DNA of 64,000 bases, from the NCBI RefSeq assembly GCF_008014775.2, contig NZ_CP144914.1, positions 3,348,001 through 3,412,000 of the forward strand, written 5' to 3'. The translations under genes and the position numbers were made by a program. This document shows positions 1 to 64,000 of the stretch, piece by piece (position 1 is the stretch's first letter; every line of letters starts with the position of its first letter). This DNA comes from Alkalicoccus halolimnae (GTDB lineage: Bacteria; Bacillota; Bacilli; Bacillales; Salisediminibacteriaceae). The notes under the pieces were generated by a model. The model saw only the letters and a list, made by a program, of their open reading frames with translations. It made no database searches and was not told the origin of the DNA.

Positions 1-434
1 AGCAGGATGAGTACAGCTTTGAAGAAGGCGAAGTGCATTTGAACGGGGAAGAAGCGCTTGCCTATGCCCGGATGCGTAAAGAAGATCCGGAAGGTGACTT
101 CGGCCGCAACACGCGCCAGCGTCAGGTCGTCAATGCGATCATCAATGAAGGTGCGCAGTTCAGTTCGGTCACCCGCATCGGGGACATTCTTGATGCGATG
201 GGAAACAACGTCGTCACGAATCTCGACTTTGAGAAAATGCGCAAGCTGCAGTCCAACTATTCCGATACCCGCCACAACCAGGAAACGCTTGAAATTAACG
301 GAAGCGGCGAAACGATCGACGGCATCTGGTACTATTCGGTATCAGACGAAGAGCGCTCCCGCTTAAGCAGCGAATTCCGCACTCATCTTGGTCTCGACGG
401 AGCAGACGTTGCCCAGTCGGAAGAAAACGAATAA
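1..434 (+). CDS. LytR-CpsA-Psr (LCP) family protein, C-terminal part
   Basis: The reading frame is open from the first bases of the window and ends with TAA at 432-434, so the N-terminus lies outside. The visible part carries the LCP signature LNGEEALAYARMR followed by DFGRNTRQRQ, nearly identical to the same blocks in the two complete LCP genes at 2009 and 18391. LCP proteins are membrane-anchored phosphotransferases that attach lipid-linked glycopolymers (teichoic acid, capsule) to peptidoglycan outside the cell. The tail is acidic (ends EENE). It is followed at once by a strong terminator and faces the convergent cysQ gene. Family assignment is secure; the polymer attached is unknown. Confidence 0.93.
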   Translation, partial: QDEYSFEEGEVHLNGEEALAYARMRKEDPEGDFGRNTRQRQVVNAIINEGAQFSSVTRIGDILDAMGNNVVTNLDFEKMRKLQSNYSDTRHNQETLEINGSGETIDGIWYYSVSDEERSRLSSEFRTHLGLDGADVAQSEENE

Positions 435-443
435 ATAAACGTA

Positions 444-476
444 AGGAGACGCCCCATTCGGAGCGTCTCCTTTTAT
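444..476 (+). terminator. Intrinsic terminator after LCP gene
   Basis: GGAGACGC and GCGTCTCC pair around a 10-nt loop and are followed by TTTTATT. It lies between the converging LCP and cysQ genes. Confidence 0.85.
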
Positions 477-517
477 TCTGAGCTTTTTTATCACCCGGCA
501 GAGACCGTGCCCCCTGC

Positions 518-1300
518 TTATCTTTTTGCGAGAAACCAGTTGTTTGTCAGGTTTTCTTTTGTGTAGGCGAGGCGCTCTCCTGTTTCATGGTCGAGCACTT
601 CCCCGCCGGACGCTTCGACGATCGCCTGGCCGGCGGCAGTGTCCCACTCCATCGTCGGGGCAAACCTCGGGTACCAGGCCGCTCTGCCTTCGGCAACAAA
701 ACAGAATTTCAGGGAGCTTCCGGCAGCGACGGTGTCGATTCTACCGTGTTCGTGGGTGAGCTCTTCAATGAACGCTTCTGTTTCGTCAGAGAGGTGCGAA
801 CGGCTGGCAACGACACTTCTTCCGGGCTCTTCTTTCGGAAGCGGCGTGCTTGCTGCGAGCAGCTCTGCTTCATCGACCGCGCGCTGGGCGGAGGCATTCT
901 CTAATTTAAAGGCGTGGCCCTTCGCACCGAAGTAGCACGTATCAAGCGCCGGGGCGTAAATGATGCCGAGCGTCGGGTAGGTCCCTTCAATGAGGGAAAT
1001 ATTCACCGTGAACTCATCGTTTTTCTTCAAAAATTCCTTCGTGCCATCAAGCGGATCCACGAGCCAATAACGTTTCCAGCTTTGGCGCTCTTCGGCAGGA
1101 ACATCTTCCCCTTCTTCACTCAGTACAGGAATCGACGCCATCTGCTTCAGGCCGTCATAGATGACGCGGTGGGCGCGGCGGTCCGCTTCTGTAAGCGGAG
1201 AGTGGTCTTCTTTTCGATCCACGGCGGTATCTTTGCTGTACTCATCCATGATCTCCTGGCCCGCTGCCAGGCAGATCTGGTACAAATCGTACATATCCAT
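518..1300 (-). CDS. cysQ: 3'(2'),5'-bisphosphate nucleotidase CysQ (inositol monophosphatase family)
   Basis: 260 aa, the usual length. The family metal-binding motifs are present: LSEEGE near residue 60, WLVDPLDGTKEF at 79-90 and EWDTAAGQAI near 218. CysQ removes the 3'-phosphate from PAP/PAPS, the by-products of sulfate assimilation, using Mg2+ in the cytoplasm. The halotolerance link of this family (Na+/Li+-sensitive phosphatases) fits a saline habitat but is inference. The start ATG has a GAGGAGGT ribosome site about six bases upstream. It stands alone, convergent with the LCP gene. Other IMPase-family phosphatases are possible, but the DPLDGTKEF form is typical of CysQ. Confidence 0.88.
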   Translation of the reverse strand: MDMYDLYQICLAAGQEIMDEYSKDTAVDRKEDHSPLTEADRRAHRVIYDGLKQMASIPVLSEEGEDVPAEERQSWKRYWLVDPLDGTKEFLKKNDEFTVNISLIEGTYPTLGIIYAPALDTCYFGAKGHAFKLENASAQRAVDEAELLAASTPLPKEEPGRSVVASRSHLSDETEAFIEELTHEHGRIDTVAAGSSLKFCFVAEGRAAWYPRFAPTMEWDTAAGQAIVEASGGEVLDHETGERLAYTKENLTNNWFLAKR

Positions 1301-1302
1301 AG

Positions 1303-1569
1303 TCGTACCTCCTCTTCTTTATGTATGATGTGAAGCCGGTGCGAAAAATCTTTTCCAATGGGCGTCTCGAGCGCCCGGACCGGCACTGCAAAATAGATTA
1401 CCAGTTCACGGCGGTCTGCTTCTTTCATCGGCGGGGCAGTAAAAATTGCGGCAGCGGATAATCCTCCAGCCAGCCGCAGCTGCAGCGGTTCCTGCGGTTC
1501 ATGTACTTCTGCGAACGTGCGCTTTTCCTGATGACGGAAGACCCACGTCCATGCAGAAAACGCCCCCCT
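1303..1569 (-). pseudogene. Possible remnant of a small gene upstream of cysQ
   Basis: An open minus-strand frame with protein-like composition runs from just after a TGA at about 1570 into cysQ (it only stops at 1147). It contains RHQEKRTFAEVHEPQEPL, a hydrophobic stretch LAGGLSAAAIFTAPP and RRELVIYFAVPVRALETP. No ATG, GTG or TTG start lies at its upstream end, although an AAGGGGGG ribosome-site-like run precedes an ATG in the neighbouring frame at about 1553, so one missing or extra base would join a good start to this frame. I do not recognise the product; it may be non-coding. Confidence 0.25.
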
Positions 1570-1944
1570 TCACACAGCGGTTGACGTTCAGTTTACCAAA
1601 TAAGCGCTCTCGCTGTCAGGAGTTCCGTCCCAACCTCCTCTTTTCCCTTTATCCTGAAAAGCCGCTCCGTAAACTGAAGAACGGCTATTCAGCGGATCGT
1701 TCTTCCATGACATCCTTCCGGAACCTGTCCTGTCCGGAGAGCGCCTCCACGGTAACAAAACACAGTGTTGCAGCGCGCAGCCGGAAACAGGTGAATGGCG
1801 GAAATGTCCTTTCTGCCTTCCGACATTTATTCAGAATAGTTCCAAGTGCTTAAAGCGAGAAGAAAAAGAGGCCTTTCGAACGGATTTACCCTCTTTAAAT
1901 AAGGTAGAAAGACTTGAGTACTTTTTATTTATAGTGAATCCTTC
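1570..1944. other. Non-coding stretch
   Basis: No ribosome site plus start combination and no family-like protein is seen. An open plus-strand frame here has low-complexity, unlike-protein composition and was rejected. Confidence 0.5.
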
Positions 1945-1974
1945 TTGCATTCATTGTCAGGTAAACGATATACT
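1945..1974 (+). promoter_or_regulatory. Candidate SigA promoter of LCP gene
   Basis: TTGCAT (1945-1950), 18-base spacer, TATACT (1969-1974), about 35 bases before the start codon at 2009. The LCP gene at 18391 has a closely similar promoter. Confidence 0.5.
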
Positions 1975-2008
1975 GAATATTAGTTTATCGACAGAAGGGA
2001 TCCGGATA

Positions 2009-2971
2009 ATGAAAAAAATACTGTATACATTTGGAGTACTGATCGCCCTCGTTCTCCTTGTTGGCGCCGGCTACGCCTATTACTTATATGATTCCGTCCA
2101 GGAAACAGTCGATTCCGATATGTACGTGGAGCTCGAACGGGACAGAGATAAAGATGAGGCAGAGGAAGAAGAGTCAAAACTGGAAATGGACAACCGGGAG
2201 CCACTTTCTTTCCTGCTTCTCGGTGTGGACGCGGAAGAAGCGGCCCAGGGACTGGCAGATACGATCATGGTAGTTACGGTAAATCCCGAGGATGACTCCA
2301 TGAAAATGGTCAGCCTCCCGCGCGATCTCCGCCTTACGATCCCCGGCCGGGACAACCCCGATAAAATTAATCATTCCTACGGATACGGCGGTCCGGATTT
2401 GATTATGGACACGGTGGAAAATTACCTGGATATCCCTCTCGATTATTTCGTCACGGTTAATATGAACGGATTCGAAGAAATTATCGACGCTCTCGGAGGC
2501 GTTTCCGTCGACAATTCTTTCGCCTTTGAACAGAACGAATTTTTCTTTGAAGAAGGCGAGCACGAGCTGAACGGCGAAGAGGCTCTTGCTTATGCCAGGA
2601 TGCGCAAGGAAGATCCGGAAGGCGATATCGGGCGAAATTCGCGCCAGCGCCAGATCGTGAATTCGATGATTGAAGAGGGCGCCCAGCTCAGCTCGCTCAG
2701 CAACGCCCAGGGGCTGCTCGATGCTCTTGGTAACAATGTGCTTACCAACCTTGATTTCGAAAAGATGCGCAAGCTCCAGCAGAATTATGCAAGCGCCCGT
2801 CACGATCAGGAAACACTCGAGCTGGAAGTCGACAATGAGCGCATTGACGGTCTCTGGTACATTCTCGTCGAGGAAGAAGAACGTGAACGGATCAGTGAAG
2901 AATTAAAGTATCATCTGGATATTTCGGACACGAAAGTAGCCAATCTCGAAGATGACGAAGAGAACGAGTAG
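2009..2971 (+). CDS. LCP family cell-wall glycopolymer ligase
   Basis: 320 aa. Type II membrane topology: MKKILYTF then one membrane helix (about residues 5-27), an acidic linker (ERDRDKDEAEEEES), then the LCP domain from about residue 70. LCP hallmarks are LLLGVDAEE, the phosphate-binding arginines in SLPRDLRL, and LNGEEALAYARMR...DIGRNSRQRQ. The enzyme should transfer undecaprenyl-phosphate-linked polymers to peptidoglycan outside the membrane. The frame is open further upstream, but ATG 2009 is preferred because AGAAGGGA stands nine bases before it and the signal anchor begins there. It has its own promoter and terminator. One of three close paralogues here; the substrate cannot be told from sequence. 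Confidence 0.93.
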   Translation: MKKILYTFGVLIALVLLVGAGYAYYLYDSVQETVDSDMYVELERDRDKDEAEEEESKLEMDNREPLSFLLLGVDAEEAAQGLADTIMVVTVNPEDDSMKMVSLPRDLRLTIPGRDNPDKINHSYGYGGPDLIMDTVENYLDIPLDYFVTVNMNGFEEIIDALGGVSVDNSFAFEQNEFFFEEGEHELNGEEALAYARMRKEDPEGDIGRNSRQRQIVNSMIEEGAQLSSLSNAQGLLDALGNNVLTNLDFEKMRKLQQNYASARHDQETLELEVDNERIDGLWYILVEEEERERISEELKYHLDISDTKVANLEDDEENE

Positions 2972-3007
2972 TTCTTTCTCACGTGAAAATTGTATCGGAA
3001 AGCAGGA

Positions 3008-3042
3008 AAGGCTCCCGCCGCGTTGGCAGGGAGCCTTTTTTA
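3008..3042 (+). terminator. Intrinsic terminator of LCP gene
   Basis: AAAGGCTCCC pairs with GGGAGCCTTT and runs into TTTTT. Confidence 0.88.
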
Positions 3043-3092
3043 TTATGCAGGCCGAAGAAAAACCAGTTATAAAACATAGTTCGTATCTGTTT

Positions 3093-3190
3093 CTGTAAAC
3101 CGCTCCTTCGTTTCCATGGAGAAGCTTTCCGGGGGCACGGGGTCGTCTGATTCCTTGCTCCTTTTGATCGGGAGAAGTGAACCTTCGCGA
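3093..3190 (-). repeat. Dispersed repeat R3, copy 1 (diverged)
   Basis: Read on the minus strand it gives CCCGGAAAGCTTCTCCATGG then AAACGAAGGAGCGG, matching the core and GGAAACGAAA-like end of the copies at 7886, 28262, 39311 and 59043. Open frames across it are incidental. Confidence 0.55.
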
Positions 3191-3415
3191 TGTCGGAAAT
3201 TTTTTGCAGGCTTCTGGTTTCCAAACAGGAACCAGTCGATGTGATAAGAAGTTGGAAAATAAAGGACCCAGCATACCTTCCCTTCATGCTCAAAGAAGGA
3301 TTCGATAAAGCTAATGTCTTTTTCACTATTTTGAATTTTTTGTGCTTCACCTGTTTACTTTTTGGAAATATTTACAGATAATAAAAGGAGAGTCTATGGA
3401 TGGAGGAGAAAAGAC

Positions 3416-3703
3416 ATGCCATTTAAACTGAATCGAAAGAAACAAACACTTGAGGCGACTCATGTGCAGTGTCCGAGCTGTGAAAATATCTCTGCAGTGG
3501 AAAAGTGGAATAATATTGTGAAGCATACGTATGGAGACAGCGCTCCAGATGTCCGCCAGGCAGCTATTAATCGGAAAAACAGTTTCCCGTTTCAATGTCC
3601 TTCCTGCTACAAAGGCTATTCTGCTCACGTGTTGATCTTTCACCAAAGTGAAGCCAGACGCCAAAAGCTTTCTTCCTCCTCCAAACCATCGGAATTATCG
3701 TAA
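3416..3703 (+). CDS. Small zinc-ribbon protein of unknown function
   Basis: 95 aa. Two CPSC knuckles (QCPSCENIS about residue 19 and QCPSCYKGY about residue 64) are 45 residues apart, the pattern of a zinc ribbon. The N-terminus is basic (MPFKLNRKKQ) and the tail is Ser/Lys rich. No catalytic domain is visible. GGAGGAG lies seven bases before ATG 3416, which decides the start over upstream in-frame codons. It is a single gene pointing toward a bidirectional terminator shared with the kinase gene. Nucleic-acid or protein binding is a guess from the fold only. Confidence 0.7.
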   Translation: MPFKLNRKKQTLEATHVQCPSCENISAVEKWNNIVKHTYGDSAPDVRQAAINRKNSFPFQCPSCYKGYSAHVLIFHQSEARRQKLSSSSKPSELS

Positions 3704-3831
3704 ACAAGATCGACGGGCCTGATCTCATACTTTGGAAAACTACCGGGCTCAGCGGGGAGGCTTTCCGGAAGGAACGGGTTCAGCTGCTTTATCCGTGATA
3801 AACAGCAGTAAAGGGACGGATGATTCCACTA

Positions 3832-3868
3832 AAAAAAGCGTTATGACGGTTGTGTCATAACGCTTTTT
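3832..3868. terminator. Bidirectional terminator (TGAC/GTCA type)
   Basis: AAAAAGCGTTATGAC and GTCATAACGCTTTTT form a perfect stem with a GGTTGT loop, between the converging zinc-ribbon and kinase genes. Confidence 0.9.
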
Positions 3869-3892
3869 CCTATGAAATAAGGTGTCTTTCTT

Positions 3893-4603
3893 TTAGCGGT
3901 CTCCGTAATAGTAATAGTAGGAGCCCTGTTTCTTTTCCTTTTTGTTTAAAACGACCCCAAGGATGTTTGCGCCGACGTTGACGAGCAGTTCTTTAGCTTT
4001 GATAGCATCGTCATATTTCGTCGAGCCGCTGCTCGTGACGAGCACAATCCCGTCACTTTTCGTCGCGAGCACCTGCGCATCCGTTACGGCAAGGAGAGGA
4101 GGCGTATCCATGACGACATAATCGTACGTAAGCTTCGCTTCTTCGAGCAGGGCATCCATCCGGTCGGAGCCGAGAAGCTCGGACGGTTTCGGAGGAATCG
4201 GACCTGCGGTTAAAAGATCGAGGTACGGGACGGTCGTCTTCTGAACGACTCTTTCCATCGGCGTCTGCTGAATGAGCATCGTCGTAAGACCTTTCGTGTT
4301 ATCGACCCCGAACGTATAGTGCGTGCTCGGGCGGCGCATGTCTGCATCAATGAGCAGCACCCGCTTGTCCTGCTGGGAAAGCATCGTCGCCACGTTCGCC
4401 GCAGTCGTCGACTTTCCTTCTCCAGGAGCCGTGGAAGTGACCATAATTAAGCGTACAGGATCGAGAGTCGCGTACTGCATGTTCGTCCGAATCGTCCGGT
4501 ACTGCTCAGCGACCGGGGATTTAGGACGGAAGTGGGCAATTAGGCTGCGCTGCTTTTCCGAGAGCTTATCGCTCTTCTTTTTGCGGAATAATTTAAGAAC
4601 CAA
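3893..4603 (-). CDS. Bacterial tyrosine kinase (CpsD/CapB/YwqD/EpsB family)
   Basis: 236 aa from the TTG at 4603. It has Walker A STAPGEGKST (about 57-66), Walker A' LLIDADMRRP (about 83-92), Walker B YVVMDTPP (about 155) and a C-terminal tyrosine cluster GSYYYYYGDR that is autophosphorylated in this family. These BY-kinases bind a Wzz-type membrane activator and control polysaccharide polymerisation. The TTG start is preferred over an upstream codon because GGAGAG is correctly spaced and the gene then overlaps the Wzz gene by 11 bases, implying translational coupling. The N-terminal RTIRTNMQYA motif for activator contact is present. No cognate phosphatase is seen nearby. Confidence 0.92.
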   Translation of the reverse strand: MVLKLFRKKKSDKLSEKQRSLIAHFRPKSPVAEQYRTIRTNMQYATLDPVRLIMVTSTAPGEGKSTTAANVATMLSQQDKRVLLIDADMRRPSTHYTFGVDNTKGLTTMLIQQTPMERVVQKTTVPYLDLLTAGPIPPKPSELLGSDRMDALLEEAKLTYDYVVMDTPPLLAVTDAQVLATKSDGIVLVTSSGSTKYDDAIKAKELLVNVGANILGVVLNKKEKKQGSYYYYYGDR

Positions 4604-5327
4604 TGCGCTCTCTCCTTTCCGGTGGCTGTTCATTGATCTCTTCCTCATCGAGCGTATCCGTCTCGTCGTCAATGATGCTCACGGCGCCGAGTACCGGCAG
4701 CCCGAGTGTTTTCTCAATGTCTGATTCGGAACGGATCGTATTATTCAGGAATTCCAGCAGGAACGCCAGACCGACGGAAGCCATCAGTCCCACAACAAAA
4801 GCAATTGCCATATTAAGTACTGGATTGGGGCTTACGGGAGCTTCTGCGTCGCTCACGTTCGCCGGTGCAAGAATATGTATGTTGTCAATGTTCAACAGGG
4901 TGGCAATTTCTCTCTGGAATACTTCGGCTGTGACGTTGGCTGTTTCTACTGCTCTGCCTGGATCGGTGTCTTCAATCCGGATCGTCACGACCTGCGATTC
5001 CCCTTCCTGATTAACCGTAAGCTGCGGATCCGCTTCCATTCCTACAGCATCATTCACCTGATCGAGAATATAAGGACTCTGTAGAATCACGTTATATGTA
5101 TCAATATAGGAGGAATCGGACTCAAACGGATTTGCGGCCGAAAGAATCGACGCGCCGGTCGCTGCCTGGCTGACAAGAACCTGGGTGGTGGCTTCGTATT
5201 TCGGTGTTAAAACATTGTAGCTGATGACGCCGGCTGCTGAGACAGCTATCAGCGTTATAACGATGATCATCACGATCCGCTTTTTCAGCGTTTCGAATAT
5301 TTCTTTGAGACTAATGGTTTCTTCCAT
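4593..5327 (-). CDS. Wzz/YveK-type chain-length determinant and kinase activator
   Basis: 244 aa. Two membrane helices (about residues 17-38 and 170-192) flank an extracytoplasmic domain, with a proline-containing motif APVSPNPVLNMAIA just before helix 2, as in polysaccharide co-polymerases. The C-terminal cytoplasmic tail is short and acidic and presumably contacts the BY-kinase encoded next. ATG 5327 is preferred to the earlier TTG at 5375 since GGAGGG lies five bases upstream and the protein then begins MEETISLKEIFETLKKR, typical for the family. It follows the secreted coiled-coil gene by 37 bases and overlaps the kinase gene. Confidence 0.92.
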   Translation of the reverse strand: MEETISLKEIFETLKKRIVMIIVITLIAVSAAGVISYNVLTPKYEATTQVLVSQAATGASILSAANPFESDSSYIDTYNVILQSPYILDQVNDAVGMEADPQLTVNQEGESQVVTIRIEDTDPGRAVETANVTAEVFQREIATLLNIDNIHILAPANVSDAEAPVSPNPVLNMAIAFVVGLMASVGLAFLLEFLNNTIRSESDIEKTLGLPVLGAVSIIDDETDTLDEEEINEQPPERRERIGS

Positions 5328-5364
5328 AATGCCCTCCGTCATCGGTGTAATTTTCTCCGCGGAA

Positions 5365-6033
5365 TTATTGGTCAAAAATTCTGTGCACAGCTTCTAAACG
5401 GCGGGTTTCTTTTTGTGTTTCGTAGAGGAGTTCAAATTCTTCTGCTTTATCGGGGTCATAGCCGTTTTCTTCCAATGCTGTGCGGACTTGGTTATGCAGG
5501 TCATTAAAGCGCTGGTCGGCTTCTTCTTCCAGAACGTTGACCCGCTGGATGTAATCGGCCTGTACGTCATTGGCAGGGCGGTCCAGATCGCCGCTCTGCA
5601 CGCGCTGATAATCCGTTTCTGCATTGGCGAGAATCTGTTCGAGACGCTCTGTTTCCTGCGCCTGCATCGTCTCGTACTGCTCAAAGTACGTATCAAGAAT
5701 TTCCTGCTCGTCCAGTTCACTGCCGGCCGGCCCGTCTGCCGCATTTTCTTCATTGACAGAGGAAGACTCTCCTCGACTGCCGGCACTGCTGCCGGAACCG
5801 GGAGAGCTGCTGTTGGTTTCCGTATTACTGGAGCTGCTTCCTCCGTTTTCGGATGAATTTGCTTCACCATCGGAGTCTGTACCGTTATCTTCCGCTGTCA
5901 TCTCGTCTGCGGGGCGGGTTTCACCAGCGGTTTCAGCCGTTTCTTCGACCCGCTCACTCCAGGCGATCTGGCTGAAGATAACGGCCCCCGCACATACTGC
6001 TGCGATGACGCCGATAGAGATGATTTTCTTCAT
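5365..6033 (-). CDS. Secreted or anchored Ser/Gly-rich coiled-coil protein, unknown function
   Basis: 222 aa. N-terminal hydrophobic segment MKKIISIGVIAAVCAGAVIF works as signal or anchor. Residues about 28-105 are a low-complexity acidic and Ser/Gly/Asn linker (SSSSNTETNSSS). From about 108 to the end is a charged helical region rich in Glu, Gln and Arg (EQILANAETDYQRV, VNVLEEEADQRF) likely to form a coiled coil. GAAGGAG lies nine bases before ATG. It is the first gene of a three-gene unit with Wzz and the tyrosine kinase, which suggests a role in export or assembly of the same polymer, but I do not recognise a family. Confidence 0.75.
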   Translation of the reverse strand: MKKIISIGVIAAVCAGAVIFSQIAWSERVEETAETAGETRPADEMTAEDNGTDSDGEANSSENGGSSSSNTETNSSSPGSGSSAGSRGESSSVNEENAADGPAGSELDEQEILDTYFEQYETMQAQETERLEQILANAETDYQRVQSGDLDRPANDVQADYIQRVNVLEEEADQRFNDLHNQVRTALEENGYDPDKAEEFELLYETQKETRRLEAVHRIFDQ

Positions 6034-6065
6034 TCCGAAAACTCCTTCTTTTCCAGGTGTCTTAA

Positions 6066-7094
6066 TTAATAGTTAAAATTTACGTTAACTTCTGTTGCCT
6101 GGCCTTTTTCATCAATCAGAAGACCAAGAAGGCTGAGTCCGTCCGGGAATGCGTCTTTAAGCATTGCAAGGGAAACTTCTTCTCTTGCAAGAACTTCCGC
6201 TACAGTCAGGTCATTGACGCCTTCTGTAAGGTTTTCCTGCTTTGGAATATCCGGGTGTGCATAAGGCATGTCAAGCATATAAATCGTGCTGTCTTTCGTT
6301 ACACTGATTTCTCCGCCTGTGAAGACCGTATCATCGGAAAAGTCTGTCATATCGAAATCTACAGTCTGACGGCGCTTGTCTGCGTCTTCTCCGACAACAC
6401 CTTCTACGTCAGTGCCGCTGCTCATAAATACAGAAGCAGAAGTCACTTCAGATGGTGCATCCGCATCGTCGAGACAGTTTTCTTCAATATATCCACCCTG
6501 GTAAAGTGCGCGGGTAAGGAAAATTGCGAATTCCTGACGGGTAACGGAATCTTTTGGATCAAATGATCCGTCCGGCCGTCCTACCGTGATGCCAGATTCA
6601 AACAACGCATCAACATCTTTTATATGAGAAGAGTTTGCATTGTCTCTGTCCGAAAACGGAGCTTCTTCTTGAGCTTCAGGAAGTTCAAATGCACGGATGA
6701 TGAGCGTAGCCATCTGCTCACGAGTCAGTTCCGTGTTTGGAAGAAAGAGTCCCTGAGGATTGCCCTGGAAAATTCCCTGTTTGTGAGTGGCAAGGACATC
6801 GTTATAGAAATAACTGCCTTCGTTCACATCACTGAATGGGTTATTGTCGCCCGCTTCGAGATCAAGAGCACGGTTGAACATGATTGCCGAATCTGCCCGT
6901 TTTACGTCGGCATCCGGCTGGAAAGTCCCATCAGGATAACCCTGGATAACACCTTCAGATGTCAGGGTGATAATTTCACAGTATCCGTATTGATTATCTT
7001 CATCAACATCAGGAAACTGGTTTTGCGCGGATGCTGGCATAACTGCTGTAAAAAGCATAGCTAGAGCCACCATCAAATAAGTAAAATATTTCAT
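6066..7094 (-). CDS. S-layer homology (SLH) domain surface protein
   Basis: 342 aa from ATG 7094 (GGAGG eight bases upstream; the open frame before it lacks a start signal). Signal peptide MKYFTYLMVALAMLFTAVMPASA. Three SLH repeats follow (FPDVDEDNQYGYCEIITLTSEGVIQGYPDGTF type; PFSDVNEG; PFSDRDNAN), the anchor to pyruvylated secondary cell-wall polymer. The C-terminal ~130 residues (from DDADAPSEVTSASVF) are acidic with no recognised catalytic motif. It sits 32 bases upstream of the Ser/Gly-rich gene and may be cotranscribed with the Wzz-kinase pair. Only two cysteines are present (YCEI and ENCL). Confidence 0.87.
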   Translation of the reverse strand: MKYFTYLMVALAMLFTAVMPASAQNQFPDVDEDNQYGYCEIITLTSEGVIQGYPDGTFQPDADVKRADSAIMFNRALDLEAGDNNPFSDVNEGSYFYNDVLATHKQGIFQGNPQGLFLPNTELTREQMATLIIRAFELPEAQEEAPFSDRDNANSSHIKDVDALFESGITVGRPDGSFDPKDSVTRQEFAIFLTRALYQGGYIEENCLDDADAPSEVTSASVFMSSGTDVEGVVGEDADKRRQTVDFDMTDFSDDTVFTGGEISVTKDSTIYMLDMPYAHPDIPKQENLTEGVNDLTVAEVLAREEVSLAMLKDAFPDGLSLLGLLIDEKGQATEVNVNFNY

Positions 7095-7680
7095 AATATT
7101 CCTCCGTTTCAAATTGTAGTAAAGACGACGTGACAAACACGCCAATCTTTGTATAAAAAGCCTGTATAGATGATACAAACTTTGTTACAAAAAAGATCTC
7201 CTGCTGTTAATTTCTCTCTGTTGAACATTCCTGCCATTGTGAATGAGCCGGCCTCTGAAACATCGCATGCTTCTTCCCGTCCGGCTTTCGTCTATCCTTT
7301 CCAGACGCATTCCATAAATAAACTTCACTAATAATGGATACTAACCAATACTACTAAATTTTATGGGATTTAACAATCTTTTTCAACAAAAAATTCCAGA
7401 TGGTTTACTGAATAAGCGAAAATAGAAGCGCCGTTCTATAAGGTGAATCACTCGTACAGCCCGAATGAGAGGCGGATATCCGGTGAAATCCGTCTTCCAA
7501 TGTTAAAGATCGTTTCAGCGAGAATTTATAAGGAAAATAAATCCATTCTTATAAGAATTTACTCACAAAGAAAGTATAACATACAAATTGAGGAAAGCCG
7601 AATCGTAAATGTAAAATATTACTTTATGAATAAAGAGACCCTTTTCAGGGAGATCCCGCTGGCTGGGGTGATTTTTTAAG
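7095..7680. other. AT-rich non-coding stretch upstream of the SLH gene
   Basis: The section 7310-7640 is clearly AT-richer than its surroundings. A 78-codon plus-strand frame has no ribosome site and no family-like features. No promoter could be fixed with confidence. Confidence 0.45.
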
Positions 7681-7767
7681 CTTTGTTAAAGCCTGGGGCT
7701 GATACATGCAGAAAACTCCGCTTCAACTCGGCAGGTACTCCAAAAACCACACGGAGCTTTAACAGAG
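7681..7767. repeat. MITE-like element, internally deleted 87-bp copy
   Basis: Starts CTTTGTTAAAGC and ends GCTTTAACAGAG, an 11/12 terminal inverted repeat. The left part (AAAACTCCGCTTCAAC) matches the left end of the long copy at 20432 and the right part (ACACGGAGCTTTAACAGAG) matches its right end, so the middle is missing. No clear target duplication. Confidence 0.7.
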
Positions 7768-7885
7768 ACACGCATGCAGGATCACCGCACCATGACGGAT
7801 GTAAATAGCCTTCTATAGGGAATGGAGTCTCCCCTTTATGCGGGTGGAATCACTGATGTTCAAGAAGGGGGTTTCTTCATTAGAG

Positions 7886-8040
7886 GGCAGATGCTGCTCT
7901 GTCTTTTTTACCGTAAGCTGCAGAGGACATGGGGCGAGGAAGGACGGGTCACACCGCACGCGACCGCAGGGGGGGGGATTAGCTCCTCCATGGAAACGAA
8001 AGCGCCCGTTTAATGCTTCTATACTTTAGTTTCAAGGTAT
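7886..8040 (+). repeat. Dispersed repeat R3, copy 2
   Basis: Begins GATGCTGCTCTGTC then CCGTAAGCTGCAGAGGACATG and ends near GGAAACGAAAGCGCCCGTT and ACTTTAGTTTCAAGG. The closest relative is the copy at 59043. An 8-G run lies at about 7970-7977. Short open frames across it are incidental. Confidence 0.7.
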
Positions 8041-8051
8041 TCTTCTTAAAA

Positions 8052-8088
8052 ATAGGCTGCTCCAAAGTATCTTTGAAGCAGCCTTGAT
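8052..8088 (-). terminator. Terminator of the exopolysaccharide cluster
   Basis: On the minus strand AGGCTGCTTCAAAG pairs with CTTTGGAGCAGCCT and is followed by ATTTTT, directly after the last gene. Confidence 0.85.
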
Positions 8089-8090
8089 TT

Positions 8091-9269
8091 TTATTTGGGT
8101 TTTATGTCAGAAAAAATCGTGTTCTTTTTCACTTCGGCTGCTTTCAGCTGGATCCGGGCGGAGACCTCCTCCCGGTTGTCCAGCATTTTATCGAACTTTT
8201 CGTTCAGCTGGATAACGTCGATATTTTCGTCGAAACGGAACGCAAACTCTTCCATATCAAAGTACTTCAGCAGCTCGTTATACTTCACGGCCCAGCCGAG
8301 AACGATAACAGGAACGCCGATTTTCAGGGAATGGACGGTCGCATGGTAGCGCGAAGCAACGACCATCTCAAATTTAGAAAGAATATCCAGAAAATCGATG
8401 CTGTTGTATTCTTCTTCTATTAAAATGACGTTGTCCTCGTCCGGGAATAACGATTTAATGTCTTTACAGAGGGCGATGTCTTCAAACGAATGAGCAATTA
8501 AATAAACGTTTTTCTGTTTGGAAACAATGTCACGGACGACCGTCTTATAGACATTCAGTACTTTTTCCTTGGAACTGTGTTCAATCGTTTTTACGTTTGG
8601 AACAACCGCCACAGAACTCGGCTTTACATCCAGCTTTACCGGTTCATACGTGCCTGTAAAGATTTTGGAGAGGTCGTATTTGCCTCCCTGCAGCACGAGA
8701 TCGAGGGACGATGTTAAGTTTTTCGGAGAATACTGCTTTATCAGTTCATACCCCTGCTTTTCTCTTGCATAGATGATTTCTGCGTAAGGGAGAAGCTTTT
8801 TCATGAGCCTTTTTATGATGAGGCCCTGGGCCGGTTTATAGTCAAACGGACCGAAGGACTGCGGCATAAGAAAGGTGCGGATATTGTAGGACTTGGCCAT
8901 GCTGATGTTGGCGAGATAATTGATGCAGCCTTTGAAGCTGAATTTGGAACTGAGTGCAAAGCCGCTTACATCGACGAGCAGGTCGGTTTGTTTTAATGTT
9001 TCATCAAGCTGCTCCTGGTCCTTCAGTTTGCCGCCGACTCCTTTACTTAACGCGCGGAAAAATCCGCCGGCGAAGTGCAGTTTGCTTTTTTTGTTCACCT
9101 GCATAATGTCGAACTGGTACTGCTTTTCTTTATCTTCCAGTTTTGCGTCGCTGAGCATGATGAATTTGTGCTCCGGAAAGGTTTTGGATAGTTCGTTGAT
9201 GGTAGTAAAGAGCATGGCCTGGGCGCCTTTGTTGTTCATCTGCGCACCGGTGATCATAATATATTTCAC
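8091..9269 (-). CDS. Polysaccharide pyruvyl transferase family protein
   Basis: 392 aa. It begins MKYIMITGAQMNNKGAQAM, has LLVDVSGFALSS and DLVLQGGKY, and carries near the C-terminus the family block FEMVVASRYHATVHSLKIGVPVIVLGWAVKYNELL. Such enzymes add ketal pyruvate from PEP to sugars of exopolysaccharide or secondary wall polymer. GTG 9269 is chosen because GGAGG is seven bases upstream; the ATG two codons earlier would be only one base from it. Last gene of the cluster, before the terminator. The N-terminus is unlike CsaB, so a role in exopolysaccharide decoration is more likely than SCWP pyruvylation, though the latter is needed by the SLH proteins nearby. Confidence 0.85.
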   Translation of the reverse strand: MKYIMITGAQMNNKGAQAMLFTTINELSKTFPEHKFIMLSDAKLEDKEKQYQFDIMQVNKKSKLHFAGGFFRALSKGVGGKLKDQEQLDETLKQTDLLVDVSGFALSSKFSFKGCINYLANISMAKSYNIRTFLMPQSFGPFDYKPAQGLIIKRLMKKLLPYAEIIYAREKQGYELIKQYSPKNLTSSLDLVLQGGKYDLSKIFTGTYEPVKLDVKPSSVAVVPNVKTIEHSSKEKVLNVYKTVVRDIVSKQKNVYLIAHSFEDIALCKDIKSLFPDEDNVILIEEEYNSIDFLDILSKFEMVVASRYHATVHSLKIGVPVIVLGWAVKYNELLKYFDMEEFAFRFDENIDVIQLNEKFDKMLDNREEVSARIQLKAAEVKKNTIFSDIKPK

Positions 9270-9514
9270 TGTCATTCCTCCTATTTTTTTATGAGTATCA
9301 GGTGGAGCTGTTAAAGACTGTCTGTCGCCGTTTTTTGTTTCAATCATTTACCGCTTTAAGGTAATTCGTTTTTACTGTCATTCACAAAAACAAAGCAATA
9401 ACCGTGCCGCGGAGAAGGAAGTCGGAAGATACCACAGGACACAAGTTCATCCAGCGGTCTTCTCCGCGGTATGCCGGCAGTGAAGTCTCTCTTTAATAAC
9501 AAACCTTTAACAGT

Positions 9515-10969
9515 CTATTTCTTTAAGAAAGTTTTTATTAACTTCCGTGTCTGTTTCCTGTCGATGATCAGTTCGGACAGGGCGTAGACCATTCCGAGGA
9601 CGAGGATGAATGGAATGACAATCCAGAGATTTCCTGAGATGTCCACAGTCAGCTCCACAGCCAGGAATACGGCTCCCATTACGGCGACGGACAGGAGAAT
9701 CCGGTAAAAGTCGAAAAAGTATTTAAGCAGGTTTTTATTTAAATACTTGCTGACAAAGAGCTGAATTACAATCGTTTTCGCAATCAGGTAGCCGGAATAG
9801 ATGAAGAGTATCGCTGCCATCGTCAGGTCGCTGACGAAATACAGAATACCGAGATAAACGGCCGTCGCTGCCACGTCGATTTTCAGGACGATTTTCGGCT
9901 GGTTCAGCGAATACAGCAGCGAAGTGGAAACGTTCGCCGTCAGTGTCAGGAAGATCATGGCGATCGGCAGCACCTGGAAGACGATAATACTTCTCTCCCA
10001 CTCCTGGCCGAATATGGCAAGGACCCATAGATGGGCTGTCAGTGAAATGCCGACGAACATCGGAATCGTGATTAACGCAATATAGTAATTAATCTGGTAA
10101 TAGGTTTCTTTCAACTTTTGCGTGTCGTGCTTTAATCTCGAGAAGAGCGGCAGCAGAATCTGGGAATAGGCCATTGTCAGCACCGTCTGCAGATTAAGGA
10201 GCATATCTTTACCGAGGAAGTAGGCACCAAGAACCTCGGGAGAAAGCGTACCACCGATGACAATCTCATCGACCCGGTGCGTCACATACGTGAGCGCTTT
10301 TTTGGCCGACACGTAAATGCTGAATTCAAGCAACGGGGCTACGTCAGCCCAGCTCATACGAAGATGAAGCGGCAGCTTCGTAATCCTCACCGCCCCGTAA
10401 AGCATGAGCAGGCCGTTAATGGCTGAAGCTGCTGTCAGACCGATCACAAATCCTAAAACACCGAATCCGAGAAGGACGAGCGTCAGTCCGACGGCCAGGT
10501 CGATGAGGTTTTTTACGATCTGACTTACAGCGATAAATTTAAACTGAAATTCCCGCTGCAGATAAAAGCGGAATACACTCGTAACTCCGTAGAAAAATAC
10601 GGTAATAATCAGGATATTAATGTATGTAGTTAAATCCGGCAGCGTGTAATAATCGGCGATGAGCGGACTGAGAAAATATAAAAGAGCAGAAAGGATGACG
10701 GTAATAAGGAAATTGAAAAAGAATACCGAGGAAACCTGCCTGCTCGAAATATCGTCCCGCTGAACGATCGCCTCCCCAAGCCCCATGTTGTTGAGCAGTC
10801 TTGCGAAGCCGACAATCAGCATGACTACCGCGATGTAGGCAAACTCTCCGGGTAGGAGAAGGATAGCCAGAAAGATACGGTAGACCGGCTGTACTATGGC
10901 ATTGATCAACGTATTCAGAGCGGTCCACTTTACTCCGGTAACGACTTTTTTCTTACTTACACTGGCCAT
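9515..10969 (-). CDS. Polysaccharide flippase, Wzx-like (MOP superfamily, PST/WzxC type)
   Basis: 484 aa with about 12-14 hydrophobic helices. The start region SKKKVVTGVKWTALNTLINAIVQPVYRIFLAILL and the LGLGEAIVQ-like block NNMGLGEAIVQRDD are typical of WzxC-type flippases, which move lipid-linked repeat units across the membrane. ATG 10969 is used; GGAGTGGG precedes it, whereas the earlier ATG has no ribosome site. It lies between the GT2 and pyruvyl transferase genes with a 141-base gap upstream and 245 bases downstream, so internal promoters are possible. Confidence 0.92.
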   Translation of the reverse strand: MASVSKKKVVTGVKWTALNTLINAIVQPVYRIFLAILLLPGEFAYIAVVMLIVGFARLLNNMGLGEAIVQRDDISSRQVSSVFFFNFLITVILSALLYFLSPLIADYYTLPDLTTYINILIITVFFYGVTSVFRFYLQREFQFKFIAVSQIVKNLIDLAVGLTLVLLGFGVLGFVIGLTAASAINGLLMLYGAVRITKLPLHLRMSWADVAPLLEFSIYVSAKKALTYVTHRVDEIVIGGTLSPEVLGAYFLGKDMLLNLQTVLTMAYSQILLPLFSRLKHDTQKLKETYYQINYYIALITIPMFVGISLTAHLWVLAIFGQEWERSIIVFQVLPIAMIFLTLTANVSTSLLYSLNQPKIVLKIDVAATAVYLGILYFVSDLTMAAILFIYSGYLIAKTIVIQLFVSKYLNKNLLKYFFDFYRILLSVAVMGAVFLAVELTVDISGNLWIVIPFILVLGMVYALSELIIDRKQTRKLIKTFLKK

Positions 10970-11110
10970 CTTATCCCACTCCATTGTCTGCTAAAGATTA
11001 TGTTTGATGAACGATGCCGAAGGGCGGCAGAAGCGTCACAGCGGTACACCGTCATGACGCTTCTTTGTTTAACGAGGGGCCCGGAAAACGTGCCCGCACG
11101 GACAAGTGCA

Positions 11111-11935
11111 CTACGCCTGTTTCTCCCGCTCCTGCTTCTGCTGGCGCCGGGCCATGCGGAAGCTGCGCGGAAGAAGGCCGTAAGCAAACTTTGCTGCCGG
11201 ATAGGCGTAATGGTGTACCGGAGAACGGTTTAAGCGCAGATACTTCCATTGCAGTGAAAAAGTGCTGTAAAGAAAAGGAATTCTTTTGCCTTTTTCGAAA
11301 GACTGCTCATCGTGGATTCTCTTGGCTGTTAAATAATAAGGCAGTTCTGCGAGACGGTATCCGTTTACGACAAATCTCAGCCAGAGCTCATAGTCGAACT
11401 GGGACTTTCTCGTTTCATCGTACCCGCCGACCGCAAGTAAATCCTCTTTGCTGATGATCGTCGTGCTGTGAATGACAGGATTTTTAATGAGAATTCTTTC
11501 CGTAATATCTTTGACTTCCGCTGTTTCTGTTATCTCGTCCCATTGGGGATCTTCGTCATTTAGAATCGTAATTTCTTTCGCCGCTATAACGGCGTAAGGC
11601 AGTTCTGCCGCTGCTGCCTGCAGTTCGACTTTGCGCGGGTGGATCGGGTCATCCGCATCGATAACCATCAGGTGGGTCCCGCCTGCTTTTTGGACAGCGG
11701 CGTTAAGCGCTTTTCCCCTGCCGATTCCCGTGGTTGTGATGACGACCGCACGCTGTTTCGTTGCGGCAATAAATTGTTCGATTCTTTCTCCTGTCTGATC
11801 TGTGGAACCATCGTTTACAAAAACAATTTCAAAATTTTTGTCTGTCTGGGCGGCGATGGAGTCGAGCGTTTTTTGGAAAAGCTCCCCGCCGTTTTTCACT
11901 GTGCATATTAATGACATTTCCGCCAATGGTATCAC
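11111..11935 (-). CDS. Family 2 glycosyltransferase
   Basis: 274 aa. GT-A fold: MSLICTVKNGGELFQKTLDSI, nucleotide site FEIVFVNDGSTDQTGERI, DXD-like VIDADDPIHP, and C-terminal GYDETRKSQFDYELWLR. It transfers an activated sugar to a lipid-linked intermediate on the cytoplasmic face. The GTG start overlaps the stop of the preceding gene (GTGA), a coupling arrangement; a TTG nine bases later or ATG at 11917 could also serve because the GAAGG ribosome site is close to the GTG. Neighbours are the GT4-type transferase upstream and the flippase downstream. Sugar specificity is unknown. Confidence 0.88.
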   Translation of the reverse strand: MIPLAEMSLICTVKNGGELFQKTLDSIAAQTDKNFEIVFVNDGSTDQTGERIEQFIAATKQRAVVITTTGIGRGKALNAAVQKAGGTHLMVIDADDPIHPRKVELQAAAAELPYAVIAAKEITILNDEDPQWDEITETAEVKDITERILIKNPVIHSTTIISKEDLLAVGGYDETRKSQFDYELWLRFVVNGYRLAELPYYLTAKRIHDEQSFEKGKRIPFLYSTFSLQWKYLRLNRSPVHHYAYPAAKFAYGLLPRSFRMARRQQKQEREKQA

Positions 11936-13092
11936 CCTTCATGAACTGTGGTTGCCGCAAGCTCTTCCTGATAGAGCGAACGGTGTTTCGAAACGTTGTT
12001 GTACGTGGAGTAGGTCGTCTGTACTCTCGATAATCCGCGCTGCTTTTCAAGAATTTCTTCTTCTGCATTTTCATGATAAGCAAGAATCGTATCTGTAAAT
12101 TCCTCTGCTGTATGACAGACATTTGCCTGTTTGCCGACAACTTCTTCCGCTCCTCCTGCCGGGGTCGTAAGCACGATCGTGTTTTTTGACATCGCTTCGA
12201 CGAGAGTTCTGCCGAACGACTCGGTCCCCGGATTGGACGTTAAGATATAGTAATCGACTTTATGATACAGGCTGCTCATTTCAGAAAGCGGCGCATTGAT
12301 GATACCGGTAAAGTTTTCGCCAAACGTTTTCGTCATTCTTTCAAACATCTGGTTCGTCTCTTTCTCCGATTTTTCGTCTAAACATCCGACCGCCATGAAA
12401 ACAACAACGTCGCCGGAAAAACGTTCTTTTAAGTTCTGGACGACTTCTTCTGCTAAAGGCCAGTTTTTCCAATCGCAGTAGCGTCCGACGAAGCCAACTT
12501 TGATGGTGTCTGCTGCTGCGTTTTCCAATTCGGTTTCCTGGCTCGCTTTTTCAAACAGTTCTCCTGCGGTATTTTCAATGACCCGGAAGGTGAGGTTTTT
12601 GCTGTATGAAAATCTGCTCAGGCCTTTTTCCCACAGCTCATTGTTGTGGTTCGTTGTCGTGACAAGCACGTCGAGCTGCCTCATGAAAAAGAAAAAGATC
12701 AGCTTGATCGGAAAGCTGTATTTGGAATACAGGCCTCTTTCCGTATGCACGAGCGTCGTACTTTTCGGGATCATCTTCAAAAACTTCAGCAGGGAAACGA
12801 TAAAGAAACTGACCTGGGCCTGGGAATGGATCACGGCCGGCTTCTGTTTGTTTACTAGCTTTCTTACTTTGTTGATGTAGCTTAAAAACTGAAGCGGCTT
12901 TTTGATCAAGTGCTTGAGCCTCGTTTGTTCCGTGAGCTCAAAATAAGCCGTCTGCTTATCGTCTATAGCCGGACCCGGCTGGATGACACCGACACGATGG
13001 TGCTTTTTCATATTCGATACAATTATTTTTGTGGATTCCTGTTCGCCTCCAACCGTTTCTAGATTGTTGTCAACGATAAACATAATATCCAA
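11932..13092 (-). CDS. GT4-type (GT-B fold) glycosyltransferase
   Basis: 386 aa. N-terminal acceptor domain starts IMFIVDNNLETVGGEQEST; the donor domain shows IKVGFVGRYCDWKN and the GT4 end motif NPGTESFGRTLVEAMSKNTIVLTTPAGGAEEVV. A glycosyltransferase group 1 enzyme for repeat-unit assembly. Translation starts at TTG 13092, six bases after GGAGGTGG. It overlaps the GT2 gene by four bases. The helix FPIKLIFFFFMRQLDVLV probably makes a peripheral membrane contact. Confidence 0.9.
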   Translation of the reverse strand: MDIMFIVDNNLETVGGEQESTKIIVSNMKKHHRVGVIQPGPAIDDKQTAYFELTEQTRLKHLIKKPLQFLSYINKVRKLVNKQKPAVIHSQAQVSFFIVSLLKFLKMIPKSTTLVHTERGLYSKYSFPIKLIFFFFMRQLDVLVTTTNHNNELWEKGLSRFSYSKNLTFRVIENTAGELFEKASQETELENAAADTIKVGFVGRYCDWKNWPLAEEVVQNLKERFSGDVVVFMAVGCLDEKSEKETNQMFERMTKTFGENFTGIINAPLSEMSSLYHKVDYYILTSNPGTESFGRTLVEAMSKNTIVLTTPAGGAEEVVGKQANVCHTAEEFTDTILAYHENAEEEILEKQRGLSRVQTTYSTYNNVSKHRSLYQEELAATTVHEG

Positions 13093-13183
13093 TCTGGACC
13101 ACCTCCATGGAAGGGCTGTGCATATTTTTGAAGCCTGCTGCCGTCATCTGCTTTCTCAAAATCGCTTGTTCCCTTCAATGCTT

Positions 13184-14272
13184 TTATATTATAAACCATA
13201 ACCTTTGAAAATACTCCCATACTTCGAAAACAAAGAACATTCCTGCGCATATGATGATGCCGCCAATGACGTATTTGTTTTTTTCGGGACCGGGCATTTT
13301 CGTGACCGGGTAAAACAGGAGAAGCGGAATTAAAAACCATGCATAAAGCGCAATGCGGTCGGAATAGGCGATAAAACCTAAAACCATAAAAATGCTGCTG
13401 AGCATTAAATAGGATTTCACGAGCCAGTGGTAAAACAGGTCGTCTTTTAAATGCCGGGACAGGAACCATAAACCCCATCCTGCCCATGCTAACGTGAAGA
13501 CAAGGAAGTCGAGACGATTGATTTCGCCGTCGTACCTTTCCAGAATCGCCTCGGAGGAATATCTCAAGAGGCGGTCTCCAATCCCTCCACCGAGAAAGGA
13601 TCCGGCAAATTCGAGAAACAGCGTGTTCAGTCCCGTCACCATCACCAGCGCACTGAGGGCGGTCACGGCTATTATGTATTTCAGCTGAATGTTGAATTTT
13701 TTAATGACAAATAATACTCCTGCTATTAAGGCGGATGTATGGAAGGTTACCGCAGCCAGAAAAAATACAATCGCTTTTTTATAATCATTTTTCCATAAAT
13801 AAATGATCATAAACAAAAGGAGATGAACGGTAAAACCCTGGCGGATAATGTTTGTTGTAATGTTGAAGTAAATAAAAAAGCTGAAGTAGCCGAACATGAT
13901 CAGTGGAATAAAATGCCACACCGCCACTTTTCGCAGAGCGGTAACGAGCATGACCCACATGATGGAAATGGTAAGGCCGATGAAAATAATGGGAGACGTG
14001 GTAAAAACGGATATGAGCCACTGATAAACGACGAAACCAGGTTCCCAGCGGACACCGGAGATGGCCCCGAATAAGCTTTCGGTGCTGATGCTGTTTAAAT
14101 ACTGCAGGTAGCGGACGGTATCGGAGGTGAACGGCGTGGCGAAAATCAGCCCGATATAAAGCAGAAAGATGGCACCCAGAAAGATTTTGGCGTGCTTTTC
14201 TGTCTGAAACGCAGCTCTTGTTGTTACCTGCGAAAATCCTGCCCATATAGCGTATAAAAAGTAATAAAACAT
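13184..14272 (-). CDS. EpsG-like / O-antigen-type polymerase membrane protein
   Basis: 362 aa with about ten hydrophobic helices. It has the EpsG-family features: TPFTSDTVRYLQYLNS in the first loop, RWEPGFVVYQWLI, and NIIRQGFTVHLLLFMIIYLWK. It is likely the repeat-unit polymerase of the cluster. ATG 14272 is preferred (GAAGGA eight bases upstream); an upstream ATG is preceded by pyrimidines only. Lies between the epimerase (55-base gap) and the GT4 gene (91-base gap). Confidence 0.85.
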   Translation of the reverse strand: MFYYFLYAIWAGFSQVTTRAAFQTEKHAKIFLGAIFLLYIGLIFATPFTSDTVRYLQYLNSISTESLFGAISGVRWEPGFVVYQWLISVFTTSPIIFIGLTISIMWVMLVTALRKVAVWHFIPLIMFGYFSFFIYFNITTNIIRQGFTVHLLLFMIIYLWKNDYKKAIVFFLAAVTFHTSALIAGVLFVIKKFNIQLKYIIAVTALSALVMVTGLNTLFLEFAGSFLGGGIGDRLLRYSSEAILERYDGEINRLDFLVFTLAWAGWGLWFLSRHLKDDLFYHWLVKSYLMLSSIFMVLGFIAYSDRIALYAWFLIPLLLFYPVTKMPGPEKNKYVIGGIIICAGMFFVFEVWEYFQRLWFII

Positions 14273-14327
14273 ATAATCATCCTTCAGTTCACCTGTAGAC
14301 ATGCAGGAGAACTTTTCTTTTTTCCGT

Positions 14328-15185
14328 TCAGCCTTTTTCCGTCTGTTCTATTGACTCTGTAAAGCTGCGGATCTGATATGACTCTTTATAGGTACTTAAG
14401 CGCTGATCGTAAATCAGGGTGCCGAACACTTTGTTCATAATACCAACTTTCGTCAGAGTCCGTTTGATGAGCGGATTAAACCACGGAACGAGCTTCATTT
14501 TACTTCCGTGAACGTCCGAAATGGCTTTTACCATCCGGCTCGTCTGCACATATTCCTGATTCTGCGGGAAATAAAGGCCGGCATCGCCATTTTTGATAAG
14601 CAGCCTGAGAAATTCCGTTAAGTTGTCGATATGAAGCATACTCCGTTCGTTCGGAAAATCCGGGAAAAGAGGCAGCTTCACGGCTGCCTGGGCAAGCTTC
14701 GGATAGTTCCCTTTTGACCCTTGTCCGTAAATCATCGGCGGACGGATCACGGCGATCCGGAACTGCTTGTCCTGCAGAGGAGCAATGCTTTTTTCTGCCT
14801 GGAGCTTGCTGTGTCCGTAAAAATTGTCGGGACTGGTTTCGGTTTTCTCATCGATCACTGTCGCTGCCTTCCCTGCATTTCCGTAGACGATAATGCTGCT
14901 CATAAAGATAAATTGGGAAACGCCGCTCTGTTTTGCTTTTTCCGCAATTTCAACCGTCAGATCCCGATTGACGCGGTAATACTCGTCTTCCATGTCCGGA
15001 TCTGTCGAAACATGCGCAATGCCGGCGAGATGAACGACCGTGTCATAGTTGTCGAAGGTCATCTCTTTCCAGCTTTCGTCCCGGAGGCTGATCATTTCTA
15101 TTTGATAGTCGGAATGCATGTTGAGCCACTTTTCGAGCTTTCCGGCAATGTAGCCGCTCCGGCCCGTTATTAGAATTTTTTTCAT
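14328..15185 (-). CDS. NAD-dependent nucleotide-sugar epimerase/dehydratase (extended SDR)
   Basis: 285 aa. The Rossmann start is MKKILITGRSGYIAGKLEKWL, a variant of GxxGxxG; VVHLAGIAHVSTD, the YxxxK pair in NFYGHSKLQAEK, and VIRPPMIYGQGSKGN follow. It should act on a UDP-sugar substrate to supply the cluster, similar to capsular UDP-glucose 4-epimerase-like enzymes. ATG 15185 overlaps the TGA of the sugar transferase (ATGA), implying coupling. The protein is shorter than full GalE (about 330 aa). The open frame upstream of 15185 only duplicates the sugar-transferase region. Confidence 0.88.
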   Translation of the reverse strand: MKKILITGRSGYIAGKLEKWLNMHSDYQIEMISLRDESWKEMTFDNYDTVVHLAGIAHVSTDPDMEDEYYRVNRDLTVEIAEKAKQSGVSQFIFMSSIIVYGNAGKAATVIDEKTETSPDNFYGHSKLQAEKSIAPLQDKQFRIAVIRPPMIYGQGSKGNYPKLAQAAVKLPLFPDFPNERSMLHIDNLTEFLRLLIKNGDAGLYFPQNQEYVQTSRMVKAISDVHGSKMKLVPWFNPLIKRTLTKVGIMNKVFGTLIYDQRLSTYKESYQIRSFTESIEQTEKG

Positions 15186-15802
15186 AGGCTGGAAGACTCC
15201 TTCTCGCGCTCCTGCTGCTTGATTTCGCCTTCCACGACGCCTTCGCTTTTCAGCACGCTGACAAATGTGCCGATAAAGCATTTCACGTCCATTCTTATGC
15301 CGCGTTTTTTCACGTATTCTCCGTCGAGCTGGGATTTTATATCAATCGGCAGTTCGTCGCGCCCGTTGATCTGAGCCCAGCCGGTGAGTCCCGGCATGAC
15401 GTCATTAGCTTTGTATTTCTCTCTCTCTTCTATTAAATCATATTGATTCCAAAGGGCCGGACGCGGTCCGACAATGCTCATGTCTCCTCTGAAAATATTG
15501 AAGATCTGCGGAAGTTCATCGAGGGAGGTTTTACGGAGAAACTTCCCTACTTTTGTAATGTACTGATCCGGACCTTTTAATAAATGGGTCGGCATGTCCT
15601 TCGGTGTATCGATACGCATCGTACGGAATTTCAAGATATTGAAATGCTTTTTATGAAGACCGACGCGCTTCTGCTTGAAAAAGATAGGTCCTTTGGAGTC
15701 CAGTTTAATGGCGATAACAAGAGCTATAAAAGCTGGTGCCAGGATGAGCATCCCTGCGCCGGACAGCCAGAGATCGACCGCTCTTTTGAGTTTATCGTAC
15801 AT
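15182..15802 (-). CDS. Undecaprenyl-phosphate sugar-1-phosphate transferase (EpsL-like)
   Basis: 206 aa, the short single-helix form. MYDKLKRAVDLWLSGAGMLILAPAFIALVIAIKLDSKGPIFFKQKRVG is the membrane helix and start of the catalytic domain; FNILKFRTMRID, LRKTSLDELPQIFNIFRGDMSIVGPRPAL and PGLTGWAQINGRD are the conserved blocks. It loads the first sugar phosphate onto the lipid carrier. GAAAGGGTG precedes ATG. It is 15 bases downstream of the dehydratase and overlaps the epimerase by four bases. Confidence 0.94.
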   Translation of the reverse strand: MYDKLKRAVDLWLSGAGMLILAPAFIALVIAIKLDSKGPIFFKQKRVGLHKKHFNILKFRTMRIDTPKDMPTHLLKGPDQYITKVGKFLRKTSLDELPQIFNIFRGDMSIVGPRPALWNQYDLIEEREKYKANDVMPGLTGWAQINGRDELPIDIKSQLDGEYVKKRGIRMDVKCFIGTFVSVLKSEGVVEGEIKQQEREKESSSL

Positions 15803-15817
15803 GTTTTTTCACCCTTT

Positions 15818-17662
15818 CTATGCTTTTCTTAGAGGACTGACGACGTTTTTATCCTCCGCCTCAATCAGATGTTTGACGCGGAAATGAGCGAGGTCGAGCA
15901 TTCTTTCTCTCAATTCATCCGGGTCAAGCTCAGGGCTTTCCCTGATCAGGTCGGAGACGACTTGAATATTTACGAGCGGAGTCTTGCCGCGGTAAATCAT
16001 CGGATAAATCTGCTCCTGGTGTACTTCATTTTCTCCGAGGAGTTCCTCATAGAGCTTTTCTCCGGGGCGCATGCCTGTATATTTAATCGGAATATCCAAT
16101 TCGCTGAACCCGGAAAGCCGGATAAGATTTTTCGCCAGGTCGGTAATTTTGACCGGTTCGCCCATATCGAGTACGAACGTTTCTCCGCCTTCTGCGATCG
16201 CACCGGCCTGAAGAACGAGCCGCGAAGCTTCCGGAATCGTCATGAAGTAGCGCGTCATATCGGGGTGCGTCACCGTCACAGGGCCGCCTGCAGCGATCTG
16301 CTGTTTGAAAAGCGGGATGACGCTGCCGCGGCTTCCCAACACGTTGCCGAAGCGGACAGCTACAAAGTTAGTACGGCTGACGCGGTTCATGTGCTGAACG
16401 ACCATTTCCGCAATTCGTTTCGAGGCTCCCATCGCACTCGTCGGGTTAACGGCTTTATCTGTGGAGATCATTACAAAGTTTGAAACGTTGGCCATATCGG
16501 CCGCTTCCGCTACGTTTTTTGTTCCGATCACATTGTTTTTAATCGCTTCATATGGATTTCTTTCCATAAGCGGCACGTGTTTATGAGCTGCTGCATGGTA
16601 AATAACATCCGGCTTCGTATCAAACATGATCTGCACCATACGTTCTTTGTCCTGTACATCGGCAATTTCCGGCACTACTTCTATATTCGGAAACTTCGCT
16701 TTCATTTCCATTTCTATAGCATAGATACTGTTTTCCCCGTGACCGACGAGGATCATTTTTCTCGGGGAGAAACGCGCGACCTGCCTGCAGATTTCGGATC
16801 CGATTGACCCGCCGGCACCGGTAACGAGAACTTTTTTGTTCGTCAGTTTTTCCCCGATTGTCTTCGTGTCCAGCTCGACAGGATCGCGGCCGAGAAGGTC
16901 TTCCACCTGAACGTCGCGTATTTCGTTAACATTGACTCTCCCGGACATGATGTCTTCGAGAGAAGGCATGATCTGGGTACGCACGCCCGTTTCTGAACAC
17001 TTTTCAAAAATGTTGTTCAGATCCTGTTTGGAAAGGGAGGGAATGGCAATAATGATGTGCTCGATCGCTTTATCTCTAACGATCGAGGTCAAATCTTTTT
17101 CATATCCAATTACGGGTACGCCCATAATCTGCAGTTTCTGTTTGGCCGGATCTTCGTCAATAAACGCCACGGGACGCAGCTCCGACATCTGGCTGTCCAG
17201 AAGCTGCCGTGCCACCAGTGTCCCCCCGTTTCCAGCGCCGATGATGAGGGTGCGTTTTTTCGAATGGTCGACCTGAAATTTCATATCACGGTAAAGTCTC
17301 CAGGAAAAACGGGAAGCTCCTATTAAAAGAATGTGAAGCATCCAGGTCACACAAAGCGTTCTCGTGTATAAAGCCTGAAAGACTGTTAATTGGAAAATTG
17401 CTACGACAATAATCGAAAACGTTACCGCGAGGAAGATTGCACTTAATTCCCTCGTACTTGCATACTGCCAGACGCGCTTATAAAGTTTGAACACATAAGC
17501 AAAGATATGGTGGCTGATAACGAGCGCAAAAGACGTCGCAATCAGTGGTGTCGTCATGAGCTCTGCCGTAGGAGCAAGCAGCCAGTTTCCTATGAAGATC
17601 GACAGCATGACAATCAGGGAATCGATAATAATCAGCACGGCCACTCTTAATTGATATTTCAA
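15818..17662 (-). CDS. Membrane UDP-N-acetylhexosamine 4,6-dehydratase (EpsC/CapD/FlaA1-like)
   Basis: 614 aa. Four N-terminal membrane helices, then a CoA-binding-like Rossmann domain (LIIGAGNGGTLVARQLL near 145) and the catalytic SDR domain (KKVLVTGAGGSIGSEICRQ near 278; active-site SxxxxxK region SAMGASKRIAE). It makes the 4-keto-6-deoxy UDP-sugar for the first residue. TTG 17662 is preferred because GGAGG lies ten bases upstream and the product then starts at KYQLRVAVLIIIDS; an in-frame GTG at 17713 has no ribosome site. First gene of the exopolysaccharide cluster. Confidence 0.93.
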   Translation of the reverse strand: MKYQLRVAVLIIIDSLIVMLSIFIGNWLLAPTAELMTTPLIATSFALVISHHIFAYVFKLYKRVWQYASTRELSAIFLAVTFSIIVVAIFQLTVFQALYTRTLCVTWMLHILLIGASRFSWRLYRDMKFQVDHSKKRTLIIGAGNGGTLVARQLLDSQMSELRPVAFIDEDPAKQKLQIMGVPVIGYEKDLTSIVRDKAIEHIIIAIPSLSKQDLNNIFEKCSETGVRTQIMPSLEDIMSGRVNVNEIRDVQVEDLLGRDPVELDTKTIGEKLTNKKVLVTGAGGSIGSEICRQVARFSPRKMILVGHGENSIYAIEMEMKAKFPNIEVVPEIADVQDKERMVQIMFDTKPDVIYHAAAHKHVPLMERNPYEAIKNNVIGTKNVAEAADMANVSNFVMISTDKAVNPTSAMGASKRIAEMVVQHMNRVSRTNFVAVRFGNVLGSRGSVIPLFKQQIAAGGPVTVTHPDMTRYFMTIPEASRLVLQAGAIAEGGETFVLDMGEPVKITDLAKNLIRLSGFSELDIPIKYTGMRPGEKLYEELLGENEVHQEQIYPMIYRGKTPLVNIQVVSDLIRESPELDPDELRERMLDLAHFRVKHLIEAEDKNVVSPLRKA

Positions 17663-17738
17663 CGTCGTCGTTCCTCCTTCGTAAATTTCACTTTCCGCGG
17701 TTTCCTTTTTCACAAATGGCAGGCGCTGTGAATGAAAA

Positions 17739-17774
17739 GCAGGGTAAGGTTCCCTCCCTTACCGACTGCCTTTT
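17739..17774 (-). promoter_or_regulatory. Hairpin in the leader of the exopolysaccharide cluster
   Basis: GGTAAGG and CCTTACC pair around six bases, with imperfect GCAG/CTGC extension, about 80 bases before the first start codon. Reading with the genes the hairpin is followed by CTGCTTTTC, so it might act as an attenuator or as a terminator for upstream readthrough. Confidence 0.4.
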
Positions 17775-17989
17775 TGTATGGATCAATCTCTTCAATTCAT
17801 TTCATTTCGAAAACTCCGGAAAACTTTCAAAAACTCTTTTTACTGTAACATATCCCTCGCGTATTATGTAGCTTATATTTGACTTCCCCACAGGGTCTTT
17901 ATACCTTTTTTCCGCCCGTCCGAAACAGTTTCTTCTAATAACAGTCGACGATTTGCAGGAAAAGTTACTTTTGTGAAGCGCGTTGTACG

Positions 17990-18070
17990 ATAGGCAAACT
18001 TCGCTTCAGCTCCGCCGTAGAGGAGCTCTCCGGGGGGGATTGCGTCGTGCGGGATCTTCCGCCTTCCGAC
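17990..18070 (+). repeat. Diverged left-half copy of the MITE-like element
   Basis: AAACTTCGCTTCAGCTCCGC, GTGCGGGATCTTCCGCCTTC and the spacing between them follow the left half of the copies at 20432 and 36183, with more mismatches. The remaining DNA from 17775 to 18329 shows no gene. Confidence 0.5.
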
Positions 18071-18329
18071 TAACATTTTTCGAGGGACGGCGGGATAAAG
18101 CGGTGTTTCGCACCTGGGACAGCGGGTAAAAGAGTAGTAAAAGCTGCTGCAGAGAACGGCAGTCCGTACCGAAACAGAAACGTATGTTTATCCTTCGTCC
18201 TCCCGGAGTGTACCTTCAGGCAGAACAGCGGTTTAACGAGTCCGGAATTAAATGAGCCATTATTACCTGAGTCTTTTTTACTATTTTTACTGCAGAATCC
18301 TACTAAACCGTTTTCCTAATATCTGTTTA

Positions 18330-18358
18330 TTGCTTATCCAGTCTCCACCACCTATACT
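18330..18358 (+). promoter_or_regulatory. Candidate SigA promoter of LCP gene
   Basis: TTGCTT (18330-18335), 17-base spacer, TATACT (18353-18358), 32 bases before ATG 18391. Confidence 0.6.
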
Positions 18359-18390
18359 AAATAATAATACACCGGAACGGGGGCGCCACC

Positions 18391-19389
18391 ATGAATCGCA
18401 GTGACTATCAAAGACAGAAGAAACGACAGCGCAGAATAAGTTTTAAAAAATTGATCTATATAACTGGTGGTATTTTCACGGTGATGCTCCTCGCCGCAGG
18501 AGCATACGCCGTCTATCTTTATCAGTCCGTGGAAGAGACGGTAAATTCCGATATGCAGGTACAGCTTGCACGCGACAAACCGGAAACGAGGTCAGCCGAA
18601 GTGGATATGGACAATTCCGAACCGGTTTCTTTCCTGCTGCTCGGAGTGGATGAGGAGGGGGAAGTTGCCGGAAGGACGGATACGATTATCGTCGTAACGG
18701 TGAACCCTGCCGACGAATCGATCCGTATGCTCAGCCTTCCAAGAGATCTGCGGATCGACATTCCAGGCCAGGACGATATGGAAAAAATCAATCACGTTCA
18801 TGCTTACGCCGGTCCAGACGGGGCTATTGAATCTGTTGAAGATTTCCTCGATATCCCGATTGATTATTTTATTACCGCCAATATGAACGGATTCCAGGGT
18901 ATGATTGACGCCCTCGGAGGAATAACGGTGGAGAATTCGTTTGCGTTTGATCAGAATGAGTTTACTTTTGAGGAAGGCGAAGTGGAGCTTAACGGAGAAG
19001 AAGCTCTTGCATATGCCAGGATGCGGGACGAGGATCCCCGCGGAGATATCGGCCGTAATGCGCGCCAGCGTCAGATTGTAAATCAGATTATTAATGAAGG
19101 AGCCAGCTTCCGGTCTGTGACCCGCGTCGAGGAAATTCTGGAGGTATTGAGCGAAAATATCCAAACGAATATGGAATTTGACAAGATGCGCAAGCTGCAG
19201 CAGAATTACGCATCCGCCCGGCATGAGCAGCAAACGCTGGAAATCGTAGGAGAAGGTGAAACGATCGATGACGTCTGGTATCTGGTTGTTTCAGATGAGG
19301 AACGCGAAAGAGTAAGCCAGGAGTTCCGCAGCCACCTGAATCTTGACGAGGAACCCGACCTCGCTTCAAGAGATGACGAAGAGAGCTGA
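18391..19389 (+). CDS. LCP family cell-wall glycopolymer ligase
   Basis: 332 aa. A longer basic cytoplasmic head (RSDYQRQKKRQRRISFKK) precedes the membrane helix (about 22-44). The LCP domain shows LLLGVDEEGEVAGRTDT, SLPRDLRIDIPG and LNGEEALAYARMRDEDPRGDIGRNARQRQ. Function as for the copy at 2009: transfer of lipid-linked polymer to peptidoglycan. It diverges from the exopolysaccharide cluster, which makes attachment of that polymer a reasonable guess. The ribosome site is weak (CGGGGGCG). It has its own promoter and terminator. Confidence 0.93.
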   Translation: MNRSDYQRQKKRQRRISFKKLIYITGGIFTVMLLAAGAYAVYLYQSVEETVNSDMQVQLARDKPETRSAEVDMDNSEPVSFLLLGVDEEGEVAGRTDTIIVVTVNPADESIRMLSLPRDLRIDIPGQDDMEKINHVHAYAGPDGAIESVEDFLDIPIDYFITANMNGFQGMIDALGGITVENSFAFDQNEFTFEEGEVELNGEEALAYARMRDEDPRGDIGRNARQRQIVNQIINEGASFRSVTRVEEILEVLSENIQTNMEFDKMRKLQQNYASARHEQQTLEIVGEGETIDDVWYLVVSDEERERVSQEFRSHLNLDEEPDLASRDDEES

Positions 19390-19407
19390 TCCGTTACGAC
19401 AGGAAAA

Positions 19408-19443
19408 GGCAGGTGAAGGGCCATCCCCCCACCTGCCTTTTTT
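19408..19443 (+). terminator. Intrinsic terminator of LCP gene
   Basis: GGCAGGT pairs with ACCTGCC and is followed by six T. Confidence 0.85.
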
Positions 19444-19523
19444 GTTATGGTTCATCGAAAGTATGGTGAAACGGAAAAGGCGGTCATACTTTCTTTCAGG
19501 AAAAAAACATCTTCTTTCAGGTT

Positions 19524-19572
19524 AAAACAGAACGAGCCCGTCACGCATTGGCGGCGGGCTCGTTCTGTTTTG
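19524..19572 (-). terminator. Strong terminator of the LuxR-type gene
   Basis: A 16-base perfect stem AAACAGAACGAGCCCG / CGGGCTCGTTCTGTTT with a 14-base loop, 30 bases after the gene; symmetrical, so probably active both ways. Confidence 0.85.
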
Positions 19573-19601
19573 TTCTGCTGTTACGGGTTAAGAGGTTTGG
19601 C

Positions 19602-20288
19602 TCAGACCTTTTCACTCTGCACCCAGCCGCGCCGGATTGCACTGACGACGACACCGGTTCGGTCTTTTTCTCCCATAACGCTGATCAGATTACTCACATA
19701 ACGCTTGACGGTCTTCGGAGAATAAAACAGTTCCTCCGCTATCTGTACGGTACTTTTTCCGTCCAGCAGCAGCTGCAGAATGGCCACTTCCGATTTACGG
19801 AGCGGGGCATCCACTCTCTCCTTTTGCACGAGAAAGCGATCGATCGGCTTCTGCCGCATTTTTTCTTCGGTCAGCTTTTCTACAACTTTGTAATTCAAGT
19901 CCGGGCTGAGCAGGAAAGGATATTCCGCAATGGTTTCCATGGCTCTTTCTGCATACCGAAGGAACTTTTCGCAGGAGATGAGTCCGGCCACCGGCAGATT
20001 GAGAACCTGCATCGCATCCGGCATGTTTTTTTCCGGCGTAATAAACACAATTTTTTTCTTCGTCCAGTCTGTCACGTGGTCACGTTTTTCTTCTTCCTGA
20101 ATCAGCGCAGCGGGATCGCTGCTGAATACGAACAAGGTGTCAAATGTTGCGGCATAATCGTCCTTGGCTTTTTCCGTTAGTAATTCATAGTGTACGTTTT
20201 TGGATGCTTTAATGTGTCGAAAGGACTCGACGTAATCTTCCTCACAGCATACAAGCACAATACGATGTTTCGTTTTTACATTTGTCAT
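19602..20288 (-). CDS. LuxR/FixJ-type HTH regulator with atypical N-terminal domain
   Basis: 228 aa. The C-terminal 65 residues are a clear LuxR HTH: LRKSEVAILQLLLDGKSTVQIAEELFYSPKTVKRYVSNLISVMGEKDRT. The N-terminal 140 residues start like a receiver (HRIVLVCCEEDYVESFRHI) and predict alternating strands and helices, but strand 3 reads TLFVFSSD with no convincing phospho-acceptor aspartate, and no sensor kinase is adjacent. So control by phosphorylation is doubtful. Ribosome site GGGGG lies eight bases upstream. It neighbours surface-polymer and hydrolase genes, whose regulation it may affect; this is inference. Confidence 0.82.
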   Translation of the reverse strand: MTNVKTKHRIVLVCCEEDYVESFRHIKASKNVHYELLTEKAKDDYAATFDTLFVFSSDPAALIQEEEKRDHVTDWTKKKIVFITPEKNMPDAMQVLNLPVAGLISCEKFLRYAERAMETIAEYPFLLSPDLNYKVVEKLTEEKMRQKPIDRFLVQKERVDAPLRKSEVAILQLLLDGKSTVQIAEELFYSPKTVKRYVSNLISVMGEKDRTGVVVSAIRRGWVQSEKV

Positions 20289-20431
20289 AGCTTAACCCCC
20301 TTCATTCATTGGGACTATCTATTATTTTAAACATATTATGCAGGGAAGTGCCAGTAATTTGTTTAACAAGTGTGTAATATTTGTGTATAGATATAAATAC
20401 CCTTTATCTGAGAAGTGCTTTTTTCGAATAG

Positions 20432-20801
20432 ATCTGTTAAAGCATTCTGTTTGTTGACATATATAAGAAAACTTCGCTTCAACCCGGCAGGCTTGCCGTG
20501 GAGGAGATTTCCAGCTTCCTCAGGCTTACGCCCTGCGGGATCTTCCAATCTCCTTCTTCCACTGGCGTCCGCCGGTTTCCGCTTCGTTTTAATTCTCCCA
20601 TACAGAAAGCCTGCTGGTTGAATCAAGAAGGTATCAAGGTAAAAACCAGAGGCAAGGCGATTTTTCAAGACGCCTGCGGAAAAAGAAAGCGGGAAGATCC
20701 TCCCGGACGCAAGGGAGGGAGAGCTGAAGGCTTTCTCCGCGGCAAGCGAAGAAAAAAGAGCCGCAGGCACTCCAATAACAACACGGAACTCTAACAGAGC
20801 C
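20432..20801 (+). repeat. MITE-like element, longest copy, with 10-bp flanking direct repeat
   Basis: About 370 bp. Left end ATCTGTTAAAGC and right end CTCTAACAGAGCC are inverted. TTTCGAATAG occurs immediately on both sides (20422-20431 and 20802-20811), the look of a target-site duplication. Left half is shared with 36183 and 55511, right half with 58837. Open frames on both strands through it code for no known protein and lack a transposase. Confidence 0.72.
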
Positions 20802-20841
20802 TTTCGAATAGTTCGTGCTTTCCAGCCGCCTTTCAGGTATC

Positions 20842-20878
20842 AAAAAAGCCTGCTCCGCTTCTGCGGAACAGGCTTTCA
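20842..20878 (-). terminator. Terminator of the MerR-type gene
   Basis: AAAGCCTG-TCCGC and GCGGA-CAGGCTTT pair; read on the minus strand it ends in TTTTTTG. Confidence 0.85.
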
Positions 20879-20880
20879 CA

Positions 20881-21615
20881 TTATTTCCAGAACATCCACC
20901 ATGGTTTCTTTTCTTCGTACGGCTGTTTGTTTTCTTCCGATCCGGTTTCTTCGGAAGCTGCATACATGACAGGCTCTTCTTCCTTTTGTTCTTCGACGTT
21001 CACTTCCGCGCCGCTCTCCTCTTTGGTCGCATTCTCACCGGTGTCTGCTTCTTCCTGCTCGTCCGGCTCTTCGTTCTGTGCTTCCGTTTCTTCCAGATCG
21101 GAGGCGGTTTCTTCCGGCTTTGTTTCCTCCTGGGCTGCCGCGGGCAGAGCGCGGTCTTCTTTTGCTTCGCGCAGAAGTGCCATCAGCTCCTGTTCATGCT
21201 CCATGCGCCGCTGTTCTACTTCTTTCTGCTCTTCAAGCTTTTCAAGAAGCTGAGTCGTCAGCTGCTGCTGCTGCAGAAACATCTGTTTCCATTCCTGCAT
21301 CGTGTAGCTCAGCTCACTGCTCTCGCTCCGGGAGACAGTCTCCGGAACGCTGTCCGTTACGCCATTGTCGCTATGTACTGATACGACAGCGAAAGCTGCC
21401 TTTTTAAGCGTCATAGCGGGAGATTCTTTTGCGGATATAAAACGCTGAATAATAGTAATATCATCGTTTGAAAAAGACCGGTGCCCCCGCTTGTTCTTCA
21501 TGAATTTATGTCCTGCTTCTTCCAGAGCTATGCAATACTTTCTCAATGTAGATTCCTGCAGCTGCAGCATCTCGGAAACTTCCGATGCTGTTCGGAGAAT
21601 ACGATCCTCAGTCAC
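20881..21615 (-). CDS. MerR-like HTH / coiled-coil protein (DUF3967/RacA-like architecture)
   Basis: 244 aa. Residues about 5-70 are a MerR-type winged helix: RTASEVSEMLQLQESTLRKYCIALEEAGHKF...RSFSNDDITIIQRF. Residues about 103-155 are a coiled coil (MQEWKQMFLQQQQLTTQLLEKLEEQKEVEQ). A long acidic linker (Glu-rich, about 160-230) leads to a conspicuous aromatic tail KKPWWMFWK, which could insert in membrane. The layout resembles RacA and plasmid DUF3967 proteins, which link DNA to membrane or to partition machinery. GTG start, seven bases after AAAGGGTG. Single gene. Role inferred from architecture only. Confidence 0.8.
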   Translation of the reverse strand: MTEDRILRTASEVSEMLQLQESTLRKYCIALEEAGHKFMKNKRGHRSFSNDDITIIQRFISAKESPAMTLKKAAFAVVSVHSDNGVTDSVPETVSRSESSELSYTMQEWKQMFLQQQQLTTQLLEKLEEQKEVEQRRMEHEQELMALLREAKEDRALPAAAQEETKPEETASDLEETEAQNEEPDEQEEADTGENATKEESGAEVNVEEQKEEEPVMYAASEETGSEENKQPYEEKKPWWMFWK

Positions 21616-21775
21616 GTGCGTACACCCTTTCTTTTCTCTCTAGTAGTTACCGTTATATCGCTTGTTTTATTATAACGGAACAGAAGAAATAAATAAACCT
21701 CCCAGACCATTTTTCTCTAATTATGAGGCAGAATAGGTCTTTTCTTACTAAATTCCTCGATCAGAAAAAAAACAT

Positions 21776-21810
21776 AAAGCGTCATGACGGTTTTTGTCAT
21801 GACGCCTTTT
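21776..21810 (-). terminator. Terminator of the subtilase gene (TGAC/GTCA type)
   Basis: Perfect 10-base stem GCGTCATGAC / GTCATGACGC with a seven-base loop. Confidence 0.85.
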
Positions 21811-21814
21811 ACAT

Positions 21815-23770
21815 CTATTGGATCGAACGCGTGCGGGTCAGCATAGCGCTGAATTCTGCCCGCGTTACTTCTCCTCCAGGCTGTAGAGAGCCGTTCGGAT
21901 ATCCTCTCAATATTCCGTTATCTGAAAGCTTTTTCATCTGCTCGTAATAATACCTTCCGGCTTCCAGATCAGGGAAGTTTTCTCCGTTACCTGTTCCAGG
22001 ATAATGATACACTCTCGTCAGCAGTACGGAAACTTCGGCCCGGGTAATCGGCTGGTCGGGGCGGACTTTGTTATCTGTATACCCTTCGACGATCCCTCTG
22101 GAAGCCGCTTCCCGAATGGAATTGTAGGCAAAATGACTGCTGGAAAGATCAGTAAAGCTGTTGTAGGTTCCCTGCATCTCCCAGTTCTGTTCCCGGCTGA
22201 TCAGCTCGACCACTTCCGCCCGGGTAATTTTCCGCTGGGGACGAAACGTTCCATCTGTGTATCCGTTTATCAGGTTGTCTTTGACAAGCGGTGTCAGTTC
22301 TTCAATGTACCATGCATTTTCAATGAGATCCGGGTATCGGCTTAAAACTTGGGCTCCCGGGTCTTTCAGCCGCAGGCGGAGTTCCGATGCTTTTTTCTCC
22401 GGAGAAATAGCGGATTCTCCATTTGTCACGCGGATACTGTATACATAGTTGCCGTCTTTTGAAATGCGCTCCGTATAGGTTTTGCCCTGCCCTTTATAGA
22501 TCGTCTCTCCGTTGCGCATTAATTCGAAGGTGACATTCGTGCGGCTGTCACTCCAGGTTATTTTTATGTCCGCCGCCTCATTCGTAATTTCTGCTGCTTC
22601 CGCTTTGATTGCCATTACGGGATCAAGCGTTTCCGATAAATAACGCGGGAACTCTATTCTTCCATAGCCGATGTTGTTATTCGGCGTACTCACCTGACTT
22701 GGAGCAGTCCATTCGCGCAGCTGAAGGCGCATTTCCCGGGAAGACAGCTCCGGATCTGATTCTTTCATGATTGCAAGCATGCCGCTGACCATCGGGGCCG
22801 CCATCGATGTGCCGCTGTTTACTTCGTAGCCTCTGCCGGTACTCGCGCTGTATATACTTACTCCCGGTGCAGCTATTTCCACACCTGAGCCTGCAGTCGA
22901 GAAAGGCGCACGCTCGTCCTTAAAGTTCGTTGCCGCGGTGCCGATAACGTTTTTGTCACGAGCAGGGTAGTCAATATTTGTAATGCCTGTTTCTTCGCCG
23001 CGGTTGCCTGCCGCCCCTACCATCGTAATACCTTCCGCATGAGCTTCGGCAAGCGCTTTTGTTAATCCTTCAGAAGCACGCTGTCCGCCGATGCTCAGGT
23101 TGATTATATCGACATTTTTCTCTATCGACCATTCAATCGCTTCTATTATAGTGGAATGACGGCCGGAACCCTGGTCGTCCATTACTTTGGCAGCGTACAG
23201 GTCTACCCCCGGCGCCACGCCGCGCATGCCGTCGGACTGAAGAGGAGCACTTCCCGCTAGAATGCCTGCTACGTGCGAGCCGTGGCCGTGATCGTCTTCG
23301 TAATTGGAACTGTAATTAAGAAAGTTGTAGCCTTCTTTTACATTCAGATCTTCGTGGGAGGTAGAGATGCCGGTATCAATGACGGCTACTTTTACGCCTT
23401 TCCCGGTCAGACCGGCGCGATTTGCGTGCTGCAGCTGGATCTTGTTAAATCCCCACACCGGGAATTGGTAGTCTTCTAATTCGTCCGTCTCACTCAGGAA
23501 GACGGGGGGATCGGCCTCGATATTTGTGACGTCCCTGTTTTTGCTGAGTTTACCGGCTGAATCATCCGTTAACGATACGAGCGCTACACCGGCGTTCTCA
23601 TATACTTTCTTAATGTCTCCGCCGGCATTATGAATTACACTTTCGTCAACAACTTCTTCAAACGTAACTAAGTATTCCTGTTCAGCAGCAGAAGCAGATG
23701 AAAAAAACATTCCTGGTAGTAGGGTGACTAAAATACCTATTACGATGAAGAAAGCTGTTCGGTTTGTCAT
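21815..23770 (-). CDS. Subtilisin-like serine protease (S8) with three C-terminal SLH domains
   Basis: 651 aa. Signal peptide to about residue 28, an inhibitor-I9-like propeptide (about 31-90), then the S8 domain with catalytic Asp132 (VAVIDTG), His163 (HGSHVAG), oxyanion Asn256 (GAAGNRG) and Ser322 (NSGTSMAAP). A fibronectin-like module (about 390-470) precedes three SLH repeats (ITRAEVVELISRE, ITRAEVSVLLTRV, VTRAEFSAMLTRT). The enzyme is therefore exported and held on the cell wall through secondary wall polymer. It is one of three SLH proteins in the window. A terminator lies directly behind the stop. The ribosome site is weak (GGCGGG), so the start is less sure than the product. Confidence 0.94.
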   Translation of the reverse strand: MTNRTAFFIVIGILVTLLPGMFFSSASAAEQEYLVTFEEVVDESVIHNAGGDIKKVYENAGVALVSLTDDSAGKLSKNRDVTNIEADPPVFLSETDELEDYQFPVWGFNKIQLQHANRAGLTGKGVKVAVIDTGISTSHEDLNVKEGYNFLNYSSNYEDDHGHGSHVAGILAGSAPLQSDGMRGVAPGVDLYAAKVMDDQGSGRHSTIIEAIEWSIEKNVDIINLSIGGQRASEGLTKALAEAHAEGITMVGAAGNRGEETGITNIDYPARDKNVIGTAATNFKDERAPFSTAGSGVEIAAPGVSIYSASTGRGYEVNSGTSMAAPMVSGMLAIMKESDPELSSREMRLQLREWTAPSQVSTPNNNIGYGRIEFPRYLSETLDPVMAIKAEAAEITNEAADIKITWSDSRTNVTFELMRNGETIYKGQGKTYTERISKDGNYVYSIRVTNGESAISPEKKASELRLRLKDPGAQVLSRYPDLIENAWYIEELTPLVKDNLINGYTDGTFRPQRKITRAEVVELISREQNWEMQGTYNSFTDLSSSHFAYNSIREAASRGIVEGYTDNKVRPDQPITRAEVSVLLTRVYHYPGTGNGENFPDLEAGRYYYEQMKKLSDNGILRGYPNGSLQPGGEVTRAEFSAMLTRTRSIQ

Positions 23771-24080
23771 GATGGATGATCCCGCCTTTATATTCTCTTT
23801 TGTTTATTATACCCTCTTTTCATGAGAATAGGGGCCTATATTTAGATCTTTCAAACTAACGGTATAAATGGTACTTTTTTACTTATCTTTTGGCCTGTGT
23901 TTTTGAAACAGGATCGGTTACCCGCATTTTTGTACAAGGGGATCAGCTTCCTTCCGCTGAGGATTACGTTCCGGACGGCGGTCTCCGTCCGAACGCCTTC
24001 ACCGGAAAGCGCAGAATAGTACCCGTATTTACAAATGAGCGGAAAGTTGTTTTGAAAGAATTTATTTGTTTATACGTGAA
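23771..24080. other. Non-coding stretch
   Basis: No supportable gene. 23940-24015 is GC-rich with inverted blocks (GGACGGCGGTCTCCGTCC) and may be an old repeat copy. Confidence 0.4.
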
Positions 24081-24112
24081 AAAAGAAGCTGCCCGTTTTG
24101 GGCAGCTTCTCT
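24081..24112 (-). terminator. Terminator of the SLH amidase
   Basis: AGAAGCTGCCC / GGGCAGCTTCT with T-run on the minus strand; it lies just past the stop codon. Confidence 0.88.
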
Positions 24113-24121
24113 GTAGTGGAT

Positions 24122-25726
24122 TTATTTGAAATAGTTTACCGTTCCTTCATATAATGCGTCCGCTGCTGCATTTCTGAAAGAGTTTGTTTTCATACGGTCT
24201 GCTTCTGCTTTGTTTGTCATAAATCCAAGCTCTACCAGTACAGAAGGCATCGTCGTATTCCGGATGACGTAAAAGCCCTGCTGCTTCACACCGCGGTCGC
24301 GGGTTTTTAATTTATCAATCATTTCTGTCTGGAGGTTTTCTGCCAGCTTTTTGCTGTCTCCGCCCCAGTAAGCAGCGTCAAAGAAAGTTTCTGTGCCGCT
24401 CGCTGAAGTAGCGCCGGCTGCATTTGCATGAACACTGATAAAAATGTCTGCTTTTGCATTGTTGGCAACACGAACTCTTTCCGCTAAAGAAGGATACCAG
24501 TCGGACCTTCTTGTCATCACAACGTTAGCGCCCGCCGCTTTTAATCTTGTTTCCAGACGGAGACTGACGTCCAGGTTAATTTCTTTTTCCTGAAGACCGT
24601 TCGCTACAGCCCCTGGATCATTTCCTCCGTGTCCGGCGTCAATAACAACCGTTTTCCCCTGAAGACTGCTTGCTGCTTCCGGGTCAATGATCTGCAGATA
24701 ATAAAGAGAGACATAACCTGTGACGGAATCGGTTGATACTTTAGCCCATCCGCTCAGCAGTTCGTGCACATTTACAGTTGTACCGTTAGGGATCGTACCG
24801 ACACGGTCATTGGAAGTGCCGGGACCTGTACGTACATTTAAATTATTTGCGTTAACAACTTTTCCTTCAGCGATCACTTTTCCAGGTCCGCTGTTATCGA
24901 CTTCTTCTTCCTTTTCTCCATCTTCATCAATGAAAGAAAGGGAAACATAGCCGCGGATATCCTTTGTAGAAACGAGTGCCCAATTTCCTTCGCGCTCATG
25001 AATACTGACTGTTGTACCCCGTGGAATACTTCCAAGTGCGCTGTATTCCGTCGAAGGAGAAGGCCGGACGTTTAAGTTTCCAGAACTCGTTACAACGCCG
25101 GTAGATTTTGCATTACCGAGAGCAACTGAGTCAACTGTGGCACTGAATTCTGAATAAAGGGTACGTGCCACCATATAAGAGAAGTCGATACGTGTAATGG
25201 TTTCTTTTGGTCTGTATGTACCATCCTGATACCCATTTACAATTTGTGCATCGCCAAGTTCACGGATGAATTTATAATAAAAACTATCAGGCTTAACGTC
25301 TGTAAAGAAAGACCCTTTAATAGGGTTGTAGGTGAAAGCTCGTGACAGGACGGTAGTCATTTCCTGCCGGGAAATATCGGCGTTCGGTCTGAATGTCTGA
25401 TCCCCGTAGCCATTAATAATACCCCGGCGTTCCATTTCAGCTATTTCTCCTTCAGCCCAATGACCTCTCGCATCATCAAACGAAGATTTTCCGTTTTTGC
25501 CATCAGCATTGATCGCTCGAGCAATCATTGTAGCTGCTTCGGCACGTGTGAGTGTGGACCGCGGAGAAAATACTCCAGGGGACTTTCCTTTGACTATGCC
25601 ATCTTGAGCAAGTTTCTGTACCTCACTCGCATTCGTATCGGAGAAGGAAGTACTTGCAGAAGCCGGCGCGGCGAAAAATGTAAGGAGCAAAACAAGGGAC
25701 AGTATCCAAATTAAATTCTTTTTCAT
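24122..25726 (-). CDS. N-acetylmuramoyl-L-alanine amidase with three SLH and two SH3b domains
   Basis: 534 aa. Signal peptide MKKNLIWILSLVLLLTFFAAPASA, three SLH repeats (about 26-190), two bacterial SH3 domains with the NLNVRPSPST and NLNVRTGPGTS hallmarks (about 205-268, 288-347), and an Amidase_3 domain from about 355: VVIDAGHGGNDPGA (zinc His), EKEINLDVSLRLE (zinc Glu), IFISVHANA (zinc His) and SVLVELGFMTN (catalytic Glu). It cleaves the bond between MurNAc and the stem peptide and is bound to the wall twice, through SLH and SH3b. Ribosome site AAAGGAGG. Single gene with its own terminator. Confidence 0.95.
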   Translation of the reverse strand: MKKNLIWILSLVLLLTFFAAPASASTSFSDTNASEVQKLAQDGIVKGKSPGVFSPRSTLTRAEAATMIARAINADGKNGKSSFDDARGHWAEGEIAEMERRGIINGYGDQTFRPNADISRQEMTTVLSRAFTYNPIKGSFFTDVKPDSFYYKFIRELGDAQIVNGYQDGTYRPKETITRIDFSYMVARTLYSEFSATVDSVALGNAKSTGVVTSSGNLNVRPSPSTEYSALGSIPRGTTVSIHEREGNWALVSTKDIRGYVSLSFIDEDGEKEEEVDNSGPGKVIAEGKVVNANNLNVRTGPGTSNDRVGTIPNGTTVNVHELLSGWAKVSTDSVTGYVSLYYLQIIDPEAASSLQGKTVVIDAGHGGNDPGAVANGLQEKEINLDVSLRLETRLKAAGANVVMTRRSDWYPSLAERVRVANNAKADIFISVHANAAGATSASGTETFFDAAYWGGDSKKLAENLQTEMIDKLKTRDRGVKQQGFYVIRNTTMPSVLVELGFMTNKAEADRMKTNSFRNAAADALYEGTVNYFK

Positions 25727-26360
25727 AAGCGCCTCCTTTACTTGTGATTTCTATAGATAATACAGGCACAGAGCGGGATCATTTAGCGTATCGTTCATTA
25801 TAGTGAATAAATTCACCGGAAACGATATGTTTGAAATAAAATGAGTTGGGGAATGTTAATAGCGCCTGTTTGGTTTCTCAACCACATTTAGCTTACCACA
25901 CAGGGATTTTTAAGCGATATGTCAGATGGCACATTTACTGTAATAATCTGTAATACAACGTGGGTAAAAGTTCACCGCAGTGAATACAGCGCGGATTTTT
26001 TATTTTTTCAGGTTTGAATTTTTTCAGGGAGGGGAACACATTCACTAGGAGTTGAAACCACCACTTTCATCTCTCCCCCCTATCATTTTTGATATATTGC
26101 CGCAGTATCAGACATACAGCGGCAGATGGATAACGAGCGATGCCCGCCTCCGTCCCAAGGTGCGCATCGCTGTTTCCATGTTTGAGCTGCTTTTTTCGGG
26201 AGATTTCTGCCCTAATTTTTATACCATCATACGTCCGTTTTGAGTTAAACACGGACCGTGTTTCTGCGTCTTTTGGACGATTTCCCTTACTTATTGTGTT
26301 TTTGGAAAGGTTTTTTCAGGAATTTCCATTCGGAAGGCCGATGCGGAAGGCTTGGGAAGG
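25727..26360. other. Long upstream region of the SLH amidase, no gene
   Basis: Contains two dyads, GTGAAT-AA-ATTCAC (25803-25816) and TTCAC-CGCA-GTGAA (25971-25984), and a pair TGTAAT-AATC-TGTAAT (25939-25954) that is one base short of WalR spacing. No coding sequence is supported. Confidence 0.45.
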
Positions 26361-26502
26361 TTAATTCTGCCGTTTCCTCTTGTAATTCTGCCACAGCCTC
26401 GTTTTATTCTGCCTCATCTCCTAATATTCCCACCATTTCTCCCGCTAATTCTGCCACTACTCCCTGTTTTCCCGCCAATTCCTGCTCTTTTCCCAGCCGC
26501 AC
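26361..26502 (-). repeat. 21-bp-period imperfect tandem array (copy A)
   Basis: Read on the minus strand the units are AGTGGCAGAATTAGCGGGAG, AATGGTGGGAATATTAGGAG, TGAGGCAGAATAAAACGAGG, TGTGGCAGAATTACAAGAGG and so on. The GG of successive units is spaced 21, 21, 21, 21, 21, 22 bases. See findings. Confidence 0.8.
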
Positions 26503-26655
26503 TTTTTTATAATGAAACACCGCTTAACCCGCCTTTCTCCGTGCCATGGAGGAAATCCCCTTTAAATCAGCAGAGACCCTTATGCAAAATCACTGCACCA
26601 TGCCATGATGGAGGGCAGCTTCCGGAGTTTGAGCTTCAAGCCAGCTTCCTGAAAC

Positions 26656-26694
26656 CCAAAAAAAAGGCGCGCCCGGGGGCACACCTTTTTTATT
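26656..26694 (-). terminator. Terminator of the NlpC/P60 gene
   Basis: GGTGTGCCC and GGGCGCGCC pair (one mismatch) on the minus strand followed by eight T. Confidence 0.75.
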
Positions 26695-26703
26695 TATTTG
26701 CTA

Positions 26704-27630
26704 TTATTTCATATCGAGGAAACGTAGAGATACGAAACCTTCTGTAGATCCGTCAGAAACTTTTGCCCAGTAGTTGAATTCTTCCTGAACTTCAACGGTA
26801 GATCCACCGGAAATGCTTCCTGTAACGGAGTCCGACATGGAACCGCCGGAACGTACATTTACATTTGAAGTGTTAATGATTTCCGCCTGCTGGCCGGAAC
26901 TGCTTACGCTGCTTACGTTTGCTGTGGATGTGCTTCCGTCGTTGTCCATGTCAAGAAAACGAAGAGATACATAACCTTCTGTAGATCCATCAGAAACTTT
27001 TGCCCAGTAGTTGTACTCTTCTTCCACGTCTACTGTTGTACCGCCGGAAATTGTATCGATGCGGGAGTTAGATAGAGATGGACCGCTGCGTACGTTTAAG
27101 TTGTTTGCATTAACAACTGTTGCTTTATCGGAACTAGAGCTTGATACGTCCGCTGTAGATGCTACAGCTTCTGAAGAAGAACTGTCTGCTACACGTCGTG
27201 CAGAGTGATACTTCGGAGCCCAGTAAGAATTGTTCATGGATGATACTGTAACACCTTGTGATGCAGATGTGTGTACGAATTGGTTATTGCCGATATAAAT
27301 CCCGTTGTGACTCACACCTGATCGGTATGTACCTGAGAAAAATACGATGTCCCCTGCTTGCAGATTAGATCGGGAAACGCGGCTGCCTTCATTTACCTGG
27401 TTTGCTGTGCCGAATGGAAGATCAATACCTTCCTGTGCAAATGCGTAAGCTACAAATCCTGAACAGTCAAAACCAGATGGTGTTTTTCCGCCCCACTGAT
27501 AAGGTGTTCCCTGATGTTTCATTGCTTCTGATACGACTCCTTGCCCTGATGCTTCTGCTGTCTCTGTATCAACAGTTGTTACAGAGAAAAACATAAATGC
27601 TGCTACAATTAAAACCCACCACTTTTGCAT
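26704..27630 (-). CDS. Secreted NlpC/P60 peptidoglycan endopeptidase with two SH3b domains
   Basis: 308 aa. Signal peptide to about residue 28; NlpC/P60 domain (about 30-148) with catalytic Cys in GFDCSGFVAYAFA, His in GVSHNGIYIG and a third polar residue in QFVHTS; Ser-rich linker; two SH3b domains (NLNVRSGPSLS and NVNVRSGGSMS) for wall binding. It hydrolyses stem-peptide bonds (D-Glu to diamino acid). The catalytic domain is N-terminal, opposite to LytE. Ribosome site CAGGAGTG upstream of ATG. A WalR box and promoter lie upstream, so control by the essential WalKR wall-stress system is likely. Confidence 0.94.
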   Translation of the reverse strand: MQKWWVLIVAAFMFFSVTTVDTETAEASGQGVVSEAMKHQGTPYQWGGKTPSGFDCSGFVAYAFAQEGIDLPFGTANQVNEGSRVSRSNLQAGDIVFFSGTYRSGVSHNGIYIGNNQFVHTSASQGVTVSSMNNSYWAPKYHSARRVADSSSSEAVASTADVSSSSSDKATVVNANNLNVRSGPSLSNSRIDTISGGTTVDVEEEYNYWAKVSDGSTEGYVSLRFLDMDNDGSTSTANVSSVSSSGQQAEIINTSNVNVRSGGSMSDSVTGSISGGSTVEVQEEFNYWAKVSDGSTEGFVSLRFLDMK

Positions 27631-27666
27631 GCCCTATTCACTCCTGTAATTTTCAAATTTTGTGTA

Positions 27667-27685
27667 ACGTCTTGTCCGAAGACGT
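27667..27685 (-). promoter_or_regulatory. Stem-loop in the 5' leader of the NlpC/P60 gene
   Basis: ACGTCTT and AAGACGT form a perfect seven-base stem with a five-base loop, between the inferred promoter and the start codon. Confidence 0.5.
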
Positions 27686-27710
27686 CGTCTGTCTCTTAAC
27701 CACAAATTGA

Positions 27711-27737
27711 ATTCTAGCACAGATGGATCCGAAACAA
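27711..27737 (-). promoter_or_regulatory. Candidate SigA promoter of the NlpC/P60 gene
   Basis: On the minus strand TTGTTT, 15 bases, TAGAAT. The spacing is short, consistent with dependence on the activator site just upstream. Confidence 0.45.
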
Positions 27738-27738
27738 T

Positions 27739-27755
27739 GTAACACTGGGATTACA
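27739..27755 (-). promoter_or_regulatory. WalR (YycF) binding box
   Basis: Minus strand TGTAAT-CCCAG-TGTTAC fits the published consensus TGTWAH-N5-TGTWAH at every position. It abuts the inferred -35 of a peptidoglycan hydrolase gene, the usual WalR target class. Confidence 0.65.
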
Positions 27756-28261
27756 ATATGTTTACGCGTGCGACATGCGTCATATAATCCTGTTATATCA
27801 GCGTTCTCTCCAGGAAATTTATTTTAAATTTATCTTTTCCAAATATTCTCCATTGCTGCAATTACTCTATTGAACCTTAGAGCCGCAACGGTTACAAACT
27901 TTAGGTCAATAATGTTTTTCTTTATTTAGAATTTTTAGAAATGTTACTAATCCATTACAGAGAATATTATTTCTTTAATACTACCGTTATATTAGCTGTT
28001 TTTTTTGCTTATACAGGAAAAATTTTCAACTGATACAGTCTTTGCCAACTTCATTTGCAGGCGCACACAAGCATAGCGTTTCATCACATGAATCGTTTTT
28101 TCAAAATAGTGGACAACTGCGCCTTTCTTTTTCTTTCATAACGTTATGCGGATATCAGGTTCCGTTACATAAATCAGGACCGCTCTTATCAATATGTAAA
28201 AAAAGATGACGCGAAGGGTTCCTTCTATATAAGTAAAGCAGATAACCTGGCCCAGGGCACT
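27756..28261. other. AT-rich non-coding stretch
   Basis: No gene, RNA or repeat recognised from 27756 to 28261. Confidence 0.4.
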
Positions 28262-28420
28262 TCCTCAGCATTTTTTCGTTTCCGTTTCCTTAAACAGCCG
28301 CTTTCCGGAGGGACCGTTCTCAGCTAACCCCTTCCTCCCGGTGGCCGGACGGGTCATTTCCCCGGAGCCTCCCCCATCTCCACGGCAGCTTACGGTGAAA
28401 AGGACAGAGCATCATTTGTC
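28262..28420 (-). repeat. Dispersed repeat R3, copy 3
   Basis: Minus strand: GATGCTCTGTCC then CACCGTAAGCTGCCGTGGAG at the start and CCGGAAAGCGGCTG then GGAAACGGAAACGAAA at the end, matching the copies at 7886 and 59043 in order. Confidence 0.7.
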
Positions 28421-28702
28421 TTCTAATAAAGACAGCTCCTTTTTAACCCTCATTGATTTCCCCTATATAGATTGGGAAGTTCCATTTTTATAGAAGACCA
28501 TTTTCAACCATCATGGTGCACGACTTTTGCATGAGTGTCTCCGTTATAACTCCGGGATCTTACAAGTGAGTTTGTTTTGCTGTTTTTCTGTTACATTCTG
28601 TTCTGCAGGTAAAAAGAGGACAAGACAACCTCCCTGGATATAGACAGGCTCGTTAAAATTAGATTTTTCGTCTGATCCTGCTTATTTTTACGACGTGTAC
28701 GT

Positions 28703-28733
28703 AAGAGCCCCAGACTTTAAACAGGGGCTTCTT
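28703..28733 (+). promoter_or_regulatory. Hairpin before a small ORF
   Basis: AAGAGCCCC pairs with GGGGCTTCTT (one bulge) around a 12-base loop, ending five bases before the ribosome site of the small ORF at 28750. Could be a terminator or a control element. Confidence 0.4.
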
Positions 28734-28749
28734 CATAAGGAGGAGTAAA

Positions 28750-28836
28750 ATGGAAGGAGAGGGCGGTAAACAGAAGACTTACCCGCTTGAATGTCATTAC
28801 GATCATAACGCCGCACGGATAGAAAAATGCTTTTAA
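28750..28836 (+). CDS. Candidate small protein (28 aa)
   Basis: An ideal AAGGAGGAG ribosome site stands four bases before ATG 28750. The 28-codon product starts MEGEGGKQKTYPLECHYDHN and has two cysteines and two histidines (ECHYDHNAA, EKCF), so metal binding is conceivable. It lies alone in a 1.6-kb gap. Support is only the start signal and the hairpin upstream; no homologue is recognised and it may be chance. Confidence 0.35.
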   Translation: MEGEGGKQKTYPLECHYDHNAARIEKCF

Positions 28837-29145
28837 ATCAGGTTTTCCGGCGTTCTTCATATCAGTATGCGTTCGTTATATCTTTTTACTTCGGCCGCTA
28901 AAATCCGCTTGCATTTTTTAACTTGCACCGCCTTTATAGAAAGCACGTGCGCGGGCCTGGGAAAGTGCCGTTGATTAAAACAAAATCTCCCTGTTACTAC
29001 GTGAATTTTCTCGATGATTTCCGTTTACTATAAGGATGCATGTAACTTTAGGAATAAAAAAGGATGCTCTTTTTTTTCGTGCGGGAGCTCAGCCGGATGT
29101 TGTTTAAAGTCCTTCGCCTGATTTAAATGCCGCTGCCCTGAACAA

Positions 29146-29173
29146 ACTGCCCGGCATTTTTCTGCCGGGCAGT
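29146..29173 (-). terminator. Second hairpin downstream of the acidic lipoprotein gene
   Basis: Perfect 11-base stem ACTGCCCGGCA / TGCCGGGCAGT with a six-base loop; on the minus strand it is followed by TTGTT. Confidence 0.55.
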
Positions 29174-29195
29174 CTATAATATGAAAATCAGGCAC

Positions 29196-29225
29196 AAAAA
29201 AAGCTCCGGAAAATTCCGGAGCTTT
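29196..29225 (-). terminator. Terminator of the acidic lipoprotein gene
   Basis: AAAGCTCCGGAA / TTCCGGAGCTTT with a T-run on the minus strand. Confidence 0.9.
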
Positions 29226-29247
29226 CGATGTGAAAGTGAAGAGTGAA

Positions 29248-29706
29248 TTATTCAGTGTCTTCTTCGTTGTCCATTTCAGTGTTATCTTCCGCTGCTGGAT
29301 CTTCTTCGTTCATTTCAGCGTCGTCTTCTGCTGCTGGATCTTCTTCGTTCATCTCAGCGTTGTCTTCTGCCGCTGGATCTTCTTCGTTCATCTCAGCATT
29401 GTCTTCAGCCGCTGGATCTTCTTCGTTCATCTCAGCGTTGTCTTCTGCTGCTGGATCTTCTTCGTTCATTTCAGCGTCGTCTTCAGCCGCTGGATCTTCT
29501 TCGTTCATCTCAGCGTTGTCTTCAGCCGCTGGGTCTTCTTCTGTGTTGTTCTCAGCTGCTGGATCTTCTTCTTCAGCTGGTGCTTCTTCGTTCGTAGTAT
29601 TGTTTTCAGCCGGTGCGTTTTCAGTATCTTCTCCGCCGCCGCAAGCTGCTAGCATGCCTACTGCGAATACGCTTGATAGTACTGATAGTGTTAGTTTCTT
29701 TTTCAT
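29248..29706 (-). CDS. Lipoprotein with seven acidic 13-residue repeats
   Basis: 152 aa. Lipoprotein signal MKKKLTLSVLSSVFAVGMLAAC with lipobox LAAC (Cys22), then Gly-rich and extremely acidic low-complexity sequence. From residue 56 to 146 there are seven copies of EEDPAAEDNAEMN with few substitutions, preceded by a shorter variant. There is essentially no basic residue after the lipobox. Ribosome site GGAGGA precedes ATG. The type is an extended, anionic surface spacer, perhaps related to life at high salt and pH; no enzymatic domain. Two smaller lipoproteins with the same signal style follow at 31666 and 31972. Confidence 0.85.
   Translation of the reverse strand: MKKKLTLSVLSSVFAVGMLAACGGGEDTENAPAENNTTNEEAPAEEEDPAAENNTEEDPAAEDNAEMNEEDPAAEDDAEMNEEDPAAEDNAEMNEEDPAAEDNAEMNEEDPAAEDNAEMNEEDPAAEDDAEMNEEDPAAEDNTEMDNEEDTE
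29269..29541 (-). repeat. 39-bp coding tandem repeat (7 units)
   Basis: Seven 39-base units within the lipoprotein gene encode EEDPAAEDNAEMN; units differ at a few silent or N/D positions. Copy number is likely variable between strains. Confidence 0.9.
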
Positions 29707-30374
29707 TGGTTCATTCCTCCAGAATTAAGTTCATAATTTTTTAAGATCCTCTGATGAGGAACTGAGGCAATCATACCTGCTGAATGCCCAGAAAACAACC
29801 TATTTCGCATTAATTGCAAACTGTTAGACGATTCAATGCATTCTAACGTTATTTTGCGTTAAAGTTATGGGAAAGTGTGTGAAATAAAGCTGATTTTGGT
29901 AGTGGTTACTAATAATTAGTCCTGTTTTCCTGTTAAATATCGGCTGATGTCTGTAAAAAATCTACAGCGATATAGTAACCTTACCCCTATACTTAAGAAC
30001 ACATTTCTCCTATCCCATTACGAAGAAAATCGCCAATCAGGTCATCTTCTTCAGCCTTTTAATGATAAGGCCACGTTGTACGCCTTCCCGTCCTCCTCTG
30101 GTAGTAAACATACCTGAACCATTCTCCCTAAATTTTTTCGAGAAATTTGTGTAGTGAATGAAAGGAGGAGGAAAAGAGCCCCTGTTAAGCTTTCATTCCG
30201 CTTTTTTAAAACCGGGGCGGGATGGGGCTCCTTTTCATCCACGCGGCTCCAGAAGCTTTCTCCTCTGCGTGATTCTGATCTTTCTGCGATGATAATCAGT
30301 TGATTAAAGGATTTTCCATGATCCTCTGTTAAAATAAGTTTACCGATTCATTGGAGGGGGGTCAGAAGCAGTCA
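29707..30374. other. Non-coding stretch with one long hairpin
   Basis: AGAGCCCC at about 30175 and GGGGCTCC at about 30224 could pair across about 40 bases. No gene is supported before the acyltransferase. Confidence 0.4.
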
Positions 30375-31553
30375 ATGCGTAACGACAGATTAAACGAAAT
30401 CTATATTATCCGTGCACTGGCTATTATCGCGGTTCTTTTCGTTCATGCGACAAGCCGCGGCGTTGTGGAAACGATGGAGACCGGCTCCCTTTCCTTCACC
30501 GTATATAATTCTTTTAATACCCTGTTCCGCTTTGGGACGCCGACTTTCATTCTGCTCAGTGCGTTTGTCATTTTCTATAATTACTACAGACGCCCCATCG
30601 ACAGCCATTTAATCAAGGGCTTTTATAAAAAAAGACTTTTATATATTCTTGTACCTTACACCCTTGTTTCTCTCGGGTACTACTGGTTTAAAGTAGTGGT
30701 CTATAACACGGACCCTGCTTTCTCTGTTTTTGCAGGGGAATTCACCGTGCAGCTCCTTACAGGGAAAGCCCACCCTCATTTGTACTTTGTGTTTATAAGC
30801 ATTCAATTTTATCTGCTGTTTCCGCTTTTGCTTTATGTATTTAAGAGATACCGCTGGCTGACGCCTCATTTGATCTGGGTCGGCCTCGTTCTGCAGTGGA
30901 CTTTCGTGCTGTTGAACAACCTTTATTTTCAAGTGCCTAATAAAGGCTCCTGGTCTCTCTCCTATCTGGCTTATTTCTTTACAGGAGCTTATATCGGTAT
31001 TTACTTTCATTCTATTAGAGACTGGCTTACAGGCGCTCATTTGAAAAATAAATTCGAAACACTTGCCTGGGTGTTGATATGGACGGCCTGGGGAACAGCG
31101 ACCTTGCTGCACATTTATGTATGGCACCAGCTGCGCCTTTACGATACAGTTTTTGATACCCGGCTTTTTGAACTGCTGTGGAATGTGCAGACACTAACTT
31201 CGGCTGTTATTTTGTTTCAGGTGGCGTTTTACATTCAGCGGACAGCGTCTCCTTTTGTTATTCGGGCGCTTACCCAGCTGGGGATCGTTTCTTTCGGGGT
31301 CTACCTGTACCATCCGTTTCTGCTGATGGTCTGGGAAAATTATGCCTTGAGCGGAGATACCACCCTGCTGTTTTTGTCCGTTTTCGGGCTTGGTTTTGCT
31401 CTTGTTCTGGCTGTTTCCTGGGCCGTGACCTATTTTTTCATGATGAAAGTACCGGCTTCGTGGATCCTTTTCGGAGCCGGCCCCCGTCTTCGTCCAAAGA
31501 AGCCTTCCGAAGCGGCCGTGGATACGAAAGAAAAAAGATACAAAGAAAACTAG
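30375..31553 (+). CDS. Acyltransferase family 3 membrane protein
   Basis: 392 aa with about ten membrane helices. The start RLNEIYIIRALAIIAVLFVHATSRG carries the family Arg and His (RALAIIAVLFVH), and the end LTQLGIVSFGVYLYHPFLLMVWE carries the second family block. Such enzymes O-acylate cell-wall polymers, exopolysaccharide or lipids. The ribosome site GGAGGGGGG is 13 bases before ATG 30375, somewhat far; the frame is also open from a TTG at 30351 that overlaps the site itself. Stand-alone gene with its own terminator. The basic, Lys-rich tail is cytoplasmic. Substrate unknown. Confidence 0.9.
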   Translation: MRNDRLNEIYIIRALAIIAVLFVHATSRGVVETMETGSLSFTVYNSFNTLFRFGTPTFILLSAFVIFYNYYRRPIDSHLIKGFYKKRLLYILVPYTLVSLGYYWFKVVVYNTDPAFSVFAGEFTVQLLTGKAHPHLYFVFISIQFYLLFPLLLYVFKRYRWLTPHLIWVGLVLQWTFVLLNNLYFQVPNKGSWSLSYLAYFFTGAYIGIYFHSIRDWLTGAHLKNKFETLAWVLIWTAWGTATLLHIYVWHQLRLYDTVFDTRLFELLWNVQTLTSAVILFQVAFYIQRTASPFVIRALTQLGIVSFGVYLYHPFLLMVWENYALSGDTTLLFLSVFGLGFALVLAVSWAVTYFFMMKVPASWILFGAGPRLRPKKPSEAAVDTKEKRYKEN

Positions 31554-31562
31554 TCAGACAGA

Positions 31563-31597
31563 AACAAGCATGGGGGTTCAGCTCCCATGCTTGTTTT
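31563..31597 (+). terminator. Terminator of the acyltransferase gene
   Basis: ACAAGCATGGG / CCCATGCTTGT followed by TTTT. Confidence 0.9.
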
Positions 31598-31615
31598 TAC
31601 CGGTCTGAAGACATA

Positions 31616-31652
31616 AAAAAGAAGCTTCCTCCAGGGGGAAGAGGAAGCTTAG
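31616..31652 (-). terminator. Terminator of a small lipoprotein gene
   Basis: AAGCTTCCTC / GAGGAAGCTT with six T on the minus strand. Confidence 0.88.
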
Positions 31653-31665
31653 AGGGGGGAAATTA

Positions 31666-31818
31666 TTATATTCCGTTATTGCCTTCTCCCTCACTAAAGT
31701 TATTTTCCATGTCAGGAGCGTTTTCAAAGTCACTCTCTAACTCATCGTTGCCGCAGGCTGTAAGCATAGTAGCTGCAAACAATCCTGAAAACAGCGGTAT
31801 CATTAGTTTTCTTTTCAA
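31666..31818 (-). CDS. Small acidic lipoprotein
   Basis: 50 aa from TTG 31818, eight bases after GGGAG. MKRKLMIPLFSGLFAATMLTAC is a lipoprotein signal with lipobox LTAC; the mature part of about 29 residues is acidic (NDELESDFENAPDMEN). No domain. It resembles the lipoproteins at 29248 and 31972 in signal and composition. Monocistronic with its own terminator. Function unknown; the size makes a role as membrane-surface peptide or precursor conceivable, without evidence. Confidence 0.72.
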   Translation of the reverse strand: MKRKLMIPLFSGLFAATMLTACGNDELESDFENAPDMENNFSEGEGNNGI

Positions 31819-31971
31819 AACAACGTCTCCCTTCAAGCTGATAACTTTGCGTGGGGCGGTGTATAACAAATCGACTTTGCTATACCGGCATCTTCTTGCT
31901 TCGTGTCCGACTAACAGTCTTCATCCACGCTTTTTTCCAACTGTATTGTTGAATCCGTTATGACAGGCTTA

Positions 31972-32142
31972 TTATTCGTTACCTTCAGCTGGATCGTTTT
32001 CCATGCCGCCGTCCATTTCTTCGTTTGCAGCTGGATCATTTTCTACATCAGTAGTGTCGTTACCGCCTTCACCGCCGCAAGCTGCGAGTGAACCGAGTAC
32101 AAACATACTGGAAAGTGCTGTTACCATCATTTTTTTCTTCAT
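31972..32142 (-). CDS. Small acidic lipoprotein
   Basis: 56 aa from ATG 32142, seven bases after GGAGGG; upstream in-frame codons lack a ribosome site. Signal MKKKMMVTALSSMFVLGSLAAC with lipobox LAAC, then GGEGG and an acidic tail with ENDPAANEE and ENDPAEGNE, reminiscent of the EEDPAAEDN repeats of the lipoprotein at 29248, so the two are probably paralogues with different repeat number. Confidence 0.78.
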   Translation of the reverse strand: MKKKMMVTALSSMFVLGSLAACGGEGGNDTTDVENDPAANEEMDGGMENDPAEGNE

Positions 32143-32361
32143 TATAAATCCCTCCATAATATAGTTGTCTTTCTTTATGCTCATTCCCTGGTAGTCCAGC
32201 GAATGTTCTATTCTTCTCTTTCACTTTTGCAAACATGTAAAACCTTATTCATGCTATTTTGATAATGTTTCACATTCATTCCACATTGTTTACAGATTTC
32301 ACGATCACGAAAAACCCGCCGAATTTCCTTTCTGGAGGGACGGCTTCGGCGGCATACCCGC

Positions 32362-32500
32362 GAATTAAGAGAACTGCGGCGAAGATTAAAAGAACTTGAG
32401 GAGGAATTAAAAGAACTGGAAGAGATTAAAAGAACAATCAGCTGAATTAACAAAACTTTCGTCTGAATAAAGAGAACCGATACGTAACTTTAACTGAACC
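32362..32500 (+). repeat. 21-bp-period imperfect tandem array (copy B)
   Basis: ATTAA of successive units at 32364, 32385, 32406, 32425, 32446, 32467 and 32489: spacings 21, 21, 19, 21, 21, 22. Core GAATTAAAAGAACT. The first four units are open in one frame as coiled-coil codons (RELRELRRRLKELEEELKEL), ending at TGA; no start codon is found for that frame. Confidence 0.8.
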
Positions 32501-32708
32501 AGCCGCTCCTTCAACAGAACCGACCTCTCTGTGCGGCCCCCGCTGCCCTTATCGAGTCAGACTTCCCTAATCAGCCTCCAAAATGGTGGTTTTGAAAATT
32601 ACTCTCAAAAGCCGGCGGTCGCCTGCTTTTTCTGAAGAAAATCGAGCAACTTCTGAGTTTGGATGCTCTGATGCTTGTTAAAATACTCCATTCCGCCCTT
32701 TGCAAAAC

Positions 32709-32746
32709 AAAAAACGCCGTGACGACGGATCGTCATGGCGCTTTTC
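32709..32746 (-). terminator. Terminator of fabZ (TGAC/GTCA type)
   Basis: CGCCGTGACGA / TCGTCATGGCG around four bases, T-run on the minus strand. Confidence 0.88.
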
Positions 32747-32763
32747 AGGTGGTTTTTATACTG

Positions 32764-33198
32764 CTACTCTTCTTTGTCACCGAGTGCAAACATCAGCTCC
32801 GCTTCGGCAACGATTTTGTCATCTACTTTCGCAGTGGCTTTTCCTTTGCCGACCGGGCCGCGGAGACGGGTGATCTCCACTTCGAGATGAAGCTGGTCGC
32901 CCGGTTTTACCTGCCCTTTAAAGCGGCAGCTGTCGATACCTGCGAAAAAGGCGAGCTTTCCTTTGTTTTCTTCTTTTTTTAAAATCGCTACTGCTCCTAC
33001 CTGAGCCAGCGCTTCAATGATCAGCACCCCGGGCATGACAGGATAATCCGGGAAGTGTCCGTTGAAAAATTCTTCGTTTGCGGAAACATTTTTGTAACCG
33101 GCTGCGCGCCTGCCTTCTTCCACTTCGAGAATACGATCGACGAGCAGAAAAGGGTAACGGTGGGGAATGATGTCTTTAATTTCTTCGATGGAGAGCAT
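32764..33198 (-). CDS. fabZ: 3-hydroxyacyl-[ACP] dehydratase FabZ
   Basis: 144 aa, full length. [10 protein letters not shown] at the start and the active-site block [26 protein letters not shown] (catalytic His and Glu) identify the hot-dog-fold dehydratase that removes water from 3-hydroxyacyl-ACP in type II fatty-acid synthesis. Ribosome site AAAGGATG. It lies downstream of mbl and the EpuA-like gene, as in Bacillus, but has its own terminator. Confidence 0.96.
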
Positions 33199-33340
33199 GG
33201 TTCAAACATCCTTTCAGCATTGTAAAGTAAAATCAGCACCTGGATACAAGTGTACGATGTTTTCCTTATAGACTCAATCACTTTCAGCAGAAGGATTCTG
33301 GCTGCGGCAGATCGTTTTCTGCTTTACTCAAAAATGACAA

Positions 33341-33377
33341 AAAACCTCTATGACAAGTGATGTCATGGAGGTTTTTC
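33341..33377 (-). terminator. Terminator after the EpuA-like gene (TGAC/GTCA type)
   Basis: AAAACCTC-ATGAC / GTCAT-GAGGTTTT, one mismatch in the stem. Confidence 0.85.
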
Positions 33378-33416
33378 CAGTCCACTTATGCGTGGCCGTC
33401 AAACGGGTATTGTCAC

Positions 33417-33707
33417 CTAACCACCGTAAATAATTTCGAAAATATGAGTCCACGTGGTCGGATCAAACACTTCAAAAGCATTATCTCCCTCGCCGACAAT
33501 AGAGTAGCCGACCATGGCGCCTACTGCCATGGCTATCATAATCAGTACAAGCGTAGATAGGACGCGGAACCAGATCGGCACGAGGCGGGTCCGCTTCCAG
33601 AACCAGTGCTTCTCCTTTTTCTGCTTCGGCTGTTTCGTGCTTCTTGTATGCTGTTGTTCTTTTGTCTGCGGCTGCTCCGCAGGCATTTTTGTTTCTTTAT
33701 TATTCAT
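33417..33707 (-). CDS. EpuA-like single-helix membrane protein (often named RNA polymerase subunit beta)
   Basis: 96 aa. A polar Lys/Gln-rich head (about 1-38) is followed by FWKRTRLVPIWFRVLSTLVLIMIAMAVGAMVGYSIVGEGDNAFEVFDPTTWTHIFEIIYGG. The RLVPIW start of the helix, GAMVGYSIVGEG and the TWTHIF tail are the marks of the PF11772 family found beside mbl in many Firmicutes. The database name 'DNA-directed RNA polymerase subunit beta' for this family is not supported by anything in its sequence. Ribosome site AGGAG. It is 34 bases downstream of mbl and likely cotranscribed. Confidence 0.82.
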   Translation of the reverse strand: MNNKETKMPAEQPQTKEQQHTRSTKQPKQKKEKHWFWKRTRLVPIWFRVLSTLVLIMIAMAVGAMVGYSIVGEGDNAFEVFDPTTWTHIFEIIYGG

Positions 33708-33741
33708 ACGGTTCGCTTCTCCTCATGACGTTATGTCAACG

Positions 33742-34743
33742 TTATCTCTGTTTTACTTTCACCAGCTGGTCCAGCTGCTCCAGCATTTTCCCCGTCCCGT
33801 TCACGACACAGCTCAAAGGGTCTTCGGCTATGAAAACAGGCACATTCAGTTCTCCCGACAGGAGGGTATCCACCCCGTGAAGGCAGGCCCCGCCTCCTGT
33901 AATAATGATTCCCCGGTCAATGATGTCTGCGGAAAGCTCCGGCGGCGTGCGTTCGAGAACAGAAGTGGCGGATGAAATAATATGCCGCATCGTTTCCAGG
34001 AGCGCTCCGCTTATCTCAGCGGAAGTAATCGTGACGGTACGCGGCAGCCCGTTGACCGTATCTCTTCCGCGGACGTTCATTGTTTCGTCCCGGCCTTCGG
34101 GACAGACGCTGCCGATATTCATTTTTATCAGTTCCGCTGTCCGTTCACCGACTAAGAGCTGATGCTTTCTTTTTATATAATAGGCGATGGCGCTGCTTAA
34201 ATGATCGCCGGCTTTTTTGACCGTTTCGGAAGCAACGATTGTGCCCATCGATATGACGGCTATATCGGTCGTGCCGCCGCCGATATCAATAATCATGCTG
34301 CCAACGGGCTGATTTATATCAATTCCCGCTCCGATCGCTGCCACTTTTGGTTCTTCTTCCAGGTAGATTTCTTTCGCTCCGATTTTTTCAACGGCTTCCC
34401 GGATGGCCTTTTTTTCCACCGTTCCTGTCTGGGCAGGACAGCAGATAAGCACCCGCGGTTTGCCGAACATGCTTTTTACGTTTATTTTATCGAGAAAATG
34501 TTTCAGCATTTTTTCGGTTTTATCAAAATCTGCTATGACTCCATCTTTCAGGGGCCGGACGGCGGTAATATTGTCGGGGGTACGGCCGGCCATATCGAAG
34601 GCTTCCTGACCGATGGCGACTATTTTCCCGCTTTTCATATCGACCGCTGCGACGGACGGTTCATTTAACACGATGCCTCGCCCTTTCACATGGATAAGTA
34701 CGTTCGCCGTTCCGAGATCAATTCCGATATCCCGTCCAAACAT
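33742..34743 (-). CDS. mbl: Rod-shape determining actin-like protein Mbl
   Basis: 333 aa. MFGRDIGIDLGTANVLIHVKGRGIVLNEPSVAAVD (phosphate 1), IIDIGGGTTDIAVISMG (phosphate 2), and RTPPELSADIIDRGIIITGGGACLHG (adenosine) are the actin-ATPase motifs. The opening MFxRDIGIDLGTANVLIHVKG is Mbl-type rather than MreB. It polymerises on the inner membrane and guides lateral wall synthesis. The position between murA and fabZ follows Bacillus synteny, but the usual upstream neighbour spoIIID is absent. Confidence 0.94.
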   Translation of the reverse strand: MFGRDIGIDLGTANVLIHVKGRGIVLNEPSVAAVDMKSGKIVAIGQEAFDMAGRTPDNITAVRPLKDGVIADFDKTEKMLKHFLDKINVKSMFGKPRVLICCPAQTGTVEKKAIREAVEKIGAKEIYLEEEPKVAAIGAGIDINQPVGSMIIDIGGGTTDIAVISMGTIVASETVKKAGDHLSSAIAYYIKRKHQLLVGERTAELIKMNIGSVCPEGRDETMNVRGRDTVNGLPRTVTITSAEISGALLETMRHIISSATSVLERTPPELSADIIDRGIIITGGGACLHGVDTLLSGELNVPVFIAEDPLSCVVNGTGKMLEQLDQLVKVKQR

Positions 34744-35132
34744 CTACCTCAGCTCCCCCGCCTTAATTTATATTTGTGTGAAAATAAAATAGGCATTTTT
34801 ATAGGCATTTTTGATGTGCTGTTTTATTTGTAAACGCGGAGCTTCTACATAGATGAGGTTCTGCTGAAGCAGGCCTTTTTACGGAAGAGCAGGCGGTAAT
34901 ATACTGCTCTATTTTCGATACCCGCATATTCGTTCCATAAACATACTATTACGAGATTCCTTTATCGCTATATTTTATCATAAATTTCAAACAAAAAGGA
35001 AGTCGTTTAGTACAAAACTCGACGGCTGTCTGTGAAAATTTGTTGATTTTCTACATGCAGAAGCTGATGTCATCGGCTGTTATTTTATTCCTATGAACCT
35101 GTCTGTCAAAAGAACCATTTTCTGAATAATCT
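34744..35132. other. Non-coding stretch between divergent mbl and catalase genes
   Basis: A direct repeat ATAGGCATTTTT occurs twice near 34790-34812. A hairpin CTGCT-GA-AGCAG followed by CCTTTTT lies at about 34860-34882. No spoIIID-like or other gene is visible. Confidence 0.45.
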
Positions 35133-35157
35133 GTTTTCTTTTTGCTGGAAGGGGTAG
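35133..35157 (+). promoter_or_regulatory. Candidate SigB promoter of the catalase gene
   Basis: GTTTTC, 13 bases, GGGTAG, close to the general-stress consensus GTTTAA-N12-14-GGGTAT, 47 bases before the start codon. Confidence 0.5.
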
Positions 35158-35203
35158 TTGTTCTACGTCTCCCCCGACAAAATTAAAAGAAGGAGTGAAA
35201 GAA

Positions 35204-36094
35204 ATGTTCCAACGTTTTGACAAGCTGCAGATTGATCTGCCGATGCCGGACAAAGCAGATCCTGCTGCTGCAGCCGCGGTTCAGGAGCTGATGGGCGGTC
35301 GTTTTGGTGAGATGTCGACGCTGATGAACTACATGAATCAATCCTTTAATTTTCGTCAGAAAAAGAAGCTGAAGCCATTTTATGATCTGATTGCGAGCAT
35401 TACGGGGGAAGAACTTGGTCATGTCGAGCTTGTTTCAGCCACCATCAATTCATTAATGGAAGGGGCTACTTCTTCAAGCGATGACCCAAAAGCTCCTCTC
35501 GCTCCCGGACTGGATGCCCCGAACCTGCATCACTTCATTGTCAACGCCCAGACGTCTATGCCCGGCAATTCGATGGGGCAGCCTTGGCAGGGTGATTACG
35601 TCTTCAATAGCGGGAACCTCGTCCTGGATTTACTTCACAACTTTTTCCTCGAATGCGGGGCACGCACACACAAAATGCGCGTTTATCAAATGACAAGCCA
35701 CCCGGTAGCCCGGGAGATGATCGGCTACCTGCTCGTGCGCGGTGGTGTCCATACGCTTGCCTATGCCAAAGCCCTCGAGGAAATTACCGGCGTTGATGTG
35801 AAAAAAATGATGCCGATTCCCGATCTCGACAACAGTAAATATGAAGAAGCAGAAAAGTTTGAGCGTCTCGGGCTTCATCGAAAGCTTTTCACTTTCAGTC
35901 CGGAAGATTACCGTGATATAGATAAAATCTGGGTCGGTAATCACCCTGACGACGGCAAACCGCTCGAAGTGGAAATCGGCATGCCGGAAGGCGGCGAGAA
36001 ACCGGATTTCGAAGCGAAGCCGGAAGAATTCGCTCCGGGATACAGTCCGGAAGATTTTTACGATATTGCGGCTAAACTGCAAAAGCGGATGTAA
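35204..36094 (+). CDS. Manganese catalase
   Basis: 296 aa. Ferritin-like fold with the dinuclear-Mn ligands in SITGEELGHVELVSATINSLM, and FLECGARTHKMRVYQMTSHPVAREMIGYLLVRGGVHTLAYAKALE further on. The C-terminal sequence FAPGYSPEDFYDIAAKLQKRM is family-typical. It breaks down hydrogen peroxide without haem. AGAAGGAG stands eight bases before ATG 35204; the GTG at 35195 overlaps that site and is unlikely. It is the only plus-strand gene of the murA-mbl interval and replaces sporulation genes found there in relatives. Confidence 0.94.
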   Translation: MFQRFDKLQIDLPMPDKADPAAAAAVQELMGGRFGEMSTLMNYMNQSFNFRQKKKLKPFYDLIASITGEELGHVELVSATINSLMEGATSSSDDPKAPLAPGLDAPNLHHFIVNAQTSMPGNSMGQPWQGDYVFNSGNLVLDLLHNFFLECGARTHKMRVYQMTSHPVAREMIGYLLVRGGVHTLAYAKALEEITGVDVKKMMPIPDLDNSKYEEAEKFERLGLHRKLFTFSPEDYRDIDKIWVGNHPDDGKPLEVEIGMPEGGEKPDFEAKPEEFAPGYSPEDFYDIAAKLQKRM

Positions 36095-36142
36095 CATTCC
36101 TTCTTTCATCGATCGTGGCAGCGATACGCACCAGCCTGTTTT

Positions 36143-36182
36143 AAGGCGTCCCGGCACCCTAAACTGTCGAGACGCTTTTTTA
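36143..36182 (+). terminator. Terminator of the catalase gene
   Basis: GGCGTC and GACGC(C-like) arms enclose a long loop and run into TTTTTT. Confidence 0.65.
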
Positions 36183-36340
36183 TTTGTTAGTGTAGTTACT
36201 ATTCTTTTAGTATTAGGAGGAAAACTCCGCTTCCACTGACCTGCCGTGGAGGAAATCTCCAGCTTCCTCGGACTTGCGTCCTGCGGGATCTTCCGACCTC
36301 CTTCTTCCACTGGCGTCCGCCGGTTTCCGCTTCGTTTTTA
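36183..36340 (+). repeat. MITE-like element, left-half copy
   Basis: TTTGTTAGTG then, after about 30 bases as in the other copies, GAAAACTCCGCTTCCAC, CTGCGGGATCTTCCGACCTC and GTCCGCCGGTTTCCGCTTCG. About 125 bases run almost identical to 20468-20592. No right half. Confidence 0.72.
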
Positions 36341-36664
36341 TTGTTATTATAGAAAAAATTTTCTGCTGCTATCAACGGTACCTTCAGCGATTAGGATCAT
36401 CGAGCGTCTGTATAAAGATATTAGAGGAATGTACCAAGATCTCACGTAAGTCAGAGGAGCACCAAAATTGTAGTCTTTTGTTAAATAACAGAAGCAAGTA
36501 CTCTAAATTCAGTTCTTCAATAATCCAACGATCCAATTTTATTTTATAAGAATTGTTCTGTTTGTTTCACTCTTTTTCTGGCTATACAATAAAATATGTT
36601 ATTTCTCTTCGAATAAAAAACGTTCATGACCGTGGTTTTGAAGGGGTAATTTCCCGGGGAATAA
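36341..36664. other. AT-rich non-coding stretch
   Basis: Nothing recognised between the repeat copy and the murA terminator. Confidence 0.4.
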
Positions 36665-36699
36665 TAAAACCCCCTGCCCGGAATGGACAGGAGGTTTGA
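36665..36699 (-). terminator. Terminator of murA
   Basis: Minus strand AAACCTCCTG / CAGGGGGTTTT, imperfect stem with T-run. Confidence 0.8.
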
Positions 36700-36717
36700 A
36701 TAATAGCATGAAGCCGT

Positions 36718-38037
36718 TTATGCAAAATTAGAGTTATACGTTTTTTCTTTTGCTGTTGATGGTTCATCCTGCTCTTCTTCGTTTACACGTTCGATATTTG
36801 CTCCGAGTGCGAGCAGTTTTTCGGTGAAGTCTACGTAGCCGCGGTCAATGTGTTTAAGTTCAGTAACGCGGGTGTACCCATCTGCTACGAGTCCTGTCAG
36901 TACAAGAGCGGCTCCTGCACGAAGGTCGGTCGATGCTACTTCTGCTCCCTGGAGCTTAACCGGTCCGTTGACTATCGAGGTTCTTCCTTCAATTTTAATA
37001 TCCGCGTTCATGCGGCGGAATTCTTCTACGTGCATAAACCGGTTTTCAAAGACGGTTTCTGTAATGACGCTGTTTCCTTCAGCAATCAGCATAAGGGCCA
37101 TCATCTGCGACTGCATATCGGTTGGGAAACCTGGATGAGGCATCGTTTTAATATCGACAGCTTTCATCTTCTCCGGCCCGATGACACGGAGTCCTGTGCC
37201 TTCTTCTTCAATATGAATACCCATTTCCGTCATTTTTGCGATAACCGGACGCAGGTGTTCGGGAAGGACATTTTCAATAAGAACATTTCCGCCGGTGATA
37301 GCAGCCGCAGCCATAAATGTACCTGCTTCGACGCGGTCTGGAATAATGGTATGATCCGCTGCGGTCAGTTCTTCCACTCCGTCAATACGGATCGTGCCTG
37401 TGCCTGCTCCGCGGACTTTGGCGCCCATCGCGTTCAAGTACGTAGCGAGGCAGACAATTTCCGGCTCTTCCGCAGCGTTTTCTATTACGGTTCTGCCTTC
37501 TGCCATCGAGGCTGCCATCATGATGTTTTCAGTGGCGCCGACACTTGGGAAGTCGAGATAAACTTTGCCTCCCTGAAGGCGTCCGTCGACTTTAGCTTCA
37601 ATGTACCCGTTGCCGATCTCTACTGTCGCGCCCATCGCTTCAAAGCCTTTTAAGTGCTGATCAATGGGACGGGAACCGATGGCACATCCGCCCGGAAGCG
37701 CGATCCGCGCATGACCCACGCGTGCCAGAAGCGGCCCCATAACGAGGAAAGAAGCGCGCATTTTGCGGACAAATTCAAATGGTGCTTCTGTTGCGAGCGG
37801 CTTTTCCGCATTAATTTTAAGATGGTTCGTTCCATCGTACTCCACATCGGCGAAAAGATTGCGAAGAACTTCGCTGATGGTGTAAACATCAGCCAGAGGC
37901 GGTACGTCGTAAATGTTACTCGTTCCTTTACTTGCTAGAATAGATGCGGTAATGACCGGTAATACAGCGTTTTTTGCGCCTTCAATGCGCACGCTTCCGC
38001 TGAGCGGACGGCCTCCGCGAACAATAATTTTTTCCAA
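36718..38037 (-). CDS. murA: UDP-N-acetylglucosamine 1-carboxyvinyltransferase MurA
   Basis: 439 aa. Lys22-Asn23 (EGAKNAVLP), catalytic Cys118 in [17 protein letters not shown] (the fosfomycin target), and [14 protein letters not shown]. It transfers enolpyruvate from PEP to UDP-GlcNAc, the first committed step of peptidoglycan synthesis. TTG start six bases after GGAGGGG. By position, next to DUF1146 and the atp operon, it is MurAA. The C-terminal 20 residues ([16 protein letters not shown]) are a polar extension. Confidence 0.96.
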
Positions 38038-38214
38038 TATATTCCCCTCCGTGTCCAGATGCCTGCGCAGCTGGTAATCGTAAAAGTCGATTTCGTATTT
38101 TGTCTAAGATTTTTAAAAAGCGTCATTTGTTACAGCGAACGTTTTGTATTGGTAAAGCACCGTACATAATCAGGTCCCTTCAGGCGGACCCACATGTACC
38201 TTCCGTGCTTGCCG

Positions 38215-38448
38215 CTAAAATAAATAGCGGAGCGATGTAGACCAGTTCAAGTAGTTCAGCAGAAATCCGGTAACGAGATGCGTAAGTGCAAGCGTTGTTA
38301 ACACCATCAGCGCCTTTGCTTTGATACCTTCAGGATCTTTAACAAAAACGTCGAAGCGAAAGGATTGTACACACCACCAGACGACCACTAAGACCATGAG
38401 ACTGATCATGATGTTAAATAGTGACTGCTGACCAATGGAATCCATCAT
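38215..38448 (-). CDS. DUF1146 (YwzB-like) membrane protein
   Basis: 77 aa with two membrane helices (about 11-27 and 45-65). IKAKALMVLTTLALTHLVTGFLLNYLNWSTSLRYLF with the polar R and F positions between helices is the DUF1146 pattern. It sits between atpC and murA exactly as ywzB does in Bacillus. GGAGGGG upstream; either of two consecutive ATG codons can start. Function unknown. Confidence 0.85.
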   Translation of the reverse strand: MMDSIGQQSLFNIMISLMVLVVVWWCVQSFRFDVFVKDPEGIKAKALMVLTTLALTHLVTGFLLNYLNWSTSLRYLF

Positions 38449-39138
38449 GCTACCCCTCCGTACGTTTCTGCTCTTTCTCTACTGTGAAAATACTCGATTT
38501 TAAGCACAACCATAATCTTAACTAAAATCCAAAGCCAAAGCTACCTCTAATTAGCACAAATCTACGGAAAATGGTAGTTCTTTCGTATGATTTTTGAGAT
38601 TACGTCCTTTTTTCCCTTTTTTCACTACAAAGATAATCAGCGGCAAAAAAACTTCTTATTTCTTATTATTCACAAAAACAGATAAAAATAATCTTCTTTT
38701 TACGAAAATGTTAAAAAATGTGTAATACAAGGATTTCATCTTCTGCCTCTTTTTGCAAACTCATTTTCCTTACTTAAAAAGGGTCAACCTCGCCTATGTA
38801 CTTCAGGTCTTTCATTATTACAGTCGCTGCCGCCTTCGAAAAGTTACACATTGAATAAGGAAATTGTTGATGTGGTCATAATATGAGGTAAAAATATTCT
38901 GTATATTTACAGGTTATAGGAATTAATAGAAAAATGGTATGTGTCAATCTGCCTATTTTATAGAAAAAATATACAAGAATGAGGAAGGTATCCGCATCTT
39001 TTTCAGGTCTTAAGACTTTTGTTCCTCTCATAATTTCCAAAAGAAATTAGTTCGAAAAGCTCTGCCCTCGGCTGGTGTAGTTATAAATGCGCGCCGCTGG
39101 CTTTCATTGTTGAGTTGGGTGGGATAGAGGAGCGGGGG
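38449..39138. other. AT-rich non-coding stretch
   Basis: No gene, promoter or RNA recognised here. A spoIID or ywmB homologue is not present. Confidence 0.45.
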
Positions 39139-39300
39139 CTGAATTAATAAAACTTCACGCCGAAATAACAGAACCTGTGCTTCAATTAACAGAACTACAC
39201 GAAATAAACAGAACTATCCGCCGGTTTAAGAAGACCGGGGGCTGAATTAAAAGAACTTTTTTCCGAATTAACAGAACCGAAGCAGCAATTATAAGAACCG
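39139..39300 (+). repeat. 21-bp-period imperfect tandem array (copy C)
   Basis: Units start (A of ATTAA or variant) at 39143, 39164, 39185, 39204, 39225, 39246, 39267 and 39288: spacings 21, 21, 19, 21, 21, 21, 21. Core GAATTAACAGAAC with variable 8-9 bases between. Confidence 0.85.
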
Positions 39301-39310
39301 TCCCACCCTA

Positions 39311-39398
39311 CCGAGAGAAGGAAAGATCAGTTGAGGCCGTCCCACCCGGAAGGCGCCCCCATAAAGAGGCTGTATCCAGAGAAACGGAAACGAAAAAT
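39311..39398 (+). repeat. Dispersed repeat R3, copy 4 (partial)
   Basis: AGATCAGTTGAGGCCGTCCC, ACCCGGAAGGCGCCCCCA and GAAACGGAAACGAAAAATAG follow the right half of the 59043 copy. It directly adjoins the 21-bp array. Confidence 0.6.
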
Positions 39399-39443
39399 AG
39401 TGGTCAACATATAGTAGATATTCTATTTCAAGGGAGACTTTTG

Positions 39444-39612
39444 ATTTACTCCACATTAAGAGCATTTTACTCATCAACATCAGAGATTAACTCATTTTTC
39501 AGGGGGATTTACTATCATTAGTCGCGTTTACTCTCAAATGGGAAGGCTTAACTGATTTTAATGATCGCATATTGACGTTAATTCATCGTTTCACCATCCG
39601 AATTCATCATTC
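39444..39612. repeat. 21-bp-period array with a different core (TTACTCAT)
   Basis: TTAC/TTAAC(T)C cores at 39448, 39469, 39490, 39511, 39530, 39551, 39581 and 39602 (position of A before C or its equivalent): spacings 21, 21, 21, 19, 21, 30, 21. See findings. Confidence 0.65.
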
Positions 39613-39751
39613 TACCCACCACACCCACCACCCCTCAAACAACGAAAAGCAGCTTCTGCCTGGAATTGCGAACGTATGGGGCGACGTGATCACGACTTTA
39701 TCCCAGCAGGTTACCATCAGAATAAGGATCCATTAAATTGCCGCTGGAACA

Positions 39752-39786
39752 ATAAAAAAAATCCCGCCTGAATACAGACGGAATCG
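39752..39786 (-). terminator. Terminator of the atp operon
   Basis: Minus strand CCGTCTG / CAGGCGG with a short loop and eight T, a few bases after atpC. Confidence 0.9.
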
Positions 39787-39789
39787 TAA

Positions 39790-40194
<405 letters not shown>

Positions 40195-40300
40195 TCACCC
40201 TCCTTATCGAAAGGATGCGTCCTTCCGCTTCTTGAAAGCGGAAAGAGGATCACTTTTTATGTGTTGCGTAAAAGCAGGAGGCACGAGGCCTCCGCTTTTC

Positions 40301-42642
<2,342 letters not shown>

Positions 42643-42697
42643 TCACCACCTTTGCTCCGAAAGCAGGGGCGTGCTGCCCGCTGCTCTGCTGTTGGTC

Positions 42698-44762
<2,065 letters not shown>

Positions 44763-44766
<4 letters not shown>

Positions 44767-45260
44767 AGGTCTCCGCCCACTTCTTTAAGCGTCTCCTGGA
44801 TAAGCTTTTCCTGCTCGTGTTCATCCAGTTCTTTTTCGATCACTTTCGCCGCTACAAGAACGGATAATGTGGAAACTTGTTCACGAAGCGCGGAGATTGC
44901 CTGTGCTTTTTCCGTGTTGATTTCCTGCTTGGCATTTTCTTTCAGACGCTCGGACTCCTGCCGGGCACTTTTCACGATTTCTGCCGCCTGCTGTTCACTC
45001 ATCTTCTTCGAGTTTTCGACGATTTCCTTCGCTTCTACGCGTGCCTGCTGAATCGCTTCACGCTGTTCTTTCAGGTACTGTTCTGATTCGTCGCGGTTTT
45101 TTTCCGCTGATGAAATCTGTTCAGCAATGTGCTGCTCGCGTTTTTCCATCATGTTCATGACCGGACCGAACGCGTATTTCTTCAAAAGTAGTAAAAGAAC
45201 GAAGAATGCCGCTATCTGATAGAGCGCATTCAGCCATTCTATTTCATTAATATCAAACAA
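44763..45260 (-). CDS. atpF: ATP synthase Fo b subunit
   Basis: 165 aa. One N-terminal membrane helix (LNALYQIAAFFVLLLLLKKYAFGPV) then a long charged coiled coil forming the peripheral stalk. TTG start, preceded by GGAGGCGA. Overlaps atpH by four bases. A hairpin lies 45 bases upstream in the gap to atpE. Confidence 0.96.
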
Positions 45261-45304
45261 CAGGGTCGCCTCCTTTGTGCAGAACTTCTGTTAGGAAAAG
45301 CGAA

Positions 45305-45320
45305 CCCGGAGCAATCCGGG
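45305..45320 (-). promoter_or_regulatory. Hairpin in the atpE-atpF gap
   Basis: CCCGGA and TCCGGG enclose a four-base loop, followed in mRNA sense by TTCGCTTTTCC. It lies about 65 bases after atpE inside a 125-base gap, the longest in the Fo part of the operon. Confidence 0.6.
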
Positions 45321-45385
45321 CACACTTTCGTACATAAGGAATGGCGAAGCGTGTAATAATACGACCTCCGCCATGAAATTTGTCG

Positions 45386-45667
<282 letters not shown>

Positions 45668-45695
45668 TCAGTGAGAGCTATTATTCACGAGATGA

Positions 45696-46454
<759 letters not shown>

Positions 46455-46477
46455 CTAATCCAGTTGTAGAAGATACG

Positions 46478-46849
46478 CTACTGCAAATGCTTAATGTGGA
46501 AAATAGGATCAATAAGAAGGATGACGTACGTAACTGCAAGTCCTGCAATCACACCTGTCATATCGAAATACTGGGGAAAAGCCTGGGCAATGAACAGAGC
46601 GGCGACTACGATGAGAAGCCTCCCAAGGGTACCGATGGAAAACCGGTATTTGCGGGTTCTCTGCATTTCCATGATCCGCTTCGTTTGAAAATATGTACTC
46701 ACAAAATTCAGTAAACTAAAAGCGGTTCCAAAGGCCATTCCTAAGAAAAACGTGGAAATCGATGTGATTACGGCGAGGAGCAGAAGCAGCACGATGATGA
46801 TGCCGGTGTAAATAGAATAGCGTCTGGCAAGTTCACTCATCGATGTCAT
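46478..46849 (-). CDS. atpI: ATP synthase-associated membrane protein AtpI
   Basis: 123 aa with four membrane helices. Helix pairs (IYTGIIIVLLLLLAVITSIS, TFFLGMAFGTAFSLLNFVSTYFQTKRIM, LGRLLIVVAALFIAQAFP, GVIAGLAVTYVILLIDPIFH) match AtpI, which assists c-ring assembly. Starts within the end of atpZ (17-base overlap) with GGAGG six bases ahead. Confidence 0.9.
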   Translation of the reverse strand: MTSMSELARRYSIYTGIIIVLLLLLAVITSISTFFLGMAFGTAFSLLNFVSTYFQTKRIMEMQRTRKYRFSIGTLGRLLIVVAALFIAQAFPQYFDMTGVIAGLAVTYVILLIDPIFHIKHLQ

Positions 46850-47084
46850 TTTCGCCCTCCGTAAACTTCGTTACTGCGGAATAGATTCCATACATTGCTG
46901 CGCCGAGACCGGCAAGCAGAACAAGAAGCAGGAATATTCCATTCGTACCGAAATACTGATCCAGCCATCTGCCGCCGAATACGCCTAACAATATTGCTCC
47001 TATAATATAGGAAGAAATTGTCGTCATCAGCGCAAAAGCCCGCATAATTGGTTGATAAGGAGGCTGTTGTGACTTTTTTGACAT
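46833..47084 (-). CDS. atpZ: AtpZ, small membrane protein of the ATP synthase operon
   Basis: 83 aa, two helices. RAFALMTTISSYIIGAILLGVFGGRWLDQYFGTNGIFLLLVLLAGLGAAMYGIY is the AtpZ/AtpI-family pattern (GxxxGxWLDxxFGT). In alkaliphilic Bacillus AtpZ and AtpI have been connected with Mg2+ supply for the synthase. ATG 47084 follows AAGGAG by nine bases; the earlier GTG overlaps that site. First gene of the operon. Confidence 0.88.
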   Translation of the reverse strand: MSKKSQQPPYQPIMRAFALMTTISSYIIGAILLGVFGGRWLDQYFGTNGIFLLLVLLAGLGAAMYGIYSAVTKFTEGENDIDE

Positions 47085-47526
47085 GCCGCATAACTCCTTA
47101 CTCACAATTAGACTGGTTCATCCGATACCTTTGTAATCGTACAACATGACCCCTATCATGTCAATACGATGAAAACGGAAACAACGCCCGTGAAATCGCA
47201 GTTTTTCACGAGGATTATTTTCCTTTTTCCTCCCTCTTATTACCAAGTTCTTTCCTATGTACATTTATCATTATACATAAGTTTGTGAAAAATGTCTGTT
47301 ATAATCTGTGAGAATTAAATATGAATTTTTTGTGAAGAATTTGACTAAATTCAGGGGGGATCTTTCGTGCTGGATGAATATATCTTCCTATCTAAAATTG
47401 GTATATCAACTTAAAGCATGTGCCGCTGATCTACATTTATTTCCCAGCCATATAAAGTGAGCTCCTTTTATTCATTTCCGCCTCTGTGAACGGCGGATGC
47501 AGCGGGGAGTTGAAGGGGGTGGGGTG
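47085..47526. other. Upstream region of the atp operon
   Basis: A possible minus-strand -10 TATAAT lies at 47270-47275 without a convincing -35. No gene is seen. Confidence 0.4.
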
Positions 47527-47672
47527 GGGATTCTGCCATTACCTCTCCTAATTATGCCACTAACCGCATTTTTTCCGCCTCTTCTCGGAGTATTTCTTCC
47601 ACTTCTTCCGATATTTCCGCCACTACCCTGTTATTCTGCCACTTCTCTCTGTTATTCTGCCACTTCCCGCCC
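47527..47672 (-). repeat. 21-bp-period imperfect tandem array (copy D)
   Basis: Minus-strand units AGTGGCAGAATAACAGAGAG, AGTGGCAGAATAACAGGGT, AGTGGCGGAAATATCGGAAG, AGTGGAAGAAATACTCCGAG, AGAGGCGGAAAAAATGCGGT, AGTGGCATAATTAGGAGAGG. Spacings of the GG pair: 21, 21, 21, 21, 19, 21. Confidence 0.85.
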
Positions 47673-47859
47673 TTTCCTCCGTGCCGAGGGAAGGGGAAAA
47701 TAAGACTGTTTAAGAAGCCGTTCGATGTATCGCTGCAGATAACTTTCCGCAGGCGAATCAATTTTTCATTCTTTTTCCCGAAACCTTAAGTCGGCAGCGT
47801 CCGGCGAAAGCTGAGAGCCATCCGGAAATCAACAGGACATGCTTTAATATAACTGCTTC

Positions 47860-47896
47860 AAAAAAAGCTGTCCGGACAGTTGTCCGAACAGCTTGT
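47860..47896 (-). terminator. Terminator of wecB
   Basis: AAGCTGT-CGGACA / TGTCCG-ACAGCTT with six T on the minus strand. Confidence 0.9.
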
Positions 47897-47906
47897 TCCT
47901 CGGTTA

Positions 47907-49049
47907 TTATACTTCAAATGCCTTCGGACGGTCGGTGCGGAGTCCGTAAAAGTAGCGGATGGCTTCGATGATGCGCTTGGAAGCTTCTCCGTCACCGTAG
48001 GGGTTGGAGGCTTTTGACATAGCTTTGTAGGCCGTTTCATCGCTGAGGAGCGTGGATGCATCATGATAAATATCTTCCTCTTCCGTTCCGGAAAGCTTCA
48101 GCGTACCGGCAGCAATTCCTTCCGGACGCTCCGTCGTGTCACGCAGCACGAGCACAGGCACGCCGAGAGAAGGCGCTTCCTCCTGAACACCGCCGGAGTC
48201 GGTAAGAATGATATGCGCCCGTGACGCAAAGTTATGAAAGTCGCGGACGCCGAGCGGGTCAATCAGCTGGATGCGGTCATCGTCTCCGAGAATCTCATCG
48301 GCCAGTTCCCGGACGACCGGGTTTAAATGGACCGGATAGATGACCTGGACGTCTTCGTATTCCGTCACGATCCGCTTGATTGCACGGAACATATTGCGCA
48401 TCGGTTCACCAAGGTTTTCGCGGCGGTGGGCGGTCACGAGCAGAAGGCGGTCGTTACCTAGCTTTTCGAGAACGCTGCTCTCGTATTCGTCGGTGACGGT
48501 TGTTTTCAGGGCATCAATCGCCGTGTTGCCGGTGACAAATATTCCGTCTTCCTGCTTATTTTCATTGAGGAGATTTTCTGCGGCTTTTACTGTCGGGGCA
48601 AAATGCAGGTCACTGATGACCCCTGTCAGCTGACGATTCATTTCTTCTGGAAACGGAGAGTATTTATCCCACGTCCGGAGACCCGCTTCGACGTGTCCGA
48701 CGGCAATCTGGTTGTAGTATGCAGCAAGGCTTGCGACAAAGGTCGTCGTCGTGTCTCCGTGTACGAGCACCATATCCGGCTGGAGGCGTTTCATCGCTTC
48801 ATCGAGTCCTTCCATTGCTCTCGTTGTGACGTCGGTGAGCGTCTGGCGTGCCTGCATGATGTTTAAGTCTTCATCGGGCGTTACCCCGAATATTTCCAGA
48901 ACCTGATCGAGCATTTCGCGGTGCTGACCGGTTACGGTTACTATCGATTCAATTTCTTCATGTTTTTCCATTTCGAGTACGAGCGGGCACATTTTTATCG
49001 CTTCCGGCCGTGTCCCGAAAATGGTCATGATCTTTTTACGCTCTGGCAT
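47907..49049 (-). CDS. wecB: UDP-N-acetylglucosamine 2-epimerase (non-hydrolysing)
   Basis: 380 aa from ATG 49049 (AAGGAAG upstream), the same length as Bacillus MnaA. TIFGTRPEAIKMCPLV, VLVHGDTTTTFVASLAAYY, VGHVEAGLRTWDKYSPFPEEMNRQL, LVTAHRRENLG and LTDSGGVQEEAPSLGVPVLVLRDTTERPEG are the family blocks. It makes UDP-ManNAc for teichoic-acid linkage units and other wall polymers. Known as mnaA in Bacillus; its place between upp and the atp operon is conserved. Confidence 0.96.
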   Translation of the reverse strand: MPERKKIMTIFGTRPEAIKMCPLVLEMEKHEEIESIVTVTGQHREMLDQVLEIFGVTPDEDLNIMQARQTLTDVTTRAMEGLDEAMKRLQPDMVLVHGDTTTTFVASLAAYYNQIAVGHVEAGLRTWDKYSPFPEEMNRQLTGVISDLHFAPTVKAAENLLNENKQEDGIFVTGNTAIDALKTTVTDEYESSVLEKLGNDRLLLVTAHRRENLGEPMRNMFRAIKRIVTEYEDVQVIYPVHLNPVVRELADEILGDDDRIQLIDPLGVRDFHNFASRAHIILTDSGGVQEEAPSLGVPVLVLRDTTERPEGIAAGTLKLSGTEEEDIYHDASTLLSDETAYKAMSKASNPYGDGEASKRIIEAIRYFYGLRTDRPKAFEV

Positions 49050-49247
49050 CTCGTCACTTCCTTTTCCTTTCATAGTAAACTAAGGTCTATTTTACCAGAA
49101 AAGCGGCAGGTTATGTGCGCTGTTTAATTTGGCTCCGCCCCTCATGTTCCCGATTTGCCGGTACCAAAACTCCGTTATAACGCCCGCATCTCAGTTCCGT
49201 GCCCGTGAAGGAGCAGTTTTTCCCGGTCAGTCACCCCTCTATCGTTT

Positions 49248-49290
49248 AAAGGCGCCATGACCATATGTGGTCATGACGCCTTTCTTTTTC
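49248..49290 (-). terminator. Terminator of upp (TGAC/GTCA type)
   Basis: GGCG-CATGACCA / TGGTCATG-CGCC around TATG, with flanking A/T runs. Confidence 0.88.
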
Positions 49291-49295
49291 CGAGA

Positions 49296-49925
49296 TTACC
49301 TTGTGCCGAAGAGACGGTCGCCGGCATCGCCGAGACCAGGCACAATGTAGCCTTTTTCATTCAGTTTTTCATCCAGGGCGGCAAGATAAATGTCGACGTC
49401 CGGATGAGCTTTCTGTACGGCTTCCACACCCTCAGGTGCGGCAACGAGACACATGAGCTTGATGTTTACCGCGCCGCGCTTTTTCATAACGTTGATCGCT
49501 TCTATGGCGGATCCCCCTGTAGCAAGCATCGGATCGACGACGATAAAGTCCCGTTCGCCTGTGTCGCTTGGCAGTTTAACGTAGTATTCTACCGGTGTGA
49601 GTGTGTCCGGATCCCGGTAAAGTCCGACATGTCCAACTTTCGCTGCCGGAATAAGTTCGAGCATTCCGTCGACCATTCCGAGTCCCGCACGCAGAATCGG
49701 AACAATTCCAAGTTTCTTCCCTGCAATCGTGTTACAGGACGCTTCTGCGACCGGGGTCTGAACTTTCACTTCCTGCAGCTGCAGTTCGCGGGTAATTTCA
49801 AAAGCCATCAGACCGGCTATTTCGTTCGTCAGTTCGCGGAACTCTTTCGTCCCGGTATCCTTGTTGCGGAGATAAGAAAGTTTATGTTGAATTAACGGAT
49901 GATCGAATACGTACACTTTTGCCAT
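49296..49925 (-). CDS. upp: Uracil phosphoribosyltransferase
   Basis: 209 aa from ATG 49925 (GAGGAGCG upstream). [20 protein letters not shown], the PRPP loop [10 protein letters not shown], and the uracil site [17 protein letters not shown] are diagnostic. It salvages uracil to UMP using PRPP. Conserved glyA-upp neighbourhood. Confidence 0.97.
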
Positions 49926-50048
49926 AGCAACCACGCTCCTCTAGTTCTAATATCCTTTGGGTATTCTACCCGACTTCGCTCTGCGAATCAAGCTCCTTCC
50001 GGAAGAAAACCGTTTCCGCCCGAGCGGAAAAAAGCACTCTCCACAGAA

Positions 50049-50085
50049 CAATGGCGGCATGACAAATCGCGTCATGCCGCCATAT
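50049..50085 (-). terminator. Terminator of glyA (TGAC/GTCA type)
   Basis: Perfect 13-base stem ATGGCGGCATGAC / GTCATGCCGCCAT, seven-base loop; the T-run is weak. Confidence 0.75.
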
Positions 50086-50141
50086 AGAGTCCGTGGACTT
50101 CTCATATGGAAGTCCGCTCCCTCGTTTCCTTTTAACTATTT

Positions 50142-51407
50142 TTACAAATCTTCGTACATAGGATGGGCACTCGTGAGGGAAGCTACACGCTTCGCTGCAT
50201 CCTCCAGTACCGCTTCGTTTTCATGGTCTTTCAGAACAGCTGCGATAATGCTGCCTACTTCTGTAAGATCCTTTTCTACAAAACCGCGGGAAGTTACCGC
50301 TGCTGTTCCGATACGGATGCCGCTCGTGACGAACGGGCTTTCCGGATCAAACGGGATCGCGTTTTTATTTGTAGTCACTCCAACTTCATCCAGCGCTTTT
50401 TCCGCTGCTTTTCCTGTCAGGTTAAGCCCGCGCAGGTCAAGCAGGACGAGATGGTTATCCGTACCGCCGGAAACGAGATCAATGCCGTTGGCAACGAGAG
50501 ACTTGCCGAGTGCCTCTGCGTTCAGGCGTACCTGCTTGGAATACGTTTTAAAGTCATCCTGAAGCACTTCACCGAACGAGACGGCCTTGGCGCTGATGAC
50601 GTGCATGAGAGGTCCGCCCTGCAGGCCCGGGAAGATTGCTTTATCGATCTTTTTGCCATACTCTTCTTTTGTAAGAATCATTCCGCCGCGCGGTCCGCGG
50701 AGCGTTTTGTGGGTCGTCGTTGTCACAAAATCAGAATAAGGGACGGGATTCATGTGTTCTCCTGCTGCAACAAGCCCGGCGATATGCGCCATATCGACCA
50801 TCAGGTAGGCGCCGACTTCATCCGCAATTTCCCGGAAAATCTTAAAATCAATTTCACGCGGGTAGGCGCTTGCTCCTGCGACGATCATTTTCGGCTTGTG
50901 CTCATGAGCCATTTCACGGACCGTTTCGTAGTTGATCCGGCCGGTTTCTTTTTCCACTCCATAACCGACAAACTCGTACTGCCTGCCGCTGAAGTTGACC
51001 GGGCTTCCGTGCGTTAAGTGGCCGCCGTGGTTCAGGTCCATTCCGAGCACTTTGTCGCCGTGCTCGAGAAACGCAAAGTAAACAGCCATATTCGCCTGGG
51101 CACCGGAGTGCGGCTGGACGTTGACATGCTCCGCTCCAAAAATCTTTTTCGCACGGTCCCGGGCGATATTCTCTACTGTATCAACATGCTCACAGCCGCC
51201 GTAATAACGTTTTGCCGGGTAGCCTTCTGCATATTTGTTTGTCAGCACAGAACCCTGCGCCTCCATGACAGCTTTTGACACAAAGTTCTCTGACGCGATC
51301 AGCTCAATGTTATCCTGCTGGCGCTTTTTTTCCAGTTCCATTGCCGCAAAAACTTCCTGATCCTGTGCCTTCACATTGCTTAAAGCCTGTTTATCAATCG
51401 TTGTCAT
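50142..51407 (-). CDS. glyA: Serine hydroxymethyltransferase
   Basis: 421 aa. [31 protein letters not shown], the substrate block [21 protein letters not shown] aspartate region [13 protein letters not shown] and Schiff-base Lys in [15 protein letters not shown]. It interconverts serine and glycine with tetrahydrofolate. GGGAGGG upstream of ATG. Separate from upp by a terminator. Confidence 0.97.
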
Positions 51408-51803
51408 TTAAGTGGACCCTCCCTAAGCTGTTTGAAAATTGCCTCATATGCTCTATATTTTAACGCGTCTCTCTCAAATAAGCAAAGGAATTTGCACTTG
51501 TCAGACAAATGATTGCGTTACCATTTCGCATTTTCTGATATTTTTCCGGTTTTCCACGTATATTTACGGTTTTACTCACATGAAAAACGAATGTTTATGA
51601 TGTTTCATCGTCCGAATGTTCACTTCAAAGAATCTTTCTTGTGCCTGCCTGAATCAATTTCACGAAGTCGTGATAAGAAAGGCCTTTCCAAATGTGGGGA
51701 ATGCTTTCCGAGGGACTCATTTCCAGCCCCGCCGGAACCGCCGTTTTCCGCTTCCATCACCTGACTTTATAATAGTATGAAACGAATTTGGCTGGTTGTT
51801 TAT
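51408..51803. other. Non-coding stretch
   Basis: Contains the palindrome TCACGA-AG-TCGTGA (51660-51673), a possible operator. GC-rich blocks at 51690-51760 may be an old repeat copy. No gene. Confidence 0.4.
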
Positions 51804-52514
51804 TTATGCCGAGTGCTGCTGCTTTCGATAAACGAGAACGACAGCTGTGACGGCAGCGAAAATCCAGCCTGTGAGAATGAGCATGCTGCTCCCCGCTTCC
51901 TGCCATCCGCCTCCAGCGGCGGCTTCCACTGCGAGCAGCTCCATCTGGAAATTCGGGAGATAATCCAGCACGTAGAGAAATTCGTATCCGCTGAAAAATT
52001 CAGTGAACGTGTTCCCCATCCCGAACAATAATATTACCGGCACAATGACGACGGATGTTTCAATGAGGGATCTTGTGACAAGGCCGAGCAGGGTACCGAA
52101 AGCGAGAAAGAAAATTAAACCCAGCCCGAGAGCAGAATAGACGATTACCGGATTAACCGGCTCGTATCCTACAATCCGGATACAAATCAGCATCGTAACA
52201 ATCGTAATCAGCGCAGAAACAAGGCTTTTCCCGATAAGAATTTCTGACGTGGAAGCAGGAGACATCATTAATCCACGCAGCGTATTCTTTTCTTTTTCTT
52301 CTGAAAGCAGAGCGGCCTGTACAAAGACAGCAATCGAAGTGAAGGTAAGGTTAATAACCAGAAAGTATACTTGCACGGGGACGTCTTCTCCTCTTCCGAA
52401 CAAAAAGGCAAACAGGAAAGGCATCACTACAGTCGAAAGTACGAACATGTTTTTCGATAAATCTTTTAAATCCTTCATAAACAGCGCATGTACTCTGGCT
52501 AACGAGAAAGTCAT
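51804..52514 (-). CDS. ABC-2 type transporter permease
   Basis: 236 aa, six membrane helices. A short cytoplasmic head (ARVHALFMKDLKDLSKN) is followed by helices around 25-40, 50-70, 98-112, 122-145, 150-170 and 210-230; EEKEKNTLRGLMMSPASTSEILIGKSL is the typical ABC-2 motif after helix 2. Starts in an ATGA overlap with the ATPase gene. An exporter of unknown substrate, perhaps antimicrobial peptide or lipid. Confidence 0.9.
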   Translation of the reverse strand: MTFSLARVHALFMKDLKDLSKNMFVLSTVVMPFLFAFLFGRGEDVPVQVYFLVINLTFTSIAVFVQAALLSEEKEKNTLRGLMMSPASTSEILIGKSLVSALITIVTMLICIRIVGYEPVNPVIVYSALGLGLIFFLAFGTLLGLVTRSLIETSVVIVPVILLFGMGNTFTEFFSGYEFLYVLDYLPNFQMELLAVEAAAGGGWQEAGSSMLILTGWIFAAVTAVVLVYRKQQHSA

Positions 52515-53365
52515 ATTAATTCCCTCCCTGTGATGTCGACAAAAATATCTCCGAGTGTCGGCTCGTTTGAATAGACGGCGGTAACGCGGTCTGTTTCAAG
52601 CAGAGAAGCAGCTCTTCCTGCCCCGGACTTCCCCTGGTTAATAACATATGTTTTCCCGTCATCGAGCTGTATCGTAAACGTGTTATCTGAGTATTTCCGC
52701 CGCAGACTGCGGGGCTGTTCCATTTCCTTTACGGCTCCGTCATGAAGAAAAGCTACCCGGTTACAGAGTGTTTCTGCTTCCTCCATATCATGAGTGGTCA
52801 GGAAGATAGTCGTACCTCGTTGATTTAACTGTCTCAACCCTTCGTGAATCCACCGCTGACTGGCAGGATCGAGCGAGGCAGTAGGTTCATCAAGAAACAA
52901 CAGTTCAGGTTCGTGCAGCAGCGCCCGTGCGAGAATGACACGCTGGGTCATTCCTTTGGAAAGCTTTGAAACCGGCTTTCTAAGCTCCTCGTTTAAATCA
53001 ACCAATGACAGCACTTCTTCAATTTTTTCTTTCGGTTGAGGCACATCGTATAACGACGTATAAAGCTTGAGATTTTCGTATATGGACAGGCGGTCATACA
53101 GGCCGCTGCTGTCCGTCATAACGCCGATATGCTTCAAGTGGGAAGTATGGTTCAGCTGTTTCGGGCCTTTCCCCATCACAGAGACTTCCCCGGACGTCGG
53201 CAGAATCTGCCCGGTAAGAATCTTTATCGTCGTTGTTTTGCCGGCCCCGCTCGGACCTAAAAACCCGAAAATTTCTCCTTTTTTCACGTCAAAGCTCATC
53301 CCGTCCAATGATTTATTCCCATCGAAACTTTTCGTGAGCTCGTGGACTGAAATAATATTTTCCAT
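52511..53365 (-). CDS. ABC transporter ATP-binding protein
   Basis: 284 aa. Walker A GFLGPSGAGKTTTIKIL (about 33-49), Q-loop region, signature LSKGMTQRVILARALL, Walker B LLFLDEPTASLDP, and H-loop TTHDMEEAE. The C-terminal ~70 residues (IQLDDGKTYVINQGKSG...) are the accessory domain of DrrA/YadG-like exporters. Ribosome site GGAGGAGAG. Coupled to the permease by a four-base overlap and 122 bases downstream of the ABC-LytTR regulator frame. Confidence 0.94.
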   Translation of the reverse strand: MENIISVHELTKSFDGNKSLDGMSFDVKKGEIFGFLGPSGAGKTTTIKILTGQILPTSGEVSVMGKGPKQLNHTSHLKHIGVMTDSSGLYDRLSIYENLKLYTSLYDVPQPKEKIEEVLSLVDLNEELRKPVSKLSKGMTQRVILARALLHEPELLFLDEPTASLDPASQRWIHEGLRQLNQRGTTIFLTTHDMEEAETLCNRVAFLHDGAVKEMEQPRSLRRKYSDNTFTIQLDDGKTYVINQGKSGAGRAASLLETDRVTAVYSNEPTLGDIFVDITGRELI

Positions 53366-53487
53366 TTCTCTCTCCTCCTTTAAGATCTGCCTTCATCGTA
53401 TAGGCGGAGAGAATGTTTTTCATTATTAATACGGTGAATGGAGACGTCCGGGTGCTGAATGGAGTTATTTCAGCCCGATCATCTCCC

Positions 53488-54441
53488 TTAACTGTTCCAT
53501 TTTATTTTTGGAAAGCGGCACAATCTGCTTTCCTGCATCGTCCAGGTGATGACTTCCCGGACTTTTTGAAGATTAACAATATAAGAGCGGTGGCAGCGGA
53601 AAAACCCGTACGTCTGCAGCTTGCTTTCCAGCTCATTCAGCGTAAAGCCGCACGGAAAAGATTCATTATTAATAAAAAGCAGCACCTTTCCGTCCTGGCT
53701 TTCAATATAATCAATTTCCGGCGGGTCAAATAAAATCATTTTGTCGTTGACTTTAGCTGGAATTTTCGTAAATACAAAAGCATTCCCCTCCGCAGCACTT
53801 TCCCCATCCGCGGAGTCCTCCATATTCACTGTATTAACCGTTGTTTCGGTAATGCGGAAAACGAGATCAGAAGCTGTAAGGGCGGTTTCCATGTTGCTCG
53901 TCAGCATGAGCAGTACTTTGTTTTCTTTTTTCCATTTCATAAGCAGCGCAAGAATAATTTTCTTTGATTCAATGTCCAGATTCTGATCCCACTCTTCCAG
54001 TACGATGGCAGCGGGATTTTGAAAAAGGATCAGGCAGCACTGGACCCGCTTCTGTTCCGAGTAAGTCAGATCCTTGATCCTCGTTTTCTGTTTTGTGTTC
54101 AGATGCAGAAGGCCTGCAGCAGCTTCAACGGAGAGGCTGCTCTGGTAAAGCCGTTTCCAGAAGACGAGGCATTCTTTTATCGTCAGACGTTCGTAGTGGC
54201 CGAAGTCCAAAAAGAAAAAGCCGATTTCCGGGAGCGGGCTCCCGCTCGTCAGCTGATGTTTGTTCAAATAGACAGCGCCTGGACTTGTCGTTTCTTCTCC
54301 TGTCAGATAAGAAAGAAGCTGCTTCTGGGCGTCCATACCCGCGTGCAGGGCGACCATTTCCGAAGGAAGCACATAAAAGCTGCAGAGAGGCAGCACAGGC
54401 GTATTATTTTTATACTTTTCAATCTGTTGGAAAAAGAGCAT
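53488..54441 (-). CDS. ABC-like/LytTR transcriptional regulator, C-terminus frameshifted
   Basis: 317 aa as read. Residues about 1-195 resemble an ABC ATPase but lack a Walker A (HAGMDAQKQLLSYLTG where GxxxxGKS is expected) and have a weak Walker B (AAIVLEEWDQNLD), so ATP hydrolysis is doubtful. From about 225 a LytTR DNA-binding domain follows: KMILFDPPEIDYIESQDGK, FTLNELESKL, FFRCHRSYIVNLQKVREVITW. The domain then breaks: the in-frame end is MQESRLCRFPKIKWNS, whereas the next frame gives the expected LDDAGKQIVPLSKNKMEQL to a TAA at 53465. A CTGGACG at the junction suggests a short deletion. Start ATG 54441 follows GGAGG by ten bases. It probably controlled the ABC genes downstream. Confidence 0.85.
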   Translation of the reverse strand: MLFFQQIEKYKNNTPVLPLCSFYVLPSEMVALHAGMDAQKQLLSYLTGEETTSPGAVYLNKHQLTSGSPLPEIGFFFLDFGHYERLTIKECLVFWKRLYQSSLSVEAAAGLLHLNTKQKTRIKDLTYSEQKRVQCCLILFQNPAAIVLEEWDQNLDIESKKIILALLMKWKKENKVLLMLTSNMETALTASDLVFRITETTVNTVNMEDSADGESAAEGNAFVFTKIPAKVNDKMILFDPPEIDYIESQDGKVLLFINNESFPCGFTLNELESKLQTYGFFRCHRSYIVNLQKVREVITWTMQESRLCRFPKIKWNS

Positions 54442-54613
54442 GATTAAAAAACCTCCACGTTCTGAATCGCTGCTGATTTCATCATACAACAATCAAACGC
54501 GGAGGAACATTCTTCCTTTTATGTGCGGAACCTGTTTTTTATTGGGCTCCAAATCCGGCAGCGTTCTGTAAATGGATCTTTGTCCTTCTCACGAAAGTTT
54601 TAACTTCCGGCAT

Positions 54614-54668
54614 TGAAAAAAAGCGCTGCACGTCTCTTCCTGTAAAAGAAGAGCCGCAGCGCTTTTTA
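54614..54668 (-). terminator. Terminator of the ketoacid degradation operon
   Basis: AAAAAGCGCTGC / GCAGCGCTTTTT with an inner partial stem. Confidence 0.88.
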
Positions 54669-54724
54669 TCTTTCGTGCCTGCATTATTCAAAATGAAGCT
54701 TTCCAGGCGGTGATCTGCGGAGGA

Positions 54725-55465
54725 CTAGATGACTACTCCGCCGTCTACTGCGAGAATTTCTCCTGTAATAAAGCGCGCTTCCTTTGAAGCAAGGAAGAGG
54801 TAGGCATTGGCGATATCCTCGACGCTTGCGAGGTCTTTCAGCACGGCTTTTTCTTTCATCATCGTCAGCACTTTTTCGGGCATTTTTTCCGTCATCGGTG
54901 TATAAACGAAGCCGGGTGCGACGGCATTGACGCGGATGTTGAAGCGTCCGAGTTCTTTCGCCCACGTTTTTGTCATGCCATTCACGCCCCATTTTGTCGC
55001 CGCGTAGTTTGTCTGGCCGAAGTTGCCATAGGTGCCGACGACAGAAGAAGCATTTAAAATGACGCCGGATTCCTGTTCCTTCATTACTTTTGCCGCAGCC
55101 TGGGAGACGTTGAAAACTCCTTTTAAATTGACGTCGATGACGCGGTCCCACTGGTCTTCTTCCATTTTCAACAGCTGAGCGTCTGCCGTAATGCCTGCAT
55201 TGTTTACGACGATATCGACCCGGCCGAACGTTTCCTTCGCTTTATCGACGAGCGTGCGGACCGATTCCCGGTCGGTTACGTCAACCGTCTGGGCAATGGC
55301 CCGCCCGCCGTTGTTTTCTATTTCCTGCGAAACTTCGTTAATATCTTCCTCGTTAATATCGGCAACCGCTACTGCCGCTCCTTCACGTGCGAATGTCAGT
55401 GCTGTTTCTTTTCCTATTCCTCTGCCTGCTCCGGTGACAATTGCTGTTTTTCCTTCAAGTCTCAT
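54725..55465 (-). CDS. Short-chain dehydrogenase/reductase (FabG/3-hydroxybutyrate dehydrogenase-like)
   Basis: 246 aa. Rossmann TGAGRGIGKETAL (about 11-23), VVNNAGIT, catalytic Ser in ILNASSVVG and YxxxK in TNYAATKWGVNG. NAVAPGFVYTPM and ITGEILAVDGG complete the FabG-type pattern. In this operon, with thiolase, CoA transferase and GntP permease, oxidation of 3-hydroxyacyl (3-hydroxybutyrate or its CoA ester) is more likely than fatty-acid synthesis; compare B. subtilis yxjF. Ribosome site AAGGAGAG. Confidence 0.88.
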   Translation of the reverse strand: MRLEGKTAIVTGAGRGIGKETALTFAREGAAVAVADINEEDINEVSQEIENNGGRAIAQTVDVTDRESVRTLVDKAKETFGRVDIVVNNAGITADAQLLKMEEDQWDRVIDVNLKGVFNVSQAAAKVMKEQESGVILNASSVVGTYGNFGQTNYAATKWGVNGMTKTWAKELGRFNIRVNAVAPGFVYTPMTEKMPEKVLTMMKEKAVLKDLASVEDIANAYLFLASKEARFITGEILAVDGGVVI

Positions 55466-55510
55466 TATTGGTTCTCTCCTTTTTGAATGTTGGTTTTAAA
55501 AACTTAAACG

Positions 55511-55622
55511 CTGTTAAACATGCTGTATTGAGTAGTACAGGAAACTCCGCTCCAATTGACCTGCCGTGCAGGAAGTTTCAACGAAAGTAGAAATTAGAGC
55601 TGAGGCGATTTTTCAAGATGAC
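55511..55622 (+). repeat. MITE-like element, degenerate copy
   Basis: CTGTTAAAC, then GAAACTCCGCTCCAATTGAC and CTGCCGTGCAGGAA as in the left half, followed by GAGGCGATTTTTCAAGATG which matches the start of the right half at 20655. Most of the middle is missing. It lies inside the operon between the SDR and permease genes. Confidence 0.6.
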
Positions 55623-55663
55623 TGAACCTCTGTCACAATGCGTTATGACGCTGCTGTGAATGG

Positions 55664-55691
55664 GGGCTGCGCCAAAGAAAGCGCAGCCGAT
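55664..55691. promoter_or_regulatory. Intra-operon hairpin between permease and SDR genes
   Basis: GGCTGCGC / GCGCAGCC with an eight-base loop, directly after the permease stop. No T-run in the direction of transcription, so an mRNA processing or stability element is more likely than a terminator. Confidence 0.5.
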
Positions 55692-55700
55692 TTCTTTCTT

Positions 55701-56990
55701 TTACAGCAGTCCAATGGCGTAGACGAGTATGGCTACACCGGCAGATAATACCGGAATAAGAGCTCCGACTACGAAAATGTCCTTGTAGGAATCGCGGTGG
55801 GTCATGCCTGTGATCGCAAGCAGTGTCAGCACGGCTCCGTTATGCGGGAGCACATCGAGCCCCCCGGAAGCAATCGATGCGATTCGGTGGAAAGCTTCCG
55901 GTGAAATGCCCGTTTCCAAAGCAATTTCATAGTAGCGTGATCCGAGCGCTTCGAGTGCAATGGTCATCCCGCCGGAAGCGGAACCTGTAGCACCGGCGAG
56001 CACATTGATCGCTACGGCCTGTGAAATCAGCGGGTTTCCGGGAACGCTCAGAACGAGCTGGGTAAGCCGGTCGAAACCTGGAACCGCCTGTACAACGGCC
56101 CCGAAACCGACCGCGGCACTCGTGTTGACAATGGCGATAACCGATCCGCTCGCTCCTCCGTTGATTGCCTGAGAGAACCCTCGGAATTTCTGTATGTTAA
56201 ACAGCATAATCGCTGCAATACCAGTAAGGAGCGCTACGACAATATCCCAGCCGAACAGGTTAAGCGTTATAACGACCAGCGCCAGAGGTACGAGGGAAAG
56301 AAGAAAGTTGGGAATTTTATCTCCCATATCGTCACTGACAACCTTTTTATCTCTCGGCTCTGTGTACACTTCGCCGGCTGCACGGAGCTTTCCTTCTCTC
56401 CAGCGAAGATAGAGATAGCCTCCCACCGCCATAACGATGGCTGCGGAAATACCCATAATTGGGGCCGCCATGGCATCCGTTTCATAGTAACCGCGCGGGA
56501 TAAGGTTTTGAATCTGCGGCGTACCCGGAATAGCAGTCATTGTAAACGTAAAGGCACCGAGAGCGACCGTCGGTGGAATAAGACGGCGCGGAATATCGGC
56601 GTCGCGGAACATTGTCAGTGCCAGTGGATAGACCGCAAAAACAACGACGAACAGACTGACACCTCCATAGGTTAGTACGGCGGCGGAAACGATCACTCCG
56701 AGAATCGCCCGTTTCGTGCCGATAACACTTGTTAAAGCCTGGGCGACGGCCTTTGCCATCCCTGTATCCTCCATCAGTTTACCGAAGATAGCCCCGAGCA
56801 TAAATACCGGAAACCAGTCCCGGGCAAATCCTACAAAGCCGTCCATATACGTATTCGTATAGGCATCAAGCAGGTCCAGCCCGCCGGTTAAGGCGACGAC
56901 ACCAGCGGCGATCGGTGCTACCCAGATGATCGACCAGCCGAGGTAGGCAAGCCCCATTATTAATACGAGTCCTAAAAATATTCCTAGCAT
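55701..56990 (-). CDS. GntP family permease
   Basis: 429 aa, about 12 helices. AYLGWSIIWVAPIAAGVVALTGGLDLLDAYTNTYMDGFVGFARDWFPVFMLGAIFGKLMEDTGMA and the later NTSAAVGFGAVVQAVPGF and LPHNGAVLTLLAITGM are GntP-type. Family members import gluconate and other organic anions by proton symport; the operon context (compare B. subtilis yxjC) points to short-chain hydroxy- or ketoacid uptake. Ribosome site AGGGAG. 27 bases downstream of the CoA transferase gene. Confidence 0.92.
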   Translation of the reverse strand: MLGIFLGLVLIMGLAYLGWSIIWVAPIAAGVVALTGGLDLLDAYTNTYMDGFVGFARDWFPVFMLGAIFGKLMEDTGMAKAVAQALTSVIGTKRAILGVIVSAAVLTYGGVSLFVVVFAVYPLALTMFRDADIPRRLIPPTVALGAFTFTMTAIPGTPQIQNLIPRGYYETDAMAAPIMGISAAIVMAVGGYLYLRWREGKLRAAGEVYTEPRDKKVVSDDMGDKIPNFLLSLVPLALVVITLNLFGWDIVVALLTGIAAIMLFNIQKFRGFSQAINGGASGSVIAIVNTSAAVGFGAVVQAVPGFDRLTQLVLSVPGNPLISQAVAINVLAGATGSASGGMTIALEALGSRYYEIALETGISPEAFHRIASIASGGLDVLPHNGAVLTLLAITGMTHRDSYKDIFVVGALIPVLSAGVAILVYAIGLL

Positions 56991-57017
56991 GTTGGTTTAC
57001 TCCCTTCTGTACTGCTT

Positions 57018-58589
57018 TTAGTTGAAAACGGCGCTGCCATTTTCACTGTCGAGTCCCATTCTTTCTTCTTCAAAAATTCTCAGATCCATCGTTTTCAGTT
57101 CTTTCGAGATTACCGGTTTAAAATCCATATGGGCAAGAATGTCTTTTTCCAGATCAATTCCCGGAGCCGTTTCTGTTAAAATCAGTCCCTCGGGCCCAAG
57201 TTCAAAGACAGCTCTCTCTGTAACATACATAATCGGGCGTCCAAGTTCGGCTGCATACGTGCCGCTGAACGTCGTCTGTTCTACTTTGGAAACGAACTTT
57301 TTAAACTTTCCTTCCTGCAGAATATGCAGCTTCCCTCCGCTCACTTCCACTTTCAGACCACCTGCCGTAAAGGAGCCGCAGAAGACAACTTTCTGGGCAT
57401 TCTGGGAAATATTAATGAATCCTCCTGCTCCGGTTACTTTCGTACCAAATTTACTCACGTTGACGTTTCCTTCTTCGTCGAGCTGGGCGAGGCCAAGAAA
57501 GGCAAGGTCGAGACCGCCTCCATCGTAAAAATCGAACTGGTAAGGCTGATCAATTATCGCGTCCGGATTCGTGGAAGCGCCAAAACTCAATCCTCCAGCC
57601 GGCAGACCGCCGATCGGGCCGGATTCCACCGTCAGACGCATCTGGTTGAGGACTCCTTCTTCACTGGCTACCGCCGCCACCCCTTCCGGCACGCCGATAC
57701 CGAGATTGGTAATCGCGTTTGGAATCAATTCCATCGCCGAACGCCTCGCAATGATTTTTCTTTCATTTAACGGAAGAGGCGGAAGTTTGTCGAGCGACAT
57801 TTTCACTTCTCCGGAGTAAGCGGGATTGTACTGCTCTGCGAACGTCTGCATATGATTTTCCTGCTTTGATTCCACGACGGCATCCACGAGGATACCGGGA
57901 ACTTTCACCATCCGTGGATCAAGCGTTCCTTTTTCCACTACTTTCTCCACCTGCAGAAGTACAACGCCCCCGCTGTTCTTTGCTGCCTGGGCAATAGCAA
58001 GCACTTCCAGGCTGCCTGCTTCTTTTTCCATCGTTGCATTCCCGAATTCATCTGCATACGTTGCGCGGATCACAGCGACATTGATCGGAAACGTCTTATA
58101 AAATAAATATTCTCTTCCGCCGATTTCCGTCAGTTCCACCAGTTCTTCTTTTGTCACACTGTTAATTTTTCCGCCGTCCTTACGCGGATCTACGAACGTT
58201 CGAAGCCCTACGTGGGAAAGCGTCCCCGGTTTTCCGGAAGCAATATCGCGGAAAAGGTGGGTGATGACTCCCTGCGGCAGATTGTAAGCTTCTATTTTTT
58301 CTTCGATCGCCAGCTTTGACAATTTCGGGGCAAGTCCCCAGTGTCCTCCGACGACGCGGCCAACGAGCCCTTCATGACCGAGGTGGTTCAACCCTTTCTC
58401 TTTTCCGTCTCCCTGCCCGGCGGCATAAATGAGAGAAATATTGTTTGGAATGCCTTCTTTTAAATATCTTTCTTCCAATGCTTTTGTTAATTCTTCCGGA
58501 TGGCCCGTACCGACGAATCCTCCGGTCGCGACCATGTGACCGCTTTCAATTTTGCTTACTGCTTCTTGAGCTGTCATAACTTTATTCAT
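57018..58589 (-). CDS. Acyl-CoA:acetate/3-ketoacid CoA transferase (fused alpha-beta, YdiF type)
   Basis: 523 aa: alpha and beta halves in one chain. Alpha half: [30 protein letters not shown]. Beta half: [24 protein letters not shown], where the catalytic glutamate is expected (SEEG). It activates short-chain acids (acetoacetate, propionate or butyrate) by moving CoA from another acyl-CoA. Ribosome site GGAGGACC before ATG. First gene of the CoA transferase-permease-SDR operon and preceded by a sigma-54 promoter and a cre-like site. In B. subtilis the same step uses separate ScoA and ScoB. Confidence 0.93.
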
Positions 58590-58628
58590 ATTGGTCCTCC
58601 TTCAGCTTTCAGTGCTGCTTCTTTATAT

Positions 58629-58646
58629 TTGCAAAATGCATGCCAA
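58629..58646 (-). promoter_or_regulatory. Sigma-54 (-24/-12) promoter of the CoA transferase operon
   Basis: Minus strand TTGGCATGCATTTTGCAA: GG and GC are exactly ten bases apart, as in TTGGCAC-N5-TTGCW. The implied transcription start is about 30 bases before ATG 58589. Confidence 0.82.
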
Positions 58647-58695
58647 CTTTATTGAAAACATCCTTGCTGAAATGACGGGCTTTTTTCTCTTTTTA

Positions 58696-58710
58696 AAGAA
58701 AACGCTTACA
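58696..58710. promoter_or_regulatory. cre-like site (CcpA) upstream of the sigma-54 promoter
   Basis: AAGAAAACGCTTACA fits WTGNAANCGNWNNCW with one mismatch. Overlaps the palindrome ACATTAAATGT (58710-58720) that might be the activator site. Confidence 0.5.
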
Positions 58711-58836
58711 CATTAAATGTACATTTTACAGGACACATCTCAGACACTTATTTCCTTTATGTTCGTTTTGATTAACAACATTCAGATTTCACGATTCATG
58801 TGTAAACCAAACGAGACACTTTTTCTTTAACATTGA

Positions 58837-59015
58837 CTCTGTTAAAGCTCCGTGTTGTTTTTGGATTGCCTGCGGCTCTTTTTTCTTCGCTTGCCGCGGA
58901 GAAAGCCCTCAGCTCTCCCTCCCTGTCGTCCGGGAGGATCTTCCCGCTTTCTTTTTCCGCAGGCGTCTTGAAAAATCGCCTTGGCACTGGTAATTACCTT
59001 GGTATCTTCTTTATT
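58837..59015 (-). repeat. MITE-like element, right-half copy (inverted)
   Basis: Begins exactly with CTCTGTTAAAGC and runs as the reverse complement of 20630-20800 with few differences (GCGGGAAGATCCTCCCGGAC, GGCTTTCTCCGCGGCAAGCG). The left half is missing and is replaced by repeat R3. Confidence 0.75.
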
Positions 59016-59042
59016 CATTTTCTTTATTAGATTGCAGATCCT

Positions 59043-59237
59043 GCTCTGTCTTTTTATCGTAAGCTGAAGAGGACATGGGTCGGCTCCGGGGCGATCAAGG
59101 ACGAGCCGAAGATCCATCCCGCCCGACCGCAGGGAGGAAGGGATTAGCTGAGGCCGGCCCGCCCGGAAAGCGTCCCCAAGGAAACGAAAGCGCACGTTCA
59201 TCGATTCAATACTTTATTTTCAAGGCAGCCTCCTCAT
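59043..59237 (+). repeat. Dispersed repeat R3, longest copy
   Basis: GATCCTGCTCTGTC, GTAAGCTGAAGAGGACATGG, GAGGAAGGGATTAGCTGAGG-like core (GGGAGGAAGGGATTAGCTGA), CCGGAAAGCGTCCCC, GGAAACGAAAGCGCACGTTC and ACTTTATTTTCAAGGCAGCC in order. Adjoins the MITE-like copy. Confidence 0.72.
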
Positions 59238-59241
59238 TAAT

Positions 59242-59270
59242 AAAATCCCGGAGAATTTCCCCGGGATTTC
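59242..59270 (-). terminator. Terminator downstream of the sigma-54 activator gene
   Basis: AAATCCCGG / CCGGGATTT, followed by TTATT on the minus strand. 315 bases beyond the gene. Confidence 0.7.
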
Positions 59271-59585
59271 GATATGCATATAAATTTCTGGATCGCTTTC
59301 TGTTCTTTTTATTAAAAGTTATGCCCATCTTTTACCTCGCTCATCAGCGAAAGATTTCTGCGGGGCTTTTCTTCAGCTATTCCTGTCAAAGCTCAGCTCC
59401 CCCAAAAAACCTTCTGATTTCGCTTTTTCCCGGAGAAATTGCCTTCGTCCGCTCCAAAAAGACGGATATGGATCAATGGCTTCTTTAGCATGCGTACCCG
59501 CTTCTATTTACAGAAGGCCGGCTCCATACAGCTTTTAAGCAGGTGTCCGGTATTTCAAACGGTTTTTTCAGCGGCCAATACGGAA

Positions 59586-61622
59586 CTAATGGGGCTTAGC
59601 GATTTTTTCGTACAGCGCTGTGCGGCTGATACCGAGAAGCTTCGCTGCCTTTGATTTGTTTCCGTTCGTGTAGAGGAGCGCTTCGTTTACCGCTTTCTGT
59701 TCTGCTTCGAACAACGTTTCCGATAACACCCGCGGCTCTTTCACGTTTTTTTTTCGGAACAGTTTTGGAGGAAGATCCGAAGAAGAGATGCTTCTGCCGT
59801 TTTTCAGGACGTTAACCGTTCGTTCGATCACATTTTCAAGCTCCCTGGTATTCCCCGGCCAGCTGTAGCTGTGAAAGTATGGCATCGCTTCCGGATCCAC
59901 CGATGGTACTGGTTTGCCAAGCCGCCCTGCCACTTTTCTAAGAAAATACGGAAGAAGGACGTCGATGTCTTCTTTTCTCGAGTGAAGCGGCGGGATTAGG
60001 ATCGTGAAGACGTTGAGACGATAGTAGAGATCGAGGCGGAAATCACCGTCTTCAATCATCTGTTCCAGATCTCTGTTTGTAGCGGCAATCACGCGGATGT
60101 TTACCGGCTTCGCTCCCGTCGCTCCTATGCGTTCGATTTCTCTTTCCTGCAGCACCCGCAGCAGCTTCACCTGCATGTGGATCGGCAGTTCGCCTATTTC
60201 ATCAAGAAAAATCGTCCCTCCTTCTGCGGCTTCGAATTTCCCTTTTTTACCTCCCCGTTTCGCTCCGGTAAACGAGCCTTCCACGTAGCCGAACAATTCG
60301 GACTCAATTAAATCCCGGGGGATCGCTGCGCAGTTAACTTTGACGAACGGTCCCGGCGAACGCACACCGGCGTTATGAATGGCGTGCGCAAACAGCTCTT
60401 TCCCTGTACCGCTCTCTCCCTGCAGGAGCACGTTCGAGTCGGTCTCCGCCGCCTGCCGCGCCAGGTGCTTCGTCTTTTCCCACGTCCGGCTTCTGCCGAT
60501 CAGCTGTTCAAACTGATATTTGGCGCGGTTCGTTTCCTGCCACTCCCCCCGGTAGGTAGCAAGCTCTTTCTCAAGGTTTTCTATTCTATGTTTAAGCGCT
60601 TTGAAGCCGCCGAGATTTTTAAAGAGGACTTTTCCTACCGCTCCTTCAAGCTTTCCTTCCCTGTAAATCGGCAGACGGTTCGCTACCATGTAGTCCCCTT
60701 TGATTTTCTGGATGTCCGCAATTTCCGGCTTCCCTGTTTCCGCTACGATGTGCATCCGGGTATTCTCAATCACTTCCGTTACATGTTTCCCGACGAGCTC
60801 GTCCTGGGAAAGGCCGATGAAATCCGCGTATTCTTTGTTAACCATCGTTATAACGCCTCCGCGGTCGACCATAATAATTCCGTCGTGCGAAAGCTCAATG
60901 ACCATTTCCATCTGTTCCGCCCGCTCTTTCCAGCCTTCTCCGTCCGCGGGAACCGACGTCTGTTCAGCGGGAAGCAGGCGCACGGCCGTATAGGCTCTGC
61001 CTTTCACCGTTAAACGGTCCACCCGCAGCCGGAAAGGTCTGCCGTCGACATCAAGACGGCTGTTGTTTCCTGAATCATGCAGCAGTTCGGTAATCTCGTT
61101 ATAAAAGGAGAGATCTTCGAGTTGTGAAAGGTCAGCGGGAAACAAACGGCTGTCTGTCTTCCATTTCACCCGACCGGATTTGTCGGCAATCACCATCACT
61201 TCGCTGTCGCAGGCAGACACCGCTTTAAACAACGCTTCCGTTTCATTTACGACAACTTCCGTTTTTTCAAGCCAGTCCACTGCATAGACGATGCCCTGCA
61301 GTTTTTTATCGGCGTCGATTACCGGGAGGCAGGGAGGCTCCCATTTCCAGTAGATGGACGGAGTGTCTTCTGCTTTCAGCATACGCGGGAACCGCTCCAT
61401 CATATCGGCGACGACCGTTTCGGGTGGCAGCCCTTTCATCATCGCTGTCATCAGGGAATCGGTGGAGACGTAGCCCGTCACTTCTTCGTTTTCATTTAAA
61501 ACCGGGGCAGCATCATCCTGCATATGGTACATTTTGGCGGCTGCTTCCTGAATGCTTTCAGCTTCCTGAAGTGTCATCCGCGGTCTGCGCATAACTTCTT
61601 CTGCCGGGACACGGTCAAACAT
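59586..61622 (-). CDS. Sigma-54-dependent transcriptional activator (CBS-PAS-AAA-HTH)
   Basis: 678 aa. N-terminal CBS pair (about 1-125: PAEEVMRRPRMTLQEAESIQEAAAKM, ... LPVIDADKKLQGIVYAVDWL) for ligand sensing, PAS domain (about 240-345), AAA+ domain with Walker A GESGTGKELFAHAIH, sigma-54 loop ELFGYVEGSFTGAKRGG (GSFTGA instead of GAFTGA), Walker B GGTIFLDEIGELP, and a Fis-type HTH end NEALLYTNGNKSKAAKLLGISRTALYEKIAK. It lies between thiolase and CoA transferase, both of which have -24/-12 promoters, so it is their probable activator. Ribosome site AAAGGAGC. The CBS domains may sense an acyl-CoA or nucleotide; that is inference. Confidence 0.95.
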   Translation of the reverse strand: MFDRVPAEEVMRRPRMTLQEAESIQEAAAKMYHMQDDAAPVLNENEEVTGYVSTDSLMTAMMKGLPPETVVADMMERFPRMLKAEDTPSIYWKWEPPCLPVIDADKKLQGIVYAVDWLEKTEVVVNETEALFKAVSACDSEVMVIADKSGRVKWKTDSRLFPADLSQLEDLSFYNEITELLHDSGNNSRLDVDGRPFRLRVDRLTVKGRAYTAVRLLPAEQTSVPADGEGWKERAEQMEMVIELSHDGIIMVDRGGVITMVNKEYADFIGLSQDELVGKHVTEVIENTRMHIVAETGKPEIADIQKIKGDYMVANRLPIYREGKLEGAVGKVLFKNLGGFKALKHRIENLEKELATYRGEWQETNRAKYQFEQLIGRSRTWEKTKHLARQAAETDSNVLLQGESGTGKELFAHAIHNAGVRSPGPFVKVNCAAIPRDLIESELFGYVEGSFTGAKRGGKKGKFEAAEGGTIFLDEIGELPIHMQVKLLRVLQEREIERIGATGAKPVNIRVIAATNRDLEQMIEDGDFRLDLYYRLNVFTILIPPLHSRKEDIDVLLPYFLRKVAGRLGKPVPSVDPEAMPYFHSYSWPGNTRELENVIERTVNVLKNGRSISSSDLPPKLFRKKNVKEPRVLSETLFEAEQKAVNEALLYTNGNKSKAAKLLGISRTALYEKIAKPH

Positions 61623-61662
61623 CTGGATGCTCCTTTCGCTCCTTCGTTATATCACACGCGCC

Positions 61663-61694
61663 CGATCAAAAGGCCCGTACAGGCCGCTTCTGAT
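61663..61694 (-). terminator. Possible terminator of the thiolase gene
   Basis: Minus strand GATCA...GGCC TGTAC GGGCC TTTTGATC: nested dyads ending in TTTT, between thiolase and activator. It could also be a binding site because of its outer GATCA/TGATC symmetry. Confidence 0.4.
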
Positions 61695-61759
61695 CGAGCG
61701 CAGGTGCAGAATATTTTCAAAATATTATCGTTGGCGGGGGATACCGTCCGGAATGTTTA

Positions 61760-62944
61760 TTAAGGACGATTGACGAGGAGTGCTGTCCCCTGGCCGCCTC
61801 CGATACAGAGCGTAGCGAGACCTTTTTTCACATCGCGCCGCTTCATTTCGTAAAGGAGGGTTGTCAGAACACGTGCTCCGGACGCCCCGATAGGATGTCC
61901 GATCGCAATGGCTCCTCCATTGACGTTAACTTTATTCGTATCGAGCTGAAGATCTTTCGTAACGGAAAGAGACTGGGCTGCAAAAGCTTCGTTTGCTTCA
62001 ATCAGATCGAGATCATTCACGCTCCATCCGGCACGGTCGAGCGCCTGTTTCGTAGCCGGTACCGGACCGTATCCCATAATATCCGGATCGAGCGCGGCGT
62101 TTCCGTACGCACTGATTTCAGCAATCGGCGTCAGTCCAAGTTCGTTCGCTTTTTCTTCTGACATAACGACGAGCATCGCTGCGCCGTCATTAATTCCTGA
62201 AGCATTTCCGGCTGTCACGGTACCGCCTTCTTTCTGAAAAGCCGGACGCAGTTTCGCAAGTTTTTCCATCGTCATGCCATGCTTAGGATATTCATCTTCT
62301 GAAACGATAACCGGTTCTTTTTTCCGCTGTGGAATTTCCACTGGAACAATCTCTTCTGTGAACCGCCCTTCCTTCTGAGCTGCTTCGGCACGCTGCTGGC
62401 TCTGCAGGGCGAACGCATCCTGGTCTTCGCGGCTGATGTTCCAGCGGCTTGCGATGTTTTCAGCTGTATTCCCCATATGAATAGGGTTGAAAGCGTCCAT
62501 CAGGCCGTCGGTCAGCATCGTGTCGACAAGCTTTCCGTCACCCATACGCTGTCCCCAGCGGGCATTCGGCATGACGTAGGCGGCGTTGCTCATGCTTTCC
62601 GTTCCGCCTGCCAGAATAACGTCGGCATCACCTAGAGCAATAAACTGTGCTGCCATACTGACAGTTCTTAAGCCTGATCCGCAGAGTTTATTAATGGCTG
62701 TGGCCGGAGTTGTATGTGGAATCCCTGCCTGAACGGAGACCTGGCGCGCCACGTTCTGACCCAGGCCTGCGGAGAGGATATTTCCGATGTAAACGTCTTC
62801 AATTTGATCCGCGTTAATTCCGGCACGTTTAATTGCCTCTTTTGCTGCGATGGCACCAAGGTCCACTGCGGACTGGGAGGCGAGTGTTCCTCCAAAACTG
62901 CCGACCGGTGTGCGGGCGGCGCTGACGATAACTGCTTTTCTCAT
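61760..62944 (-). CDS. Acetyl-CoA C-acetyltransferase (thiolase)
   Basis: 394 aa from ATG 62944, preceded by AAAGGAGGAA; codons upstream of it overlap the sigma-54 promoter and are not translated. Nucleophile Cys88 in [12 protein letters not shown], His in [19 protein letters not shown] and second Cys in [14 protein letters not shown]. It cleaves acetoacetyl-CoA to two acetyl-CoA (or the reverse). With the CoA transferase and dehydrogenase it completes degradation of 3-hydroxybutyrate or acetoacetate. AtoB/MmgA/PhaA names are possible; specificity is not decided by sequence. Confidence 0.93.
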
Positions 62945-62980
62945 ATATAATTCCTCCTTTATTGATTTCTCTCTTTTACT

Positions 62981-62998
62981 ATGCAATAAAGATGCCAG
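62981..62998 (-). promoter_or_regulatory. Sigma-54 (-24/-12) promoter of the thiolase gene
   Basis: Minus strand CTGGCATCTTTATTGCATA: GG-N10-GC, matching TGGCAC-N5-TTGCA. Expected start about 27 bases before ATG 62944. Confidence 0.8.
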
Positions 62999-63067
62999 TT
63001 TATTATAGCATGATTGTGTTAAGTTATCCTTACAGTTTTCATGCTCAGGATCGGTTCCAACTTTTTA

Positions 63068-63093
63068 AAATGGCTGCCTTGAAAATAAAGTAG
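63068..63093 (-). repeat. Remnant of repeat R3 (right end)
   Basis: Minus strand TACTTTATTTTCAAGGCAGC equals the end of the 59043 copy; nothing else of the element remains. Confidence 0.5.
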
Positions 63094-63126
63094 ATAAGCC
63101 TGGATGAAAATAAATGGTCATTGGTT

Positions 63127-63855
63127 TTACAGGACTTCCCCATCTTCCGCTTCTTCAGGGATTTTCTCCAGTTCCCTCTCCCGCGGGGTAAAACGAATAC
63201 TATAGATCATGTTTTCAGGGTAGCGGTTTAATATCGGTACATCTTCCGGCCGGACCGGGTTGACTGTAAAAGTGACGGTCATCTCTTCCCCGGAGGTGTC
63301 AACGACCAGTGTTGTTTCTTCCTGCTCCTGAAGAGTATAACCTTGAAAATCCACGTCATCCAGATCATTGTAGAAAAGTGTAATTGTGCTGCCTTGTTTA
63401 CTAAGCTCGTCTGCTTCAGGGAGAATTGTTTTCATCCAGGAAAATGGATCATCCAGCGGGCTCATCTCAGCGGTGATCGGATGCGGCCGTTCTCCTCTGC
63501 TCCAGCTCCCCCCGCTTTCCGCGTAGAAGGTCTCTTCTTCCAAATAAATAGTGAAATCAAATGTGGTGTCATCCGAAACAGGCGTGGAGATATCATAAAT
63601 ACTCCGCCCCGGACTATAAGAGCCCGCTGCCTGAAGTGCTGTTTCTCCGTCCATTTCGTATGTCGCTTCCACGTCAAACTTTGTCTGTTCCATCTCGTCA
63701 ATAAGCGAACGAAGTTCCTGATAGTGATAATCCTGTTGAGTCGGAAACAGCAGCCAGCCGGCAGCTAGTCCGACTACTGCTGCAATCACCGGAATAATCC
63801 AGCGTTTAGCGGGCCTCCATCCTCTAAAGATAGCCGTTAAGATCATAATCGCCAT
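63127..63855 (-). CDS. Membrane-anchored acidic protein of unknown function
   Basis: 242 aa. One membrane helix near the N-terminus (WIIPVIAAVVGLAAGWLLF, about 19-37), then an exported acidic domain rich in beta-strand patterns (FDVEATYEMDGETALQAAGSY, TFDFTIYLEEETFYAESGG, TTLVVDTSGEEMTVTFTVNPV). I see no catalytic motif; the pattern is like lipid- or polymer-carrying outer domains. ATG 63855 has AGGTGA very close, so a later start is possible. It overlaps the end of the molybdopterin oxidoreductase gene by 32 bases, so the two are probably cotranscribed. Confidence 0.72.
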   Translation of the reverse strand: MAIMILTAIFRGWRPAKRWIIPVIAAVVGLAAGWLLFPTQQDYHYQELRSLIDEMEQTKFDVEATYEMDGETALQAAGSYSPGRSIYDISTPVSDDTTFDFTIYLEEETFYAESGGSWSRGERPHPITAEMSPLDDPFSWMKTILPEADELSKQGSTITLFYNDLDDVDFQGYTLQEQEETTLVVDTSGEEMTVTFTVNPVRPEDVPILNRYPENMIYSIRFTPRERELEKIPEEAEDGEVL

Positions 63856-64000
63856 TCACCTGCCAATACCCACGTCTTCGTTCTTCAGTAAATTCCAGAC
63901 GTTCGAGCCATTTCACCGATTTGTAACCATACATATCCGGATGAAACAGCCTGCAAGGATACCCCTGTGCATTTACAAGCTCATCATCATTCAGTGTAAA
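63824..64000 (-). CDS. Molybdopterin-dependent oxidoreductase, C-terminal part
   Basis: The frame enters from the right edge and stops at TAG 63824-63826, giving 58 residues: NDDELVNAQGYPCRLFHPDM, YGYKSVKWLERLEFTEE and RRRGYWQVNGDYDLNGYL. GYPxRLxxPxxYGYKSVKW is the end of the sulfite-oxidase-type molybdopterin domain (YuiH-like), with the residues that close the cofactor pocket. The catalytic cysteine lies outside the window. Downstream it overlaps the membrane protein gene. Confidence 0.8.
   Translation of the reverse strand, partial: FTLNDDELVNAQGYPCRLFHPDMYGYKSVKWLERLEFTEERRRGYWQVNGDYDLNGYL

Follow-up and report, generated by a model that had tools for sequence, protein, structure and literature searches.

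Dispersed tandem arrays of common 19-21-bp pitch and differing cores in Alkalicoccus halolimnae and its relatives: possible docking platforms for a DNA-binding protein

Introduction

Iterons, the direct repeats of plasmid origins, lie about two helical turns apart, have a sequence of their own in each origin and are bound by Rep at that one origin. In the plasmid centromere parC the repeats, which differ between plasmids, have a spacing of about one or two turns, and the repeats read by the omega protein are contiguous heptads. REP/BIME and BOX/RUP elements are short, intergenic and species-specific, are present in many copies and can fold into hairpins. The type II centromere parC (pSK41, R1) consists of tandem repeats, each of which takes up one ParR dimer, and a superhelical nucleoprotein complex is formed (PMC5016525). 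As described in the same source, parC is one locus upstream of its par operon, and type Ib parS of pSM19035 is made up of rows of 7-10 short iterons, where the small omega protein forms a helix round the DNA (PMC5016525). According to the nearest general survey, non-coding satellites that are dispersed in this way are rare; the species named are Leptospira interrogans and Methanocella conradii (PMC6749651).

The window analysed here is a 64,000-bp stretch of the Alkalicoccus halolimnae chromosome (NZ_CP144914.1, positions 3,348,001 to 3,412,000) containing a tandem array that belongs to a dispersed class, C1. As tandem repeats on a regular pitch, the arrays have a layout like that of parC/ParR. 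Unlike parC, which is found at one locus, about 34 arrays are present in the chromosome, and no par genes were detected among 20 Pfam-scanned proteins next to 12 of them. The omega sites of pSM19035 parS are plasmid-borne, whereas the present 12-bp cores are chromosomal and lie two turns apart. The arrays resemble ParR/omega centromeres in layout but, as far as tested, do not belong to these groups, since no par genes stand beside the arrays examined. In contrast to iterons, the arrays are dispersed, and no Rep family was found among the same 20 proteins adjoining 12 of about 34 arrays. Unlike REP/BIME and BOX/RUP elements, C1 arrays showed no conserved structure, and the flanks of 20 arrays paired no better than swapped flanks.

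The trait common to these arrays and the satellites of L. interrogans and M. conradii is that tandem non-coding repeats have been copied to many sites; the repeats of those satellites are described as long, and the main text of the survey contains neither "21 bp" nor "21 nucleotides" (PMC6749651). The arrays of A. halolimnae are likewise non-coding tandem repeats at many sites. The unit of a neutral satellite would be free of constraint, but here the core is kept while the spacer is not, and the pitch stays at 19-21 bp. Among the matches listed for the open full-text literature, no title or abstract opening described such arrays, in agreement with the initial annotation of this DNA, which knew of no named element with these features.

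The array and its surroundings

The array at 39141-39298 consists of eight units with steps of 21, 21, 19, 21, 21, 21 and 21 bp (core starts at 39141, 39162, 39183, 39202, 39223, 39244, 39265 and 39286; Table 1), which reproduces exactly the unit count and steps of the initial annotation. The period had also been called strict; this description does not hold, as the third step, of 19 bp, recurs as a constant trait throughout the family. The self-match at lag 21 over 39139-39302 was 0.49, a value never reached by the maximum over lags 5-59 in 2000 first-order Markov shuffles (mean maximum 0.372), and the autocorrelation peak, whose absence had been named as a refutation, was thus present. Shuffling led to the same outcome for the other three window arrays. 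The array itself (39139-39300) is faint: it is absent from the output of Tandem Repeats Finder at the lowest threshold, in which the other three window arrays are present. The core of unit 5, GGTTTAAGAAGAC, is divergent, being missed by a core list allowing four mismatches and visible in the template fit and alignment of the array.

Table 1. Features of the window that bear on the arrays
Feature	Position	Strand	Score or source
C1 array (main finding), eight units	39130..39311	+	model R1 match, E 1.4e-36; array among the nine used to build R1
Unit 4 core, reached via a 19-bp rather than a 21-bp step; same place in other C1 arrays	39202..39214	+	
Unit 5 in a variant form, GGTTTAAGAAGAC; arrays L017 and L009 have near-identical variants at this unit position	39223..39235	+	
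Right-hand gene of the array, presumably atpC	39790..40191	-	ORF
Terminator-like hairpin directly 3' of atpC	39760..39785	-	2 in the stretch vs 1.3 expected in shuffles
Small ORF (presumably ywzB-like), left-hand gene of the array, upstream of presumed murA (36718-38037)	38215..38448	-	ORF
Second C1 array of the window, eight units, steps 21, 21, 19, 21, 21, 22, 21	32352..32530	+	E 4.1e-34; array also among the nine used to build R1
C2 array, core AAGTGGCAGAAT on the - strand; weak units past the short step	26349..26506	-	E 3.8e-25; among the nine of model R2
C2 array, steps 21, 19, 21, 21, 21, 21 read on the - strand	47517..47687	-	E 1.8e-35; among the nine of model R2

The right-hand gene is taken to be atpC from its protein and the gene order rather than from a family search, and the names murA and ywzB-like are likewise presumed; all three genes are on the - strand. 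The distance from the array to atpC is about 490 bp, of which about 460 bp separate the array end from the hairpin. Since a terminator-like hairpin comes after atpC, the array sits past the likely end of the atpC operon. An Rfam search of 38000-40200 gave no family above threshold and a single sub-threshold match outside the array, n00280 at 38826-38918 (29.7 bits, gathering threshold 65.2, E 0.039), which is probably due to chance.

Array classes in the chromosome

The window contains three further arrays, near 26.4, 32.4 and 47.5 kb, and the arrays of the genome fall into two classes, C1 (AATTAAcAGAAC) and C2 (AAGTGGCAGAAT). On the strand of the main array, the C1 core reads AATTAAaAGAAC or AATTAACAGAAC. 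The pattern ATTAANAGAAC-N10-ATTAANAGAAC with at most three mismatches had 53 matches in the 3.69-Mb chromosome, compared with one for the backwards pattern. Sequence-only models R1 and R2, which were built from arrays that they then recover, gave at E < 1e-4 17 C1 matches (16 loci, with two matches at 3174837-3175047 counted as one) and 18 C2 matches, that is, about 34 loci, some of them short (two or three units). Further arrays, for which the initial annotation had suggested a search and whose absence would have counted as a refutation, are thus numerous in this genome.

The short step stands between units 3 and 4 in all nine C1 arrays of alignment A1, with 19 bp in eight and 18 bp in L011; one of the nine, L009, is rearranged in front of it. 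When C2 arrays are read in the same sense, a short step is found at the matching place, measuring 19 bp in 8/9. Past this place the units of the C2 array at 26.4 kb are all weak, and the template fit gives 18 bp there. The fixed place of the short step could come from descent alone, by copying within each class.

The 12-bp core carries 14.6 bits in C1 and 14.2 bits in C2, compared with 2.3 and 3.9 bits for the nine spacer bases, as counted over 41 full-length units per class (of 48 in six C1 arrays and 49 in seven C2 arrays). Both classes thus have a 12-bp core set in otherwise variable units, as the initial annotation described for the main array. The lengths of the 48 C1 units were 21 bp in 41, 19 bp in six and 22 bp in one, in arrays chosen for fit. 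Spacer identity was compared in six of nine C1 and five of nine C2 arrays of the alignments. C1 spacers at the same unit position were 0.416 identical, compared with 0.327 at different positions, and none of 2000 permutations gave so high a value; C1 cores were 0.762 identical. The corresponding values for C2 spacers were 0.531 and 0.465 (p 0.0025). Since spacers at the same position are alike in this way, each class derives from a multi-unit ancestor copied around the chromosome. The C1 spacers have since come near saturation by drift, with cores and lengths retained. A common ancestor of C1 and C2 was considered and rejected, since same-position spacers of the two classes were no more alike than others (0.290 vs 0.291).

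Two closely similar C2 arrays at 3255237-3255412 and 3260089-3260265 (L026) lie 4.8 kb apart and are apparently a recent local duplication.

Arrays in related genomes

Model R1 detected no strong C1 array in 59 relatives, the best match outside the A. halolimnae genome having E 6.9e-6 (G042); searches over more than 40 genomes used stricter filters, which lose weak matches. Inspection of 18 weak-hit loci revealed that six of them (L031, L032, L037, L047, L053 and L056) are arrays of 20-21-bp pitch with another core. The C1 core was also sought in other species by a contig scan, from which the A. halolimnae genome was possibly left out; the 18 stretches obtained were scattered over unrelated groups and were read as chance.

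A detector counting chains of at least five similar 10-mers was applied to one stretch of at most 20 kb round murA from 57 of the 59 relatives, 1.10 Mb in total; the stretch of G001 (L062) has just 4 kb, and for G005 and G007 only a second murA copy was found. At 19-21-bp spacing, 31 arrays of five or more units were found in 15/57 genomes with seven family codes, and no array was detected in the other 42 stretches. The figure of 15 is a lower bound because the detector, even when run with four units, misses the main C1 array at 39141-39298. Open stretches of at least 450 nt contain 8/31 of these arrays, and the remaining 23 have no open stretch of that length.

Other spacings were counted in the same 57 stretches. 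The classes from 12-14 to 16-18 bp had zero or one array each, and those from 22-24 to 36-38 bp had none; the overlapping classes 17-19, 18-20, 20-22 and 21-23 bp had 0, 1, 19 and 15 arrays, and from 37-39 bp upward doubled steps start to be picked up (1, 1, 2, 12). When spacings of 17-23 bp were allowed, 201 steps of 21 bp, 29 of 19, 26 of 20 and three of 23 were counted, with no steps of 17, 18 or 22. The step order in G020 is mostly 21, 21, 21, 19 repeated (mean 20.5), while in G042 steps of 20 and 21 bp largely alternate with some of 19 and 23, and G036 has a mixed 20/21-bp pitch. G044 has one array with 20-bp steps and another that is strictly 21 bp (L104 and L031). In G058, which bears another family code, the first seven steps are 21, 21, 19, 21, 21, 21 and 21 bp, as in the main array. 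Conservation of phase, proposed earlier as a comparison among relatives, is thus seen as the recurrence of a 19-21-bp pitch and is qualified by the arrays with 20-bp or mixed 20/21-bp steps. Outside the order, 40 stretches totalling 765 kb and taken from 40 of 60 sampled genomes, of which two belong to the same class and the others to the phylum, gave two 19-21-bp chains, an N run and a 4-bp microsatellite, neither of which was accepted.

One dispersed core class each was found in G020, G013 and G008, with 180, 89 and 92 pair matches compared with 13, 1 and 0 for the controls; the G020 clusters were drawn from 100 of its 180 matches, and their number is a lower bound. The diversity of cores among relatives could reflect independent origin instead of turnover.

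In five of the 32 stretches with atpC in view (G013, G020, G027, G035 and G044), atpC is followed on its 3' side, at no more than about 300 bp, by arrays passing the detector. G020 and G027, which share a genus code, have a common core type there, and the other three differ; G004 has a weaker array near the 3' side of atpC. This position is a lead only. The array of G035 (L147, 1205-2097), directly 3' of atpC, has 43 copies at a strict 21 bp, and one + frame is open over the stretch.

Placement and orientation

Overlap with genes, as called from own ORF and codon-usage predictions, exceeded 30% at 1/16 C1, 1/18 C2 and 2/20 G013 loci. Restriction to intergenic DNA, which the initial annotation had proposed for testing, accordingly applies, at this threshold, to 50 of 54 loci, and the remaining four exceed it. 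Arrays occupy tandem, convergent and divergent gaps alike, and a preference for one gap type was rejected on these grounds. The 20 Pfam-scanned proteins adjoining 12 of about 34 arrays belong to varied families, including amidase, mechanosensitive channel, alcohol dehydrogenase, PLD-type enzyme, response regulator and one integrase-core protein; one protein had no family. The gene dnaA lies at base 340, and the nearest array found is at 52 kb.

Orientations with and against replication numbered 16/2 in C2, 2/18 in G013, 16/6 in G020, 14/6 in G008 and 6/10 in C1, where the strand called core is arbitrary and only the imbalance counts. The summed chi-square was 32.4 on 5 df and fell to 19.8 (p 0.0013) after like-oriented neighbours within 20 kb had been merged; these clusters were grouped by hand, with dnaA taken as origin and the opposite point as terminus. 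The imbalance was not significant for C1 alone or G008 alone. In non-tandem gaps, whose flanking genes impose no direction, the majority orientation was found in 9/9 G013 and 6/8 C2 cases, some of which are close neighbours. Overall, array orientation follows replication, though not in every class. At 11/16 C1, 16/18 C2 and 14/20 G013 loci the leading strand is the one richer in G across the array, and polarity peaks where skew does (GC skew of C2, 0.40). Strand composition alone may give the orientation bias, and because orientation goes with strand composition, the polarity may carry no functional information.

After thinning, the terminus half held 3/13 arrays of C1, 1/12 of C2, 2/14 of G013, 5/15 of G008 and 10/20 of G020. 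It is sparse in C2 and G013 and less clearly so in C1 and G008. A general bias towards the origin was rejected, as it fails in G020.

Possible functions

The array may well be, as the most likely of the readings considered, a DNA-level platform for a sequence-specific protein that acts cooperatively on one face of the helix, the core and its binder changing together. It would be one copy of a dispersed, mostly intergenic element in which about eight 12-bp binding cores, each one helical turn long, follow one another head to tail at a centre-to-centre distance of two turns; copies of the protein would then sit in a row along the same face of the double helix, and their binding would be cooperative. 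Such an element would have spread round the chromosome as a multi-unit block, after which cores and spacings would have been kept while spacers drifted. In related species the core would have been replaced, presumably along with the binder, and the pitch left unchanged. A two-turn pitch, a one-turn core, a free spacer, head-to-tail order and a pitch that relatives share despite different cores fit the needs of like proteins set in a row on one face of DNA. Plasmid centromeres to which ParR or omega binds function similarly (PMC5016525). What speaks most for a core-reading function is that cores and lengths are kept despite drifted spacers, which would not be expected for neutral copies. Several relatives have arrays of the same pitch with different cores, which suggests docking platforms for a DNA-binding protein; such platforms may serve to organise or segregate the chromosome, or have some similar task at the level of DNA.

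Several observations speak against a platform. The pitch is 20 bp or mixed 20/21 bp in some relatives (G044; G042 and G036), and if only phase mattered, a 2-bp step would be a coarse means of correction. With two core classes present in the same genome, either two binders or a loose one would be required. C2 arrays often keep an open frame, and the detector found no array in 42/57 stretches. The cooperative one-face platform of the initial annotation agrees with the pitch, the contrast of core and spacer, the few changes in spacer length and the pitch of the relatives; its protein binding is what we infer. A wider version, in which an order-wide class of two-turn phased platforms is replication-polar, depleted in the terminus half in some species and rewritten in its core between species together with a putative binder, can be put forward only tentatively.

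The main rival is a selfish or neutral dispersed satellite, which arises by slippage and local duplication, spreads and does nothing for the cell; it is possible and rather doubtful. Copying is indeed evident from the identity of same-position spacers, from local clusters and from the near-duplicate pair at 3255237 and 3260089, the core differs between species, and dispersed non-coding satellites have been reported, rarely, in L. interrogans and M. conradii (PMC6749651). However, neutral copies should lose core and spacer equally, while C1 core identity is 0.76 against 0.42 for same-position spacers, and neutrality gives no evident reason for a pitch of 19-21 bp only. A DNA-topology site (gyrase or HU wrapping, or intrinsic curvature), for which the pitch matters and the letters do not, would account for a pitch common to relatives whose core letters are not, and supercoiling could build up just 3' of atpC, where arrays lie in 5/32 stretches with atpC in view. 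It is nevertheless unlikely: a 14-bit core within a genome exceeds the need of such a site, and wedge-model curvature had a mean percentile of 0.62 over 39 arrays (nine at 0.9 or above, about four expected; two at 0.1 or below). Intrinsic curvature as a common property is unsupported, with no shared excess over the 39 arrays.

An RNA-level element (a rut site, an sRNA or a protein-binding transcript) could explain the orientation bias relative to tandem flanking genes in C2 (nine same, one opposite) and G013 (one same, ten opposite), the sign of which depends on the choice of core strand. This bias is, however, weak in C1, the class of the main array (five same, eight opposite); RNAalifold predicted zero pairs, and hence no consensus structure, for nine C1 arrays; and it is not evident what a helical pitch would mean for RNA that is single-stranded. 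An array enclosed in a hairpin formed by its flanks was rejected as well, since in 20 arrays own flanks paired no better than swapped ones (p 0.46, 0.53 and 0.30 at 30, 40 and 60 nt). An RNA-level role is thus very improbable. Decayed or real coding repeats for heptad proteins are scarcely credible as a general explanation. The initial annotation had read parts of the array as heptads, 21 bp being seven codons, and had noted stops. In favour of coding, at least one frame is open in 7/7 C2 and 1/6 C1 arrays tested, the 43-copy array of G035 has an open frame throughout and 8/31 arrays of relatives stand in open stretches of at least 450 nt. For C1 the heptad reading fails and coding is unlikely, as 19-bp steps shift the frame and stops occur in all six frames in 5/6 arrays tested; for C2, to judge by open frames alone, coding may occur. 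The 20-bp or mixed 20/21-bp steps of G042 and G044 also speak against coding repeats.

Should a protein bind the arrays, they would be the signature of a nucleoprotein system that is widespread and of which no description was found in the open literature searched, and the species-specific cores point to a binder whose DNA-reading part changes with the core. The order-wide platform, if true, would amount to a centromere-like or nucleoid-organising system of the chromosome that evolves fast in the manner of centromeres. If the arrays are selfish, they are a rare bacterial example of satellites that are dispersed and non-coding and whose pitch the DNA helix dictates. On either reading the arrays are a natural experiment in which shape and sequence come apart, as the pitch is shared and the letters change.

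Other repeats

Repeats of other kinds were met in the same material. The window holds a 39-bp tandem repeat at 29261-29541 (7.2 copies at 90%) that is not related to the 21-bp arrays and is perhaps coding because 39 is a multiple of three. Just 3' of atpC in G003 (L090, 10775-12753) there are four blocks of a 41-bp repeat, CCAAGTGTGGACAATTC...GAATTGTGACCAAG, which spans about four helical turns and contains an inverted repeat. Near-perfect 51-52-bp tandem arrays of another type occur in G011, G014 and G015 of the same bacterial family (L095, 1760-2858; L098, 2866-3298; L099, 18709-19575). A 32-bp tandem repeat, GCTCCTGCGGTTACTCGTCGCAG..., is common to G008 and G020, which have two genus codes (L093, 2563-2715; L102, 13632-13866).
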